Assembly (NCBI GenBank): GCA_905233755.1
Contig: CAJODM010000002.1
Span: 51,289-115,288, forward strand
DNA from: an uncultured Ruminococcus sp.
GTDB taxonomy: Bacteria > Bacillota > Clostridia > Oscillospirales > Acutalibacteraceae
DNA length: 64,000 bases
Direction of reading: 5' to 3'
Part shown: piece after piece, positions 1 through 64,000 of the stretch
Layout of the letters: each line of letters begins with the position of its first letter
Numbering within the stretch: position 1 is the first letter of the stretch
Position numbers and translations under genes: made by a program
Notes under the pieces: generated by a model
Seen by the model: only the letters and a program-made list of their open reading frames with translations
The model's database searches: none
Told to the model about the DNA's origin: nothing

Positions 1-577
1 CCGCTGGCGCGAGGACGATATGGATATCGCGTCCGAGTTCCTCGAGATGGCGTCGCGGCTTGTCTATATCAAGTCCGCCATGCTCCTGCCAAAGTACGAG
101 AACGAGGCAGAGGAGCTCAAGCAGGAGCTGACCGGCCAGCTGCTCGAGTATGCGCTGTGCCGTGAGGTGGCAAAGCAGCTTGCCCCTCTATACGACTTTG
201 ACACATTCGTCAAGCCGCCGACCAAGGTGGACTTGGACCTGACCTATACCCGCCTGCACGATCCCGCCGATATCAGCGCGGCCTATATCAGCGCTGTCGG
301 ACGCGGACGCCGTCGGCTGCCGCCCGACCGCGCGGCGTTCGCCGGCATTGTATCGAAGAAGATCGTGTCTGTATCGTCGCGCATCATCCATGTGATGCGC
401 CGCCTGTGGCACGGTCGCACCGTGACCTACGGCGAGCTGTTCACCGCCGCGCGCGGGCGAAGCGAGCTGGTCGCCACCTTCTTGGCGGTGCTCGAGCTCG
501 TCAAGGGCAAGCGTGTGCGGATCGACGGCGACGGAAACGACGCCACCGTTAGGATGATTGAGGAGGATCGAAGATGA
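1..577 (+). CDS. scpA: Segregation and condensation protein A, C-terminal part (5' end lies outside the window)
   Basis: Kleisin-like 'EFLEMASRLVYIKSAMLLP' motif; frame open to the window edge; ATGA overlap with scpB. Confidence 0.9.
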   Translation, partial: RWREDDMDIASEFLEMASRLVYIKSAMLLPKYENEAEELKQELTGQLLEYALCREVAKQLAPLYDFDTFVKPPTKVDLDLTYTRLHDPADISAAYISAVGRGRRRLPPDRAAFAGIVSKKIVSVSSRIIHVMRRLWHGRTVTYGELFTAARGRSELVATFLAVLELVKGKRVRIDGDGNDATVRMIEEDRR

Positions 578-1212
578 CCGATAGAGAATATCGCTGTGCG
601 ATCGAAGCCATACTCTTCACAGCGGGTGATACGGTGGATATCCGCCGCCTGTGCGAGACGTTTGAGCTGCCCGAGACCGCTGTCGCGGAGCAGCTGCGTA
701 TCTTGATGGAAGAGTATGCCGCTGCCGACCGCGGCATCACCATCATCCGGCTCGGCACCGCCTATCAGATGGTCACCGTCAAGGCGTGCGCGTCCTATGT
801 CCGCAAGGCGATGGACCTGAGACGCAACGTCCCGCTGTCCCAGGCAGCGATGGAGGTGCTCGCCGTCATCGCCTATAACCAGCCGGTCACCAAGTCGTTT
901 GTCGAGCAGGTGCGCGGCGTCGACTGCTCGGGCGTTATCGGTTCGCTGACGTCCAAGGGGCTGATCGAGGAGCGCGGGCGGCTCGAGCTGCCCGGACGGC
1001 CGCTGCTCTATGGCACGACCGAGAACTTCCTTCGATGCTTCAACGTCTCTTCTCTGGACGAGCTGCCGCCGATCCCCAAGTCCGACGACAGGAACGACAG
1101 CGGCCAGCAGCTCTCGATCTTTGACGAGGGCTCCGATGAGATCACCGATACGGGTGATCCGATCGTCGAGACCGCCATCGGGGACGATGCCCCCGATACA
1201 GCCGAGGGATAG
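574..1212 (+). CDS. scpB: Segregation and condensation protein B
   Basis: Winged-helix ScpB sequence ('AIEAILFTAGD', 'LAVIAYNQPVTK'); directly follows scpA. Confidence 0.93.
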   Translation: MTDREYRCAIEAILFTAGDTVDIRRLCETFELPETAVAEQLRILMEEYAAADRGITIIRLGTAYQMVTVKACASYVRKAMDLRRNVPLSQAAMEVLAVIAYNQPVTKSFVEQVRGVDCSGVIGSLTSKGLIEERGRLELPGRPLLYGTTENFLRCFNVSSLDELPPIPKSDDRNDSGQQLSIFDEGSDEITDTGDPIVETAIGDDAPDTAEG

Positions 1213-1216
1213 GGCT

Positions 1217-1849
1217 TTGATTGCTTTGTTCATCGTCCTCGGGATCCTGCTGCTGCTCTTTCTGATCCTGATGATACGCGTGCAGGTGTTCGCGACCTAC
1301 TCGGATGAGCTGACGCTCTATATCAAGGTGCTCTTCATCCGTATCCCGCTGATCCCTCCCGCCGACAAGAAACCGAAGAAAGAGCCCACCCCCAAAAAGA
1401 AGAAGCCCAAAGAAGACAAGCCCAAGGAGAACGAGCCCGACAAGGAGCCAAAGCCGTCCTTTCTCTCTCGCCTTAAGGAGAAGAAGGGGCTGACCGGCCT
1501 GCTGTCGCTGTTGACGTCCGTCGCTAAGATCGCGGGCACGCTGCTCAAGAACCTCTTCTCCCATATCGTGATCCATCGGTTTGATTTGGGCATCGCGCTC
1601 TCGGGCGAGGACGCGTCGAGTGTCGCGCTGAACTACGGGCGGCTGTGCTCGGTGGTCTATCCCGCTGTGGATATCATCGTTGCCGCCACCGTCTGCCGCG
1701 ACTATCATGTGACGCTCGAGCCGGTGTTCGATTCCGATCGGGATACCGAGATCTCGGTGGACCTGCACGCCCATCTGCGCGTGATATTTGCGGTGTGGGA
1801 GGCGCTCAAGGCAGGCGTGAAGCTGCTCTTAGTAAGACTGAAACTGTAA
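1217..1849 (+). CDS. DUF2953-like membrane protein
   Basis: N-terminal TM segment, Lys/Pro-rich linker; TTG start at about 1217 preferred over the ORF-track start at 1010, which overlaps scpB. Confidence 0.65.
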   Translation: MIALFIVLGILLLLFLILMIRVQVFATYSDELTLYIKVLFIRIPLIPPADKKPKKEPTPKKKKPKEDKPKENEPDKEPKPSFLSRLKEKKGLTGLLSLLTSVAKIAGTLLKNLFSHIVIHRFDLGIALSGEDASSVALNYGRLCSVVYPAVDIIVAATVCRDYHVTLEPVFDSDRDTEISVDLHAHLRVIFAVWEALKAGVKLLLVRLKL

Positions 1850-1869
1850 CCTTTTAAGGAGGATATATC

Positions 1870-2286
1870 ATGAGTGAACATCCGATTAACAGCTTGATGG
1901 ATACCACCATGCGCAAGATTCGCGAGCTGGTGAACGCCAACACTATCGTCGGCGATCCCATCACCACCCCCGACGGCATGACCATCATCCCGATCAGCAA
2001 GGTCAGCTACGGGTTTGCGTCCGGCGGCTCTGACCTGCCGACCAAGAAGGACAACCGCGAGTGCTTCGGCGGCGGTTCGGGTGCGGGCGTCACTATCACC
2101 CCCATCGGCTTTCTCTCGATTGCCGACGGCAAGGTCAAGATGATCCCGATCGAGAAGTTCGATTCTCCGGTGGATCGCGCCGTCAGCATGATCCCCGAGG
2201 TCGCCGATAAGATCACCGGATTCATCAAGAAGCGCAAGAACGACGAGACGGATCTGGAGAGTGATCTCGAGGACTTTGAGCTGTAA
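1870..2286 (+). CDS. ytfJ: GerW/YtfJ family sporulation protein
   Basis: 'NTIVGDPITTPDGMTIIPISKVSYGFASGGSD' is characteristic of YtfJ; good RBS (aaggagg). Confidence 0.92.
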   Translation: MSEHPINSLMDTTMRKIRELVNANTIVGDPITTPDGMTIIPISKVSYGFASGGSDLPTKKDNRECFGGGSGAGVTITPIGFLSIADGKVKMIPIEKFDSPVDRAVSMIPEVADKITGFIKKRKNDETDLESDLEDFEL

Positions 2287-2326
2287 TATTTCGTGCATCG
2301 CGCTCGTATCATGATACAGGTGATGG

Positions 2327-3451
2327 ATGATGATACGGCGCGTGATCTCGGTGATATTCTCAGCGGTGTTGCTGATGGGCCTGTCTGTCGGCTTTTCTGC
2401 CGATAGGGTGAGCTGTTCTGCCGATGCCTATGCGCTCTACTGCGTCAACAACGGCGAGCTGCTCCTCTCGCGCGATGAGACGGCCCCGCTTTCGATGGCG
2501 TCCACCACGAAGGTCATGTCCGCGTGGCTGACGCTCGAGCAGGCACAGCGTGACGATCGTGTCGTCACCTTTACCGATGAGATGATCGCCGAGGGCAGCT
2601 CGATGTATCTGCAGGTGGGCGAGCAGCTGCACCTGTCCGACCTTGCGGTCGGTATGCTGCTGTGCTCGGGCAACGACGCCGCCAACGCCGCGGCGATCGC
2701 TATAGGCGGGAGCATCGAGGGCTTTGCAAAGAGGATGAACGCCCGCGCTGCCGCTATCGGGATGACACAGACCCACTTTGTCACCCCGAGCGGGCTCGAT
2801 GACGACGACCACTACTCCACCGCGTACGATATGGCGCTGTTGCTCGCCGCAGCGATGGAGAATGATTCTTTCAGAGAAATATGCGGTTCATCGACGATGC
2901 AGGTCTCCTTTGTCTATCCGCCCGACAAGCGCGTCAGCTATCAGAATCATAACCGCCTCTTGTCGCTCTATCCCGACTGTATCGGCGGCAAGACCGGCTA
3001 TACCGAGAAGTCCGGCCGATGCCTGGTCTCCTGTGCCGAGCGCGACGGCGTGCGGCTCGTGTGCGTGACGCTCGGCGATCCCGACGACTGGGACGACCAT
3101 ATGGCACTGTTTGATGAGGGCTTTGAGCAGCTGCGCGCCGTATCTCTCGGCGAGAGCCGCTATACCGTTGCTGTCGCAGGCGGCGATCACGATACGCTGA
3201 CGCTGACAGCCGATCTGCGCTATCTGCCGGTGGTGCCCGCCGGTTCGCCCGATCCGACCGTAGCGGTCTATCTGCCTGCGTTCGCCTATGCGCCGATATC
3301 GCGCGGCGATGTGCTCGGCGAGGTGCGCTGTACCGTCCAAGATCACGTCATCGCGTCCTATCCGCTCACAGCGTCATCGTCGGTGGATCGGATAGATGTG
3401 AAGATAACATTACTCGATAGATTAAAGGAACTTTTACCGTGGCACAGCTAG
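2327..3451 (+). CDS. D-alanyl-D-alanine carboxypeptidase (DacF-like)
   Basis: Signal peptide, SxxK 'SMASTTKVMSAW', SxN 'SGNDAAN', KTG 'GGKTGYTEKSG'. Confidence 0.92.
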   Translation: MMIRRVISVIFSAVLLMGLSVGFSADRVSCSADAYALYCVNNGELLLSRDETAPLSMASTTKVMSAWLTLEQAQRDDRVVTFTDEMIAEGSSMYLQVGEQLHLSDLAVGMLLCSGNDAANAAAIAIGGSIEGFAKRMNARAAAIGMTQTHFVTPSGLDDDDHYSTAYDMALLLAAAMENDSFREICGSSTMQVSFVYPPDKRVSYQNHNRLLSLYPDCIGGKTGYTEKSGRCLVSCAERDGVRLVCVTLGDPDDWDDHMALFDEGFEQLRAVSLGESRYTVAVAGGDHDTLTLTADLRYLPVVPAGSPDPTVAVYLPAFAYAPISRGDVLGEVRCTVQDHVIASYPLTASSSVDRIDVKITLLDRLKELLPWHS

Positions 3452-4191
3452 TTCGATTGCAGAAGATGCTCGCCGACTGCGGCGTTGCATCCAGAAGAAA
3501 AAGTGAAGAGCTCATCCGTCAGGGTCGTGTCAAGGTCAACGGCCGTCCTGCCGAGATAGGGGATAAGGTCGACCCTGCTCGCGACAAGGTCTATGTCAGC
3601 GGCCGCCGCGTCACCGGCACCGCCCGTCCCGCCAAGCGATATATCATGCTCAACAAGCCGCGCGGCGTGCTCACCACCATGAGCGACGAGCGCGGTCGCC
3701 GCTGTGTCGCCGACCTGATAAGCGATATCGACGAGCGCGTCTATCCCGTCGGACGACTTGACCGCGACAGCGAGGGGATGCTGCTGTTGACGAACGACGG
3801 CGACTTTGCGAACCATATCATGCACCCGAAGAAGCACGTCAACAAGGTCTACCGCGTTACGGTGCGCCCCAACATCACCGACGAGCAGGCGTCGCGCCTG
3901 TCTGCGGGCGTTGTGATCGACGGCCGCATGACTGCCCCTGCCTCTGTGCGCGTTGTCAGCAGGGAGCAGGAGCGCTGTGTGCTCGAGCTTGTCATCCGCG
4001 AGGGCCGCAACCGCCAGATCCGCAAGATGTGCGACTGTGTCGGGCTGACGGTCGTCCGGCTCAAGCGGATCGCCATCGGCGGTGTGAAGCTCGGCGGGCT
4101 GCGTTCGGGCGACTTTCGCGATCTGACCGAGATGGAGGTCAAGAAGCTGCTCGCCGATCCCAACCCGAACAAGCAATTCTCAAAGGTATGA
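3439..4191 (+). CDS. rluB: rRNA pseudouridine synthase (RsuA/RluB family)
   Basis: S4 domain 'RLQKMLADCGVASRRKSEELI', catalytic 'VGRLDRDSEGMLLLTNDG'. Confidence 0.93.
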   Translation: MAQLVRLQKMLADCGVASRRKSEELIRQGRVKVNGRPAEIGDKVDPARDKVYVSGRRVTGTARPAKRYIMLNKPRGVLTTMSDERGRRCVADLISDIDERVYPVGRLDRDSEGMLLLTNDGDFANHIMHPKKHVNKVYRVTVRPNITDEQASRLSAGVVIDGRMTAPASVRVVSREQERCVLELVIREGRNRQIRKMCDCVGLTVVRLKRIAIGGVKLGGLRSGDFRDLTEMEVKKLLADPNPNKQFSKV

Positions 4192-4195
4192 TCCT

Positions 4196-4546
4196 ATGCT
4201 AGTTATCAAACCCGATCCCCATAACGACACCGCTGATTCAAAGCGTCTCTCTGCCTATATCGACGATATGCCCTGCGGCTATGTCCGGTTTCATCATCGC
4301 GGCTATATCCTCGTTTTGGATGAGCTGCTGCCGCTGCCCGACAGCGTCGGGGCGATAGAGCCGGAGACCTATCGGATCCTCGATCTTCTCATCCGCGCGC
4401 TCGGCTCCTATGGGCTGAACCACAGCTGCTTTTATCTCGAGTGCGAGAACCCGATGCTGTATCCTGTGCTCGAGCAGCTCCGCTTCTACTCCGGCGATGG
4501 CATCATGAAGAGCGATCTTGGGCGCATTCTGCGATCATCCCACTAG
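4196..4546 (+). CDS. Small hypothetical protein, possibly GNAT-like
   Basis: 116-aa ORF, co-directional, 5 nt after rluB; no firm family recognised. Confidence 0.5.
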   Translation: MLVIKPDPHNDTADSKRLSAYIDDMPCGYVRFHHRGYILVLDELLPLPDSVGAIEPETYRILDLLIRALGSYGLNHSCFYLECENPMLYPVLEQLRFYSGDGIMKSDLGRILRSSH

Positions 4547-4572
4547 CCGTATCGGATATCCTACTGCTTTAT

Positions 4573-4606
4573 GTCGTGTAAATTATTGATTTACGCGACT
4601 TTTTTC
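4573..4606 (+). terminator. Intrinsic terminator
   Basis: GTCGTGTAAAT-TATTG-ATTTACGCGAC followed by TTTTTT. Confidence 0.85.
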
Positions 4607-4635
4607 TTGTATTTTCCGCTCTTTTGCGCTATAAT
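4607..4635 (+). promoter_or_regulatory. Sigma-A-type promoter for the carboxyltransferase operon
   Basis: TTGTAT-17 nt-TATAAT. Confidence 0.7.
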
Positions 4636-4689
4636 ATATTTTGAGCTAATTTGGAGTTATCCTCAATTTTCAGAAACGGAGGAATGAGA

Positions 4690-5976
4690 ATGAGTAAAGA
4701 AACGAATCCGTCTGCCCGCCAGGTGCTGACATCCTTCTTTGACGACGGCAGTTTCATCGAGACTGACGCGTATCTCAAGGGGGAAGAAGCGGCCGAGGCC
4801 ATCACCGGCTACGGTACCGTCGACGGCGTATCGGTCTATGCGTTCGCCCAGGATGCCGATGTGGCGGGCGGCGCGATGAGCACGATCCAGAGCCGCAAGC
4901 TCTCCAAGCTCTACACCATGGCGCTCAAGACCGGCGCTCCGCTGGTCGGGTTCTATGATTCTGTCGGCGGCAAGCTGACACAGGGATGTGACCTGCTGTC
5001 CGCCTACGGCGATATATTGCGCAAGAGCACCAAGCTCTCCGGCGTGGTGCCGCGGATCTCAGTGGTGCTGGGGAACTGTCTCGGCGCGGGCGCGCTGACC
5101 GCTGTGTCGTCCGACTTTGTCATCGTGACCGAATCGGCGCGGCTGTCTGTCGATGTACTCGCATCCGATGCGGATGCCGATACCAACCGCAAGAACGGTA
5201 CCGCCCAGTTCGTCGTTCCCGATACCGCCGCCGCGATCGCGAAAGCGCGCGATATCCTCTCCTATTTGCCGTCCAATAACCTCGACGCAGCACCTGCGTT
5301 CGAGAGCGTCGGACCCTATGACGCCCCCGATAAGTTCCCCAAGCTGATCGCCGATGCCGACTCGCTCCTATGTGTGTCCGACGGCTACGGCGACCGGTGC
5401 GTCTGCACCGCGTTTGCGAGGGTCGACGGGAGGACGGTCGGCTTTGTCGTCACCAAGGGCACCGCGATCTGTCACAAGGGCGCGAAGAAGATCTACCGAT
5501 TTGTCCGGTTCTGCGACGCGTTCTCGATCCCGGTTTTGACCCTTGTCGATACCGACGGATTTCGTGAGCTGTCCGACGCGTCCGGCGTGATCGCCGCCTA
5601 TACCGACGCCACCACCGCCAAGATCGCCGTGATCTACGGCAAGGCGGTCGGAGCCGCCTATATCGCGCTTGCGGGGTCATCCTCGGGGAGCGATGCGGTA
5701 TTCGCCACCGCCGATGCGATCGTCTCCCCGGTCGAGCCCGTCGCCGCCGCCTATCTGCTTGACGGTGCGATCGCCGACCTTCCCGCTGATCGGCAGCGTG
5801 CCGCCGCCGACAGCTTTGTGCGGGCGAACCTGACTGCCGTATCTGCCGCCGAGAGCGGCGCGATCGACGATATTGTCGATCAGACCACCGTGCGTGCGCG
5901 GGTGATCGCTGCACTCGACGTGCTGTCGACCAAGCGCACCGCTTCCATCCCGAAGAAACACACCACACTGCTCTGA
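4690..5976 (+). CDS. Acyl-CoA carboxyltransferase subunit (12S / MmdA-like)
   Basis: Carboxyltransferase fold motifs ('GGAMSTIQSRKLSKLYTMALKTGAPLVGFYDSVGGKL', 'KAVGAAYIALAG', C-terminal 'KKHTTLL'); start moved to 4690 downstream of ggagg. Confidence 0.8.
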   Translation: MSKETNPSARQVLTSFFDDGSFIETDAYLKGEEAAEAITGYGTVDGVSVYAFAQDADVAGGAMSTIQSRKLSKLYTMALKTGAPLVGFYDSVGGKLTQGCDLLSAYGDILRKSTKLSGVVPRISVVLGNCLGAGALTAVSSDFVIVTESARLSVDVLASDADADTNRKNGTAQFVVPDTAAAIAKARDILSYLPSNNLDAAPAFESVGPYDAPDKFPKLIADADSLLCVSDGYGDRCVCTAFARVDGRTVGFVVTKGTAICHKGAKKIYRFVRFCDAFSIPVLTLVDTDGFRELSDASGVIAAYTDATTAKIAVIYGKAVGAAYIALAGSSSGSDAVFATADAIVSPVEPVAAAYLLDGAIADLPADRQRAAADSFVRANLTAVSAAESGAIDDIVDQTTVRARVIAALDVLSTKRTASIPKKHTTLL

Positions 5977-5993
5977 GAAAGGGGTATTATGAT

Positions 5994-6359
5994 ATGAAGA
6001 ACTTACGCATCACCGTTAACGGCACCGCCTATGACGTCCAGGTCGAGGAGCTCGGCGAGACCGCCGCGCCGTCCGCTGCACCTGTCGCTGCTCCCGCTCC
6101 GGTGAAGACTCCCGTCACGCCGGCAGCGACTCCCGCTTCTCCTGCCGGCGAGACCGTGTCCGCGCCGATGCCCGGCACCATCCTCTCGATCGCTGCCACT
6201 CCCGGCAAGGCGGTCAAGAGCGGCGAGGTGTTGCTCGTGCTCGAGGCGATGAAGATGGAGAACGAGATCAAGGCGCCCCATGACGCCACCGTCGCCGCCG
6301 TGCTGGTTCAGAAGGGCGAGTCCGTCGATACCGGCGCAGCGCTCGTCACCCTTTCCTAA
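5994..6359 (+). CDS. Biotin carboxyl carrier protein (1.3S-like)
   Basis: Biotinylation motif 'LVLEAMKMENEI', Ala/Pro-rich linker. Confidence 0.92.
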   Translation: MKNLRITVNGTAYDVQVEELGETAAPSAAPVAAPAPVKTPVTPAATPASPAGETVSAPMPGTILSIAATPGKAVKSGEVLLVLEAMKMENEIKAPHDATVAAVLVQKGESVDTGAALVTLS

Positions 6360-6371
6360 GAGGAGCGCCGT

Positions 6372-7772
6372 ATGAGCAAGAAGATACTGGTCACCGAGAC
6401 CGCGCTGCGCGACGCGCACCAGTCGCTGATCGCCACCCGCATGACGACCGAACAGATGCTGCCGATCCTCGACAAGCTCGACGCCGTCGGCTACCACTCG
6501 CTCGAGTGCTGGGGCGGCGCGACGTTCGATAGCTGTCTGCGGTTCTTGAACGAGGACCCGTGGGATCGTCTGCGCACCATCCGGTCTCACTGCAAGAACA
6601 CCAAGCTGCAGATGCTCTTCCGCGGTCAGAACATGCTCGGCTACCGCCACTATGCCGACGACGTGCTGGAGTACTTTGTCCGGCGTTCGGTCGCGAACGG
6701 CATCGACATCATCCGCATCTTTGATGCGCTGAACGATATCAAGAACCTCGCCGTCGCCGTCAAGGCGGCAAAGCATGAGGGCGCCCATGCCCAGGTCGCG
6801 ATCAGCTATACCACCGGGCCGGTGTTCACCGACGAATACTTTGTCGAGTACGCCAAGCGCATCGCCGACGCCGGCGCCGATTCTATCTGTATCAAGGATA
6901 TGGCAGCGCTGCTGACGCCCTACCGCACCGAGAAGCTCGTCCGCGCCATCAAGCGCGAGGTCGACCTTCCGCTGCAGCTGCATACCCACTATACCTCGGG
7001 GCTTGCGTCCATGTGCCTGATGAAGGGGGTCGAAGCGGGCGTCGATATGATCGACACCGCGATCTCACCCCTGGCGCTCGGTACCTCTCATGCGCCGACC
7101 GAGTCGATGGTCGCCGCGTTCATGGGCACCGAGTACGACACCGGCATCGACCTCGAACAGCTCAACGAGATCCGCGACTACTTCATGACCCTGCGCGAGA
7201 CGTACCTGAGCTCGGGGCTGCTCGATCCCAAGATGCTCGCCACCGACGCCAAGGCGCTGATCTATCAGGTGCCCGGCGGGATGCTGTCGAACCTTCTTTC
7301 CCAGCTCAAGCAGGCGGGCAAGGAGGATAAGCTCATCGACGTTCTCGAAGAGGTGCCGCGCGTGCGCAACGACTCCGGCTATCCGCCGCTGGTGACCCCG
7401 ACCTCCCAGATCGTCGGCACCCAGGCGGTGTTCAACGTCATCACCGGCGAGCGGTACAAGATGTGTACCAACGAGTTCAAGGATCTTGTCGCCGGCAAGT
7501 ACGGCACTACCCCGATCCCGATCGACCCCGAGTTTCGCCGGTCGATCATCGGCGATATGGAGCCGGTCGAGTGCCGTCCCGCCGACCTGCTCGAGCCCGA
7601 GCTCGAGAAGCTGCGCGCCGAGATCCCGCAGTATATCCTGCAGGAGGAGGACGTGCTCAGCTACGCCCAATTCCCCAAGGTCGCCGTCGACTTCTTTGAG
7701 AAGCGGCGCGACGCTAACGCGGGGATCAACTCTGCCCTTGTCGATCGCGAGCAGAAGATCCATCCGGTATGA
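6372..7772 (+). CDS. oadA: Pyruvate/oxaloacetate carboxyltransferase domain protein (OadA/5S-like, no biotin domain)
   Basis: 'ETALRDAHQSLIATRM', 'LQMLFRGQNMLGYRHYADDV', 'LQLHTHYTSGLA'; ends before any biotin domain. Confidence 0.9.
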   Translation: MSKKILVTETALRDAHQSLIATRMTTEQMLPILDKLDAVGYHSLECWGGATFDSCLRFLNEDPWDRLRTIRSHCKNTKLQMLFRGQNMLGYRHYADDVLEYFVRRSVANGIDIIRIFDALNDIKNLAVAVKAAKHEGAHAQVAISYTTGPVFTDEYFVEYAKRIADAGADSICIKDMAALLTPYRTEKLVRAIKREVDLPLQLHTHYTSGLASMCLMKGVEAGVDMIDTAISPLALGTSHAPTESMVAAFMGTEYDTGIDLEQLNEIRDYFMTLRETYLSSGLLDPKMLATDAKALIYQVPGGMLSNLLSQLKQAGKEDKLIDVLEEVPRVRNDSGYPPLVTPTSQIVGTQAVFNVITGERYKMCTNEFKDLVAGKYGTTPIPIDPEFRRSIIGDMEPVECRPADLLEPELEKLRAEIPQYILQEEDVLSYAQFPKVAVDFFEKRRDANAGINSALVDREQKIHPV

Positions 7773-7788
7773 TCGTCCCATACAATAG

Positions 7789-7822
7789 CAGCGCAGAGGT
7801 TGTCCGCCTCTGCGCTGTTTTT
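7789..7822 (+). terminator. Intrinsic terminator between convergent genes
   Basis: CAGCGCAGAGG-TTGTCCG-CCTCTGCGCTG-TTTTT. Confidence 0.88.
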
Positions 7823-7832
7823 CTCGGTCTGT

Positions 7833-8966
7833 TTATCCCTTGATCAGCCCGCGGCTGAACTCGTTGATCGGGACGGCGTCCTGTGCGATATTCATGAGCT
7901 CCGTCGCCCTGATATCAACATCGAATATTTCTTTTGCGGAATTATCGAGCTTCTCATAATCCGCTTTGACCTTCACGACGGCCATGGGGCCTGCGGACGG
8001 AATCAGCTCCGACTTCTCCTTCTTGACGCCGATCACCCTGAGATAGGGGACTGGGGTCTGCTGCATCCTGCCGGTCACGCCGAGCAGCGCATCATACAGG
8101 ATCCGCCTGAGCCGCGAGCGCGTGTATCGCTTTGTTTTCAGATGCTCTAATATTTCTTCTATAGAATTATACTTTGTCGCACATTCCTTGACCCTATACT
8201 CTAGCCCCTCGCTGACCCCTGCGATCGCCGAGAGCTTTTCATGCGGCATCGTCTTCAGCCGATAGAGCAGCGCGCCCTCGATCCGCCGCTCGTCGGCGGG
8301 GTGTGTGACCGTCATCGGGGTATACGTGTCGTATGATTCCCCCGAGAGGATCATCCGGCGGATATCCTTACCGCTTGTGATCGTGTCGCTTGCTGTCGTG
8401 CTGTCGTGCATTGCGTCCTTTCGCTCGATGGCGATGGGGCGGATCGTGCGGCACGCGCGGATATACTCGAGCGCGAGGATGTTGTTCGGCTTCATTATCG
8501 CTTGTGACAACGCTGCGCCACAGACCTCGTTGACCGCCTCGCTCAGCGCGCGGGGATAGTACAGCCCCGCGTCCATCTTCTGCTTTACGATAGCGTTCAC
8601 CGCGTTGTCCTCACACGCGTCCTTGAGCTTACGGAGAACGGACAGCTCGCTCTCTGCACCGAAGCAGAGCACCTCGCACCCGAGCTGTTCTGCAATCCTG
8701 ACGCCGCTCTCGGCAAAGGGTCGCGCCGATGACATCGCATATACGGTCGGCAGCTCGACCACCATGTCCGCGCCGTTTCTCAGCGCTGTCTCTGCCCGCG
8801 TGTACTTGTCGGTGATGGCAAGCGAGCCGCGCTGTACACAACTGCCGCTCATGATACAGATGATCTCGTCGGCATAGCTCTCTTTAATTTTCTCTAATAG
8901 AAATTTATGTCCATTGTGAAACGGGTTGAACTCACATATCACAGCCGCTTTCATCATAGCCCCCAA
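7833..8966 (-). CDS. tmcAL: tRNA(Met) cytidine acetate ligase (TmcAL/YlbM nucleotidyltransferase family)
   Basis: 'AAVICEFNPFHNGHKFLLEK', 'CIMSGSCVQRGSLAITDKYTRAETAL'. Confidence 0.92.
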   Translation of the reverse strand: MGAMMKAAVICEFNPFHNGHKFLLEKIKESYADEIICIMSGSCVQRGSLAITDKYTRAETALRNGADMVVELPTVYAMSSARPFAESGVRIAEQLGCEVLCFGAESELSVLRKLKDACEDNAVNAIVKQKMDAGLYYPRALSEAVNEVCGAALSQAIMKPNNILALEYIRACRTIRPIAIERKDAMHDSTTASDTITSGKDIRRMILSGESYDTYTPMTVTHPADERRIEGALLYRLKTMPHEKLSAIAGVSEGLEYRVKECATKYNSIEEILEHLKTKRYTRSRLRRILYDALLGVTGRMQQTPVPYLRVIGVKKEKSELIPSAGPMAVVKVKADYEKLDNSAKEIFDVDIRATELMNIAQDAVPINEFSRGLIKG

Positions 8967-9058
8967 AACTTTGAAAAATCACTTGAAAATTCCCGATAAA
9001 TGTACTATCATAGTATAGGTTAAATTTGTATTTTTTTCAATACAGGAGGACGATTTTT

Positions 9059-10264
9059 ATGAAAATTCTTGTCATCAACGCCGGTTCCTCGTCGCTGAAG
9101 TATCAGCTCATCGACATGGACACCGAGGAAATGATCGCCAAGGGGAACTGTGAGCGCATCGGTCAGCAGGGCTCGTTCATCGGGCACAAGACCGCCGACG
9201 GCCGCTCGTTTTCTAAGGAGATCGATATGCCCGATCACGCCAAGGCGTTCCTTGCCGTCAGCGAGGCGTTGCTCTCCGACGAGTACGGCGTCATCAAGAA
9301 CCTCGACGAGGTCGCCGCGATCGGTCACCGTATCGTTCAGGGCGGCGCGCTGTACAGCGATCCCGAGCTCGTCACCGACGAGGTCATCGCGGGCATTGAG
9401 AGCTTGATCCCGCTCGCTCCGCTCCACAACGCCGGCCACGTCCAGGCGATCCGCGGCTGCAAGGCGGTGTTCGGCGACGCGGTACCGATGGTCGTCGTCT
9501 TTGACACTGCGTTCCATTCGACCATGCCCGAGAAGGCGTATATGTACGCCGTTCCGTATGAATATTATGAGAAGTACGCCGTCCGCCGTTACGGCGCCCA
9601 CGGCACCTCGCACCGCTTTGTATCCCACGCGATGGCCAACCTGATGGGCAAGAATATCGCTGATCTGAAGCTGATCACCTGTCATATCGGCAACGGCTCG
9701 TCCATCACCGCCGTCAAGAACGGCAAGGTCGTCGATACCTCGATGGGCCTGACCCCGCTCGACGGTATCCTCATGGGCACCCGCTCGGGCTGCCTCGATC
9801 CCTCGGTCGTCACCTTCATCGCCGAGAAAGAGAATCTCAGCCCCGCCGAGATGAACACCCTGCTCAACAAGAAGTCCGGGCTTCTCGGTATCTCGGGCGT
9901 GTCCTCCGATGACCGCGATGTCACCAAGGCGGAGGAAGAGGGCAACCACCGCGCTGCGCTGGTGCACCAGATGCTCTACTACCAGATCGCGAAGTACATC
10001 GGTCAGTACTGGGTCGCGATGGGCGGATGTGACGGTATCGTCTTCACCGCCGGCCTGGGCGAGAACCAGCCCGCCCTGCGCGAGGCGGTCATCGAGTACC
10101 TCGGCTTTGCCGGCGTCAAGGTCGACAAGGAGGTCAACGCCGCCACCAAGGGCAAGACCGCGTTCATCTCATCCGCCGACTCGTCCATCCCCGTCGCCGT
10201 TATCGCGACGAACGAGGAGCTCGCGATCGCCCGCGATACCAAGGCGATCGTCGAATCTCTGTAA
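9059..10264 (+). CDS. ackA: Acetate kinase
   Basis: 'MKILVINAGSSSLKYQLID', 'RYGAHGTSHRFV', 'CHIGNGSSI', 'TRSGCLDPSV'; RBS aggagg before 9059. Confidence 0.98.
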   Translation: MKILVINAGSSSLKYQLIDMDTEEMIAKGNCERIGQQGSFIGHKTADGRSFSKEIDMPDHAKAFLAVSEALLSDEYGVIKNLDEVAAIGHRIVQGGALYSDPELVTDEVIAGIESLIPLAPLHNAGHVQAIRGCKAVFGDAVPMVVVFDTAFHSTMPEKAYMYAVPYEYYEKYAVRRYGAHGTSHRFVSHAMANLMGKNIADLKLITCHIGNGSSITAVKNGKVVDTSMGLTPLDGILMGTRSGCLDPSVVTFIAEKENLSPAEMNTLLNKKSGLLGISGVSSDDRDVTKAEEEGNHRAALVHQMLYYQIAKYIGQYWVAMGGCDGIVFTAGLGENQPALREAVIEYLGFAGVKVDKEVNAATKGKTAFISSADSSIPVAVIATNEELAIARDTKAIVESL

Positions 10265-10277
10265 CGATATCCTGTCA

Positions 10278-10315
10278 CCGCCCGCTGCCGGAACATCCGA
10301 CGGCGGGCGGTTTTT
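10278..10315 (+). terminator. Intrinsic terminator of ackA
   Basis: CCGCCCGCTGCCGGA...TCCGACGGCGGGCGG followed by TTTTT. Confidence 0.88.
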
Positions 10316-10318
10316 CTG

Positions 10319-10753
10319 TCAGACCGGTCGGATGATACCGCACGCGATCTTCGTCATGGCGTTTCCTGCGGGCTGGGTGCGAAAGTCGTCGGGCATCTCG
10401 TGGATGACGACGGTCCTGCCGACGATATCCCTGACGCGGAACCGGTCGCTCCTGACTGCCAGATATGCATATCCTGAGCAGTACATCAGCGGCGGCAGAT
10501 CGCCCGCGTGGCTTGGATGTGGGACGCTCAATGGATCCAGATGCCCGCCGGTCATAGCGAACGTCTCCCCGTCGCATCGTCCTCCCTCGTGGATATGAAA
10601 TCCATAGAACCCCGCGCCGTTCCACGGCAGCCCATACACCTTCGCCTCTATCAGCACCGCGCCCTTCTCCTGATAGAACAGCACCGTCCCGCGGATACCG
10701 GACCCCCGTATCACCGCTTTGGCGTTCGGCGTTCGGTTACATGATACTAGCAT
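10319..10753 (-). CDS. sodC: Cu/Zn superoxide dismutase-like protein
   Basis: 'GFHIHEGGRC', 'GGHLDP', 'HPSHAGDLPPL', 'VVIHEMPDDFRTQPAGNAMTKIACG'. Confidence 0.88.
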   Translation of the reverse strand: MLVSCNRTPNAKAVIRGSGIRGTVLFYQEKGAVLIEAKVYGLPWNGAGFYGFHIHEGGRCDGETFAMTGGHLDPLSVPHPSHAGDLPPLMYCSGYAYLAVRSDRFRVRDIVGRTVVIHEMPDDFRTQPAGNAMTKIACGIIRPV

Positions 10754-10754
10754 C

Positions 10755-10797
10755 AAAAAAACACCTCCGCATCATGCTATGCAGATACGGAGGTTTT
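10755..10797 (-). terminator. Intrinsic terminator at the end of the moco gene cluster; its 3' arm contains the sodC Shine-Dalgarno
   Basis: Minus strand ACCTCCG-TATC-TGC-ATA-GCA-T-GATG-CGGAGGT-G-TTTTTTT. Confidence 0.78.
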
Positions 10798-10806
10798 GTG
10801 TATCAT

Positions 10807-11280
10807 TTATTCCTTCATCCCGAGCAGCATCTCGATCCCGTGGTCGAGGTGGGGCAGGACGAACGAGAGGTTCTCGGTCGACGCCTTGACCGATCCCGGC
10901 AGGTTGAGGATGACGCTCTGTCGTTTGATGCCGGTGATCCCGCGCGACAGCATCCCGCGCGGCGTGATCTTCATCGAGCACATCCGCATATATTCGGCGA
11001 TCCCGGGCGCTTCTCTTTCGATGACCGCCGCTGTTGCCTCGGGCGTGACGTCGCGGGGCGCAAATCCCGTCCCGCCGACGGTGAGGACAAGTGGGATCAG
11101 TGCGTCACAGCATCGTATCAGCTCGTCGATGATCCTGTTCTTCTCGTCGGGGATGACGCGATAGGATACCACCTCATATCCCGTGTCCTCCAGCAGCTTT
11201 CGGACAGCGGGGCCCGAGCGATCCTCATATTCTCCCGCCGATGCGCGGTCGCTGACAGTGATGACAGCCGCCTGTATCAT
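10807..11280 (-). CDS. mog: Molybdenum cofactor biosynthesis protein (MogA/MoaB family)
   Basis: 'AAVITVSDRASAGEYEDRSGP', 'LTVGGTGFAPRDVTPEA', 'NLPGSVKA'. Confidence 0.93.
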   Translation of the reverse strand: MIQAAVITVSDRASAGEYEDRSGPAVRKLLEDTGYEVVSYRVIPDEKNRIIDELIRCCDALIPLVLTVGGTGFAPRDVTPEATAAVIEREAPGIAEYMRMCSMKITPRGMLSRGITGIKRQSVILNLPGSVKASTENLSFVLPHLDHGIEMLLGMKE

Positions 11281-11302
11281 TTCATCTCCTCGCTCTCTGT
11301 GA

Positions 11303-12319
11303 TTATTTGCCAAATCCGCAGTCGGGATAACGGCACGGCTGACACCCAAGGCACAGCCCGCCCTCGCCGTATGCGACAAAGTCGGCTTTGGTCAGCTTCA
11401 CGCCAGCGGCGATCCGCGGCATGATAAGGTCGAACACGGTTGCCTTTGCATACATCACGCACCCCGGCAGCCCCAGCACCGGCACCCCGTCGTCAAAGTA
11501 CCCGAGCAGGATCATCGCCCCCGGCAGCACCGGTGCGCCGTAGGTGACGATATGAGCGCCGCTGCGACGGATCGCGCCCGGGGTATTGTCGTCAGGATCG
11601 ACGCTCATCCCGCCGGTACACAGCACAATATCGGCACCCGCTCGCACGTCGTTGATCGCTGCGGTGATATGCGTGACGTCGTCGTCCGTGATGATATGCT
11701 TGATGGTCGTGATACCGTAGTGCACGAGCTTTTCTTTCAATATCGGGGTGAACCGATCCTCGATGCGGCCGTGATATACCTCGCTGCCGGTAGTGACGAT
11801 AGCGGCGCTGTGCAGGGAGTAGGGGATGACGCGCATCAGCGGTCCGTCTTTGGCGGTGGCCTCGGCTCTGTGCAGCTTTTCTTCCTCGATCAAGAGCGGG
11901 ATGACGCGGGTACCGGCGAGCCTGTCGCCGGCTTTGACGTCGGTATAGCCCTTTCTGGTAGCGATCATGATATCCTCGACGGCGTTCACATCGCGGATAC
12001 CCTCGCGGTTGAGCACGAACAGCCCGTCACACGCAGCGCTCAGCTCGATTTTGCCTTCTTTGACCGGTGAGCAGTCGATGTTCTCGCCGCGGCAGATGGC
12101 ACACAGCCGCTGTGCAGCGTCGTTCTCGTGCACCATCCCTTCCTCCATCTCATAGATATAGAGGTTCTCCTTGCCCATGCTCAGCAGGATCGGGATATCC
12201 TCCGCCTTGACGACGTGTCCCTTAGTGAACCGCGCGCCCTTGTATTCTCCGGGGATGATCTGGGTCAGATCGTGACACAGCACATGCCCGACCGCATCCT
12301 CGGTTCGTATCAACTTCAT
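11303..12319 (-). CDS. Molybdopterin-binding protein (MoeA-like) with C-terminal Cys motif
   Basis: 'TGSEVYHGRIEDRFTPIL', 'VLCTGGMSVDPDDNTPGAI', 'LGLPGCVMYAK', 'CLGCQPCRYPDCGFGK'. Confidence 0.88.
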   Translation of the reverse strand: MKLIRTEDAVGHVLCHDLTQIIPGEYKGARFTKGHVVKAEDIPILLSMGKENLYIYEMEEGMVHENDAAQRLCAICRGENIDCSPVKEGKIELSAACDGLFVLNREGIRDVNAVEDIMIATRKGYTDVKAGDRLAGTRVIPLLIEEEKLHRAEATAKDGPLMRVIPYSLHSAAIVTTGSEVYHGRIEDRFTPILKEKLVHYGITTIKHIITDDDVTHITAAINDVRAGADIVLCTGGMSVDPDDNTPGAIRRSGAHIVTYGAPVLPGAMILLGYFDDGVPVLGLPGCVMYAKATVFDLIMPRIAAGVKLTKADFVAYGEGGLCLGCQPCRYPDCGFGK

Positions 12320-12747
12320 GCGATCACCTCGATTCTGTCTCCTTTGCGGATGATCCCGCCGGTGATGACCCTCGCAAAAACCCCGCGCGTGGGCATCACA
12401 CAGGTCCCGACCATCCTTTTTATCTCACACTCGCTGTGACATTCCTTGCCGATCTGGGTGATCTCAAGCACGGCGCTACCGACTTGAACGCGCGTTAGGA
12501 CGGCAAGCGAAGTCAAGCTGATCCCACGGGTGAGGAGGTTCTCGCCAAAGTCCCCGGGGGACAGCACCGCTCCACGCGCGCGCATCGTATCGACGTCCTC
12601 GTCCGACAGCATGCTGACCTGACGGTGCCATCGCCCCGCGTGCGCGTCGCCGAGGATCCCGTGCTCTGTTATAAGCTCGGCGAACGGTACCTCGTGCTTC
12701 TTGGTTCCTTTCTGCTCACTGATGCAGATCGCGGTGATCTCAGCCAT
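12316..12747 (-). CDS. MOSC domain protein
   Basis: 'GDAHAGRWHRQVSMLS', 'GDFGENLLTRGI', 'GKECHSECEI'. Confidence 0.92.
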   Translation of the reverse strand: MAEITAICISEQKGTKKHEVPFAELITEHGILGDAHAGRWHRQVSMLSDEDVDTMRARGAVLSPGDFGENLLTRGISLTSLAVLTRVQVGSAVLEITQIGKECHSECEIKRMVGTCVMPTRGVFARVITGGIIRKGDRIEVIA

Positions 12748-13213
12748 GCTGCTCCCTCTGATAGTCGCCCGATTTGCCGCCCGACTTACTCATCAGGCGG
12801 ATATCGGTGATCTCAATGTCCCTCTGGACCGCCTTGCACATATCGTATATCGTCAGCGCCGCAGTCGCAGCCGCCGTCAGCGCCTCCATCTCGACGCCGG
12901 TGACGCCTGAGCACCGGACCGTCGCGGTGATATGCACCTCTTCCTCTGTCAGCGAAAAGCGGATATCGGCAGCGGTGATGGGCAGGGGATGGCACATCGG
13001 GATGAGGTCGGGGGTGCGCTTTGCCGCCATGATGCCCGCAACCTGGGCGACCGCGAGCACATCGCCCTTTTTGATCCCGTTATCTTTGATGAGCGACATG
13101 GTGTGCGCGTTGACCTTGACGGTAGCGGCGGCGACAGCGACGCGGTGGGTGACGTCCTTGTCGGTGACGTCCACCATCCGCGCGCGGCTCTGTTCGTTGA
13201 AGTGTGTCAGCAT
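12740..13213 (-). CDS. moaC: Cyclic pyranopterin monophosphate synthase
   Basis: 'RMVDVTDKDVTHRVAVA', 'DLIPMCHPLPIT', 'TGVEMEALTAA'. Confidence 0.96.
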   Translation of the reverse strand: MLTHFNEQSRARMVDVTDKDVTHRVAVAAATVKVNAHTMSLIKDNGIKKGDVLAVAQVAGIMAAKRTPDLIPMCHPLPITAADIRFSLTEEEVHITATVRCSGVTGVEMEALTAAATAALTIYDMCKAVQRDIEITDIRLMSKSGGKSGDYQREQHG

Positions 13214-13214
13214 A

Positions 13215-14153
13215 TTATCCTCCGATCTCGTTCATATACCTGCTCGTATCGGTGCGGCGATCCTCCAGATGATGCGACAGCGGCTTTTGCAGGATGCCGG
13301 TGCGGATCGTCTCGAGCAACTTGTCTCCCTTGATACCTTTCAGATCGATCTCTTCGTTCGAGTGCAGACAGGGCTTTAGCTTGCAGTCGGCGGTAACGCG
13401 CACGCGGTCGCACCTATGACAGAACCGATGCGACATCGGGGTGATGAACCCGACCGTGCCGCGCCATCCGTCCTTGCTGTATAGCTGTGTCACGCCGTCG
13501 AACCCGACCGGCGTCAGCTCACCGAGCAGGGGCATCACACGCTCGGCGCTGATATAGCATGAATCGTCCCATCCGCTGACCACGTGCATCGGCATGAGCT
13601 CTATAAACCGCACCGATACGTCCCGCGTCTGTGCGAGCGCGGCGACTGCGGGGACTTCGTCATCGTTCACCCCACCGATGAGGACGGCGTTGATCTTTGT
13701 GCCGGAGAACCCGGCGTTATCTGCCGCATCGATCCCGCTCATCACGTCGTCGAGCTCACCCACACGGGTGAGCGAGCGGAACCGCTCACGATCCAGCGTG
13801 TCCAAGCTGATGTTCAGCCGAGACAGCCCCGCTGCTTTGAGCTTGTCGGCATAGATCGGGAGCATACTGCCGTTCGTTGTCATCGCAAGCTCAATATCGG
13901 GGGATATCGCGCGTATCATCCGGCACAGCTCGACGATATCGCCCCGCATCAGCGGCTCGCCGCCGGTCAGCCGGATCTTGTCGATCCCAAGGCGATAGCA
14001 CGCCTGAGCGATCTCGGCAAGCTCCTCTGCCGAGGCGGGGTCACGCGGGCTTATCGGCGCGTGCTCGTCCATACAGTAGCGGCACCGGTAGTTGCACCGA
14101 TCGGTCACCGAGAGCCGCAGATAGCGGATATCTCTGTTATATGCGTCCTTCAC
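13215..14153 (-). CDS. moaA: GTP 3',8-cyclase
   Basis: Radical SAM 'RLSVTDRCNYRCRYCMDE', C-terminal 'CHRCDRVRVTADCKLKPCL'; GTG start at 14153 preferred to the upstream ORF extension. Confidence 0.96.
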   Translation of the reverse strand: MKDAYNRDIRYLRLSVTDRCNYRCRYCMDEHAPISPRDPASAEELAEIAQACYRLGIDKIRLTGGEPLMRGDIVELCRMIRAISPDIELAMTTNGSMLPIYADKLKAAGLSRLNISLDTLDRERFRSLTRVGELDDVMSGIDAADNAGFSGTKINAVLIGGVNDDEVPAVAALAQTRDVSVRFIELMPMHVVSGWDDSCYISAERVMPLLGELTPVGFDGVTQLYSKDGWRGTVGFITPMSHRFCHRCDRVRVTADCKLKPCLHSNEEIDLKGIKGDKLLETIRTGILQKPLSHHLEDRRTDTSRYMNEIGG

Positions 14154-14869
14154 TCTGCTTTCTGCTCCCTTCGCTCTCGACGCTCGCTCCGGGTGCGCTC
14201 GGCATATTGACGGAACGTGTCGATCGTGATCATATCGCCCGATGCGCCGTCCTCGATCCGATAGACGGTGTCGCACAGCTCGATGACCTCGTCGGCGTCG
14301 TGCGATACCATGATGACGTCGCCCGTATAGCCGAGCAGCCGCTCGCGCAGCTCGTCCATGAGCTCCCATTTCAGGAACGTATCGAGGGACGAGAACGGTT
14401 CGTCCAGCAGCAGCGCCTGCGGCTCGCTGCCAAAGATACGCGCCAGCGCGACGCGCTGTTTCTCACCGCCCGATAGGGTAGCGGGACGCGAGTGTTCGAG
14501 CCCTTTTAGGTGAAAGCTCTCGATCAGCGCGCGGGCTCTGTCGGTGCGATCCGCACCCTTGAAACGGTGCAGCCCCGCCTTGATGTTCCCGAGCACAGTC
14601 ATATTCGGAAAGAGCGCATAGTCCTGGAACAGATAGCCCACCCCGCGCTCTTGTATCTTCAGATTGATCTTCTTCTCGCTGTCATAGAGCACCCTGTCGT
14701 CCAGCACGATACGCCCGCGGTCGGGACGCTCGATACCGGCGATACACTTGAGCGTCATGCTCTTGCCCGCGCCGGAGCTGCCGAGCAGCGAGGTGATCAC
14801 GCCGTCGGTCTTGATCCTGATTTTCAGTGTGAAGTTCTGCAATACCTTCTCGATATCCACATACAGCAT
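14150..14869 (-). CDS. modC: Molybdate ABC transporter ATP-binding protein
   Basis: Walker A 'GSSGAGKSMT', 'LSGGEKQRVALARI'; start at 14869. Confidence 0.9.
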   Translation of the reverse strand: MLYVDIEKVLQNFTLKIRIKTDGVITSLLGSSGAGKSMTLKCIAGIERPDRGRIVLDDRVLYDSEKKINLKIQERGVGYLFQDYALFPNMTVLGNIKAGLHRFKGADRTDRARALIESFHLKGLEHSRPATLSGGEKQRVALARIFGSEPQALLLDEPFSSLDTFLKWELMDELRERLLGYTGDVIMVSHDADEVIELCDTVYRIEDGASGDMITIDTFRQYAERTRSERRERREQKAE

Positions 14870-14870
14870 G

Positions 14871-15530
14871 CTATGCCCTCCTCGGCCGCTCGAGCAGGTT
14901 GATCGCGAGCAGCACCACCGCCGAGATAGCGATGTTGATGAGCACCCATTTGGTCGCCAGCGCATCGTTGCCGGTACGCCATAGCTGGTAGACGGCGGTC
15001 GAGACGGTCGCCGTCTTGCCGGGGGTATAGCCGGCGATCATCGAGGTTGCGCCGTATTCGCCCAGCGCACGCGCAAAGCTCAGCACGACCCCCGCGATGA
15101 TCCCCTGTCGACAGTAGGGCATCCGTATGCGCCAGAAGATGTAGGTGTTCGACAGCCCCAGCGTCTGACCGGCATGTGACAGGTTCTCGTCAAAGCTCTC
15201 GAACGCGCCGCGCGCGGTGCGGTACATCAGCGGGAACACCACCACCAGCACCGCGAAGATCGCCGACCACCACTGCATCGTCAGCCGAAGCTGAAAGTGC
15301 TCATAGAAGAACGACCCGATGATACGGTGCGGCCCGAGCACGAGCAGCAGCAAGTATCCCACCACCGTCGGCGGCAGCACCAGCGGCAGCGTGAAGATCA
15401 CATCGAGGATTCCTTTGATGATGCGCGGACACTTGGCGATATAGTACGCCGCCAGTATCCCGAGAAAGAACACCAGCACCGACGCGATGGCGGCGATACG
15501 CAGCGAGTTATACAGCGGATACAGATCCAT
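14871..15530 (-). CDS. modB: Molybdate ABC transporter permease
   Basis: 'LPLVLPPTVVGYLLL', 'ALGEYGATSMIAG'. Confidence 0.94.
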   Translation of the reverse strand: MDLYPLYNSLRIAAIASVLVFFLGILAAYYIAKCPRIIKGILDVIFTLPLVLPPTVVGYLLLLVLGPHRIIGSFFYEHFQLRLTMQWWSAIFAVLVVVFPLMYRTARGAFESFDENLSHAGQTLGLSNTYIFWRIRMPYCRQGIIAGVVLSFARALGEYGATSMIAGYTPGKTATVSTAVYQLWRTGNDALATKWVLINIAISAVVLLAINLLERPRRA

Positions 15531-15556
15531 AGATACCCTTCCTAATACAGCAAATA

Positions 15557-15577
15557 GGGCAGAGGTGACCTCTGCCC
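15557..15577 (-). other. Intercistronic hairpin between modA and modB
   Basis: Perfect palindrome GGGCAGAGGT-G-ACCTCTGCCC, no strong U-tract. Confidence 0.8.
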
Positions 15578-15592
15578 TGATATTCTATCACA

Positions 15593-16441
15593 TTATGTCA
15601 GCGGAGTAAAGCCCACTTCGGTGAAAATCGCTGCCGCTTCCTCCGTCGAGAGGTAAGCCAGGAACGCAGCCGCCTGATCCCTTTGCTCGGTGTTCTTCAT
15701 GACGGCGGCGGGGTAGGTGACCTTGCCGCACATCTCCTCGGTGGCGGTATCGACGATCGTCAGCCCCTCGCTGTAGGCGTCCGTCTGATAGATGACGCCG
15801 GCGTCGACCGAACCCTCGGCGATTTGAGCGGTGACCTCCTTGACGTTCGAGCCGTAGGTGATGACGCCGCTGTCGGCGAGCGCCGGCTCATCGAGTCCGA
15901 AGTACGCAAAGATCTTCTGGGTATATTGACCGACCGGAACATCCTCGTTGCCCATCGAGAAGAGGATATCGCCCTCCTTCAGCGCATCGGCGAGGTCCTG
16001 GTACGAGTTGATGTCCTTTCTGTTATCCTTCGGCACACACAGCGCGACCTTGTTCTCCAGCAGGTCGATACGCGTCTCGCTGTCAACAAAGTCAAGCCCA
16101 TCCTCGTTTATCTCAGGGTCGGCAGTGATATCGAGCTGATCCATCTGCTTCTCGGCAGCCGAGATGAAGATATCGCATACCGCGCCCTCTTCGATCTGGG
16201 TCTTGAGCGTGCCCGACGAGTCAAAGTTGAACGTCAGCGTGACGTTCGGGGCGACCTCTTTGTAGAGTTCGGCGATCTCAGTCAGCGTCTCGGTCATGCT
16301 TGCAGCGGCAAAGACAACGATCTCGATGTTTTCCTCAGCGTCTGTAGCGGCAGCATCGGTCTGCTGGGCGGTGTTCGCGCATCCGGCAAGCACGCCGACC
16401 ACGCACAGAATGACAAGGGTCAGTGCAATCCATTTTTTCAT
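15593..16441 (-). CDS. modA: Molybdate-binding lipoprotein
   Basis: Lipobox 'VGVLAGCAN', 'VVFAAASMTETLTEIAELY', 'NFDSSGTLKTQIEEGA'. Confidence 0.95.
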   Translation of the reverse strand: MKKWIALTLVILCVVGVLAGCANTAQQTDAAATDAEENIEIVVFAAASMTETLTEIAELYKEVAPNVTLTFNFDSSGTLKTQIEEGAVCDIFISAAEKQMDQLDITADPEINEDGLDFVDSETRIDLLENKVALCVPKDNRKDINSYQDLADALKEGDILFSMGNEDVPVGQYTQKIFAYFGLDEPALADSGVITYGSNVKEVTAQIAEGSVDAGVIYQTDAYSEGLTIVDTATEEMCGKVTYPAAVMKNTEQRDQAAAFLAYLSTEEAAAIFTEVGFTPLT

Positions 16442-16470
16442 GATTCTATCCTCCTTCTTTCGGTAGTTCT

Positions 16471-16499
16471 ATTGTATCACCTGTGTGCCGTTGTCACAA
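16471..16499 (-). promoter_or_regulatory. Promoter of the mod/moco cluster
   Basis: Minus strand TTGTGA-17 nt-TACAAT, then AGGAGG before modA. Confidence 0.65.
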
Positions 16500-16550
16500 T
16501 AGCTTAGGTTCAGCATAACGGTATTGATGTTCGGCAATACAGAATATCTG

Positions 16551-16579
16551 TTGCAATCACCGTCAAAAGGTGCTATGAT
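16551..16579 (+). promoter_or_regulatory. Promoter of the IclR-family gene
   Basis: TTGCAA-17 nt-TATGAT. Confidence 0.6.
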
Positions 16580-16601
16580 AAAGCGAGAAAGAGGGGAGAA
16601 T

Positions 16602-17354
16602 ATGTCACAAGTCCTGTCGCTTCAGAAAGCGTTTGATATCCTCGACGAGCTCTCGCGCCATGCGGGCGGGATCACGCTCGGCGAGCTGTCATCGCGCCTT
16701 GAATATCCCAAGAGCACCGTGCACGCGCTGCTGTCCACCATGCGCGACCGCGGGGTCGTCAAGCAGCTGCCCTCCGGCGCCTATGACCTCGGGATCAAGC
16801 TGTTCGAGTACGGATGCGTCGTGTCGCGCGGGTTCGATATCTCGCGCATCTCAAAGCCGTATCTCGAGCGGCTGTCGCTGAAGACCGGCTGCGGCGCAGT
16901 CATCTCGACCATCGACGACGCGGGGGTGGTGAGCTTTGACCATGCCAGCGCCCCGTCGGGGGTCCAGATCATGCCCGAGCTCGGCGTTCGTCTGCCGCTG
17001 CACTGTACCTCTCAGGGAAAGCTGATGCTCTCGCTCTTGTCCGACAGCACGGCAACCATGCTCCTGTGTGAGCGCTCGCTGACCGCCTACACCCCTCACA
17101 GCAAGGTCGATCTGTCCGATGTGATTGCAGAGCTGTCGGTAACACGCGAGCGTGGCTATGCGGTCGAGGACGGCGAGTATCGTATCGGGCTGCGGTCGGT
17201 ATCGGCTCCGGTGCGTGACAGCTCCGGCACGGTGCGCTATGCGCTGACGGCTATCGGGTTTCTCAGCCGAACCGGCTCCGAGGAGTTCCGCTATGCGGTC
17301 GAGGCGACGCTGACGGAGGCACAACGGCTGTCAGACGCGCTGAACAGCTTTTGA
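16602..17354 (+). CDS. IclR family transcriptional regulator
   Basis: N-terminal wHTH 'LQKAFDILDELSRHAGGITLGELSSRLEYPKSTVHALLSTM' plus IclR effector domain; RBS gagggga before 16602. Confidence 0.93.
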   Translation: MSQVLSLQKAFDILDELSRHAGGITLGELSSRLEYPKSTVHALLSTMRDRGVVKQLPSGAYDLGIKLFEYGCVVSRGFDISRISKPYLERLSLKTGCGAVISTIDDAGVVSFDHASAPSGVQIMPELGVRLPLHCTSQGKLMLSLLSDSTATMLLCERSLTAYTPHSKVDLSDVIAELSVTRERGYAVEDGEYRIGLRSVSAPVRDSSGTVRYALTAIGFLSRTGSEEFRYAVEATLTEAQRLSDALNSF

Positions 17355-17373
17355 GCGTAATATATCAAGTCAA

Positions 17374-17409
17374 AAGAGGCGTCCCGGATATTATCCGTGG
17401 ACGCCTCTT
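17374..17409. terminator. Bidirectional hairpin terminator between convergent genes
   Basis: AAGAGGCGTCC-CGGAT-ATT-ATCCG-T-GGACGCCTCTT; minus-strand TTTT tail. Confidence 0.75.
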
Positions 17410-17426
17410 GAGCATATGCGTATGGT

Positions 17427-17663
17427 TTATCCGATGTCCGACACTCTCATGTGCGCATCGCGGTCGCCCGCCTCGGTTCGGTCTCTGAACAGCAGCGAGA
17501 TACACCACAGCGCCGACAGCGCGACGATCACATAGATGATCCGCGACACGACAGCGCTCTGACCGCCGAAGATCCACGCGACAATATCGAACTGGAACAG
17601 CCCGACGCTCCCCCAGTTGATGCCGCCGATAACCAGCAGCGTCAACGCGATTTTGTCAAGCAT
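17427..17663 (-). CDS. DUF378 family membrane protein
   Basis: 'KIALTLLVIGGINWGSVGLFQFDIVAWIFG' typical of DUF378. Confidence 0.88.
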   Translation of the reverse strand: MLDKIALTLLVIGGINWGSVGLFQFDIVAWIFGGQSAVVSRIIYVIVALSALWCISLLFRDRTEAGDRDAHMRVSDIG

Positions 17664-17720
17664 ACTAACCCTCCTTACAGCATAAGTTGAGGTTAGTATC
17701 TGTCATTTCCGGCAGAATAT

Positions 17721-18101
17721 TCAGATCACCCCGAACAGGTGCAGCAAAAGCACGATCACCCCGAGCCCCATCAACACGAGGGAGATAATCCGGCATAGTT
17801 TCAGCGATTTTTCCAGCTTATACCTGTGGATCATCACGTCGGGCGGGAACGGCAGGAAGAAGTACATCACAGAGAGGATCATCAGCGACCCCGCCACGCC
17901 GTATGCGCCGTACTCGGGCAGGAACGAGTAGGCAAAGATACTGATGCCGATCATCATCACAAAGATACCGTTGATAACCGCGAACAGCTTTGAGTACCTG
18001 TCCCGCATCTCATAAAACTGTCGGTTCTTCTGTTCACATTCATCCGAGCAGAACATCTCATGATAAGAGATCTCCTTGCCGCAGTATGGACATTGTTTCA
18101 T
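17721..18101 (-). CDS. Small zinc-ribbon membrane protein
   Basis: 'CPYCGKEISYHEMFCSDEC' then TM segments. Confidence 0.7.
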   Translation of the reverse strand: MKQCPYCGKEISYHEMFCSDECEQKNRQFYEMRDRYSKLFAVINGIFVMMIGISIFAYSFLPEYGAYGVAGSLMILSVMYFFLPFPPDVMIHRYKLEKSLKLCRIISLVLMGLGVIVLLLHLFGVI

Positions 18102-18212
18102 TCTATCACCGTGCTTATTTTAACACTAAATTGACGAGAATGCAAGCCATGGCGATGATTCTTTTTAGGTATTATGTCTAAATTATCAATAAATATTTGT
18201 AGAAAAATCGAA

Positions 18213-18241
18213 TTGAATGCAACAGCCGTTTTTGATATACT
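18213..18241 (+). promoter_or_regulatory. Promoter of the amylase gene
   Basis: TTGAAT-17 nt-TATACT. Confidence 0.6.
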
Positions 18242-18306
18242 GATGGATGTAGAAGAATCAGAATCGCTATTTCTGCGTTTTTGAGAGCGAATCAAGGAGG
18301 ATAACT

Positions 18307-20562
18307 ATGAATTTCAGACGTACATTATCGATCCTGCTTGCGGTGCTGACCGTTGCCGCGTGCGCCGTTGTTGCGGGCACCGCGGTCGCGTCGGGTGCTG
18401 CCGGCGATGCGGCGGCGACCTCCGCCTATCAGGATATGCTCGCCGATGTATCTGCCGACTATGGGCTGGCCGATACCGTGAACGAAGGCACCATCCTGCA
18501 GGCATGGAACTGGTCGTTCTCGAACATCGAGGCGAATCTTGAGAAGATCGCCGACCAGGGATTCACGACGATCCAGGTTTCTCCGCCCAACGTCCTCAAG
18601 GCGGACACCAAGGGCGTTCATGTCCTCGAGAGCAGCAACCAGAACGGCTGGTGGATGTTCTATCAGCCCGCCGGGTTCCAGATCAACGGTTCATCCGACA
18701 ACAACTCGGCGCTCGGCACCAAGTCCGAGTTCGTCTCCATGTGCTCCAAGGCGCACACCCTCGGGCTGAAGGTCATCGTCGATACCGTTATCAACCACAT
18801 GGGGACCAAGGATAACGAGAGCAGCGAGACCTCGACCGACCCGATGGCGCACGTCACCCCCAAGGCACAGACCTATGAGCCCGCCATCTGGAACGCGAAG
18901 GCATTCCATACCCCGTGGGCCGAGATGACCTATAAGGAAGACCCCAACCAGTTCAGCCAGTACGATTCCACCTATGACCTGACCCGCAACTGCACCTCGC
19001 GTCTGCCCGACCTCGATACCGGCTCCTCGATTGTCCAGAGCGCGATCTATGATTATATGGACGAGCTGATCTCCTCCGGCGCCGACGGGTTCCGGTTCGA
19101 TGCGGCAAAGCATATCGAGACCCCCGACGATATCTCGTCACTTAAGTCCGACTTCTGGACCAACACCCTGCAGAAGGTGCGCACGAACCACCCCGAGAGC
19201 GAGGTTTATGCCTATGGCGAGATCCTAAACACCTGCGGCGTCAACCGTCCCTACTCGATGTACACCAAGCTCTTTGACGTGACCGACTCGGGCTCCTACT
19301 GGAGCATCAGCAACGCCGTCAAGGGCTACGGCGGCGACGCGACGCCCTACTATCCCAACTCCAACTTCACCAAGGCGAACACCATCCTCTGGGATGAGTC
19401 CCACGATACCTATATCGACGGCTCCACCACCGATACCACCGTTGCCCAGCGCAACAAGATCTGGGCGCTGTGCGCCGGCAGAGCCGATATCACCACCGTC
19501 TACTTTGCGCGTCCCGACGACTCTACCTCGACTAACGCGTGCTATAACATCCTGCTCGGCGACATCAAGATGACCGCATGGTCGAACGCCGTCACCAAGG
19601 CGATCAACCAGTTCCACAACTACTTCATCGGCACCTCCGAGTACTGCACCGCCGGCTATAACGGCTATGCCTATATCGAGCGCGGCGACTCGGGTGCGAT
19701 GATCGTCCACCTCGGCAACACCGCCGGCGGCAGCGTCACCGTCCCGAACCATACCCTCAAGAACGGCACCTATATCGACGCTATCACCGGCAATACCTTC
19801 ACCGTATCGGGCGGCTATATCCGCGGCACGGTCGGCTCCTCGGGCGTTGCGTGCATCTACTTTGACAACGATACCGTTCCCACCACCCCGACCTCGACCT
19901 ACAGCGACGACGACGTTGTTCCAACCAAGGACGGCTACTACACCGTTCTCTTCTCGAACTCCAAGAACTGGGACGGCTCGCTTTATCTCTACTATTGGAA
20001 CGACAGCGAGAGCCCCGTTTCGTGGCCGGGGGAGACCATGACCTACTATCAGGTGAACGAGTATAACGAGGGCCAGTATATCGGCTATGTTCCGGTAGCT
20101 TACAACCACTTTATCGTCAGCAACGGCAGCTCCCAGACCACCGACGGCACGATCTCCGGTCATACCGGCGCCTATGCGGGCGATGACGACGGCACCGGCA
20201 AGGCGATCATCGGCTACTTCGAGATCATCACCGTCAAGCCAACCCAACAGCCCTCGAGCTCCGCTCAGCCCGAGTCATCCTCTGCAACAGAGCAGGGTCA
20301 GTCGTCTGACTCTCAGCAGGATCAGTCGTCCGGCTCGTCCGATACGTACATGATCGGCGACGCTGACGGCAACGGCGAGATCGAGATCTCTGACGCGACG
20401 ACCGTTCAGCGGCATCTGGCGCGCCTGATCGCCCTTACCGGCAGCGATCTGCTCGCCGCCGACGCCGATGAGAGCGGCGAGGTCGATGTCTCTGATGCGA
20501 CAGCGATCCAGCGCTGGCTTGCGCGCATCGACCGCAACAACCATATCGGCGACACCAAGTAA
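18307..20562 (+). CDS. Secreted GH13 alpha-amylase with a probable starch-binding module and C-terminal type I-like dockerin
   Basis: Signal peptide; GH13 motifs 'VIVDTVINHMG', 'GFRFDAAKHIE', 'YAYGEIL', 'DESHDTY'; Ser/Gln linker; 'GDADGNGEIEISDATTVQRHLARL...ADADESGEVDVSDATAIQRWLARI' (20350-20559). Confidence 0.94.
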   Translation: MNFRRTLSILLAVLTVAACAVVAGTAVASGAAGDAAATSAYQDMLADVSADYGLADTVNEGTILQAWNWSFSNIEANLEKIADQGFTTIQVSPPNVLKADTKGVHVLESSNQNGWWMFYQPAGFQINGSSDNNSALGTKSEFVSMCSKAHTLGLKVIVDTVINHMGTKDNESSETSTDPMAHVTPKAQTYEPAIWNAKAFHTPWAEMTYKEDPNQFSQYDSTYDLTRNCTSRLPDLDTGSSIVQSAIYDYMDELISSGADGFRFDAAKHIETPDDISSLKSDFWTNTLQKVRTNHPESEVYAYGEILNTCGVNRPYSMYTKLFDVTDSGSYWSISNAVKGYGGDATPYYPNSNFTKANTILWDESHDTYIDGSTTDTTVAQRNKIWALCAGRADITTVYFARPDDSTSTNACYNILLGDIKMTAWSNAVTKAINQFHNYFIGTSEYCTAGYNGYAYIERGDSGAMIVHLGNTAGGSVTVPNHTLKNGTYIDAITGNTFTVSGGYIRGTVGSSGVACIYFDNDTVPTTPTSTYSDDDVVPTKDGYYTVLFSNSKNWDGSLYLYYWNDSESPVSWPGETMTYYQVNEYNEGQYIGYVPVAYNHFIVSNGSSQTTDGTISGHTGAYAGDDDGTGKAIIGYFEIITVKPTQQPSSSAQPESSSATEQGQSSDSQQDQSSGSSDTYMIGDADGNGEIEISDATTVQRHLARLIALTGSDLLAADADESGEVDVSDATAIQRWLARIDRNNHIGDTK

Positions 20563-20576
20563 TCATCCTGTCACTT

Positions 20577-20607
20577 TGCGGGCGGTCGTTCGGCTGCCCG
20601 CATTTTT
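20577..20607 (+). terminator. Intrinsic terminator of the amylase gene
   Basis: TGCGGGC-GGTCGTTCGGCT-GCCCGCA-TTTTT. Confidence 0.85.
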
Positions 20608-20633
20608 CTGCCAACAGATATCGGAGCATCCAT

Positions 20634-21239
20634 ATGCATATCCCATCATCCTATACCACCGAGATCGAGGTGCTGACCTTTGACGATGCGCTCGTCTCGA
20701 CCAACGACAGCTTTGACAAGAGCCGGTGGCTGTATGTTCCCGACTTCTACAGCGAGTACCGCTATATCCTCGGTACCCGCGGCGCTCGTCCGCTGATCTG
20801 TATCGGAATCAACCCCTCGACCGCCGCTCCCGACAACCTTGACAACACGTTGAAGTCCGTCGAGCGTATCGCGCTGTATAACGGGTATGACAGCTTTATC
20901 ATGTTCAACGTCTATGCCCAGCGCGCGACCGTCCCCGACGATATGGAGCCCGCGCTCAACCCCCGTATGCACGCCGAGAACATGAAGGCGTTCGACTATA
21001 TCCTCTCTCTGAGCCCGAACCCGGGCATCTGGGCGGCGTGGGGGAACATCATCGAGAAGCGCGCCTACCTGCCCGCGTGCGTGTCCGACATGATCGCGAT
21101 AGGGAAGAGGCACCGCGCTGTCTGGTTCAAGGCGGGGCGGATCTCGGTCAAGGGGCACCCCCACCATCCGCTCTATCTGCGCAGCGATACCCCGCTCGAT
21201 CCGTTCGATATCGAGACGTATATAGATCATTTACGTTGA
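20634..21239 (+). CDS. DUF1643 domain protein
   Basis: 'RPLICIGINPSTAAPDNLDNTLKSVERIA', 'WAAWGNIIEKRAYL'. Confidence 0.85.
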   Translation: MHIPSSYTTEIEVLTFDDALVSTNDSFDKSRWLYVPDFYSEYRYILGTRGARPLICIGINPSTAAPDNLDNTLKSVERIALYNGYDSFIMFNVYAQRATVPDDMEPALNPRMHAENMKAFDYILSLSPNPGIWAAWGNIIEKRAYLPACVSDMIAIGKRHRAVWFKAGRISVKGHPHHPLYLRSDTPLDPFDIETYIDHLR

Positions 21240-21401
21240 TAATATCCGACACAATGTGCAAAAATATCCGGAGCTGCCGTAATCGCTACGACAGCTCCGA
21301 TCCTTTGCCCACCACCGCGCTGTCCGCCTATCGGGATGCACGGTAGTTGTTTATGGCAACACCGCATGATTTGGGTGTGCTGTGCATAGTGCGGTGGTGC
21401 C

Positions 21402-21848
21402 TTATGTTTTTCTCAGCTTTCGAAAGAACGCTGTCAGCAGCGCGCGGCATTCTTCCTCCATCACGCCGCCGGTACAGTCTACCTGAAACCCGCCCTTTAG
21501 ATGCAGCACATCTGTTATTGAGCCACACGCGCCGTTCTTCCTGTCATAGGCGCCGAAGGTGATCCGCGGGATATGCGCGTTGACGATCGCGCCGGCGCAC
21601 ATCGGACACGGCTCGAGCGTGACATACAGCTCACAATCCCACAGCCGCCATCCGCCCAGGGCGGTGCATGCGTTGTGGATCGCCTCGATCTCGGCATGAT
21701 ACAGGGCGTTTCGCCCGATTTCGCGCCGGTTGCGCCCGCGCGCGATGATCTCGCCGTGTCTGACGATCACCGCACCGACCGGAACCTCGCCCTCGTCCGC
21801 TGCGCTTTTTGCAAGGGCAAGCGCCTCTTCCATATATACGTTCATCAT
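21402..21848 (-). CDS. tadA: tRNA-specific adenosine deaminase
   Basis: 'HAEIEAIHNAC', 'LEPCPMCAGAIVNAHI'; start near 21845/21848. Confidence 0.94.
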   Translation of the reverse strand: MMNVYMEEALALAKSAADEGEVPVGAVIVRHGEIIARGRNRREIGRNALYHAEIEAIHNACTALGGWRLWDCELYVTLEPCPMCAGAIVNAHIPRITFGAYDRKNGACGSITDVLHLKGGFQVDCTGGVMEEECRALLTAFFRKLRKT

Positions 21849-22861
21849 ACACCCATAAGGACATAGACCGCGTACACCAGCATCACCGCGGCGAAGGCGA
21901 TGATCCCCGGCGACGAGCATACCGTGCCCAGCTTCTGCCGGTACGCGATCACATTATCCGAGTCGCTGAAGCGCAGCAGCTCGGGCTTTCTGCGCGTGAT
22001 CACGGCGATCAGCACCGCCGACACAAGCACGAGCAGCAGCAGAAGAAGGTTCCAGAACAGGTTCGTCCCGTAGAACGCCCCGTCGCCGTTGTTGCTCAGC
22101 ACATCCAGCAGCACCGACAGCCCGTTGTTGAGGAAGTGGATGATGATCGACGGCAGCAGCGAGTTCGTCTTGACGACGACAAACCCGAACACCAGCCCGC
22201 CGATGAACGCGAACGGTATCTGGACAAAGTTGCCGTGCATCAGCGCGAACAGCCCCGCCGACACCACCACCGCCAGCGCGTCCGAATACTTTCTCAGCGA
22301 GCCGAGGATCACCCCGCGAAAGGCGAACTCCTCCACCAGCGCGGGAATCACCGCCACCGTGAAGAAGTACAGGATGACCGACAAGGGGCTATCGACCGCA
22401 TAGGACATCTCGACCGAGTTGTCCGCGCCGAACATCCCGAACACCGCCGTCACCATATCGGATACGTAGTTTGCCATCAGCGTCACCGTCAGCCCGACGA
22501 TCACAAAGAGCGCGATCGTCCCTGCTGATGTCTTGCAAAACGGGAACAGCGCGGAGAAATCCGCCCGCTTGATGATCGCATATACGAGCGAGACGAAGAA
22601 GAAGATCAGCGTCGATATCAGCCCCGACTCGATCATCGTGCCGAGCGTATCCTCGATCAGCTCGGCGTAGGGTGTGCCGATGCTCCGTACGACGAGCGTG
22701 ACGACGCTGAGCACGATCTCGAGCAGGAATGATATCAGCAGGAATATCCCCATCCCGTTAGCGGTGCGGCGCAGCTCTCTGCGATAGTGATACAGGTTGT
22801 ACTCTTCCTGTGTGTTGAAAACTCTCACAAAAACACTCCGAAAACTTGATGATTCTATCAT
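21845..22861 (-). CDS. CPBP family intramembrane metalloprotease
   Basis: 'EEFAFRGVILGSLRKYS' (EExxxR), 'ALMHGNFVQIPFAFIGGLVFG', 'SLLPSIIIHFLNNG'; exact start uncertain. Confidence 0.85.
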   Translation of the reverse strand: MIESSSFRSVFVRVFNTQEEYNLYHYRRELRRTANGMGIFLLISFLLEIVLSVVTLVVRSIGTPYAELIEDTLGTMIESGLISTLIFFFVSLVYAIIKRADFSALFPFCKTSAGTIALFVIVGLTVTLMANYVSDMVTAVFGMFGADNSVEMSYAVDSPLSVILYFFTVAVIPALVEEFAFRGVILGSLRKYSDALAVVVSAGLFALMHGNFVQIPFAFIGGLVFGFVVVKTNSLLPSIIIHFLNNGLSVLLDVLSNNGDGAFYGTNLFWNLLLLLLVLVSAVLIAVITRRKPELLRFSDSDNVIAYRQKLGTVCSSPGIIAFAAVMLVYAVYVLMGV

Positions 22862-22887
22862 AAACCAAAATATTTCTAAAATAATTC

Positions 22888-22916
22888 TTGACAATCAATA
22901 TAAAAGATATTATAAT
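22888..22916 (+). promoter_or_regulatory. Consensus sigma-A promoter of infC-rpmI-rplT
   Basis: TTGACA-17 nt-TATAAT exact consensus. Confidence 0.92.
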
Positions 22917-23050
22917 GTGTTCGACAACAAAGAAGAGCAGTAGCTCTCACCTGTGGGGTACCGTCTGCACGGGTCGATACGCATAGGGATACCATCGCTA
23001 TGCCGGTATTGTGTACGGACGGGAGCTTTCTGTCCGTTTTTTGTTTACCA
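22917..23050 (+). ncRNA. Structured infC/L20-type leader with intrinsic terminator
   Basis: Position upstream of infC-rpmI-rplT; terminator ACGGAC-GGGAGCTTTCT-GTCCGT-TTTTTG (about 23017-23043) before the RBS. Confidence 0.75.
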
Positions 23051-23069
23051 TTCTTTGGAGGTGCCGGTT

Positions 23070-23591
23070 ATCAGTAAGCAAGAGCTTCAGATCAACGAAG
23101 AAATCAGAGATAAGGAACTGCGTGTCGTCGCTGCCGACGGGACTCAGCTGGGGATCATGTCCTCTGCCGATGCGTTGCATCTCGCCGAGGAGAAGGACCT
23201 CGATCTCGTGAAGATTGCGCCCAAGGCGACGCCCCCCGTGTGCAAGATCATGGACTACGGCAAGTATCGCTTCGAGCAGTCCAAGCGCGAGAAAGAGGCG
23301 CGCAAGAACCAGCATACCGTCGAGGTCAAGGAGATCAAGCTGTCGCTGAATATCGACACCCATGACTTCAACACCAAGCTCAAGAACGCGCAGAAGTTCT
23401 TTGCCCACGGCGATAAGGTGAAGGTATCGATTCGTTTTCGCGGACGCGAGATGGGCCACTCCGAGTACGGCTACGAGACCATGAAGCGGTTCTCCGACGC
23501 CTGTGCCGATGTCGCCAACATCGAGCGCGCCCCGAAGCTCGAAGGTCGTCAGATGCTGATGTTCCTGGCGCCAAAACCCCAGAAGCAGTAA
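23070..23591 (+). CDS. infC: Translation initiation factor IF-3, predicted ATC start
   Basis: 'QINEEIRDKELRVVAADGTQLGIM', 'FRGREMGH'; GGAGGT 7 nt before ATC at 23070; upstream ORF extension lies in the leader. Confidence 0.92.
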   Translation: MSKQELQINEEIRDKELRVVAADGTQLGIMSSADALHLAEEKDLDLVKIAPKATPPVCKIMDYGKYRFEQSKREKEARKNQHTVEVKEIKLSLNIDTHDFNTKLKNAQKFFAHGDKVKVSIRFRGREMGHSEYGYETMKRFSDACADVANIERAPKLEGRQMLMFLAPKPQKQ

Positions 23592-23611
23592 CATAAAGGA
23601 GGATATTCATT

Positions 23612-23809
23612 ATGCCTAAGATCAAAACTCACAGCGGCGCGAAGAAGCGCTTCAAACTCTCCAAGAACGGCAAGGTCATCCGCGGCCACGCCAACAAGAG
23701 CCACATCCTGAACAAGAAGACCACCAAGCGCAAGAGAGGCCTGCGCCAGACGGTCGTCGCCGACAAGACGAACGTAGCCCAGGTAAAGCGTCTGATCCCC
23801 TACAAGTAA
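23612..23809 (+). CDS. rpmI: Ribosomal protein bL35
   Basis: '[21 protein letters not shown]'. Confidence 0.98.
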
Positions 23810-23851
23810 GCGGGCGCATCCTATAAAGAGATTATACGGAGGTAATGATAA

Positions 23852-24202
23852 ATGGCACGTATTAAAGGCGCGATGATGACGCGCAAGAGAAGAAAGAAAG
23901 TATTAAAGCTCGCCAAGGGCTACTACGGCGCGAAGAGCAAGCATTTCAAGATGGCCAAGCAGGCCGTCATGAAGAGCGGCAACTATGCCTATATCGGCAG
24001 AAAGCAGAAGAAGAGAGATTTTCGCCGGCTGTGGATCACCCGTATCTCCGCCGCCTGTAAGGCGAACGGCACCAACTACTCGACCTTCATGAACGACCTG
24101 AAGAAAGCCGGCATCACCCTGAACCGCAAGGTGCTCTCCGAGATCGCGATCGCGAACCCCGCCGCTTTCACCTCGCTGGTCGAGCAGGTCAGGAACAGCT
24201 AG
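23852..24202 (+). CDS. rplT: Ribosomal protein bL20
   Basis: '[30 protein letters not shown]'. Confidence 0.98.
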
Positions 24203-24219
24203 TTTAATAATCTATAATT

Positions 24220-24251
24220 GCGTTTGGAGGTTTCCAAACGCTTTTATATTT
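24220..24251 (+). terminator. Intrinsic terminator of infC-rpmI-rplT
   Basis: GCGTTTGG-AGGTTT-CCAAACGC-TTTTATATTT. Confidence 0.8.
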
Positions 24252-24265
24252 GATCGGGAAGAACG

Positions 24266-25048
24266 ATGGAACGAATTATATCCAAAGAGAACAAGCGATT
24301 GAAGTATATCACAAAGCTTATGTCCTCTGCTGCGTTTCGGCGGCAGGAGGGCGCCTTTGTGTGCGAGGGGATGCGCCTGTGCGCCGACGCGCTGCGCTCG
24401 TCGGCGGTGGTGACCTTCGCGGTGTTCTCCGACAGCTTTCTGGAGCGGCACGCGGATTTTGCCGCTCGCGCTGCGAGTGCCGCCGCCGATGCGTGCGTGG
24501 TGCCCGACCGCCTATTTAGTGGTCTGTCGGATGTGACAACACCACAGGGAGTGCTTTTTGTCACAAAAGGGCTTGACAAACCGGTTCACTTTGATAAAAT
24601 AAAACAGAATGGAAAAGTATTGGCACTCGACTGTGTGCAGGATCCCTCCAACCTCGGAGCGGTGCTGCGTACAGCCGAGGCGTTCGCGTTCGACCTTGTG
24701 GTGCTCTGCGGATGCTGTGACATCTACTCGCCCAAGGTGCTGCGCGCATCCATGGGCGCGGTGTTCCGCACGCCGTTTCTGGTCGTTGATGACCTGTGCT
24801 CGTTTATCGACGGCTTCAACGCGTACGGCAACAGCTTTGCCGCCATGCTCGATCGCGAGGCGATCGCGCTTACGGACGCCGACTTCTCCGCCCCGTCGCT
24901 GTGTGTGGTCGGGAACGAGGGACGCGGGATATCGCCCGACATCGCCGATACCTGTACCTATCGACTGTATATACCGATGAAGGGGGACGCCGAGAGCCTG
25001 AACGCATCGGTCGCTGCCTCGATCATCATGTGGGAAATGATCCAATGA
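24266..25048 (+). CDS. TrmH/SpoU family RNA methyltransferase
   Basis: 'LDCVQDPSNLGAVLRTAEAF', 'VVGNEGRGISPDI', 'IPMKGDAESLNASVAASI'. Confidence 0.93.
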   Translation: MERIISKENKRLKYITKLMSSAAFRRQEGAFVCEGMRLCADALRSSAVVTFAVFSDSFLERHADFAARAASAAADACVVPDRLFSGLSDVTTPQGVLFVTKGLDKPVHFDKIKQNGKVLALDCVQDPSNLGAVLRTAEAFAFDLVVLCGCCDIYSPKVLRASMGAVFRTPFLVVDDLCSFIDGFNAYGNSFAAMLDREAIALTDADFSAPSLCVVGNEGRGISPDIADTCTYRLYIPMKGDAESLNASVAASIIMWEMIQ

Positions 25049-26151
25049 CGAATGCCGCTAAATACTATATCTGGCTGACCATCGCCCTCGGGTACAACAC
25101 CCCCAAGCTCAAGGCGCTGTCTGAGCTCTACCCCGATATTGCCGCGTTCTATGAGGCGGGCGAGATGGAGTGGCGGCTCTCCGGGGTGCTCAGGAGCCGG
25201 GATATCGAGGCGATGCTCTCGACCCCGCTGTCGGCTGCGCTGTCGGTGATCGCCGACTGCAACCGGCTGGGGTACACCGTCATCTCGTTCGGCGATCCCG
25301 ACTATCCGCGGCGGCTGTATGAGATATATGCTCCGCCTGCTGTGCTGTATGTATGGGGACGGCTGCCGGATCCCGATCGGCTGACGCTCTCGATGGTCGG
25401 TACCCGCTCTGCCACCCGATACGGCAAGCAGGTCGCCTACTCGATCGCCGCGTCGATCGCGTCGCTCGGCGGCGTTGTCGTCAGCGGCGGCGCTGTCGGC
25501 ATCGACACCATGGCGCATACCGGCGCTGTCGAAGCGGGCGGCAAGAGCATCTGTGTGCTTGGCTGCGGGCTGCACTACCGCTATCTGATGCAGAACTTCG
25601 AGCTGCGCCGCTCGGTCGCGTCGTCGGGTGCTGTCATATCCGAGTACCCGCCCGACTTCCCGTCCGGCAAGTTCACCTTCCCGAACCGGAACCGCATCAT
25701 CTCGGGGCTGTCTGACGGCGTCATCGTGGTCGAGGCGGGCAGCAAGAGCGGCTCGCTCATCACCGCCTCGTGTGCGCTGGAGCAGGATCGCGACGTGTTC
25801 GCCGTGATGGGGAACATCACCTCGCCCTACTCCGAGGGCACTAACCGGCTGATCAAGGACGGCGCCGTACCGGTGACCGATATCTCGGATATCCTGCAGT
25901 GCTATCCCCAGTATCGGGTGTCGAACGCCGCGTCATCGCTGGTCGAGCCCGTGCCGGAGCATCGGGAGGATCTCGATGTGTCCGACGACGCTATGGCGGT
26001 CTATCGCGTCATCACCGCCGAGCCGATCCATATCGATACCGTCACATCCCTGTGCGGGATGCCCGTCAGCCGTGTGCTGTGCGCGCTGACAGAGCTGGAG
26101 CTCTGCGGCGCGGTCGCGGGCGAACCCGGACGGATGTATAAGCTACTATAA
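25045..26151 (+). CDS. dprA: DNA processing protein DprA
   Basis: 'SMVGTRSATRYGKQVAYSIAA', 'VSGGAVGIDTMAHTGA', 'FPNRNRIISGLSDGVIVVEAGSKSGSLITA'; start at 25045. Confidence 0.95.
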   Translation: MTNAAKYYIWLTIALGYNTPKLKALSELYPDIAAFYEAGEMEWRLSGVLRSRDIEAMLSTPLSAALSVIADCNRLGYTVISFGDPDYPRRLYEIYAPPAVLYVWGRLPDPDRLTLSMVGTRSATRYGKQVAYSIAASIASLGGVVVSGGAVGIDTMAHTGAVEAGGKSICVLGCGLHYRYLMQNFELRRSVASSGAVISEYPPDFPSGKFTFPNRNRIISGLSDGVIVVEAGSKSGSLITASCALEQDRDVFAVMGNITSPYSEGTNRLIKDGAVPVTDISDILQCYPQYRVSNAASSLVEPVPEHREDLDVSDDAMAVYRVITAEPIHIDTVTSLCGMPVSRVLCALTELELCGAVAGEPGRMYKLL

Positions 26152-26170
26152 CTATTGGAGGACTATATTC

Positions 26171-28240
26171 ATGTCTGATCTTGTCATTGTAGAGTCGCCT
26201 GCCAAGGCGAAGACGATCAAGAAATACCTCGGCGACAACTTCGAGGTCGTCGCCTCGATGGGGCACGTCCGCGATCTGCCGAGCGCACGGTTGAGCGTGG
26301 ACGTCAACAACAACTTCGAGCCCCGTTACGAGATCATCAAGGGGAAGGAGAAGCTGGTCGACGAGCTTGTCAGCCGTGCGAAGAAGAGCGACCGCGTTTA
26401 CCTCGCGACCGACCCCGACCGCGAGGGCGAGGCAATCTCGTGGCACCTCGCGTATATCCTGGGACTGCCGCTGGATGAGGTCGATCGCGTCGAGTTCAAC
26501 GAGATCACCCGCACCGGCATCAAGAACGGCATGGCCAGTCCGCGCACCATCAACATCGACCTTGTCAACGCCCAGCAGGCGCGGCGCATCCTCGACCGCA
26601 TCGTCGGCTACAAGCTCAGCCCCTTTGTCTCCCAGAAGATCCATCGCGGGCTGTCCGCCGGTCGCGTCCAGTCGGTCGCGGTGCGGATCGTGGTCGACCG
26701 AGAGCTCGAGATCCGCGCCTTTAAGCCCGAGGAGTTCTGGACCATCGACGCGAAGCTCATCCCCAAGGGCTCGCGCCGCGCGTTCTCTGCGGCGCTCTAC
26801 GGCGATGCCAAGGGCAAGATCAAGATCCATAACCAGGAACAGGCGGACGCTATCCTCTCTGACCTCGAGGGCGCCGACTTTATCATCATGAAGGTCAAGA
26901 ACGGCACCCGCAAGAAATCCCCTGCGCCTCCCTTCATCACCTCTACTTTGCAGCAGGAGGCATCGCGCAAGCTCAACTTCCAGTCCCGCCGCACCATGAA
27001 GGTCGCCCAGGAGCTGTACGAGGGTGTCGAGGTCGAGGGCATCGGCGCCACCGGTCTGATCACCTATATGCGTACCGACTCGCTTCGTATCTCGAACGAC
27101 GCGCGCGCCGAGGCACAATCCTATATCAGCTCTGCTTTCGGCAGCGAGTATCTGCCCGCAAAGCCCCGTTACTACAAGTCTCGCGCCGGCGCTCAGGACG
27201 GTCATGAGGCAATCCGTCCGACCTCGCCGTCGCTCTCGCCCGATAAGGTCAAGTCGAGCGTCACCGCCGACCAGTATAAGCTCTATAAGCTGATCTGGGA
27301 GCGGTTCATGGCGTCCCAGATGGCGGACTGTGTCCAGAAGACCACCCAGGCGGATATCGAGGCGGCTGGCTATATCTTCAAGGCGGCGGGCTACAAGGTC
27401 GACTTCGACGGATTCACCAAGCTCTATACCGAGGGGCGCGACGATACCGAGGAGAAGGAGAACCAGCTCCTCTCTCTCGAGAAGGACACCCCCTGCAAGG
27501 TCAAGGAGCTCGTCGAGAACCAGCACTTCACCCAGCCGCCGTCGCGCTATACCGAGGCGTCGCTCATCAAGGCGCTCGAAGAGTACGGCATCGGCCGGCC
27601 GTCCACCTATGCGGCGACCATCTCTACCATCACCGGCCGCGAGTACGTCAAGCGCGAGGGAAAGGCCCTCTATCCCACCGAGCTGGGCGAGGCGCTCTCG
27701 GGTCTGATGAAGGAACGCTTCCCCAAGATCGTCAACGTCAAGTTCACCGCCCAGATGGAGCAGGATCTCGACGAGGTCGAGAACGGCGACGTCGCATGGG
27801 ATGAGCTTCTCCAAGAATTTTATACCGACTTTGACAAGACGCTCAAGAAGGCCAAGTCCGATATGCAGGGCGTCAAGATCCAGCTCAAAGAGGACGAGAC
27901 CGACATCATCTGTGAGAAGTGCGGCCGACGCATGGTCGTCAAGGTCGGGCGTTACGGCAAGTTCATCGCCTGTCCCGGCTATCCCGAGTGCAAGAACGTC
28001 AAGCGCTACGTCGAGGAGACGGGCGTCGACTGTCCCAAGTGCGGCGGCAAGGTCATCATCAAGCGCACCAAGAAGGGCAAGGTGTTCTACGGCTGCTCGA
28101 ACTATCCGACGTGCGACTTTGTCTCGTGGAACGAACCCACCGCCGAGCGGTGTCCCAACTGCGGCGGCGTGCTCTATAAGCGCAAGGGCAAGAAGAGCAC
28201 CCTCTACTGCGATACCGAGGGCTGCGGATATAAGAAATGA
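26171..28240 (+). CDS. topA: DNA topoisomerase I with C-terminal zinc-ribbon domains
   Basis: 'LVIVESPAKAKTIKKYLG', 'ATDPDREGEAISWHL', 'ITYMRTDSLRIS', CxxC pairs at the C-terminus. Confidence 0.98.
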   Translation: MSDLVIVESPAKAKTIKKYLGDNFEVVASMGHVRDLPSARLSVDVNNNFEPRYEIIKGKEKLVDELVSRAKKSDRVYLATDPDREGEAISWHLAYILGLPLDEVDRVEFNEITRTGIKNGMASPRTINIDLVNAQQARRILDRIVGYKLSPFVSQKIHRGLSAGRVQSVAVRIVVDRELEIRAFKPEEFWTIDAKLIPKGSRRAFSAALYGDAKGKIKIHNQEQADAILSDLEGADFIIMKVKNGTRKKSPAPPFITSTLQQEASRKLNFQSRRTMKVAQELYEGVEVEGIGATGLITYMRTDSLRISNDARAEAQSYISSAFGSEYLPAKPRYYKSRAGAQDGHEAIRPTSPSLSPDKVKSSVTADQYKLYKLIWERFMASQMADCVQKTTQADIEAAGYIFKAAGYKVDFDGFTKLYTEGRDDTEEKENQLLSLEKDTPCKVKELVENQHFTQPPSRYTEASLIKALEEYGIGRPSTYAATISTITGREYVKREGKALYPTELGEALSGLMKERFPKIVNVKFTAQMEQDLDEVENGDVAWDELLQEFYTDFDKTLKKAKSDMQGVKIQLKEDETDIICEKCGRRMVVKVGRYGKFIACPGYPECKNVKRYVEETGVDCPKCGGKVIIKRTKKGKVFYGCSNYPTCDFVSWNEPTAERCPNCGGVLYKRKGKKSTLYCDTEGCGYKK

Positions 28241-29553
28241 ACGACTTCGTATCCGTCGTCGGCGGCGGGCTTGCGGGGTGTGAGGCGGCGTATCAGCTCT
28301 CGCGTCGGGGCGTTCGCGTCCGGCTGTATGAGATAAAGCCGCTGAAGCTGTCGCCCGCGCATCACACTGACCGGCTGTGCGAGCTGGTATGCTCCAACTC
28401 GCTCAAGGCAAACCGCGTCAGCGCGGCTGCGGGGCTGTTAAAGCAGGAGATGCGGACGCTCTCGTCGCTGCTGCTCTCCTGTGCCGACCGATGCGCCGTC
28501 CCTGCGGGCGGGGCGCTTGCGGTGGATCGCGAGCGGTTCTCGTCGATGGTGACCGACGTTATTCGGTCTGACAGCAACATCACCGTTATCCCTGAGGAGG
28601 TCGAGCGTATCCCCGACGGCGTGACCATCATCGCCACCGGGCCGCTGACGTTCCCAACGCTCTCCGATGATATTGCCGGGCGTTTCGGTGACTGTTTGCA
28701 GTTCTTCGATGCGGCGGCGCCGATCGTATCGGCCGACAGCATCGACATGAGCTGTGCGTTCTTTCTGTCGCGCTACGGCAAGGGCGACGGGGACGATTAT
28801 CTGAACTGTCCGATGAACCGCGCCGAGTACGAGGCGTTCTATGACGCGCTGATCCATGCCGAGCGCGCGCCGGTACACGCGTTCGACGTGATGAACCCCA
28901 AGGTGTACGAGGGATGTATGCCGATCGAGGTGATGGCACAGCGCGGGGTCGATACCGTCCGTTTCGGGCCGATGAAGCCGGTCGGACTGAACGACCCGCG
29001 TACCGGTCACCGCCCGTGGGCGGTGCTGCAGCTGCGGCGCGAGAACCGCGAGGGCACGATGTATAACCTCGTCGGGTTCCAGACGAACCTGAAGTTCTCG
29101 GAGCAGCATCGGGTGTTCTCGATGATCCCTGCTTTAAAACACGCCGAGTTCTTGCGCTACGGCGTGATGCACCGCAATACCTTCATCGACTCGCCGCGCA
29201 TCCTGAACGCGGATTATTCTGTTAGAGAAAATAAAGAGTTATTCTTCGCCGGTCAGCTCACCGGCGTCGAGGGATATATGGAGTCGGCGTCCTCGGGGCT
29301 GCTCGCCGGTATCAACGCCGCGCGGCTGTGTCGGGGAGAGCAACCGGTGATCCTGCCCGCCACCACCATGATGGGGGCGCTCGCGCGGTATATCAGCGAT
29401 CCCTATGTGAAGGCGTTCCAGCCGATGGGCGCGAACTTCGGGGTCCTGCCGGAGCTGTCCGATCGCCCGCGCGACAAGGCGCAGCGCGGACAGGCATACG
29501 CCGACCGTGCGCTCGCTGATCTGCGGGCGGCCATAGCAGATGACAACATTTGA
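28237..29553 (+). CDS. trmFO: Methylenetetrahydrofolate--tRNA-(uracil-5-)-methyltransferase
   Basis: 'VVGGGLAGCEAAYQLSRRGVRVRLYE', 'LVCSNSLKAN', 'FAGQLTGVEGYMESASSGL'. Confidence 0.97.
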   Translation: MNDFVSVVGGGLAGCEAAYQLSRRGVRVRLYEIKPLKLSPAHHTDRLCELVCSNSLKANRVSAAAGLLKQEMRTLSSLLLSCADRCAVPAGGALAVDRERFSSMVTDVIRSDSNITVIPEEVERIPDGVTIIATGPLTFPTLSDDIAGRFGDCLQFFDAAAPIVSADSIDMSCAFFLSRYGKGDGDDYLNCPMNRAEYEAFYDALIHAERAPVHAFDVMNPKVYEGCMPIEVMAQRGVDTVRFGPMKPVGLNDPRTGHRPWAVLQLRRENREGTMYNLVGFQTNLKFSEQHRVFSMIPALKHAEFLRYGVMHRNTFIDSPRILNADYSVRENKELFFAGQLTGVEGYMESASSGLLAGINAARLCRGEQPVILPATTMMGALARYISDPYVKAFQPMGANFGVLPELSDRPRDKAQRGQAYADRALADLRAAIADDNI

Positions 29554-29567
29554 AAGGAATGATAGAT

Positions 29568-30575
29568 ATGAAGATCATCGTTGATGCTTTCGGCGGCGAC
29601 AACGCCCCGCTCGAGATTATTCGCGGCGCTGTCGACGCTTATCACGAATACGGGGTTGAGATCATCCTCACCGGACGGGAGGATGTGATCCGATCGGTGT
29701 CGGCCGAGAACGGGATCTCGCTCGACAACATCACGATCGTCCATGCCGACTCGGTCATCTCGAACGACGAGGCGGGCTCCGATATCATCAAGAAGAAGTC
29801 AGACTCGTCCATGGCGGTCGGGCTCAAGCTCCTTTCTGACGGTGGGGGCGACGCCTTTGTCTCGGCCGGCAACTCGGGCGCGCTGTGCGTCGGCGCGACC
29901 CTGATCGTCAAGCGCATCAAGGGCATCAAGCGTCCCGGGTTCGCTCCTGTCATGCCGAACATCAACGGCTACTTCATGCTGCTCGACAGCGGCGCGAACG
30001 TCGAATGCAAGCCCCAGATGCTCCAGCAGTTCGGCATCATGGGCTCGGTATATATGAACAAGGTCATGGGTGTGTCCAACCCCCGCGTAGGGCTTGCGAA
30101 CGTCGGCACCGAGGAGCACAAGGGCGACGAGCTGCGGCATGAGGCATACGCGCTCTTGAAGGACAGCCCCGTCAACTTCATCGGCAACGTCGAGGGGCGT
30201 GATATCCCGCTCGACGGATGCGATGTGGTGGTGTGCGACGGGTTCACCGGCAACATGATTCTCAAGACCTATGAGGGCACCGCGATGGCGCTGATGAAGC
30301 GCATCAAGGGCGTGTTCACCAAGAGCTTGAAGACCAAGCTTGCCGCCGCGATCGTCATGCCCGAGATGAAGGAACTCAAGAAGAGCGTCGATTACAACGA
30401 GGTCGGCGGCGCGCCGATCCTCGGCTGTGCCAAGCCCGTGTTCAAGGCGCACGGTTCCGCCAACGCCAAAACCATCAAGAACGCCATCCGCGTTACGAAG
30501 GAGTACGTCGAGAACGACGTGATCGCGTCGATCTCTGCAGCCCTCAGCGAGCTGAAAGCGAGCGATACCCCATGA
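29568..30575 (+). CDS. plsX: Phosphate acyltransferase PlsX
   Basis: 'MKIIVDAFGGDNAPLEIIRGAVDA', 'VSAGNSGALCVGA'; start at 29568. Confidence 0.97.
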   Translation: MKIIVDAFGGDNAPLEIIRGAVDAYHEYGVEIILTGREDVIRSVSAENGISLDNITIVHADSVISNDEAGSDIIKKKSDSSMAVGLKLLSDGGGDAFVSAGNSGALCVGATLIVKRIKGIKRPGFAPVMPNINGYFMLLDSGANVECKPQMLQQFGIMGSVYMNKVMGVSNPRVGLANVGTEEHKGDELRHEAYALLKDSPVNFIGNVEGRDIPLDGCDVVVCDGFTGNMILKTYEGTAMALMKRIKGVFTKSLKTKLAAAIVMPEMKELKKSVDYNEVGGAPILGCAKPVFKAHGSANAKTIKNAIRVTKEYVENDVIASISAALSELKASDTP

Positions 30576-31246
30576 AGGGACTAGAGGCCGCCATCGGCTA
30601 TACCTTTCGCGATCCGTCCCTGTTGCAGGAGGCATTGACCCACTCGTCCTATGCAAACGAGCAAAAGGGCAGACAGCCCTATAACGAGCGGCTCGAGTTC
30701 CTCGGTGACGCGGTGCTGTCCATCGTTGTCTCCGATTATATCTATGAGCACTGTCCCGATATGCCCGAGGGCGGGCTGACCAAGCTGCGCGCCTATCTGG
30801 TATGTGAGAAGTCGCTGTTCGGCTTTGCACAGCAGATCGAGCTGGGATCCTATATCCGCCTGTCGAACGGCGAGAGAAAGAACGGCGGCGCGTCGCGTCC
30901 GTCGATCGTCTCGGACGCGTTCGAGGCGCTGATCGCCGCGATCTATCTCGACGGCGGGATGGAACCCGCGCGGCGGCATATCCTGCGCTTCATCGTCCCC
31001 GAGATCGAGAACCGCCACAGCGCGACCTTCTCCGACTATAAGACCGCGCTGCAGGAGATCATCCAGAAGAACCCCGGAGAGCGGCTCGAGTATATCCTTG
31101 TCGGCTCGTCCGGTCCCGACCACAACAAGCACTTCAAGATCGAGGTGCATCTGAACTCGAACGTCATCGGACGCGGCGGCGGCAGAAGCAAGAAAGAAGC
31201 CGAGCAGCAGGCGGCGCGCGAGGCGTTGGAGTTGATGGGATATTAG
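30572..31246 (+). CDS. rnc: Ribonuclease III
   Basis: 'NERLEFLGDAVLSIVVSDYIY', C-terminal dsRBD. Confidence 0.97.
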   Translation: MKGLEAAIGYTFRDPSLLQEALTHSSYANEQKGRQPYNERLEFLGDAVLSIVVSDYIYEHCPDMPEGGLTKLRAYLVCEKSLFGFAQQIELGSYIRLSNGERKNGGASRPSIVSDAFEALIAAIYLDGGMEPARRHILRFIVPEIENRHSATFSDYKTALQEIIQKNPGERLEYILVGSSGPDHNKHFKIEVHLNSNVIGRGGGRSKKEAEQQAAREALELMGY

Positions 31247-32228
31247 CCACCGAAACGTCGCGCTGTTCATCCCCTTCAACGGATGCCCGCAGAAGTGCTC
31301 CTTCTGCAACCAGCGCAGTATCACCGGACACGCTCGCCAGCCGTCGCCCGACGAGGTGCGGCAGACGATCGAATCTGCGTTAAATTCTCTGAAAGAAAAT
31401 TCATCCGATGCCGAGATCGCCTTCTTCGGCGGTTCGTTCACGGCGATCGACCGCGCCTATATGCGCTCGCTGCTCGATGCGACTGTGCCGTATATCGACC
31501 GCTTTTTGGGGATTCGGGTATCGACCCGTCCCGATGCGATCGACGACGAGGCGCTCTCGCTGTTGCGTTATTATCATGTCACGTCGGTCGAGCTCGGCGC
31601 CCAGAGCATGGACGATACCGTCCTCTCACTCAACGACCGCGGCCATACCGCCGATGACGTGCGGCGATCTTCATCGCTCATCCGCTCGTATGGGATGGAG
31701 CTCGGGCTGCAGATGATGACGGGGCTGTACGGCAGCACCGCCTTATCAGATATCGAGACCGCGCAGAAGCTGATCGCGCTCTCGCCCGATACCGTGCGGA
31801 TTTATCCGACGATCGTGATGCGCTACACCCGCCTGTGCGAGATGTACGAGAGGGGGCTGTATAGCCCTCCTCCACTCGACAGCGCGGTACAGCTGTGCGC
31901 GCATCTGATGACGATGTTCTCTAACGCGCACATCCGCGTGATCCGCGTCGGGCTGCACGATACTGCCGAGCTGCGCCGCGATATGGTGGCGGGGCCGTAT
32001 CATCCCGCGTTCAGGGAGCTTTGCGAGAGCCGCATGATGCTCGTCACCCTTCTGTCGTTATTGAACGGCAGAGAACGCGGCTCCTACACCGTTGCGGTAC
32101 ATCCGCGCGATGTCTCCAAGCTCATCGGACACAAACGGCAGAATCTTCGGATCCTGCACGATAACGGGTACGACGTTAGGGTTATCCAGGACGCCGCCGT
32201 GCCCATCACTACCCCAGTCCTGCGTTAG
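31242..32228 (+). CDS. Elp3-like radical SAM protein, predicted ATT start overlapping the rnc stop
   Basis: Frame upstream of the ORF-track ATG (31356) reads (M)SHRNVALFIPFNGCPQKCSFCNQRSITGHARQPSPDEV, containing the CxxxCxxC motif; in-frame TGA at 31233-31235 limits the start. Confidence 0.85.
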   Translation: MSHRNVALFIPFNGCPQKCSFCNQRSITGHARQPSPDEVRQTIESALNSLKENSSDAEIAFFGGSFTAIDRAYMRSLLDATVPYIDRFLGIRVSTRPDAIDDEALSLLRYYHVTSVELGAQSMDDTVLSLNDRGHTADDVRRSSSLIRSYGMELGLQMMTGLYGSTALSDIETAQKLIALSPDTVRIYPTIVMRYTRLCEMYERGLYSPPPLDSAVQLCAHLMTMFSNAHIRVIRVGLHDTAELRRDMVAGPYHPAFRELCESRMMLVTLLSLLNGRERGSYTVAVHPRDVSKLIGHKRQNLRILHDNGYDVRVIQDAAVPITTPVLR

Positions 32229-32237
32229 GAAATAGTT

Positions 32238-35200
32238 ATGCTGTTAAAATCACTCGAACTCCAGGGGTTCAAGACCTTCCCTGACAAGACCAAGCTCAGC
32301 TTTGATACCGGCATCACCTCGGTCGTCGGTCCCAACGGCTCGGGAAAATCGAATATCAGCGATGCGATCCGCTGGGTGCTGGGCGAACAGAGCCCCAAGT
32401 CCCTGCGCTGCTCGCGCATGGAGGATGTCGTCTTCAACGGCACCGACACCCGCAAGCGCCAGGGCTACGCCGAGGTCACCCTCACCATTGATAACGCTGA
32501 CCGGCTGCTGCCGTTCGACGGCGACGACGTAGCGGTCACGCGCCGCTACTATCGCTCCGGCGAGTCCGAGTATCTGATCAACAAGGCGGCTGTCCGGCTC
32601 AAGGATATCCACGAGCTGTTCATGGATACGGGGCTCGGGCGCGACGGCTACTCGATGATCGGCCAGGGAAAGATCGACTCCATCGTCTCATCCAAGAGCG
32701 AGGACAGACGCGAGATCTTCGAGGAGGCGGCGGGTATCTCGCGCTACCGCTATCGCAAGACCGAGGCAGAGCGAAAGCTTGCCCGCACCGAGGACAACCT
32801 GCTGCGGCTGCGCGATATCGTCACCGAGCTGTCCGAGCGGATCGGCCCGCTCAAGTCCCAGTCCGAGAAAGCAGAGCAGTTCCTGCTCTACTCTTCCGAG
32901 CGGCGCGGGCTCGAGATCGCGCTGTGGCTCGACACCCTCGACAAGAGCTCGTCGGTGCTCCGCGAGCACGAGGACAAGATATCCATCGCCAAGTCCCAGT
33001 ACGACGATGCCGAGTCTGCCCTTGACGCCATCTCCCGCGAGACCGAGAAGATCTATCTGAAGAAGGGCGCGCTGTCCTCCGAGATGGACGAGGCGCGCGC
33101 CGCCGTATCAGAGTATGAGGCACAGATCTCCGAGAAGAAGGCGGCGATCTCGGTCGCCGAGAACGATATCCGCCACAACCGCGACAACATCGAGCGCATC
33201 GCCGGTGAGATCGATAAGGCGCACGGCTCTACCGAGGATATCCGCCAGCTGATCGAGGATAAGCTCCACTCCATCGATGACATTCGTGAGAAGATCGCCG
33301 TCGAGCAGACGGACTATAACGCCGTGCTCGACGAGCTGAATACCGTCAACACCGACGCCTCGCGCTCGAACGACGAGCTGCAGCAGCTGTCGGCGCTGAT
33401 TGCGTCGCTGTCCCAGCGGCTGGCCGACGTGCGCGTGACCGATATCACCAGCGCGACCACCGTCGAGGAGCAGAACGCACGCATCACCGAGCTGAACACA
33501 TCAGTCGGTGAGAGCCGCGATCAGCTCACATCCCTCTGTGACATGAAGTCGGATTATGAAGATAAGATCCGCTCGACCGAGCAGGCGATCTCGATGCATG
33601 AGAACGCGATCTCGGGGCTTGAGATGAAGCTCCAATCCCGCGCGAGGAAGCGCGACGAGCTCAAGGAGCAGGCGGATCGGCTGATGCTCGACGCCGAGGA
33701 GAAGTCCCGCCGCATGAAGATCCTCACCGATCTGTCGCGCAACTTCGAGGGATTCTATCACTCTGTCAAGGTCGTGATGCAGCAGGTTCGGTCGGGCGCC
33801 ATCGGCGGCGTCCACGGGCCTGTCACCACCCTCATCAAGGTACCCAAGAAGTACAACGTTGCGCTCGAGACCGCGCTGGGATCGAAGATGCAGCACATCG
33901 TCGTGAACACCGACGCCGACGCCAAGCGCGCTATCGAGATGCTCAAGAAGCTCGACGCCGGCCGTGCGACCTTCCTGCCGATCTCGACGATAAAGCCGCG
34001 TTCCCTTGACGAGAAGGGGCTCGACGACTGCTACGGCTATATCGGGATCGCGTCCGAGCTGTGTACCACCGATCAGCAGTACGCGGGCGTCCTGAGCTCG
34101 CTGCTCGGCAGGATCGTCGTCGCCGAGGATCTGTCATCGGCGGCGTCTATTGCCAAGAAGTACGGCTATCGGTTCATGGTCGTTACCCTCGACGGCCAGG
34201 TCGTCAACGCCGGCGGATCGTTCACCGGCGGCTCGCGCGCCAAGAACTCGGGGCTGCTGTCCCGCGAGTCCGAGATCGAGAACCTGAAAAAAGAGACAGA
34301 GACCCTTCGCGCCCGCTATGAGAAGGCGACCGATGAGTATCAGCAGGCGCTCGCTGCGTTCTCTGCGGTCGATGCCGAGCTGCTCGGCGCCCGCGCCGAC
34401 CTTGCGAACGCGAACCAGGAGCTGGTACGGCTGAACGCCGAGTACAACGCCTGTGTCAACGAGTACAACACCCTCTCGCTCGTTGTCGCTCGCCAGACGG
34501 AGGAGATCGCCTCCTGCGAGAGCAAGGTGCAGCAGGCAGAGCTTGCCCGCGCCGCCGCCCAGAAGGATCTGGTGCGCTATACCGCCGATATCGAGAGCAA
34601 CGAGCTGAAGATTCGACAGCTCAGCGGAATCCGCGACGAGATGGCGTCCCGCCGCGAGTCGCTCGCCGACCGGCTGCAGCAGATACGGATGCGCATACTC
34701 TCGCGTGAGAAGGATATCGAGACGCTGAACGCCGAGATCGAGACCGCCCGCACCTCCGGCTTTGATCAGGAGAGGCGGATCGGCGAGCTTGAGCGCGAGC
34801 GCGATGAGATAGAACAGAATATTTCTTCTATAGAAAATACAATCCTCCGTCTGAACGAGGATATATCGGCGCTCTCGGCCCAATCGGCCCAGTCGCTTGC
34901 CCGCATCGAGGGCATCGGCGCCGAGGAGGACGCGCTCGAACGTCGCTCGGTCGAGCTGCGCGGGATCGAACGAGACAAGACGTCCGAGCGCGAGCACGCA
35001 TCGAACGAGTTCTCGCGGCTTGAGGAGCGCCGCTTGAACCTGCAGAAGCAGTTCGACGACATCATCGAGAAGCTGTGGGAGGAGTATGAGCTCACCCGCG
35101 CCGAGGCGGAGCAGCAGGCGATCGAGATCACGAACCTCTCCGAGGCGCGTTCTCGCCTGACGTCGCTCAAGAACAAGATCAAGAACCTCGGCACCGTCAA

Positions 35201-35810
35201 CGTCGGCGCGATCGAAGAGTACCGCGAGGTATCCGAGCGATACACCTTCATGAAGGAGCAGGTCGACGATGTCGAAACCTCCAAGAAAGAGATCGAGGCC
35301 CTCATCACAACCCTCACTAAACAGATGAAAGAGGTGTTTGTCGCCTCGTTCGACGCGATCAACAAGAATTTCACCGAGACCTTCCGTGAGCTGTTCGGCG
35401 GCGGCAACGCCTATCTCGAGCTGTCCGATCCCGAGAACATCCTCACCTCGGGCATCGAGATCGTGGTGCATCCGCCCGGCAAGATCGTCGTCCATCTCGA
35501 GGCGTTGTCCGGCGGTGAGAAGGCGCTGGTCGCGATCGCGCTGTACTTTGCGATCATGAAGGTGCGCCCCGCGCCGTTCTGCGTCATGGACGAGATCGAG
35601 GCGGCGCTCGACGAGGTGAACGTCGACCGGTTCGCGTCCTATCTGCGCAACCTCACCACCTCGACCCAGTTCATCCTCATCACCCACCGCCGCGGCACGA
35701 TGGAGGAGGCAGACGTTCTCTACGGCGTCACCATGCAGGACGAGGGTATCTCAAAGCTGCTCGAGCTGCGCGCGTCCGAGGTCGCGAGCACGCTCGGCAT
35801 CGAAAGCTGA
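32238..35810 (+). CDS. smc: Chromosome segregation protein SMC
   Basis: 'LKSLELQGFKTFPDKTKLSF', 'GPNGSGKSNISDAIRWVLGEQ', C-terminal 'LSGGEKALVAIALYFA'. Confidence 0.98.
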   Translation: MLLKSLELQGFKTFPDKTKLSFDTGITSVVGPNGSGKSNISDAIRWVLGEQSPKSLRCSRMEDVVFNGTDTRKRQGYAEVTLTIDNADRLLPFDGDDVAVTRRYYRSGESEYLINKAAVRLKDIHELFMDTGLGRDGYSMIGQGKIDSIVSSKSEDRREIFEEAAGISRYRYRKTEAERKLARTEDNLLRLRDIVTELSERIGPLKSQSEKAEQFLLYSSERRGLEIALWLDTLDKSSSVLREHEDKISIAKSQYDDAESALDAISRETEKIYLKKGALSSEMDEARAAVSEYEAQISEKKAAISVAENDIRHNRDNIERIAGEIDKAHGSTEDIRQLIEDKLHSIDDIREKIAVEQTDYNAVLDELNTVNTDASRSNDELQQLSALIASLSQRLADVRVTDITSATTVEEQNARITELNTSVGESRDQLTSLCDMKSDYEDKIRSTEQAISMHENAISGLEMKLQSRARKRDELKEQADRLMLDAEEKSRRMKILTDLSRNFEGFYHSVKVVMQQVRSGAIGGVHGPVTTLIKVPKKYNVALETALGSKMQHIVVNTDADAKRAIEMLKKLDAGRATFLPISTIKPRSLDEKGLDDCYGYIGIASELCTTDQQYAGVLSSLLGRIVVAEDLSSAASIAKKYGYRFMVVTLDGQVVNAGGSFTGGSRAKNSGLLSRESEIENLKKETETLRARYEKATDEYQQALAAFSAVDAELLGARADLANANQELVRLNAEYNACVNEYNTLSLVVARQTEEIASCESKVQQAELARAAAQKDLVRYTADIESNELKIRQLSGIRDEMASRRESLADRLQQIRMRILSREKDIETLNAEIETARTSGFDQERRIGELERERDEIEQNISSIENTILRLNEDISALSAQSAQSLARIEGIGAEEDALERRSVELRGIERDKTSEREHASNEFSRLEERRLNLQKQFDDIIEKLWEEYELTRAEAEQQAIEITNLSEARSRLTSLKNKIKNLGTVNVGAIEEYREVSERYTFMKEQVDDVETSKKEIEALITTLTKQMKEVFVASFDAINKNFTETFRELFGGGNAYLELSDPENILTSGIEIVVHPPGKIVVHLEALSGGEKALVAIALYFAIMKVRPAPFCVMDEIEAALDEVNVDRFASYLRNLTTSTQFILITHRRGTMEEADVLYGVTMQDEGISKLLELRASEVASTLGIES

Positions 35811-35834
35811 CCAAGAATCACAGAAGGTGTATAT

Positions 35835-36752
35835 ATGGGTTTATTCAGTAAGATTAAAGAAGGGCTGAAGAAGACGCGCGACAGCGTGGTTTCTCAGATC
35901 GACTCGATGCTCAAGTCCTTCACCAAGATCGACGACGAGCTGTTCGAGGAGCTCGAGGAGTTGCTCGTGATGGGCGACGTCGGCGTAAGGACATCGGCGA
36001 AGATCTGTGACGAGCTGCGCCAGCGGGTCAAGCAGAAGGGCATCACCGATCCCTCTCTGATCCTCCACGAGCTCGAGGAGCTGACCGCAGAGATGCTCTC
36101 AAAGGGCAACGACATGGTCCTTGATACCACCCCCTCGGTCATCCTTGTCATCGGGGTCAACGGCGTGGGGAAGACCACCTCTATCGGGAAGCTTGCGAGC
36201 TACTATATCGCTCGCGGCAAGCACGTCACCCTGGCCGCCGCCGATACTTTTCGCGCGGCTGCCATCGACCAGCTCAAGATCTGGGCTGAGCGCGCGGGCG
36301 CGGACATCGTGGCACAGGGCGAGGGCAGCGATCCCGCTGCGGTGGTGTTCGACGCGATCTCAGCCGCCAAGGCGCGCGGGTCGGATCTCGTGATCTGCGA
36401 TACCGCCGGCCGCCTGCACAACAAGAAGCACCTCATGGAGGAGCTCGCTAAGATTCGGCGGATCATCGACCGCGAGCTGCCCGACGCCGACAAGGAGATT
36501 CTTTTGGTGCTCGACGCGACCACCGGCCAGAACGCCGTCAACCAGGCCGAGGCGTTCGCTGCGGCGACCGGGATCTCGGGCATCATCCTCACTAAGCTCG
36601 ACGGCACCGCCAAGGGCGGCGTGGTGCTCGCGGTCAAGGACGGCCTGGGTATCCCCGTCAAGTTCATCGGCGTGGGCGAGCAGGTTGACGATCTGCAGCC
36701 GTTTGACGCCGCCGCGTTCTCACACGCGCTGTTTGCAAAGGAAGAAGCATGA
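35835..36752 (+). CDS. ftsY: Signal recognition particle receptor FtsY
   Basis: 'VNGVGKTTSIGKLA', 'AADTFRAAAIDQL', 'DTAGRLHNKKHLM'. Confidence 0.98.
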   Translation: MGLFSKIKEGLKKTRDSVVSQIDSMLKSFTKIDDELFEELEELLVMGDVGVRTSAKICDELRQRVKQKGITDPSLILHELEELTAEMLSKGNDMVLDTTPSVILVIGVNGVGKTTSIGKLASYYIARGKHVTLAAADTFRAAAIDQLKIWAERAGADIVAQGEGSDPAAVVFDAISAAKARGSDLVICDTAGRLHNKKHLMEELAKIRRIIDRELPDADKEILLVLDATTGQNAVNQAEAFAAATGISGIILTKLDGTAKGGVVLAVKDGLGIPVKFIGVGEQVDDLQPFDAAAFSHALFAKEEA

Positions 36753-37336
36753 GAGAGTTTATCATCGCAACCCATAACGTAAAGAAGCTCGTCGAGCTCG
36801 ATCGGATCCTGAACCCCCTCGGGATCAAGGCGGTCACCGCCGACAGCCGCGGGATCGATCTGAGCGATGTCGAGGAGAACGGCATGAGCTTCAAGGAGAA
36901 CGCCGCGATCAAGGCGCGCGCCGCTTTTGAAGAATGTCATCTGCCGGTGATCGCTGACGATTCGGGGCTGTGCGTCGATGCACTCGGCGGCCGCCCGGGG
37001 ATCTACTCGGCGCGCTACGGCGGCGAGTCGCTGTCCTTTGCCGACAAGATCACGCTGCTGCTCGCCGAGATGGACGGGGTCGAGAATCGCACGGCACACT
37101 TCTGTTGTGCTGTCTGCTGTATCCTTGACGACGACCGCGTGATCGAGGTCGAGGGTCGGTGCGACGGCACCATTGCCGACGCTCCGTGCGGCGACGGGGG
37201 ATTTGGCTATGATCCGATATTCCTGGTCGATGGGGTCAGCTTTGCGTCCCTGTCGGCAGAAGAGAAGGACAAGATCAGCCACCGCGGCAACGCGCTGCGA
37301 CTGCTGCGCGACGCACTGTCAAAGGAGGACATCTGA
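36749..37336 (+). CDS. rdgB: XTP/dITP diphosphatase
   Basis: 'FIIATHNVKKLVEL', 'VIADDSGLCVDALGGRPGIYSARY'. Confidence 0.96.
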   Translation: MREFIIATHNVKKLVELDRILNPLGIKAVTADSRGIDLSDVEENGMSFKENAAIKARAAFEECHLPVIADDSGLCVDALGGRPGIYSARYGGESLSFADKITLLLAEMDGVENRTAHFCCAVCCILDDDRVIEVEGRCDGTIADAPCGDGGFGYDPIFLVDGVSFASLSAEEKDKISHRGNALRLLRDALSKEDI

Positions 37337-37629
37337 TGTTGACAAGCAAGCAGCGTGCCTATCTGCGCGCACGCGCGAACCCTATCGACACTGTGCTGAT
37401 GGTCGGCAAGGGCGACATCGACGAGCCCTTGCTGAGGACCGCCGACGAGGCGATCACCGCCCGCGAGCTCATCAAGGGCAAGGTGCTCGAATCCTCTGCC
37501 TATTCGGCGCGAAGGGCCGCCGATATCATCGCCGAGAGCATCGGCGCACAGGTGGTTCAGGTCATCGGCCGCAAGTTCGTGCTGTACCGCCGCAACATCG
37601 ACGAGCCGGTGATCCGGCTGCCGCGATAG
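37336..37629 (+). CDS. yhbY: YhbY family ribosome assembly RNA-binding protein
   Basis: 'LTSKQRAYLRARANPIDTVLMVGKGD', CRM domain. Confidence 0.94.
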   Translation: MLTSKQRAYLRARANPIDTVLMVGKGDIDEPLLRTADEAITARELIKGKVLESSAYSARRAADIIAESIGAQVVQVIGRKFVLYRRNIDEPVIRLPR

Positions 37630-37638
37630 GAGAGAGCG

Positions 37639-38226
37639 ATGCAGTACGATATCGACCGCTATATGTGCGAGCTCGACCGGCTGTCACAGCATCGCCGCGT
37701 CCATTCGCTGAACGTATCAAAAGAGGCGGCGCGGCTGGCTGCGCGGTACGGCGCCGACGTCAAAAAGGCGCGTATCGCAGGACTGCTGCACGATATCACC
37801 AAGGAGACGCCCCCCGAGGAGCAGTTGAAAATCATCACAGATGGTGGTATAATACTCACCGACGTCGAGCGCGCCTCCTCTAAGCTGTGGCACGCGATCT
37901 CGGGCAGCGTCTATCTGCGCGATGTGCTCTCTTTCGACGACGCCGATATCCTCAACGCCGTGCGTTATCACACCACCGGACGAGCGGGGATGTCCCTGCT
38001 CGAGAAGGTGATCTTTGTCGCGGACTTCACCTCAGCGGAGCGCGACTATGAGGATATCGACGTGATCCGCCGCTATGCCGACCGTTCGCTCGATCAGGGC
38101 GCCTTCTACGGGCTGCGGTTCACCCTCTCGCGTCTGTCGGGACGCGGGTCGCCGATCAGCCCCGACGCGCTGTCTGCGTATAACGAAATTGCACTTTCAC
38201 TTCTTGAAGGAGAGGATACTATATGA
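37639..38226 (+). CDS. yqeK: YqeK family HD-domain hydrolase
   Basis: 'RRVHSLNVSKEAARLAARYG', 'AGLLHDITKE', 'DFTSAERDYEDID'. Confidence 0.94.
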   Translation: MQYDIDRYMCELDRLSQHRRVHSLNVSKEAARLAARYGADVKKARIAGLLHDITKETPPEEQLKIITDGGIILTDVERASSKLWHAISGSVYLRDVLSFDDADILNAVRYHTTGRAGMSLLEKVIFVADFTSAERDYEDIDVIRRYADRSLDQGAFYGLRFTLSRLSGRGSPISPDALSAYNEIALSLLEGEDTI

Positions 38227-38579
38227 CAAGTTTAGAAACAGCAAGAGCCATCGCCCATGTCCTCGACGCCCGCAAGGGTCTGGATATCCGCGTTATTCGG
38301 ATCGACGATATCTCGGTGCTCGCCGACTATATGGTGATCGCGACCGGCAACTCGTCCACCCACGTCAAGTCCCTTGCCGATAACGTCGAGACGGCTCTTG
38401 ACGATATGGGCGTGTCGGTCAGCCATATCGAGGGCTACCGCTCGAACTCGTGGATCCTGCTCGACTATGTCGATGTGATCGTCCATGTGTTCTCGGACGA
38501 GAGCCGAAAGTATTACGATCTCGACCGGCTGTGGGAGGACGGCGAGGACGTCGATATCTCCGACGTGATCAGTGACTAA
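38223..38579 (+). CDS. rsfS: Ribosomal silencing factor RsfS
   Basis: '[26 protein letters not shown]', '[28 protein letters not shown]'. Confidence 0.97.
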
Positions 38580-38599
38580 TTTCCTTGGAGGGTAGCTAT

Positions 38600-41017
38600 A
38601 TGAAGTACGACCACAAGACCGTCGAGCCCAAGTGGCAGCAGATCTGGGAGCAGAAGGGCTGCTTTCATGCCCTCGATGATCAGAGCAAGCAGAAGTTCTA
38701 TGCCCTTATCGAGTTTCCCTATCCGTCGGGCCAGGGGCTGCATGTCGGTCATCCGCGCCCCTATACCGCGCTCGATACTGTCTCGCGCAAGCGCCGTCTC
38801 GAGGGGTATAACGTGCTCTATCCCATCGGATGGGACGCGTTTGGGCTGCCGACCGAGAACTATGCCATCAAGAACCATATCCATCCCGAGATCGTCACCA
38901 AAAACAACATCGCCCGCTTCAAAAAGCAGATCCAGTCGCTGGGCATCTCGTTCGACTGGAGCCGCGAGGTGAACACCACCGACCCCGACTACTACAAGTG
39001 GACCCAGTGGATCTTCTTGCAGCTGTTCCGGCACGGCCTTGCCTATAAGAAGGAGATGGCGGTGAACTGGTGCACCTCCTGCAAGTGCGTCCTCGCTAAC
39101 GAAGAGGTCGTCAACGGCGTGTGCGAGCGCTGCGGCAGCGAGGTCGTCCATCGCGTCAAGAGCCAGTGGATGCTCAAGATCACTGCCTATGCCGACCGGC
39201 TGATCGACGATCTGGAGCTGGTGGACTATCCCGAGCGTGTCAAGCTCCAGCAGAAGAACTGGATCGGCCGCTCCTACGGCGCCGAGGTGAACTTTGCAAC
39301 TTCGGCGGGCGATACGCTGACGGTCTATACCACCCGTCCCGATACGCTGTACGGCGCGACCTACATGGTCATCTCGCCCGAGCACCCCTATATCGAGCGC
39401 TGGGCGGACAAGCTCTCTAATATCGACGACGTGCGCGCCTATCAGCAGGCGTCCGCGAAGAAGTCTGACTTTGAGCGCACCGAGATGAACAAGGACAAGA
39501 CCGGCGTGCGCCTTGAGGGTGTTTCTGCCGTGAACCCCCTGACCGGCACCGAGATCCCGATCTTCATCTCCGACTATGTCCTCATCTCCTACGGTACCGG
39601 CGCGATCATGGCGGTCCCCGCCCACGATACCCGTGACTGGGAGTTCGCCAAGAAGTTCTCGCTGCCGATCATCGAGGTCGTCCGCGGCGGCGACGTCGAG
39701 AAAGAGGCGTTCACCGACTGCGCCACCGGCGTGATGGTGAACTCGGGCATCCTCGACGGGCTGTCGGTAGAGGATGCAAAGGCGAAGATCATCGACTATC
39801 TCACCGAGCAGGGGATAGGGCACAAGAAGGTGAACTTCAAGCTGCGTGACTGGGTGTTCTCGCGCCAGCGTTACTGGGGCGAGCCGATCCCGATCGTTAA
39901 GTGTGACGACTGCGGGTATGTTGCGATCCCTGAGAGCGAGCTGCCGCTGCGGCTGCCGATGGTCGAGAGCTATGAGCCGACCGATACCGGCGAGTCGCCG
40001 CTTGCGAACATGACCGACTGGGTCGAGACCACCTGTCCCCATTGCGGCAAGAAGGCATACCGCGAGACCGATACCATGCCCCAGTGGGCGGGATCGTCGT
40101 GGTACTACCTGCGCTATATGGATCCGCATAACCCCGACGCCCTTGCGAGCGCCGACGCACTCGACTACTGGCACGCGGTCGACTGGTACAACGGCGGCAT
40201 GGAGCATACCACTTTGCACCTGCTTTACTCGCGCTTCTGGCACAAGTTCCTGTACGATATCGGCGTGGTGCCCACCCCCGAGCCGTATATGAAGCGCACC
40301 TCTCACGGCATGATCCTCGGCGAGAACGGCGAGAAGATGTCCAAGTCGCGCGGCAATGTCGTCAACCCCGACGATATCGTCAACGAGTACGGCGCTGATA
40401 CCCTGCGCCTGTACGAGATGTTCATCGGCGACTTTGAGAAGGCGGCTCCCTGGAGCCCAAAGTCGATCCGCGGCTGCCGCAAGTTCATCGAACGCTACTA
40501 TAACCTCTCTGAGATCATGACAGACGGCGATACTATCCGGCCTGAGCTCGAGCGCGAGTTCCACAAGACGATCAAGAAGGTCGGCGACGATATCGAGAAC
40601 ATCAAGTTCAATACCGCGATCGCCTCCTTGATGTCGCTGATCAACGCGATCACCTCGACCGGCAGCGTCACCCGCGAGGAGCTCAGGATCTTCTCGATCC
40701 TTCTCAACCCGTTCGCGCCCCACGTCACCGAGGAGGTGTTCGAGCGGTGCGCGCTCTCAGACGGTATTGTCGCCGAGCAGAGCTGGCCCGACTATGACGA
40801 GTCGAAGATCCGGGAGGATTCCGTCGAGATCGCCGTACAGGTGAACGGCAGGATCAAGGCGCGCATTGACATCCCTGCCGATGCCGCTGAGGAACAGGTG
40901 CTGTCTGCTGCCAAGGCGGACGAGAAGGTCTCGGCGGCACTCGACGGGATGCAGATCGTCAAGGAGCTGTATATCCGCGGACGGCTCGTGAATATCGTCG
41001 TTAAACCGAGCCGATAA
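38600..41017 (+). CDS. leuS: Leucyl-tRNA synthetase
   Basis: '[21 protein letters not shown]', '[16 protein letters not shown]'. Confidence 0.98.
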
Positions 41018-41059
41018 GCCCACTTGACGGCATTTTTCAACATTTTCTCCCGATTTTAC

Positions 41060-41088
41060 TTGACACATTTCGCAAGATGTTGTATAAT
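41060..41088 (+). promoter_or_regulatory. Promoter of rpsU
   Basis: TTGACA-17 nt-TATAAT exact consensus. Confidence 0.9.
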
Positions 41089-41142
41089 CACTATTGCATT
41101 ATGCGCAGAACCCCTGCCTGATGGCGGATGGGAGGGAAATAC

Positions 41143-41319
41143 ATGTCAGAAGTAAGACTCAAGGAGAACGAGTCTCTCGAGAGCGCGCTGAGAAGATTCA
41201 AGAAGCAGTGTGCCAGAGCCGGCGTCATCGCCGAGGTTCGCAAGAGAGAAGCTTACGAGAAGCCTTCCGTTAAGCGTAAGAAGAAGTCCGAAGCTGCCCG
41301 GAAGCGTAAGTACAGATAA
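41143..41319 (+). CDS. rpsU: Ribosomal protein bS21
   Basis: '[28 protein letters not shown]'. Confidence 0.97.
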
Positions 41320-41330
41320 TCTTCAAGGAG

Positions 41331-41362
41331 AAAGCGGATAGCCGATGCTGTCCGCTTTTTTT
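41331..41362 (+). terminator. Intrinsic terminator of rpsU
   Basis: AAAGCGGATA-GCCGATGC-TGTCCGCTTTTTTT. Confidence 0.85.
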
Positions 41363-41472
41363 ACTTAGCAAGAAGCTCCGGTTCAGCCCCGCCGTTTTGT
41401 GATGTGTCGTTCACAGCGACGTTGATATAGGCGGGAATGGGTGCAGCGTCACGCTGCCAAGAGGTGATTTTG

Positions 41473-42537
41473 ATGATGGCGATAGAAGAATTGATGCGGT
41501 TCTTGCCGGATGGGCATACCGCCGCGCTGCTGACGGATGAGATCAGCTGCCGCTATCTGTCGGGGTTCTCGTTTACCGACGGCGCGGTGCTGGTGACGCG
41601 GGATGACACGGTCCTCTTGACCGATGCGCGCTATATTGAGGCCGCCCGCCGACAGTGCCCCGAGATGACTGTCAAGCAGTTCGACCGGCTGTACGATACT
41701 TTGAACGAAATATTCTTTTCCGGAAATATAACGACCGTATGGATCGAAGAGGACGCGGTCACGCTCTCACGCTTTTCGCAGATGCAGAAGCGGCTCTCGG
41801 TGACGCTCGATGCGTCGGCATCGCTGTCCGAGAAGCTCTCATCCATGCGGATGGTCAAGTCCGCGCACGAGATCGCCTGTATCGAGCGCGCCCAGCGCAT
41901 CACCGAGCGTGCCTATACACAGGTGCTCAACTACCTTGCCCCGGGGGTCGAGGAGCGGCGGATCGCGGTCGAGTTCGAGCATCTTGTCCGGCTGTACGGC
42001 GGCGAGCGGGTGGCGTTCGATCCCATCTGTATCGCCGGCGTGAACACCTCGCTGCCGCACGGCGTACCCACCGACAACACGGTGAGAGAGGGCGATTTCT
42101 TCACCTTTGACATCGGCGCGGTGGTCGACGGATATCACAGCGATATGACCCGCACCGTCGCGATCGGCCACGCGACCGATCGGATGCGCGCGGTCTATGA
42201 TATCGTCCTCTCGGCGCAGGATGCCGCGATGAACGCCATCCGCCCCATGAGTCGGGCATCCGATATCGACTGCGCTGCCCGCAGCGTGATCGAGCAGCAC
42301 GGTTATGGCGCGTACTTCGGCCATGCGACCGGTCACGGGGTGGGGCTCGAGATCCACGAGCGGCCCGCGGTGTCCTCGCGATGCGATACCCCGCTGTCGA
42401 CGAACATGGTGATCACCGACGAGCCGGGGATCTATCTGCCGGGCGAATTCGGCGTGCGGATCGAGGACACGGTGGTCGTCACCGATACCGGCGCGCGCTC
42501 GCTCTCGCTCATCCCCAAAGAATTGGAAATTCTCTAA
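41473..42537 (+). CDS. Xaa-Pro aminopeptidase family (M24) peptidase
   Basis: 'TFDIGAVVDGYHSDMTRT', 'GHATGHGVGLEIHERP', 'EPGIYLPGEFGVRIEDTVVV'. Confidence 0.95.
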   Translation: MMAIEELMRFLPDGHTAALLTDEISCRYLSGFSFTDGAVLVTRDDTVLLTDARYIEAARRQCPEMTVKQFDRLYDTLNEIFFSGNITTVWIEEDAVTLSRFSQMQKRLSVTLDASASLSEKLSSMRMVKSAHEIACIERAQRITERAYTQVLNYLAPGVEERRIAVEFEHLVRLYGGERVAFDPICIAGVNTSLPHGVPTDNTVREGDFFTFDIGAVVDGYHSDMTRTVAIGHATDRMRAVYDIVLSAQDAAMNAIRPMSRASDIDCAARSVIEQHGYGAYFGHATGHGVGLEIHERPAVSSRCDTPLSTNMVITDEPGIYLPGEFGVRIEDTVVVTDTGARSLSLIPKELEIL

Positions 42538-42544
42538 GAAACTA

Positions 42545-42573
42545 TTGATTTTTCGGCATATTGCCTGTATAAT
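42545..42573 (+). promoter_or_regulatory. Promoter of efp
   Basis: TTGATT-17 nt-TATAAT. Confidence 0.75.
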
Positions 42574-42631
42574 AGTTCTGTGGATTTCTGAGTAGATTCC
42601 CTTGATTTTGTTTTTTTAGGAGGAAATGACT

Positions 42632-43189
42632 ATGATTTCAGCTGGCGATTTCAGAAACGGCGTGACCTTCGAGATGGACGGACAGGTTGTCTCCATCATC
42701 GAGTTCCAGCACGTCAAGCCCGGCAAGGGTGCGGCGTTCGTGCGCACCAAGATCCGCAACGTGATCACCGGTTCTGTGGTTGAGAAGACCTTCAACCCCA
42801 ACGATAAGTACCCCACCGCCTTCATCGACAGGCGCGACATGGAGTACAGCTACTCTGACGGCGACCTCTACTACTTCATGGATACCGAGACATGGGAGCA
42901 GCTCCCGATCAACGCCTCTGTCCTGTCTGACAACTTCAAGTTCGTCAAGGAGAACATGGTCTGCAAGGTGCTGTCCTACAAGGGCAACGTGTTCGGTGTC
43001 GAGCCGCCCAACTTTGTTGAGCTGCAGGTCACCGAGACCGACCCCGGCTTTGCCGGCAACACTGCCACCAACGCCACCAAGCCCGCCACGCTCGAGACCG
43101 GCGCCGAGATCAAGGTTCCGCTGTTCATCGAGGAGGGCGAGATGATCCAGATCGATACCCGCACCGGCGAGTATCTCGGCCGTGCATAA
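42632..43189 (+). CDS. efp: Elongation factor P
   Basis: '[43 protein letters not shown]'. Confidence 0.98.
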
Positions 43190-43200
43190 GGGGTGACATC

Positions 43201-43680
43201 ATGACGTTATCTGAGAGGATCGCATATATCCGCGGGCTTGCCGAGGGGCTCGGCCTTGACGAAGGGAAGGACGAGGTCAAGGTGCTCTCCGCTATCATCG
43301 ACCTGCTCGAGGATATGGCGTATGACGTACAGGATATGGAGGATATCGTAGACGAGCTGGGCGATCAAGTTGACGAGATCGACGAGGATCTCGCCGAGGT
43401 CGAGGAGGAGCTCTACGGCGAGTGCGAGTGTGGCTGCGGCTGCTGCGACGAGGACGAGGATTTCTCTGACGACGACGCTTACTACGAGGTCACCTGCGGC
43501 AAGTGCGGCGAGACCATCGTCATCGACGAGGACGCGCTGCTCGAGGGCGAGATCGTCTGTCCCAACTGCTCCGAGCCGCTCGAGTTCGACTTCTCGGGTC
43601 TGATGGATGAGGACTGGGGTTGTGACTGCGGGTGTGAGCATGCGCCCGACGATCATGCCGACGAGGACCTGATGTCCTGA
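43201..43680 (+). CDS. CD1247-like N-terminal-domain protein with acidic and Cys-rich zinc-ribbon regions
   Basis: 'MTLSERIAYIRGLAEGLGLDEGKDEVKVL', 'CGKCGETIVIDEDALLEGEIVCPNC'. Confidence 0.8.
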   Translation: MTLSERIAYIRGLAEGLGLDEGKDEVKVLSAIIDLLEDMAYDVQDMEDIVDELGDQVDEIDEDLAEVEEELYGECECGCGCCDEDEDFSDDDAYYEVTCGKCGETIVIDEDALLEGEIVCPNCSEPLEFDFSGLMDEDWGCDCGCEHAPDDHADEDLMS

Positions 43681-43706
43681 CCTTCTATAGGATAATCTGA
43701 ATACCG

Positions 43707-43740
43707 CGAGCCGGCGCTGCTGTGTGCCGGCTCGTTTTTT
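43707..43740 (+). terminator. Intrinsic terminator
   Basis: CGAGCCGGC-GCTGCTGTGT-GCCGGCTCG-TTTTTT. Confidence 0.9.
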
Positions 43741-43827
43741 GTACCTGATAGCGGGAGGGGGAAGCGGGACGCGGCTTTTTGTACCATCATGGCGCGCGGG
43801 AACATAGTATGACGATGAGGTGATACG

Positions 43828-44472
43828 ATGCGCTCCAGACGGCGGCGAACGCGCGCTCAGCGGCGGGCAAGGCGGTACATAGGGATAGCGGTGCTGATGA
43901 TCCTGCTGTTCCTGATATTCTTTGAGACCGCGGTCAAGACCCAGCTCACCTCGATGTTGCTCGAGGAGCTCGAGACGGTCGTCGAGACCTCGGTCATCGA
44001 CGCGGTTGACGCCTATCTGACCCTCTATCCCGAGAGCTGTGACGAGCTCGTAGAGGTCCACTATACCGACGGCACGGTGGGCGCGATCACCACGAACGCC
44101 GCCGCTATCAACCGTGTCAAGACCGCTGTCTCGTCCCTCTCTCAGCAGATGATCGCCGACCGATGCCGCGACAACGGCGTCACCATCCCGCTCGGGGGGC
44201 TGACGGGGCTGGTGTTCCTCGCCGATATAGGTCCGCGTATCCGGCTGAACGTCGAGAGCAAGCAGACGGTGCGATGCTCGTTTGAGAGCTCTTTCACCTC
44301 TGCCGGCGTGAACCAGACGCTCCATCATATCATCCTGACCGTTGATACCGAGCTGACGGTCTACAGCCCCTATCGCATCCACGACAAGCTCATCTGCTCG
44401 AGCTCATTCGAGATCGCCCAGACGGTCATCGTCGGCGAGGTCCCGTCCTACAGCGGCGTCATCACTTACTGA
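43828..44472 (+). CDS. yunB: Sporulation protein YunB
   Basis: N-terminal basic stretch plus TM; 'ITTNAAAINRVKTAVSSLSQQMI', 'IPLGGLTGLVFLADIGPRI'. Confidence 0.88.
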   Translation: MRSRRRRTRAQRRARRYIGIAVLMILLFLIFFETAVKTQLTSMLLEELETVVETSVIDAVDAYLTLYPESCDELVEVHYTDGTVGAITTNAAAINRVKTAVSSLSQQMIADRCRDNGVTIPLGGLTGLVFLADIGPRIRLNVESKQTVRCSFESSFTSAGVNQTLHHIILTVDTELTVYSPYRIHDKLICSSSFEIAQTVIVGEVPSYSGVITY

Positions 44473-44490
44473 AAAACCCCAAAATTTCCC

Positions 44491-44519
44491 TTGAAAATCA
44501 ATATATCTTGTGATATACT
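44491..44519 (+). promoter_or_regulatory. Promoter of the miaB-ylbF-mutSL-miaA gene run
   Basis: TTGAAA-17 nt-TATACT. Confidence 0.75.
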
Positions 44520-44554
44520 AATATAGATTCTACAATAATTTGGGGGATTACGCC

Positions 44555-45967
44555 TTGTACGCGGATGATACGACCATAGTTTCACAGGAAGAATATCTGC
44601 ATCTTGTCGCCGAGCTGATGACGATCCGCAAGCGTGGCGAGGTTCCGCTCGCGTATATCCGCACCTACGGCTGTCAGCAGAACGTCGCCGACAGCGAGCG
44701 CATCAAGGGGATGCTGCATCAGGCGGGATTTTGCTTTACCGATACGCCCGACGACGCCGACTTTATCCTGTTCAACACCTGTGCCGTGCGCGAGCACGCC
44801 GAGGACAGGGTGTTCGGGAATGTCGGCGCGCTGAAGAACCTCAAACGCCGCCATCCAGGTATCCTTATCGCGCTGTGCGGCTGTATGATGGAGCAGGAGC
44901 ATGTTGCTGATCGCATCCGCGATTCGTTCCCGTTCGTCTCGCTGGTGTTCGGCACCCACTGCCTGCACGAGTTCCCCGCGCTGCTCTATCGCGCCTTGGT
45001 CGACGGCAGCCGTGTGTTCGTGCGCGATAACGATGACCGCCTTGTCCACGAGGGGATCCCCGCGCTGCGCGACGGTCGGGTGAAGGGATGGCTGCCGATC
45101 ATGTACGGCTGCGACAACTTCTGCACCTACTGTATCGTGCCGTATGTGCGCGGACGCGAACGTTCGCGGAAGCCCTCCGTGATCCTTGCCGAAGCGCGCG
45201 AGATGATCGCGATGGGGTACAAGGATATCACCCTGCTCGGCCAGAACGTGAACTCCTACGGCAAGGGGCTGCCCGACCGACCGACGTTCTCTTCGCTGAT
45301 CCGTCAGATCGACGCGATCGACGGCGACTACTGGCTGCGGTTCATGACCTCGCACCCGAAGGACTGTACTCGCGAGCTGATCGACACCATCGCCGACAGC
45401 CGGCATATCTCGCTGCATCTGCACCTGCCGTTCCAGTCGGGCTCCGACCGCATCCTGCGGCTGATGAACCGCCGCTATACCCGCGACAAGTACCTCGATA
45501 TCGTAAACTACGCCAAGGCGCGCATCCCCCGTGTCTCGCTGACGTCCGACGTGATCGTCGGGTTCCCGGGCGAGACGGAGGAGGACTTCGAGGACACGCT
45601 CTCGCTGATCCGCGAGGTGGGGTTCACGTCGCTGTTCACCTTCATCTACAGCAAGCGAAGGGGCACCCCCGCTGCTAAGATGGACGACCCTGTCACAGAT
45701 GAGGAGAAGGGCGCGCGTTTTCGCCGCCTTTTGGAGGTTCAAGAGGAGATCGCCGCCGTTCGGTGCGCGTCGATGGTCGGCACGACCGAGCGCGTGCTGG
45801 TCGAGGAGCCAAGCCGCACTGCCGGCGTCCTCTGCGGTCGCACATCCGGCAACATCATCGTCGAGTTCACCGGATCGCCCGAGCTGATCGGGACGTTTCG
45901 GGACGTACATATCACATCCGCCCGCAACTGGATCCTCAAGGGCGAGCTGATCGAAAAGGAAGGGTAA
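44555..45967 (+). CDS. miaB: tRNA-2-methylthio-N6-dimethylallyladenosine synthase, probable TTG start
   Basis: 'TYGCQQNVADSERIKGML', 'IMYGCDNFCTYCIVPYVRGRERSR', TRAM domain; GGGGGA about 8 nt before TTG at 44555. Confidence 0.95.
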   Translation: MYADDTTIVSQEEYLHLVAELMTIRKRGEVPLAYIRTYGCQQNVADSERIKGMLHQAGFCFTDTPDDADFILFNTCAVREHAEDRVFGNVGALKNLKRRHPGILIALCGCMMEQEHVADRIRDSFPFVSLVFGTHCLHEFPALLYRALVDGSRVFVRDNDDRLVHEGIPALRDGRVKGWLPIMYGCDNFCTYCIVPYVRGRERSRKPSVILAEAREMIAMGYKDITLLGQNVNSYGKGLPDRPTFSSLIRQIDAIDGDYWLRFMTSHPKDCTRELIDTIADSRHISLHLHLPFQSGSDRILRLMNRRYTRDKYLDIVNYAKARIPRVSLTSDVIVGFPGETEEDFEDTLSLIREVGFTSLFTFIYSKRRGTPAAKMDDPVTDEEKGARFRRLLEVQEEIAAVRCASMVGTTERVLVEEPSRTAGVLCGRTSGNIIVEFTGSPELIGTFRDVHITSARNWILKGELIEKEG

Positions 45968-45973
45968 TCTGTT

Positions 45974-46381
45974 ATGACCGATCTCATCAAGATGGCGCGT
46001 GACATGGGACACGCGATCCAGAAGGAAGAATTCTATCTGTCGCTGCAGTCGGCCAAGGACGCCGCCGACGCCGACGATGAGCTCCAGCAGCTCATCGCCG
46101 ACTTCAACCACAAGCGCGTCGCCATCAACAACGAGGCGTGCAAGACCGACCGCGACGAAGAGACGCTGCGCACGCTCAACGACGAGATGCGCTCCGCCTA
46201 TGCGCGCATCATGTCCAACGAGCATATGACCGCCTATAACGACCGCAAGCAGGATTTCGACCATGTGCTGCAGCGGATCATCGCGATCATCACCCAGAGC
46301 GCTCAGGGCGAGGACCCCGATACCACCGACTACTCTGACGACTGTACCCACGATTGTTCGACCTGCGGCGGGTGCCACTGA
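45974..46381 (+). CDS. ylbF: YlbF/YmcA (Ric) family protein with C-terminal Cys cluster
   Basis: YlbF-like helical domain, C-terminal 'DDCTHDCSTCGGCH'. Confidence 0.85.
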   Translation: MTDLIKMARDMGHAIQKEEFYLSLQSAKDAADADDELQQLIADFNHKRVAINNEACKTDRDEETLRTLNDEMRSAYARIMSNEHMTAYNDRKQDFDHVLQRIIAIITQSAQGEDPDTTDYSDDCTHDCSTCGGCH

Positions 46382-46412
46382 GCGATTTCTCATCAACCGG
46401 TAAAGGAGGCGT

Positions 46413-49010
46413 ATGATGGCTGATCTATCTCCGATGATGAAGCAGTACTTCGCCATCAAAGAACAGAATAAAGATTCCATCCTATTCTTCCGGCTGGGCG
46501 ATTTCTATGAGATGTTCTATGATGACGCCAAGCTCGCGTCCAAGGAGCTGGAGCTGACCCTCACCGGTCGCGACTGCGGTCAGGACGAGCGCGCGCCGAT
46601 GTGCGGCGTACCGTTCCATTCTGCCGAGAGCTATATCGCGCGGCTGGTCTCCAAGGGCTACAAGGTCGCCATCTGTGAGCAGGTCGAGGATCCCAAATCC
46701 GCCAAGGGGATCGTGCGCCGCGATATCATCCGCGTCGTTACCCCGGGCACCGTGATGGAGTCGTCGATGCTCGACGAGAGCGTGAACAACTATATCGCCT
46801 CGGTGTTCTGTGACCGCTCTGTGGCGGGGGTCGCGTTCTGTGATATCTCTACGGGGCAGCTCTACGTCACCCAGTTCAAGACCGACCGTGCGTTCGATGA
46901 ACTGAAGAACCAGCTCACCTCCTATGCGCCCCGCGAGCTGCTGCTCGGCGGCAGCATCAAGCAGGATGATGCGTTCCGCGCCTTTCTGTTAGAGCGGCTG
47001 TCCTGCTCTGTTTCTACACCTGACAACAGCCGCTATGGGCTGCTCGAGTGCCAGGCGGCGCTCAAGCGTCATTTTGATTCCGAGAACTATGACCGTATCC
47101 GCGATATGCGCGAGGCGACCGTATCGCTCGGGGTGCTGCTGTCCTACCTCAAGGAGACCCAGAAGACCGGGCTGCAGCGGATCGACACCATCGAACTGTA
47201 CACGAAGGAACAGTACATGCGTCTTGACTACAACACCCGGCGCAACCTCGAGCTGACACGCACGATGCTCCATAAGGAGAAGAAGCACTCGCTCTTGTGG
47301 GTGCTAGACCGCACCAAGACCGCGATGGGAAAGCGGCTGATCCACTTCTGGATCGAGCATCCGCTGATGAATATCACCGAGATCCTCAACCGCCAGAACG
47401 CCGTTGCCGAGCTGTTCGACGATACCGTTGGGCGGCTGGAGCTGTCGGCGGCGCTGTCGGGTATCTTTGATATCGAGCGGCTGATGACCAAGGTCGTCTA
47501 CGGCTCTGCCAACGCGCGCGAGCTGCGGTCGCTGTCGTCGGCGTTCTCGCATCTGCCCGCCGTGCGCGCGGCGATCGCGTCGTATGACAGCCGGATGCTG
47601 ACGTCGCTATATGATGATATCGACCCGCTCGACGATCTGTGTTCTCTGATCGATCAGGCGATCGTGGACGAGCCGCCGTTCTCGGTGCGAGAGGGCGGGA
47701 TGATCCGCGAGGGGTATCACGAACCGCTCGATCTCATCCGCAGCGATATGACCGATTCGACCTCGCTGCTCGCCCGTATCGAGGCACAGCAGAAGGAGCA
47801 GACCGGCATCCCGAAGCTGCGCGTCGGCTACAACCGCGTGTTCGGCTACTATATCGAGGTCACCAACTCCTACCGTCAGCTCGTGCCCGATACCTATATC
47901 CGCAAGCAGACGCTCGCTAACTGTGAGCGATACATAACCGAGGAGCTCAAGGAGCTCGAGAGCCGCATCCTGACCGCGAAGGACAGGAGCATCGCGCTGG
48001 AGTTCGAGTTGTTCTCCTCTGTGCGCGACCATATCGCCGAGAATCTTGAGCGTGTCGAGCGCACCGCCCGCGCCGTCGCGGTGCTGGATGTGCTGTGCTC
48101 GCTTGCGACGGTCGCCGCCGATCACCGGTACACAAAGCCCGAGCTGTCGAGCCGTCCCATCATTCGGCTCAAGGACAGCCGCCATCCGGTGGTCGAGCAG
48201 CTCCTCGATCATGCGATGTTCGTGCCCAACGACGCGATGCTCGATGACACGATGAACCGCATCGCTATCATCACCGGCCCCAACATGGCGGGCAAGTCCA
48301 CCTATATGCGTCAGGTCGCGCTGATCGTGCTGATGACCCAGATGGGTTCGTTTGTACCCGCGTCCTATGCCGAGATCGGCATCGTCGATGCGATCTATAC
48401 CCGCGTCGGCGCGTCCGACGACCTCGCCTCGGGCCAGTCCACCTTTATGGTCGAGATGAACGAGGTGGCGAACATCCTGTCATCCGCCACCAGTCATAGC
48501 TTGCTGATCCTCGACGAGATCGGCCGCGGCACCTCGACCTATGACGGGATGAGCATCGCCCGCGCGGTGCTCGAGTATGTCGCCGACACGAAGCTGCTCG
48601 GGTGCAAGTCGCTGTTTGCGACCCACTACCACGAGCTGACGGTGATGGAGAGCTTGCTCGACGGCGTGAAGAACTACAACATCGCCGTCAAGAAACGCGG
48701 CGACGATATCACCTTCCTGCGGCGGATCGTGCCCGGCGGCGCCGACGAGAGCTACGGCGTCGAGGTCGCAAAGCTCGCGGGGCTGCCCGACAGCATCATC
48801 GAGCGCGCAAAGATGATCCTAGCTGAACTCAACGCCGCTGCCCCCGATCGCGGCGAGCGGTTCACGACAGTTGACGAGGGCGAGCAGCTCTCGCTCATGC
48901 CGTCGGTGAACGACGCGCTGAGCGACAAGCTGCGCTCGGTCGATCTCAACACCCTGACGCCGATCGAGGCGATGAACCTGCTCTATGAGCTCAAGAACAT
49001 GGCGGACTAG
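46413..49010 (+). CDS. mutS: DNA mismatch repair protein MutS
   Basis: 'MMKQYFAIKEQNKDSILFFRLGDFYEMF', 'ITGPNMAGKSTYMRQVALI'. Confidence 0.98.
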   Translation: MMADLSPMMKQYFAIKEQNKDSILFFRLGDFYEMFYDDAKLASKELELTLTGRDCGQDERAPMCGVPFHSAESYIARLVSKGYKVAICEQVEDPKSAKGIVRRDIIRVVTPGTVMESSMLDESVNNYIASVFCDRSVAGVAFCDISTGQLYVTQFKTDRAFDELKNQLTSYAPRELLLGGSIKQDDAFRAFLLERLSCSVSTPDNSRYGLLECQAALKRHFDSENYDRIRDMREATVSLGVLLSYLKETQKTGLQRIDTIELYTKEQYMRLDYNTRRNLELTRTMLHKEKKHSLLWVLDRTKTAMGKRLIHFWIEHPLMNITEILNRQNAVAELFDDTVGRLELSAALSGIFDIERLMTKVVYGSANARELRSLSSAFSHLPAVRAAIASYDSRMLTSLYDDIDPLDDLCSLIDQAIVDEPPFSVREGGMIREGYHEPLDLIRSDMTDSTSLLARIEAQQKEQTGIPKLRVGYNRVFGYYIEVTNSYRQLVPDTYIRKQTLANCERYITEELKELESRILTAKDRSIALEFELFSSVRDHIAENLERVERTARAVAVLDVLCSLATVAADHRYTKPELSSRPIIRLKDSRHPVVEQLLDHAMFVPNDAMLDDTMNRIAIITGPNMAGKSTYMRQVALIVLMTQMGSFVPASYAEIGIVDAIYTRVGASDDLASGQSTFMVEMNEVANILSSATSHSLLILDEIGRGTSTYDGMSIARAVLEYVADTKLLGCKSLFATHYHELTVMESLLDGVKNYNIAVKKRGDDITFLRRIVPGGADESYGVEVAKLAGLPDSIIERAKMILAELNAAAPDRGERFTTVDEGEQLSLMPSVNDALSDKLRSVDLNTLTPIEAMNLLYELKNMAD

Positions 49011-49045
49011 CCGTTATAGCGATATTTGATCGAAAGGATGATACC

Positions 49046-50992
49046 ATGGGACGCATCAACATACTGGATAAGCATGTCGCCGAGCTGATCGCTGCCGGCG
49101 AGGTCGTCGAGCGTCCGTCATCCGTCATCAAGGAGCTTGTCGAGAACGCCATTGACGCCGGTGCCACTGCCGTGACCGTCGAGATCAAGAACGGCGGCGT
49201 CAGCTTCATGCGCGTATCCGATAACGGATCGGGCATCCTGCGCGAGGATGTGCGTCCGGCGTTCATCCGCCACGCCACCTCCAAGGTGACGGACGAGGAC
49301 GATCTGTTGTCTATCGCGACGCTGGGGTTTCGGGGCGAGGCGCTCGCGTCCATCTCGTCGGTGTCCCACCTCGAGCTGATCACCAAGGCGCCCGAGGAGG
49401 CGGTCGGTACCCACTATCTGATCGAAGGGGGAGAGGAGATATCGCTCGAGGATGCGGGATGCCCCGACGGCACCACGTTCATCATCCGCGATTTGTTCTA
49501 CAACACCCCTGCGCGTATGAAATTCCTCAAGACCGACATGGCTGAGGGCAACGCCGTCAGCAACGTCGTCGACAAGATCGCGCTCTCGCACCCCGAGATT
49601 GCGCTGACCTATATCAAAGACGGAAAGCAGACCCTGCGCACATCCGGCGACGGCAAGCTGCTCTCCGCGATCTATGCAGTATATGGCCGCGACTTTGCGC
49701 GCGGGCTGATACCGGTCGACTATACCCTCGGCGGGATTCGCGTCAGCGGCTATATCAGCCCTCCTGAGAACGCCCGTCCCAACCGCAACATGCAGAACTT
49801 CTTCATCAACCGTCGCTTTGTCATCTCCAAGACCGCGATGGCGGCGATCAGCGAGGCATGCAAGGGCGTCGTCATGGTCGGCAAGTTCCCGGCCTGTGTG
49901 CTCTTCATCGACATGAGCTGCTCGGCGGTGGACGTTAACGTCCATCCCACCAAGCTCGAGGTGCGGTTCGTCAACGAGCGTCCGGTGTTCGACGCGGTGT
50001 TCCACGCCGTGAAGACCGCGCTGATGGTCGGCGAGAAGCGCGTCGAAGTCGATCCGTCCGGCAAGGTCACCGGCAGGGTGAACCCCTTTGAACTGGCGAA
50101 GAAGGCGTTCCGCGAGCGCGATGAGCATTGGGTTGAGCCGAAAAGCAGCCGCTCGGATGACGATCCGTTCTCCCTGCTCGATAAAGAGGACGGAAAGCCC
50201 GTCATCCGCACTGCTCCCATCGTTGCTCAGAATACCCCCACTGACCCGTTCGAGCTGTACTCGCGGCAGGCAGTGCGCAGAGAACAGCACAAAGAGCGCT
50301 TCATCGACGAGCAGCGTGCTGCATCCGCCGAGAGAGCGCTCTGTGAACAGCTCGCCGACGCACACAGCGTTGCCGATCCCGCGCCGACCCCTGCTGATCC
50401 GCGTCCGTTGATCGAGCTGTCCGAGGACGCCTATCGCTATATCGGCGAAGCGTTCAGGACGTACGTCATCGTTGAGAAGAACGACAGCGAGCTGCTCTTG
50501 ATCGACAAGCACGCCGCCCACGAGCGGATCATCTATGAGAAGCTGAAGACGGACAAAGGCGCCGGTTACAGCCAGTTACTCCTCACCCCGGTCACCGTCA
50601 CCCTCAACAAGATCGACTATAATTCTGTATTAGAAAATAAAGAGGTTCTCCGTTCTGCCGGATTCGACGTCGAATCGTTTGGCGAGGGCGTCATCGTCGT
50701 GCGCTCTGCGCCCCAGTATCTTTCGCTTGACGACATCGAGCCGTCCGTCACCGAGATGGCGGGCTACCTATCCGAGAACCGCAGACAGGTCCTCTCCGAG
50801 AAGATGGAGTGGATCTACCATAACGTAGCGTGCCGCTCGGCGATTAAGGGCGGCAACAAGAGCACCGACCGCGAGCTCATCGAGCTGGCGAAAAGGGTCG
50901 AGGGCGAGGATATCCGCCACTGTCCCCACGGCCGTCCGGTGTGCGTTGTGCTGAAGAAGCGTGAGCTCGAGCGCTGGTTTGGGCGTGTCTGA
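49046..50992 (+). CDS. mutL: DNA mismatch repair protein MutL
   Basis: 'IAAGEVVERPSSVIKELVENAIDAGA', 'GFRGEALASISSV', 'HAAHERI'. Confidence 0.98.
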   Translation: MGRINILDKHVAELIAAGEVVERPSSVIKELVENAIDAGATAVTVEIKNGGVSFMRVSDNGSGILREDVRPAFIRHATSKVTDEDDLLSIATLGFRGEALASISSVSHLELITKAPEEAVGTHYLIEGGEEISLEDAGCPDGTTFIIRDLFYNTPARMKFLKTDMAEGNAVSNVVDKIALSHPEIALTYIKDGKQTLRTSGDGKLLSAIYAVYGRDFARGLIPVDYTLGGIRVSGYISPPENARPNRNMQNFFINRRFVISKTAMAAISEACKGVVMVGKFPACVLFIDMSCSAVDVNVHPTKLEVRFVNERPVFDAVFHAVKTALMVGEKRVEVDPSGKVTGRVNPFELAKKAFRERDEHWVEPKSSRSDDDPFSLLDKEDGKPVIRTAPIVAQNTPTDPFELYSRQAVRREQHKERFIDEQRAASAERALCEQLADAHSVADPAPTPADPRPLIELSEDAYRYIGEAFRTYVIVEKNDSELLLIDKHAAHERIIYEKLKTDKGAGYSQLLLTPVTVTLNKIDYNSVLENKEVLRSAGFDVESFGEGVIVVRSAPQYLSLDDIEPSVTEMAGYLSENRRQVLSEKMEWIYHNVACRSAIKGGNKSTDRELIELAKRVEGEDIRHCPHGRPVCVVLKKRELERWFGRV

Positions 50993-51942
50993 TGATGGAA
51001 CAGATTCCCGTTGTCGCCGTTGTCGGTCCTACCGCCACCGGCAAGTCTGCGCTCGCCGTCACGCTGGCAGAACACTTTGACGGCGAGGTGGTCTCTGCCG
51101 ATTCGATGCAGGTGTATCGCGGCATGGAGATCGCGACCGCGTCGCCTGCTGAGTATGAGATGCACGGCATCCCGCATCATCTGATCGGGTGTATCGACCC
51201 TACTGAGGAGTTCTCGGTCGCGCGCTACTGTGCGCTCGCGCATCCGATCCTAGCCGATATCCACGCGAGGAGCAAGCTGCCGATCCTCTGCGGCGGGACG
51301 GGGCTGTTCGTTGACTCACTGCTGCGATGCGTTGACTTCTCTGTCGAGAACACCGACCCCGCTGTCCGCGCGCAGCTTCATTCACAGCTCGACGAAGAGG
51401 GTCTTGACGCGATGCTGTCCGAGATTGCCGCGTTCGACCCTGCATCTTATGAGCGGCTGAAAACGGAGCGAAACCCGCGGCGCATCCTGCGCTGTATCGA
51501 GGTCTACCGCACCACCGGCCGCACCGTCACCGAGCTCAACATCGAGGCGACGCGGTACGAATCCCGCTATCGTCCCCTCAAGATCGGGCTCAAGACGTCG
51601 GATCGCGCCGTGCTGTATGACCGCATCGACGCCCGCGTGGACGCGATGCTCGATATGGGGCTCCTTGACGAAGCGCGCGAGGTGCAGTCCGCCGATATCG
51701 GCCAGACCGCCGCGATGGCGATCGGGCACAAGGAGCTGCTGCCGTACCTGATGGGGAACGAATCACTCTCTATCTGCACAGATTCGCTCAAGCGCGCGAC
51801 CCGCCGCTATTCGAAACGTCAGCTGACGTGGTTCTTGCGCGATGACAGCATCCACTGGTTCGATATCGACATGATGACGCTAGAGGAGCTCTCAGCGTCA
51901 GCAGAACAACTGATAGAAGGTACATTCTATGCCCAAAGCTAG
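50992..51942 (+). CDS. miaA: tRNA dimethylallyltransferase
   Basis: 'VVGPTATGKSALAVTLAEHFDGEVVSADSMQVYRGMEI'. Confidence 0.97.
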   Translation: MMEQIPVVAVVGPTATGKSALAVTLAEHFDGEVVSADSMQVYRGMEIATASPAEYEMHGIPHHLIGCIDPTEEFSVARYCALAHPILADIHARSKLPILCGGTGLFVDSLLRCVDFSVENTDPAVRAQLHSQLDEEGLDAMLSEIAAFDPASYERLKTERNPRRILRCIEVYRTTGRTVTELNIEATRYESRYRPLKIGLKTSDRAVLYDRIDARVDAMLDMGLLDEAREVQSADIGQTAAMAIGHKELLPYLMGNESLSICTDSLKRATRRYSKRQLTWFLRDDSIHWFDIDMMTLEELSASAEQLIEGTFYAQS

Positions 51943-53230
51943 CAGAAATACCGTTATCAAAAGAATACTGATTGCCGTTGCCGTGACGCTCGCGCTCTTG
52001 TACATCGTGTTCCTGTTCGTGACGACCAACTTTCTCGGCTCGAACAACATCGTCACCGAGACCGCCTATCGCGCCACCGCCTATGATGTGATCAAGTCGA
52101 ACGCCTATATCATCCGGGACGAGTCCTACATCGAGAACAGCTCGTCGGGTATCGTCGTCTATAACGTCGACGACGCCGAGAAGGTCACTGCCGGCGGTGC
52201 GGTCGCCACCGTGTACAAGAACGAGAGCGACGTCATCGCCCGGCAGCAGATCGCCGAGATCGACGAGCGCATCGCGTATCTGCAGTCGCTGAGCGCCGTC
52301 ACCGCGATGAACGCGGGGCTCGACACCGTGAACAGCCAGCTGTCCGCCGACCTTGTCGCGCTGATAGAGAACATCAACCGGCGCAGCTTCGATCAGGTGG
52401 ACGACGCGAGCGAGCAGCTGATGAGCTCGATCTATCGCAAGCAGATCATCACCGGCGAGCAGCTCGGGTTCGACGACCGTATCGCCGAGCTGACGATACA
52501 GCGCAAACAGCTCGTCGACAGCTGCGGCGAGCCCTCGGGCGAAGTGACCACCGCATCGTCGGGCTACTTTGTGTCCTCTGTCGACGGATATGAGCAGGTG
52601 TTCGATGTGTCCCACCTCGACGAGATCACCTATGCCGACTATCAGAACGCCGCACCCGCAGATGTCGACGATCGGTATATCGGCAAGGTCATCAAGGGTG
52701 TGAACTGGTATATCCTGTGCCCGATCACCGAGGACGACGCCGTGAACATCACCCACAACGCGTCCTCTGTCAGCGTGCGGCTGCCGTATGTCACCGGCGC
52801 CGAGCTGCCCGCCAAGGTGGTGAGCGTGAACCGCTTTTCGGATGAGACGATGTCGATGGCGGTGATCGCCTGCAACTATATGGACGCGTCGCTGTCGCAT
52901 ATCCGGCGCGAGAGCGTCGAGATCGTGGTCGGCGAGTATGAGGGGCTCAAATTCTCCAAATCCGCGCTGCATGACGACTATGTCGAGCGCACCGTCACCG
53001 CCAACGACGGCACCCGCACCACCGAACGCCAAAAGGTGCAGGGTGTCTATGTCGAGTACGGCAACGAGCTGTTGTTCAAACAGGTGTCGATCCTCTATGC
53101 CGGCGACGACTATGTGATCTGTAACGAGAACCCCGATCCGGACGTGCTGTATAACGGCACGACCGTGACGCTGTATGATAAGGTAGTGATAGAAGGGAGC
53201 GATCTGTTCGATGGAAAGATCCTTGACTGA
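51929..53230 (+). CDS. HlyD-like membrane fusion/adaptor protein
   Basis: Single N-terminal TM, 'ETAYRATAYDVIKSNAYIIRDESYI...', coiled-coil and beta regions; overlaps miaA by 14 nt and yggS by 20 nt. Confidence 0.75.
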   Translation: MPKASRNTVIKRILIAVAVTLALLYIVFLFVTTNFLGSNNIVTETAYRATAYDVIKSNAYIIRDESYIENSSSGIVVYNVDDAEKVTAGGAVATVYKNESDVIARQQIAEIDERIAYLQSLSAVTAMNAGLDTVNSQLSADLVALIENINRRSFDQVDDASEQLMSSIYRKQIITGEQLGFDDRIAELTIQRKQLVDSCGEPSGEVTTASSGYFVSSVDGYEQVFDVSHLDEITYADYQNAAPADVDDRYIGKVIKGVNWYILCPITEDDAVNITHNASSVSVRLPYVTGAELPAKVVSVNRFSDETMSMAVIACNYMDASLSHIRRESVEIVVGEYEGLKFSKSALHDDYVERTVTANDGTRTTERQKVQGVYVEYGNELLFKQVSILYAGDDYVICNENPDPDVLYNGTTVTLYDKVVIEGSDLFDGKILD

Positions 53231-53924
53231 TATACGGGCGAACTACGAGACCATCTGCGAGAACATCGCGCTTGCCGCATCCGACGTCGGCAGATCAGCG
53301 AGCGATATCACCTTTCTTGCCGCGACCAAGACAGTGGATGCAGCAGCGATCAACTATGCTGTCTCGCTCGGGCTGCGGTATCTCGGCGAGAACCGGGTGC
53401 AGGAGCTGCTGTCCAAGTACGACGCATATGACCTTGAGCACGCTTCGCTGCACTTCATCGGGCATCTGCAGACCAACAAGGTGCGCGCGATCGTCGGCAA
53501 GGTCAGCATGATCCAGTCGGTCGACTCGTTCCGCTTAGCGCGCGAGATCTCCTTGCGGTCTCAATCCCTCGGTATCGTGACCGATATCCTGTGCGAGGTG
53601 AACATCGGCGGCGAAGAGAGCAAGTCCGGCGTCCTGCCCGAGAGGACAGAAGAGCTCCTTTTTGAGGTGCATACGCTGCCGGGTATCCGTGTGCGCGGGC
53701 TGATGGCGATCCCTCCGATTTGTCAGAATGCACAAGAAAATTGTAAATTTTTTGATAAAATGCGTAATATCTTTCTTGACATAAGCAGCAAAAATATAGA
53801 TAATATATCTATGGATTTCCTCTCGATGGGGATGTCCGATGATTATACCGAGGCGATCAAATGCGGCGCGAACATGATCCGTGTCGGATCGGCGTTGTTC
53901 GGCGCCCGTCATTACAATATCTAA
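53211..53924 (+). CDS. yggS: YggS family PLP-binding protein
   Basis: 'FLAATKTVDAAAINYAVSLGLRYLGENRVQEL', 'LHFIGHLQTNKVRAIV', 'DFLSMGMSDDYTEAIKCGANMIRVGSALFG'. Confidence 0.96.
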   Translation: MERSLTDIRANYETICENIALAASDVGRSASDITFLAATKTVDAAAINYAVSLGLRYLGENRVQELLSKYDAYDLEHASLHFIGHLQTNKVRAIVGKVSMIQSVDSFRLAREISLRSQSLGIVTDILCEVNIGGEESKSGVLPERTEELLFEVHTLPGIRVRGLMAIPPICQNAQENCKFFDKMRNIFLDISSKNIDNISMDFLSMGMSDDYTEAIKCGANMIRVGSALFGARHYNI

Positions 53925-53937
53925 CGGAGGAACCAAG

Positions 53938-54459
53938 ATGGCTGGATTTGTCGATAAATTCAAGCGCATGTGGGATGCGCCCGATGATGAATACGAGTAT
54001 AACGAGTACGGCTATGACACAGAGCCGGAAGAGGAGCCCGACGACGAGCTCAAAAGCTACCGTGACCGCGACCGCGATCGTTCGTCGCGCCGGTCGTCGC
54101 GCTATGACGACTATGATGATGGCGCCTCCCTGCGCGAGACCTCTCGCCGCAACAAGGTCGTGAACATCAGCGCCACCGCCAAGCTGCAGGTCGCGCTGTT
54201 CAAGCCCGAGCGATTCGGGGAGGAGACCCGCAGCATCGCCGACGAGCTGATGAAGACCCACACCGTTGTGCTCAACCTCGAGAACACCAACAAGGACATG
54301 GCGCGCCGCATCATTGACTTCCTCTCGGGCGTGGCGTATGCCAACCGCGGCAAGATCAAGAAGGTCGCCACTTCGACCTTCATCATCATCCCCAACAACG
54401 TCGACCTCACCGGCGACGATCTGCTCGACGAGCTGGAGCACAGCGGCGTCTACTTCTAA
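53938..54459 (+). CDS. sepF: Cell division protein SepF
   Basis: 'MAGFVDKFKRMWDAPDDEYEY', 'FGEETRSIADELMKTHTVVLNLENTNKDMARRIIDFLSG'. Confidence 0.95.
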   Translation: MAGFVDKFKRMWDAPDDEYEYNEYGYDTEPEEEPDDELKSYRDRDRDRSSRRSSRYDDYDDGASLRETSRRNKVVNISATAKLQVALFKPERFGEETRSIADELMKTHTVVLNLENTNKDMARRIIDFLSGVAYANRGKIKKVATSTFIIIPNNVDLTGDDLLDELEHSGVYF

Positions 54460-55200
54460 ATGGCCGCCGTTCGCACGGATGACGACCGGCTGCTGCTCTC
54501 GCGTGCCTATGACGCGATCGAGCTTGCCGCTGTGCGTCATCGCCCGACGTTCCTCGGGTTTCTCAACGAGCACGAGCGGATGTTCTTGCGCGATCATCTG
54601 CCGCATGACGCCGATATCTGCTGGTTCGGCGGGTATGAGGACGCTGTCCGCGTGATGCTGGGCGCGTCGGCCGACGAGGGCGACTTTCCCGTCACGACGA
54701 TCGCGATCCGTTATCCCGAGGCGTACCCGCTTACGCACCGCGATGTGCTCGGCGCGCTGATGTCGCTGCTGATCACGCGCGAGAGCATCGGCGATATCCT
54801 GACCGAGGACGGTCGGGCGGTAGTGTTCGTGCGCGATGAGGTCGCGTCGACGATCCTGTCGGAGCTGCGGCTGATCGGCCGTGTCGGGGTGAGTGTATCT
54901 GTCGGCGATCCCGTCGATCTGCCCGTGCGCGCCGATGTTGACGAGCTGACATTGACGCTGCCGTCGCTGCGGCTCGACGCCTTTGTCGCCGCGCTGACGG
55001 GGCTCTCCCGCGAGAAGGCGTCGCGCCTGATCCGCTCTCAGCTCGTGGCGGTGGATCATGTGATCGAAGTCAACGGGGCTAAACCGCTGCATCCCGGGCA
55101 TACTATCACAATAAGAAAATACGGTAAATTTGTTTTTACAGACGACCTAGGGCTTACCCGCAAGGGCCGCCGCCGCGTCGCTGTAAGACACTTTAGATAG
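54460..55200 (+). CDS. ylmH: YlmH family S4-domain RNA-binding protein
   Basis: 'RRPTFLGFLNEHE'-like start, C-terminal S4 domain 'LRLDAFVAALTGLSREKASRLIRSQLVAVD'; position after sepF. Confidence 0.92.
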   Translation: MAAVRTDDDRLLLSRAYDAIELAAVRHRPTFLGFLNEHERMFLRDHLPHDADICWFGGYEDAVRVMLGASADEGDFPVTTIAIRYPEAYPLTHRDVLGALMSLLITRESIGDILTEDGRAVVFVRDEVASTILSELRLIGRVGVSVSVGDPVDLPVRADVDELTLTLPSLRLDAFVAALTGLSREKASRLIRSQLVAVDHVIEVNGAKPLHPGHTITIRKYGKFVFTDDLGLTRKGRRRVAVRHFR

Positions 55201-55211
55201 GAGTGTAGATT

Positions 55212-55868
55212 ATGTTATCACTGGACGAAATCAAGGAGATCAGCTTCCGCAAATCCGGCCGCAACGGCTACAACGCCGAGGATGTCGATAACTTCATCGA
55301 AGAGGTCGTCGAGACCGTCGAGCAGCAGAACGCCGAGAAGGCGGATATGCTCCGCAAGATGGATATCCTCGCCAAGAAGATCGAGCAGTACCGCAAGGAT
55401 GAGGAGACCGTTCGCGGCGCGCTGCTCCAGTCCCAGAAGCTGTCCGACAATGCGATCAAGGATGCCAAGAACAAGGCGTCCTATATCATCAAGTCCGCCG
55501 AGAAGAAGTCGCGTGCGATCCTCACCGAGGCGGAGATGGCGACCGAGCGCGAGAAGGATCGTTATGAGGCGATCCATCAGGAGACTGCGAACCTGCGCCA
55601 CGAGATCATCGCCCTGTATAAGCAGCATCTCTCGATCGTTGAGGAGATGCCCTCTGATGAGGACGTCGCCGCCAAGCGCGCCGAGCTCGACGAGAAGTAT
55701 CCGTTCGAGCCGGTCGACGATATCCTCAACGCCGACGATACCTTTGACGTCGAGGAGGAGATGGGCAAGGCGGCGATCCCCGCTGCCGCGTCTGACGACG
55801 AGCCCGAGGAGCCCCGCAACGAGAAGTTCGACAAGCTCAAGTTCGGCGACAACTACGACGTCGAGTAA
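55212..55868 (+). CDS. divIVA: DivIVA domain protein
   Basis: 'MLSLDEIKEISFRKSGRNGYNAEDVDNFIEEV'. Confidence 0.93.
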   Translation: MLSLDEIKEISFRKSGRNGYNAEDVDNFIEEVVETVEQQNAEKADMLRKMDILAKKIEQYRKDEETVRGALLQSQKLSDNAIKDAKNKASYIIKSAEKKSRAILTEAEMATEREKDRYEAIHQETANLRHEIIALYKQHLSIVEEMPSDEDVAAKRAELDEKYPFEPVDDILNADDTFDVEEEMGKAAIPAAASDDEPEEPRNEKFDKLKFGDNYDVE

Positions 55869-55963
55869 TCCGATCAACATCAAACAGGATAGGGGAGCCG
55901 GCGCGCGCGTCACGTCGCACGTGTGCGGCTCCTTGTCATGTCAAGTCTGGAGTGTACAGCATC

Positions 55964-58729
55964 ATGTCTCAGGATTATAATTCCACCCTGAATCTCCCGC
56001 GTACCGATTTCCCCATGCGTGCGGGACTGCCCAAGTCCGAGCCCGAGACCCTTCGTACTTGGAACGAGGAGAAGGTCTATGATCGGCTGATCGAGAAGAA
56101 CGAGGGCAAGCCCCTGTATGTCCTTCATGACGGCCCTCCGTACGCCAACGGCGATATCCACCTCGGTACCGCGCTGAACAAGGTCCTCAAGGACATCGTC
56201 GTCCGGTACAAGAATATGTCGGGCTATCAGTCCCCCTATGTCCCCGGATGGGACACCCACGGGCTGCCCACCGAGCTCAAGGCGCGTCAGAAGGCGGGGG
56301 TCGGGAACTCGACCACCATCTCGGACGTCGAGCTGCGGCGCATCTGCCGCGAGTTCGCGCTGTCCTATGTGGACGACCAGCGTGCCGAGTTCCGTCGGCT
56401 GGGCGTGCTCGGCGAGTGGGACAATCCGTACATCACGCTCCATAAGGAGTTCGAGGCCACCCAGATCGAGATCTTCGCCAAGATGGCGTCCAAGGGACAT
56501 ATCTACCGCGGGCTCAAGCCCGTCTACTGGTGCTCCGAGTGCAAGACCGCGCTCGCCGAGGCCGAGATCGAGTACAGCGACGATCCGTGCTACTCGGTCT
56601 ATGTCAAGTTCGCCGTCACCGACGACCGCGGGCGGTTCTCCGCACTGGGGATCGACCCCGGCGCTGTCAACTTCGTCATTTGGACGACCACCACATGGAC
56701 GCTGCCTGCGAACCTTGCGATCTGTCTGGGGCCCGATTTTGACTATGCGCTGCTGCGCTGCGGCGACGAGTATTATATCATGGCGACGGAGCTTGCTGAC
56801 AGCGCGATGCAGGCCGCCGGTATCACCGACTATGAGACGGTAGCCACCTTCAAGGGCGCCGATCTCGAGTATATCAAGACCGCGCATCCGTTCCTTGATC
56901 GCGAGTCGCTCGTGATCCTCGGCGACCATGTCACGCTCGACAGCGGTACCGGATGCGTCCATACCGCGCCGGGACACGGCGTCGATGACTTCGAGGTCTG
57001 CAAGAAGTACCCCGAGATTCCGATCGTCGTCCCCGTTGACGCCGACGGACGGCTTACTGACGAGGCGGGTCGGTTCGCAGGGCTTACGACAGAAGAAGCC
57101 AACAAGCCGATCGCTCTGTACCTTACTGAGCACGGCAGGATGTTCGCCACCCAGAAGATCCGGCACCAGTACCCGCACTGCTGGCGCTGCAAGCAGCCGG
57201 TCATCTTCCGCGCGACCGACCAGTGGTTCTGCTCGGTCGACGACTTCAAGGACGACGCGTGCCGCGCGATCGACACGGTCGAGTGGGTCCCCGCGTGGGG
57301 CCGCGACCGCATCACCTCGATGGTGCGCGAGCGCAAGGACTGGTGTATCTCCCGTCAGCGCAAGTGGGGCGTGCCGATCCCGATCTTCTTCTGCGAATCC
57401 TGCGGCGAGCCCTATATCGACGAGGGCGCGATGCAGGCGGTCGCCGACCTGTTCCGCAAGGAGGGCAGCGACGCGTGGTTCACCCATCCCGCTGACGAGA
57501 TCCTCCCGAACGGCACCGTATGCCCCAAGTGCGGGCACGATCACTTCCGCAAAGAGCAGGATATCATGGATGTATGGTTCGACTCCGGTTCGACCCATGC
57601 CGCCGTGTGCAAGGCGCGCGACTATCTGCACTATCCTGCCGATATGTATCTCGAGGGCGCCGATCAGTATCGCGGCTGGTTCCAGAGCTCGCTGCTGACC
57701 TCGGTCGCCGTCAACGGCATCGCTCCCTATCGGACCGTCCTGACCCACGGATGGGTCGTCGACGGCGAGGGCCGCAAGATGAGCAAATCGCTCGGCAACG
57801 GCATCGAGCCCCAGGAGATCGTCGATCAGTACGGCGCGGATATCCTTCGGCTGTGGGTCGCGTCCAGCGACTATCACGCCGATATCCGTATCTCAAAGGA
57901 TATCCTAAAGCAGCTCTCCGAGGCCTACCGCAAGATCCGCAACACTGCGCGCTATATCCTCGGCAACCTGTTCGACTTCGATCCCGAGCGCGATATGGTA
58001 TCGACCGACGATATGCTGCCCATCGACAAGTGGGCGATCGTCAAGCTCAACGAGCTGATCGACAAGGTGCGCGCGGGGTATGAGGCGTATGAGTTCCACC
58101 AGGTCTATCACGCCGTGCACAACTTCTGTGTCGTCGATATGAGCAACTTCTACCTCGATGTGCTCAAGGATCGGCTCTATACCGAGCGTGCCGACAGCAT
58201 GGCGCGCCGCGCCGCCCAGTCGGCGATGTTCCTGATCCTTGACGCGCTCGTGCGGATGATCACCCCGATCCTCGCCTATACCTCGGACGAGATCTGGCGC
58301 TATATGCCGCACCGCTCGTGTGACGATACCGCCCACGTTGTGTTCAACGATATGCCCCGGCCGATCCCCCTGTCTGTGGATGACAGCTTTATCGCCTCGT
58401 GGGATCGCATCCATCAGCTGCGCGATACCGTCAAGCGCTCGCTCGAGACCGTCATCAAGGACAAGACGCTCAAGAGCTCGCTCGAGGCGGCAATCATCCT
58501 GAAAGCGTCGGGCGAAGAGTACCGCTTTATCGAGAGCGTGCTGCCCCAGCTCAAGACGGCGTTCATCGTCTCGGATGTAGAGCTTGTCGAGAACGACGGC
58601 GAGCTCCTGGTTGAAGTCAGAAAGGCATCGGGCGAGAAGTGTGAACGCTGCTGGTCCTATTCCGATACCGTCGGATGTGATCACGATCATCCGACGCTGT
58701 GCGACCGCTGTGCCGCTACTTTGCGCTGA
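55964..58729 (+). CDS. ileS: Isoleucyl-tRNA synthetase
   Basis: 'HDGPPYANGDIHLGTALNKVLKDIVVRYK', 'KMSKSLGNGIEPQEIV', C-terminal 'CERCW...CDRC'. Confidence 0.98.
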   Translation: MSQDYNSTLNLPRTDFPMRAGLPKSEPETLRTWNEEKVYDRLIEKNEGKPLYVLHDGPPYANGDIHLGTALNKVLKDIVVRYKNMSGYQSPYVPGWDTHGLPTELKARQKAGVGNSTTISDVELRRICREFALSYVDDQRAEFRRLGVLGEWDNPYITLHKEFEATQIEIFAKMASKGHIYRGLKPVYWCSECKTALAEAEIEYSDDPCYSVYVKFAVTDDRGRFSALGIDPGAVNFVIWTTTTWTLPANLAICLGPDFDYALLRCGDEYYIMATELADSAMQAAGITDYETVATFKGADLEYIKTAHPFLDRESLVILGDHVTLDSGTGCVHTAPGHGVDDFEVCKKYPEIPIVVPVDADGRLTDEAGRFAGLTTEEANKPIALYLTEHGRMFATQKIRHQYPHCWRCKQPVIFRATDQWFCSVDDFKDDACRAIDTVEWVPAWGRDRITSMVRERKDWCISRQRKWGVPIPIFFCESCGEPYIDEGAMQAVADLFRKEGSDAWFTHPADEILPNGTVCPKCGHDHFRKEQDIMDVWFDSGSTHAAVCKARDYLHYPADMYLEGADQYRGWFQSSLLTSVAVNGIAPYRTVLTHGWVVDGEGRKMSKSLGNGIEPQEIVDQYGADILRLWVASSDYHADIRISKDILKQLSEAYRKIRNTARYILGNLFDFDPERDMVSTDDMLPIDKWAIVKLNELIDKVRAGYEAYEFHQVYHAVHNFCVVDMSNFYLDVLKDRLYTERADSMARRAAQSAMFLILDALVRMITPILAYTSDEIWRYMPHRSCDDTAHVVFNDMPRPIPLSVDDSFIASWDRIHQLRDTVKRSLETVIKDKTLKSSLEAAIILKASGEEYRFIESVLPQLKTAFIVSDVELVENDGELLVEVRKASGEKCERCWSYSDTVGCDHDHPTLCDRCAATLR

Positions 58730-58816
58730 CAGCGGCTGCCGTAAAGCATCTATAGCGCGGTGTATCTTTCCTGTTATGTCAGATACGCCGCGTTTTCTGG
58801 AAGGAGGGTATTAGAT

Positions 58817-59281
58817 ATGCCGGTGCTGTATCTGTGCATCATCGCGCTGATCGCTGCCGTCGACCAAGCGCTGAAATACCTCGTTGTCATCTATGTCCGG
58901 CCCGTCGGCACAGTGACCGCCGTGCCGTATCTGCTCGACCTTGTCTATGCCGAGAACCGCGGGGTGGCGTTCGGGCTGTTCCAGGACGCGCGGTGGTTCT
59001 TCATCATCGTGACCGTGGCGGTGATCGTGCTGTTCGGCGTGCTGCTCGTTCGCTATCGGGATCGCAGCCGGATGTTCTGCATCGCCTGCTCGCTGATCGT
59101 CGGCGGCGGGATCGGCAACCTGATCGACCGGATCTTTCGCGGATTTGTGATCGACTATCTGCAGCTGAGCTTCTTTCCGCCGGTGTGCAACTTTGCCGAC
59201 TACTGCATCACCGCCGGCTCCGTGGTGCTGGTGATCTATCTGCTGTTCTTCTACAAGGACAAGAAGGAACGCTCGCTATGA
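58817..59281 (+). CDS. lspA: Lipoprotein signal peptidase
   Basis: 'ALIAAVDQALKYLVV', 'VYAENRGVAFGLFQDAR', 'GGGIGNLIDRIFRGFVIDYL', 'FNxAD'-like 'CNFADYCITAG'; start at 58817. Confidence 0.96.
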   Translation: MPVLYLCIIALIAAVDQALKYLVVIYVRPVGTVTAVPYLLDLVYAENRGVAFGLFQDARWFFIIVTVAVIVLFGVLLVRYRDRSRMFCIACSLIVGGGIGNLIDRIFRGFVIDYLQLSFFPPVCNFADYCITAGSVVLVIYLLFFYKDKKERSL

Positions 59282-60189
59282 CATACACGTTCGTCGCCGC
59301 GGAGCATGATCGGGATGTCCGGATCGACAAATTTCTCTCAGAGAATATTCCCGACCATACCCGCTCGTCGCTGCTGCGGCTGTTCGATGACGGCGGGGTG
59401 CGCGTCAACGGGGAGCAGGTCTCTAAGAGCTGGCGGCTTTCTTTGGGCGATAGGGTAGAGGCGATCCTCCCCGAGCCGGTCGGGCTCGATGTGCTGCCCG
59501 AGGATATCCCCCTGTCGATCCTCTATGAGGACGATGACCTGATCGTCGTCAACAAGCCCAAGGGCATGGTGGTGCATCCGGCACCCGGCAACCCGTCGGG
59601 CACGCTCGTAAACGCGCTTTTGTATCACTGTCGCGATTCTCTGTCGGGGATCAACGGCGTGCTGCGCCCGGGGATCGTCCACCGTATCGACAAGGACACC
59701 TCGGGGCTGTTGATGGTCGCAAAGAACGATACAGCGCACCGCGCGCTTGCCGATCAGATATCCTCGCACAGCTTTCGACGCGAGTATCTTGCGATCGTGT
59801 ACGGCTGTCCTGATGCACAGGGCGTTGTGAACGCGCCGATCGGGCGGCACCGCACCGACCGCAAGCGCATGGCTGTCATCGAGCAAAACAGCAAGGACGC
59901 CGTCACCGCGTACACGGTGCTCGAGCGGCTGTCGGGCTTTGCACTTGTGCGCTGTACGCTCCATACCGGCCGCACCCACCAGATCCGCGTCCATATGGCG
60001 CATATCGGGCATCCGGTGGCGGGCGATCCCGTCTACGGTCCCAAGAAGGTCATCACATCCCTGTGCGGTCAGGCGCTGCATGCTACTACCCTCGGGTTTG
60101 TCCATCCGTCAACGGGTACATATATGGAGTTTCACTGTGAGCCGCCCGCGGTGTTCACCGAGTTTCTGCGCTCTCACAGGATATCATGA
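59278..60189 (+). CDS. rluD: Pseudouridine synthase, RluD family
   Basis: 'VNKPKGMVVHPAPGNPSGTLVNALLYH', 'PGIVHRIDKDTSGLLMVAKND', 'GRTHQIRVHMAHIGHPVAGDPVYG'. Confidence 0.96.
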   Translation: MTYTFVAAEHDRDVRIDKFLSENIPDHTRSSLLRLFDDGGVRVNGEQVSKSWRLSLGDRVEAILPEPVGLDVLPEDIPLSILYEDDDLIVVNKPKGMVVHPAPGNPSGTLVNALLYHCRDSLSGINGVLRPGIVHRIDKDTSGLLMVAKNDTAHRALADQISSHSFRREYLAIVYGCPDAQGVVNAPIGRHRTDRKRMAVIEQNSKDAVTAYTVLERLSGFALVRCTLHTGRTHQIRVHMAHIGHPVAGDPVYGPKKVITSLCGQALHATTLGFVHPSTGTYMEFHCEPPAVFTEFLRSHRIS

Positions 60190-60263
60190 GCATCGAGCCG
60201 AATCACCCTCTCGTGGTTCGGGTCGGTGCGATTTGTTGTTATAAGATTCAATCTTGCTTATCA

Positions 60264-60308
60264 GAAGAAAAAGAATAGTACGTTTTCTTCTTCCTATTCT
60301 TTTTCTTC
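60264..60308 (+). repeat. 15-bp perfect inverted repeat (AT-rich), possible weak terminator of rluD
   Basis: GAAGAAAAAGAATAG - 15 nt - CTATTCTTTTTCTTC, followed by a pyrimidine tract. Confidence 0.7.
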
Positions 60309-60333
60309 TTCTTTTTCTTTTTATTGGTTGTTC

Positions 60334-60492
60334 GGGGTTGTTTTGAGAACAACGGGGGTTGTTTTAAGAACAAGGGGGGTTGTTTTAAGAACAAGGGGGG
60401 TTGTTTTAAGAACAAGGGGGGTTGTTTTAAGAACAAGGGGGGTTGTTTTATGAACAAGGGGGGTTGTTTTATGAACAAGGGGGGTTGTTTTT
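60334..60492 (+). repeat. Tandem array of 20-21-bp units, 7 full copies plus one partial
   Basis: Consensus GGGGGGTTGTTTTAAGAACAA; last two full copies have TTGTTTTATGAACAA; G-run grows 4, 5, then 6. Confidence 0.97.
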
Positions 60493-60520
60493 GCTCTACC
60501 GATGGTTGTTGTGCTATACT
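60491..60520 (+). promoter_or_regulatory. Candidate extended -10 promoter directly after the tandem array
   Basis: TTGCTC-18 nt-TATACT preceded by TGC. Confidence 0.4.
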
Positions 60521-60695
60521 CCGTTATGGCGGGATGTTCTGCGGTGCCTGCGGCTTTATAGCACGGCTGAGACCTCCTTTCACCTATGGCGCCGATTCAC
60601 CGAAAATTGCATATCAGACTGCAACAGACGGGATGAATATTTTGTAAACAATTCTGCCGCATTTCAGCTCCCTGTCACGAATGTGAAAAAAACAC

Positions 60696-60724
60696 TTGAT
60701 TTCTCCCGCTCTTTGTGCTAGAAT
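60696..60724 (+). promoter_or_regulatory. Promoter of rplS
   Basis: TTGATT-17 nt-TAGAAT with TGC extended -10. Confidence 0.7.
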
Positions 60725-60729
60725 AGGAA

Positions 60730-60864
60730 AGCATTTGGAACCGTCGCTTGGTTGACGGGGTTCAAATCTGGACAAATGTTCAAATTTGAAGCGGATAGTC
60801 CTCTGCGGTCAACCGCCCCTACAGCGGAACGCGCATGAATGTCTGAACGAACTAGGAGGAAATT
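60730..60864 (+). ncRNA. Putative structured rplS (L19-type) leader
   Basis: GAACCGTC/GACGGGGTTC hairpin; GGTTGAC (60750-60756) complementary to GTCAACC (60808-60814); position just upstream of rplS. Confidence 0.5.
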
Positions 60865-61212
60865 ATGGACGCATTAAAAATCATTTCACAGAGCTCCGTC
60901 AAGGAGACCGTACCCGAGTTCGGCATCGGCGATACCGTTCGCGTTTCCGTGAACATCCGCGAGGGTGAGCGCGAGAGGATCCAGATGTTCGAGGGCACCG
61001 TGATCGCGAAGCGCGGCTCCGGCGTTGCCGAGACGTTCACCGTTCGCCGTGTATCATACGGCGTCGGCGTCGAGCGTGTCTTTCCGCTGCATTCCCCGAA
61101 CGTCGTCGACGTGAAGGTCGTGCGCTACGGTAAGGTTCGCCGCAGCAAGCTGTACTATCTGCGTGACCGCGTCGGCAAGGCGGCCAAGGTCAAGGAGCAG
61201 ATCCGCAAGTAA
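60865..61212 (+). CDS. rplS: Ribosomal protein bL19
   Basis: '[37 protein letters not shown]'. Confidence 0.98.
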
Positions 61213-61224
61213 TCATCGGTTCTA

Positions 61225-61251
61225 AAAGGGGCTTATCATAGCCCCTTTTTT
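61225..61251 (+). terminator. Intrinsic terminator of rplS
   Basis: AAAGGGGCT-TATCAT-AGCCCCTTTTTT. Confidence 0.9.
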
Positions 61252-61269
61252 GCTACAGGAAGTGGTTGT

Positions 61270-61917
61270 ATGAAAATTGACGATCAGATGTATGAGGATA
61301 TCTTTGCCGAGGAGGACGTGACCGAACACGTCACACTCAACAAGAGCGAAGCCACCGCCACGGTGCTCGACTGGGCGGGGTCGCTGTTTGCTGCGCTGGT
61401 GGTCGTGCTGCTGGTGATGACGTTTCTGTTCCGCGTGATCGACGTGGACGGCACCTCGATGGAGTCGACGCTCATCGACTCGGACAAGGTGATCATCACC
61501 AACCTCTTCTACACCCCGCACAACGGCGACGTCGTGGTCATCAGCCACGGCGAAGAGTACGAGAAACCCCTCGTCAAGCGCGTCATCGCCACCGAGGGCC
61601 AGACGCTGCGGATCGACTTTGATACCCAGCAGGTCTATGTCGACGGCGTGCTGCTGGACGAGACGTATATCCAGGGCAACACCATCCCGGGAGATGCCGA
61701 GATCCCCGAGGTCATCCCCGAGGGCAAGGTGTTTGTCATGGGAGATAACCGCACCGTATCGCTCGACAGCCGCTATCACGAGATCGGGCTGATCAATGTG
61801 ACCGACATCATCGGCAAGGCACAGCTCGTCATCATTCCGCATAGCTATGAGAACACCGAGTTCGGCGCTGTGCCCAAGCTCGACTTTTCCAAGATTCGCT
61901 ATATCTACAGCGATTGA
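61270..61917 (+). CDS. lepB: Signal peptidase I
   Basis: 'DVDGTSMESTLIDSDKVII', 'LVKRVIATEGQTLRI', 'VFVMGDNRTVSLDSRYHEIG'. Confidence 0.97.
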   Translation: MKIDDQMYEDIFAEEDVTEHVTLNKSEATATVLDWAGSLFAALVVVLLVMTFLFRVIDVDGTSMESTLIDSDKVIITNLFYTPHNGDVVVISHGEEYEKPLVKRVIATEGQTLRIDFDTQQVYVDGVLLDETYIQGNTIPGDAEIPEVIPEGKVFVMGDNRTVSLDSRYHEIGLINVTDIIGKAQLVIIPHSYENTEFGAVPKLDFSKIRYIYSD

Positions 61918-61925
61918 TAGTTTGA

Positions 61926-61957
61926 CCGAAAGCCCTGCTCACTCGAGCGGGCTTTCT
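61926..61957 (+). terminator. Intercistronic hairpin / weak terminator
   Basis: GAAAGCCCT-GCTC-ACTC-GAGC-GGGCTTTC. Confidence 0.6.
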
Positions 61958-61978
61958 TAGAAACAGGGAAGTGATTTG

Positions 61979-62842
61979 ATGGACAATATGCAGAACATCC
62001 AGTGGTTCCCCGGGCATATGACCAAGACCCGCCGCGCGATCACGCGGGACCTATCGCTCGTGGATGCGGTGATCGAGGTGCTCGATGCGCGCATACCGCT
62101 CAGCTCCCGCAACCCCGATATCGCCGCGCTCATCGGCAACACCCCGTCGGTCATCCTGCTCAACAAGTGTGATATGGCGGATCCTGCCGCCACCCGCCGC
62201 TGGGTCGACGCGCTGTCGGGTGATCGTACCGCAGCGCTCGCCGTCAACTGCAAGACGGGCCTCGGGGTCGACAAGCTACAGCCCCTGCTGCAGCGGCTGC
62301 TGAGCGACAAGCTCGATGGTTTACGGCGCAAGGGTATGCTAAACCCATCCATGCGCGCGATGATCGTCGGCATCCCCAACGTCGGCAAGTCCACGTTCAT
62401 CAACCGGATCGCCGGCCGCAACAAGGCGAAGGCGTCCGACCGCCCCGGCGTGACGCGCGGGAACCAGTGGTTCACTGTCTCAAAGGGGTTCGAGATCCTC
62501 GATACCCCCGGGGTACTGTGGCCCAAGTTCGACGATCCGCAGGTGGGCGAACGGCTCGCCTTCACCGGCGCGATCAAGGACAACATCATGGATATCGAGC
62601 TGCTCGCCGTGCGGCTGCTCGATTTGCTCAGGGTGCTGCGCCCGACAGCATTTATCGAGCGATTTCGGCTTTCTGACGAGGAGCTGATGCTAAGTAGCTA
62701 TGATCTGCTATCGCTGATCGCGTCGCGCCGCGGGATGCTCGTGCGCGGGGGAGAGGCGGACACCGAACGCGCGTCGGCGATGCTGCTCGACGAGTTCCGC
62801 TCGTCAAAGCTCGGCAGGATCACCCTGGAGCTGCCGTCATGA
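61979..62842 (+). CDS. rbgA: Ribosome biogenesis GTPase YlqF/RbgA
   Basis: 'IQWFPGHMTKTRRAI', 'VEVLDARIPLSSRNP'-type, 'LLNKCDMAD', 'GIPNVGKSTFINRIAG'. Confidence 0.96.
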   Translation: MDNMQNIQWFPGHMTKTRRAITRDLSLVDAVIEVLDARIPLSSRNPDIAALIGNTPSVILLNKCDMADPAATRRWVDALSGDRTAALAVNCKTGLGVDKLQPLLQRLLSDKLDGLRRKGMLNPSMRAMIVGIPNVGKSTFINRIAGRNKAKASDRPGVTRGNQWFTVSKGFEILDTPGVLWPKFDDPQVGERLAFTGAIKDNIMDIELLAVRLLDLLRVLRPTAFIERFRLSDEELMLSSYDLLSLIASRRGMLVRGGEADTERASAMLLDEFRSSKLGRITLELPS

Positions 62843-63459
62843 CCGCTCGGGATACGGGGGCCGAGATGCTCCTCTTCGAGAAAGCGGCATATGATAACGG
62901 CTATACCGCCGTCTGCGGCGTGGACGAGGCGGGTCGAGGACCGCTCGCCGGCCCCGTGTGCGCCGCTGCCGTCATCCTGCCCCGGGGACATATGATCGAG
63001 GGCGTCAACGACAGCAAGAAGTTATCTGAGAAGAAGCGCGAACAGCTATTCGATGTCATTATCGAGGAGGCGGTCGCGTGTTCGGTCGCGTTCGGCACGG
63101 TCGACGAGATCGAGCGCGACAACATCCTGTCCGCCACTATGAACACCATGCGCCGCGCGATCATGGGGCTGAAGGTGCGCCCCGACTATGCCATGATCGA
63201 CGGCAACCGCCTGCCACAGCTCTCGATCCCTGCCGAGTATATCGTCAAGGGGGATTCTCGCTCGCTGTCAATTGCCGCCGCGTCGATACTGGCCAAGGTC
63301 TCGAGGGATCGGCTGATGCTGCGCTATGCCGAAGAGTATCCGCAGTACGGGTTCGAGCTGCACAAGGGCTACGGCACCAAGCTCCACGTCGAGCGCATCC
63401 GCACCTACGGCCCCTGTCCGATCCATCGGATGAGCTTTCTGAAGAAGATCCTGTCATGA
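62839..63459 (+). CDS. rnhB: Ribonuclease HII
   Basis: 'CGVDEAGRGPLAGPVCAAAVILP', 'VNDSKKLSEKKRE'. Confidence 0.97.
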   Translation: MTARDTGAEMLLFEKAAYDNGYTAVCGVDEAGRGPLAGPVCAAAVILPRGHMIEGVNDSKKLSEKKREQLFDVIIEEAVACSVAFGTVDEIERDNILSATMNTMRRAIMGLKVRPDYAMIDGNRLPQLSIPAEYIVKGDSRSLSIAAASILAKVSRDRLMLRYAEEYPQYGFELHKGYGTKLHVERIRTYGPCPIHRMSFLKKILS

Positions 63460-63848
63460 CCTATACGGATAACAGGACGTTCGGGATGCTCGGCGAACGT
63501 GCGGCGGCCAAGTACCTGAGGCATCAGGGGTACAAAATTCTAGAGAAGAATTATAAGACCGCTGTCGGCGAGGTGGATATCATCGCCCGACAGGGGGATA
63601 TCGTTGCGTTCATCGAGGTCAAGACCCGCGCCGTGTCGCCGTTTATCTCGGGGGTCTATGCGGTCGACAGCAGCAAGCGGGCGCATATCCTGCGTACCGC
63701 GTCGCTCTATCTGCAGCAGACGGGGATGACGCTCCAGCCGCGGTTCGATATCATCGAGGTCGAGCTCGACCGCACCACCCATAGGGTGCAGAAGATCGAA
63801 CACTATCCCGATGCCTTCTCCCAGACGGAGAGCTACGGGAGATACTGA
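63456..63848 (+). CDS. yraN: UPF0102 family (YraN) endonuclease-like protein
   Basis: 'LGERAAAKYLRHQGYKILEKNYKTAVGEVDIIARQGDIVAFIEVKTR'; start at 63456. Confidence 0.94.
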   Translation: MTYTDNRTFGMLGERAAAKYLRHQGYKILEKNYKTAVGEVDIIARQGDIVAFIEVKTRAVSPFISGVYAVDSSKRAHILRTASLYLQQTGMTLQPRFDIIEVELDRTTHRVQKIEHYPDAFSQTESYGRY

Positions 63849-63909
63849 TATCAGTGAAGAATGAAGAATGAAAAGTGAAGAATTGAAAGTTGTATAGTAA
63901 AACTGTTAG

Positions 63910-63951
63910 GTCAGCACATAGGTAAGTGGATAGTGTCAGCACATAGGTAAG
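63910..63951 (+). repeat. Two copies of a 17-bp direct repeat at 25-bp spacing
   Basis: GTCAGCACATAGGTAAG at 63910-63926 and 63935-63951. Confidence 0.9.
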
Positions 63952-64000
63952 CCTGTGGGTAATACAGGTAAGGCAATATGAACCGATGAGGAAGATGGAA

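Follow-up and report, generated by a model that had tools for sequence, protein, structure and literature searches.

A dockerin-bearing alpha-amylase from an uncultured gut Ruminococcus, very probably a component of an amylosome of the R. bromii type

When an alpha-amylase ends in a dockerin, the question arises of whether the enzyme works on its own or as a subunit of a cohesin-based complex, such as the amylosome of R. bromii reportedly described by Ze et al. in 2015. This question is raised by a 751-residue open reading frame with an ATG start at 18307-20562 (+) of the window, the whole 64,000-nucleotide stretch of DNA analysed here, which comes from an uncultured Ruminococcus sp. The genome holding it is a draft of 1.67 Mb in 41 contigs, 99.8% complete, and a sample of 60 genomes drawn from the genus was used for comparison with relatives. 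The initial annotation had proposed a secreted amylase and possible amylosome component; the gene comprises the following elements:

18213..18241, + strand: sigma-70-like promoter site, TTGAAT-17-TATACT with extended TG (TGn), called by position only
before the amylase ATG: ribosome-binding site AAGGAGG
18307..18399, + strand: putative Sec signal peptide, approximately residues 1-31, read from the sequence without a predictor
18478..19866, + strand: GH13 alpha-amylase domain, AmyE-like, residues 58-520 (Pfam, AmyE alignment)
19945..20145, + strand: CBM26 starch-binding module, residues 547-613 (Pfam)
20224..20346, + strand: Ser/Gln/Pro linker, approximately residues 640-680 (sequence)
20356..20529, + strand: type I dockerin, two F-hand repeats, residues 684-741 (Pfam, recognition residues)
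20577..20602, + strand: intrinsic terminator hairpin, then TTTTT

It is near certain that the product is a GH13 enzyme with a carbohydrate-binding module and a dockerin. In fact, Pfam scored the Alpha-amylase (GH13) family at 66.2 bits (cut-off 22) and Dockerin_1 at 30.2 bits (cut-off 22.9), while D265, E305 and D367 aligned with the catalytic residues of Bacillus subtilis AmyE in the motifs GFRFD, YGE and ESHD. The catalytic motifs, the dockerin, the Ser/Gln linker (in which proline also occurs) and the N-terminus, typical of a Sec signal peptide, had all been recognized initially and were borne out, and the starch-binding module, at first left between CBM25 and CBM26, could be assigned to CBM26 (31.4 bits, cut-off 28.1). 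The reading of the C-terminal repeat as an EF-hand was rejected, since it scored as Dockerin_1 and no EF-hand family matched the ORF in Pfam at E<=1. Both F-hand repeats are present, with the recognition residues I10, S11, Q17, R18 and R22 in one and V10, S11, Q17, R18 and R22 in the other. The best solved relative was R. bromii Amy16 (9qf9), the match spanning the catalytic, CBM26 and dockerin parts.

The genes flanking the amylase are unrelated to it, and its sequence context suggests a monocistronic gene. Scanning for promoters and terminators returned about as many sites as expected in shuffled sequence, so that both calls are made by position. Thus, in the earlier description of an isolated gene, the isolation fits the unrelated neighbours, while the gene's own promoter and terminator are plausible by their position, the scans not rising above shuffled sequence. 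It had also been noted that no cohesin lies nearby, and indeed the cohesins sit on other contigs (C27, C29 and C31). An IclR-family regulator is encoded at window 16524-17354 (+), a short distance upstream of the amylase.

The initial annotation had staked its proposal on cohesins elsewhere in the genome, which very likely encodes them: the Pfam Cohesin family was matched in four places, two of them over the cut-off (45.9 and 24.7 bits), and at least seven cohesin-type domains were counted in total. A model built from the genome's own cohesins (A1) gave seven matches, a count which is partly circular because six of them are the sequences that built the model. The proteins concerned are:

C27:9117-11846: main scaffoldin, 909 aa, with N-terminal CBM26, three cohesins, Ser/Glu linkers and putative C-terminal anchor
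C27:5589-6485: single-cohesin protein with membrane anchor
C29:19177-19926: single-cohesin protein with membrane anchor, a weaker match (21 bits)
C31:3553-4350: adaptor, cohesin-like domain plus dockerin
C31:4448-5485: adaptor, cohesin-like domain plus dockerin

The cohesins of the main scaffoldin are divergent, two of them scoring 21.6-24.7 bits and the third having no Pfam match. The latter, the first in the protein, was modelled with AlphaFold2 at a mean pLDDT of 89, and the two best PDB matches of its predicted fold were the R. bromii Sca5 cohesins 7uvg (E 5.5e-7) and 7urp (1.3e-6). The same two structures were the best matches of an adaptor model (E 2.5e-8 and 4.3e-7), whose C-terminus matched known dockerins in the fold search. 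When the adaptor domains were left out of the model building, the resulting cohesin model missed them in this genome, and they are linked to cohesins through the fold search and through relatives matched by both models (e.g. L143); with a pLDDT of 64, the adaptor call therefore depends on the Foldseek match and on homologues. The scaffoldin also contains a further untyped module, shared with the dockerin amylase on C1, and ends in a hydrophobic segment and basic tail with the motif VKTG, which has not the usual proline of LPXTG; six sortase matches were found in the genome.

The scaffoldin belongs to a cluster of starch-surface genes (G000:C27:3358-11846, L078, - strand), together with an fn3 protein, the anchored single-cohesin protein and two CBM26-like proteins that also carry anchors; of these two, one is paralogous to the Sas20-like dockerin protein on C7 but has an anchor where the latter has its dockerin. 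A near-identical segment (ELKAGDEFKAILYKDGAVDDYWYGSGEG...) occurs at C28:27481-28026 and C27:18688-19719, one copy at a contig end, which suggests repeats that broke the assembly.

With a dockerin enzyme and cohesins in the same genome, the organism very probably builds a starch-digesting surface complex. Many dockerins and few cohesins, together with two anchors of one cohesin each, could also mean that the cohesins anchor single dockerin enzymes and form no true multi-enzyme complex, the display proposed for R. albus in PMC6118326, where R. bromii is put in the same many-dockerin, few-cohesin class. Nevertheless, the putatively anchored three-cohesin scaffoldin and the two adaptors permit several enzymes per anchor, and in sister genomes one protein combines five cohesins followed by a dockerin (L146:265-3246, G355 C116) and another four cohesins followed by a dockerin (L154:1-2670, G326 C18), more cohesins than in any scaffoldin of the window genome. 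Single-enzyme display is thus considered unlikely.

The dockerin complement points to starch as the substrate of such a complex. The genome-wide search advised at the outset returned about 31 dockerin ORFs, five of which are secreted GH13 enzymes, listed here with the R. bromii layouts (PMC5814915 Table 1) that they recall:

C2:250-3411: CBM48-GH13-MucBP-Doc-MucBP-CBM26, pullulanase-like, order as in R. bromii Amy12
C21:8894-13165: CBM48-GH13-MucBP-Doc-CBM26, pullulanase-like, close to R. bromii Amy10
C1:83716-87021: GH13-CBM26-Doc-CBM26, order as in R. bromii Amy16
C11:40884-42989: GH13-X-Doc
window 18307-20562 (+): GH13-CBM26-Doc, order as in R. bromii Amy9, a likeness of layout which does not imply one-to-one orthology with Amy9 or Amy4

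The dockerin of the C11 ORF lies around the Dockerin_1 cut-off of 22.9 bits, with 22.0 by hmmscan and 23.5 in the genome dockerin search. Two further dockerin proteins match known R. bromii proteins by sequence, C7:44657-45772 being a homologue of Sas20 domain 1 (7rft/7raw, E 2e-11) and C14:12749-14347 matching Sas6 (7uwu, E 3.4e-7), the latter adjoining a CBM26-GH13 ORF 12 bp away. CBM26 is carried by 13 ORFs, 10 of which bear a dockerin or cohesin (Fisher p about 2e-15 assuming 1,500 genes, to be read as an order of magnitude only). The remaining dockerin proteins, some with CBM26, are of BspA-type LRR, CAP, CHAP, GH25, CotH, papain-type peptidase, esterase and phosphoesterase types; the BspA-type LRR, CAP, peptidase, GH25 and CotH proteins are no starch enzymes, which counts against an amylosome. 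Among the phosphoesterases, two calcineurin-like ones (C10:21723-24050 and C39:2564-4888) are fused to a dockerin plus CBM26.

The CotH, esterase and peptidase accessory types are also known from fibre-degrading ruminococci, as would be expected if the amylase were merely an accessory enzyme of a cellulosome or of some general plant-fibre complex. This reading is highly improbable and was rejected: no GH5 or GH9 was found in the whole genome and no cellulase or xylanase among the dockerin ORFs, apart from one GH25, every glycoside hydrolase found on a dockerin ORF is a GH13, and CBM26 is concentrated on dockerin and cohesin proteins. The amylosome first proposed is, by the same absence of GH5 and GH9, the five GH13 enzymes among the dockerin ORFs, the R. 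bromii-like layouts and the Sas20 and Sas6 homologues, well supported.

By their recognition residues, the dockerins of the genome fall into at least two groups, one with Glu22 and mostly a bulky residue at 11, found on LRR proteins and the Sas20 homologue, and another with His, Arg or Lys22 and mostly Ser or Thr at 11, found on enzymes; the window dockerin has Ser11/Gln17/Arg18/Arg22 in both repeats. Of six R. bromii cohesins, a single one is bound by the Sas20 dockerin (PMC9112005), which makes it plausible that the Glu22 and His/Arg22 dockerins here would differ in cohesin specificity. At C2:47486-49912, just upstream of the window, two adjoining related dockerin proteins are of the classes Glu22 and His22.

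Relatives within the genus show how widely these parts are kept. Dockerins were present in 60/60 genomes, cohesin-like domains in 59/60 and an AmyE-like amylase (E<=1e-40) in 58/60. All examined orthologues with the C-terminus on the contig keep the dockerin, the two without it (L135 and L137) being cut by a contig end, and the arrangements found were GH13-CBM26-Doc and GH13-Doc-CBM26(n); that the dockerin persists although it has moved within the protein speaks for selection on docking. An orthologue of identical GH13-CBM26-Doc layout, at about 57-59% identity, occurs in Candidatus Ruminococcus equi (L056, probably identical with genome G074), a separate species of the same genus. That the amylase might instead be a lipoprotein or a free secreted enzyme with a vestigial dockerin, as a lipobox-like VAAC at residues 16-19 could hint, is hardly credible, and lipoprotein anchoring was rejected, since the Cys is not a conserved residue among orthologues, the calcium-loop residues are intact in both repeats and all complete orthologues hold the dockerin despite its changed position.

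It is therefore very probable that the amylase sits in an amylosome complex of the R. bromii type in this uncultured gut Ruminococcus. In such a complex it would be a Sec-exported, endo-acting alpha-1,4-amylase subunit, whose C-terminal dockerin, with calcium, would bind a cohesin belonging either to an anchored scaffoldin or to one of the cohesin-dockerin adaptors, and the CBM26 modules of enzyme and scaffoldin would keep the complex attached to starch. At the cell surface, the GH13 domain would cut alpha-1,4 links beside dockerin-bearing pullulanases cutting alpha-1,6 links, and resistant starch may be among the substrates used.

The parallels with R. bromii include dockerin-bearing GH13 amylases and pullulanases with CBM26, CBM48 and MucBP in matching order, a putatively anchored scaffoldin whose cohesins are nearest to those of Sca5 by predicted fold, and Sas20- and Sas6-like dockerin proteins, the Sas6/Amy1-type gene pair on C14 recalling Doc22 and Amy1, which have neighbouring locus tags in R. 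bromii (PMC9112005 Table 1). A further parallel is that no GH5 or GH9 cellulase was found here. Nevertheless, Sca5 comprises two X25 modules and two cohesins whereas the scaffoldin here has CBM26 and three cohesins, and stand-alone cohesin-dockerin adaptors set this genome apart from R. bromii. Furthermore, R. bromii Amy4 carries a cohesin, while no cohesin-bearing amylase was found here, in a draft genome where divergent cohesins may have been missed. The GH13 domains have diverged from R. bromii Amy16 (35-40% identity over the compared region), an identity of only 35% counting against close kinship of the window amylase with Amy16; the Amy16 fragment in the PDB alignment found its best match among the searched genomes at 75%, in G151, and a second search within the genus of G151 gave no closer one. 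The GH13 catalytic domain and triad are shared with B. subtilis AmyE (1bag/1ua7), a free enzyme which, unlike the window amylase, has no dockerin.

Uncultured ruminant-gut bacteria with dockerin-bearing GH13_28/GH13_14 proteins and cohesins in one genome, the Ruminococcus_E rumen MAGs, were already reported in 2022, the accessible part of that report counting domains and holding no scaffoldin layouts (PMC9763041); the genus of the window is not equated here with Ruminococcus_E. The kind of system is therefore known, and the window genome is a well-supported new example of it and not a new system. The present analysis adds an inventory of amylosome parts from a single genome, together with its differences from R. 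bromii.

Beyond this genome, the balance is even for the joint reading that amylosomes are genus-wide in a large uncultured herbivore-gut Ruminococcus clade and no speciality of R. bromii, that their architectures range from single anchors to scaffoldins of four to five cohesins with a dockerin of their own, and that at least two dockerin specificity classes exist, Glu22 on LRR and Sas20-type binding proteins and His/Arg22 on enzymes. Owing to its amylosome, R. bromii counts as a rare keystone organism for the degradation of resistant starch. In this context, a second, nearly complete system, encoded by an uncultured bacterium in a small genome of 1.67 Mb and comprising a starch-binding scaffoldin of three cohesins as well as separate adaptors, offers a comparative case for the essential parts of such complexes; it also suggests that such starch complexes are a common feature of herbivore guts.
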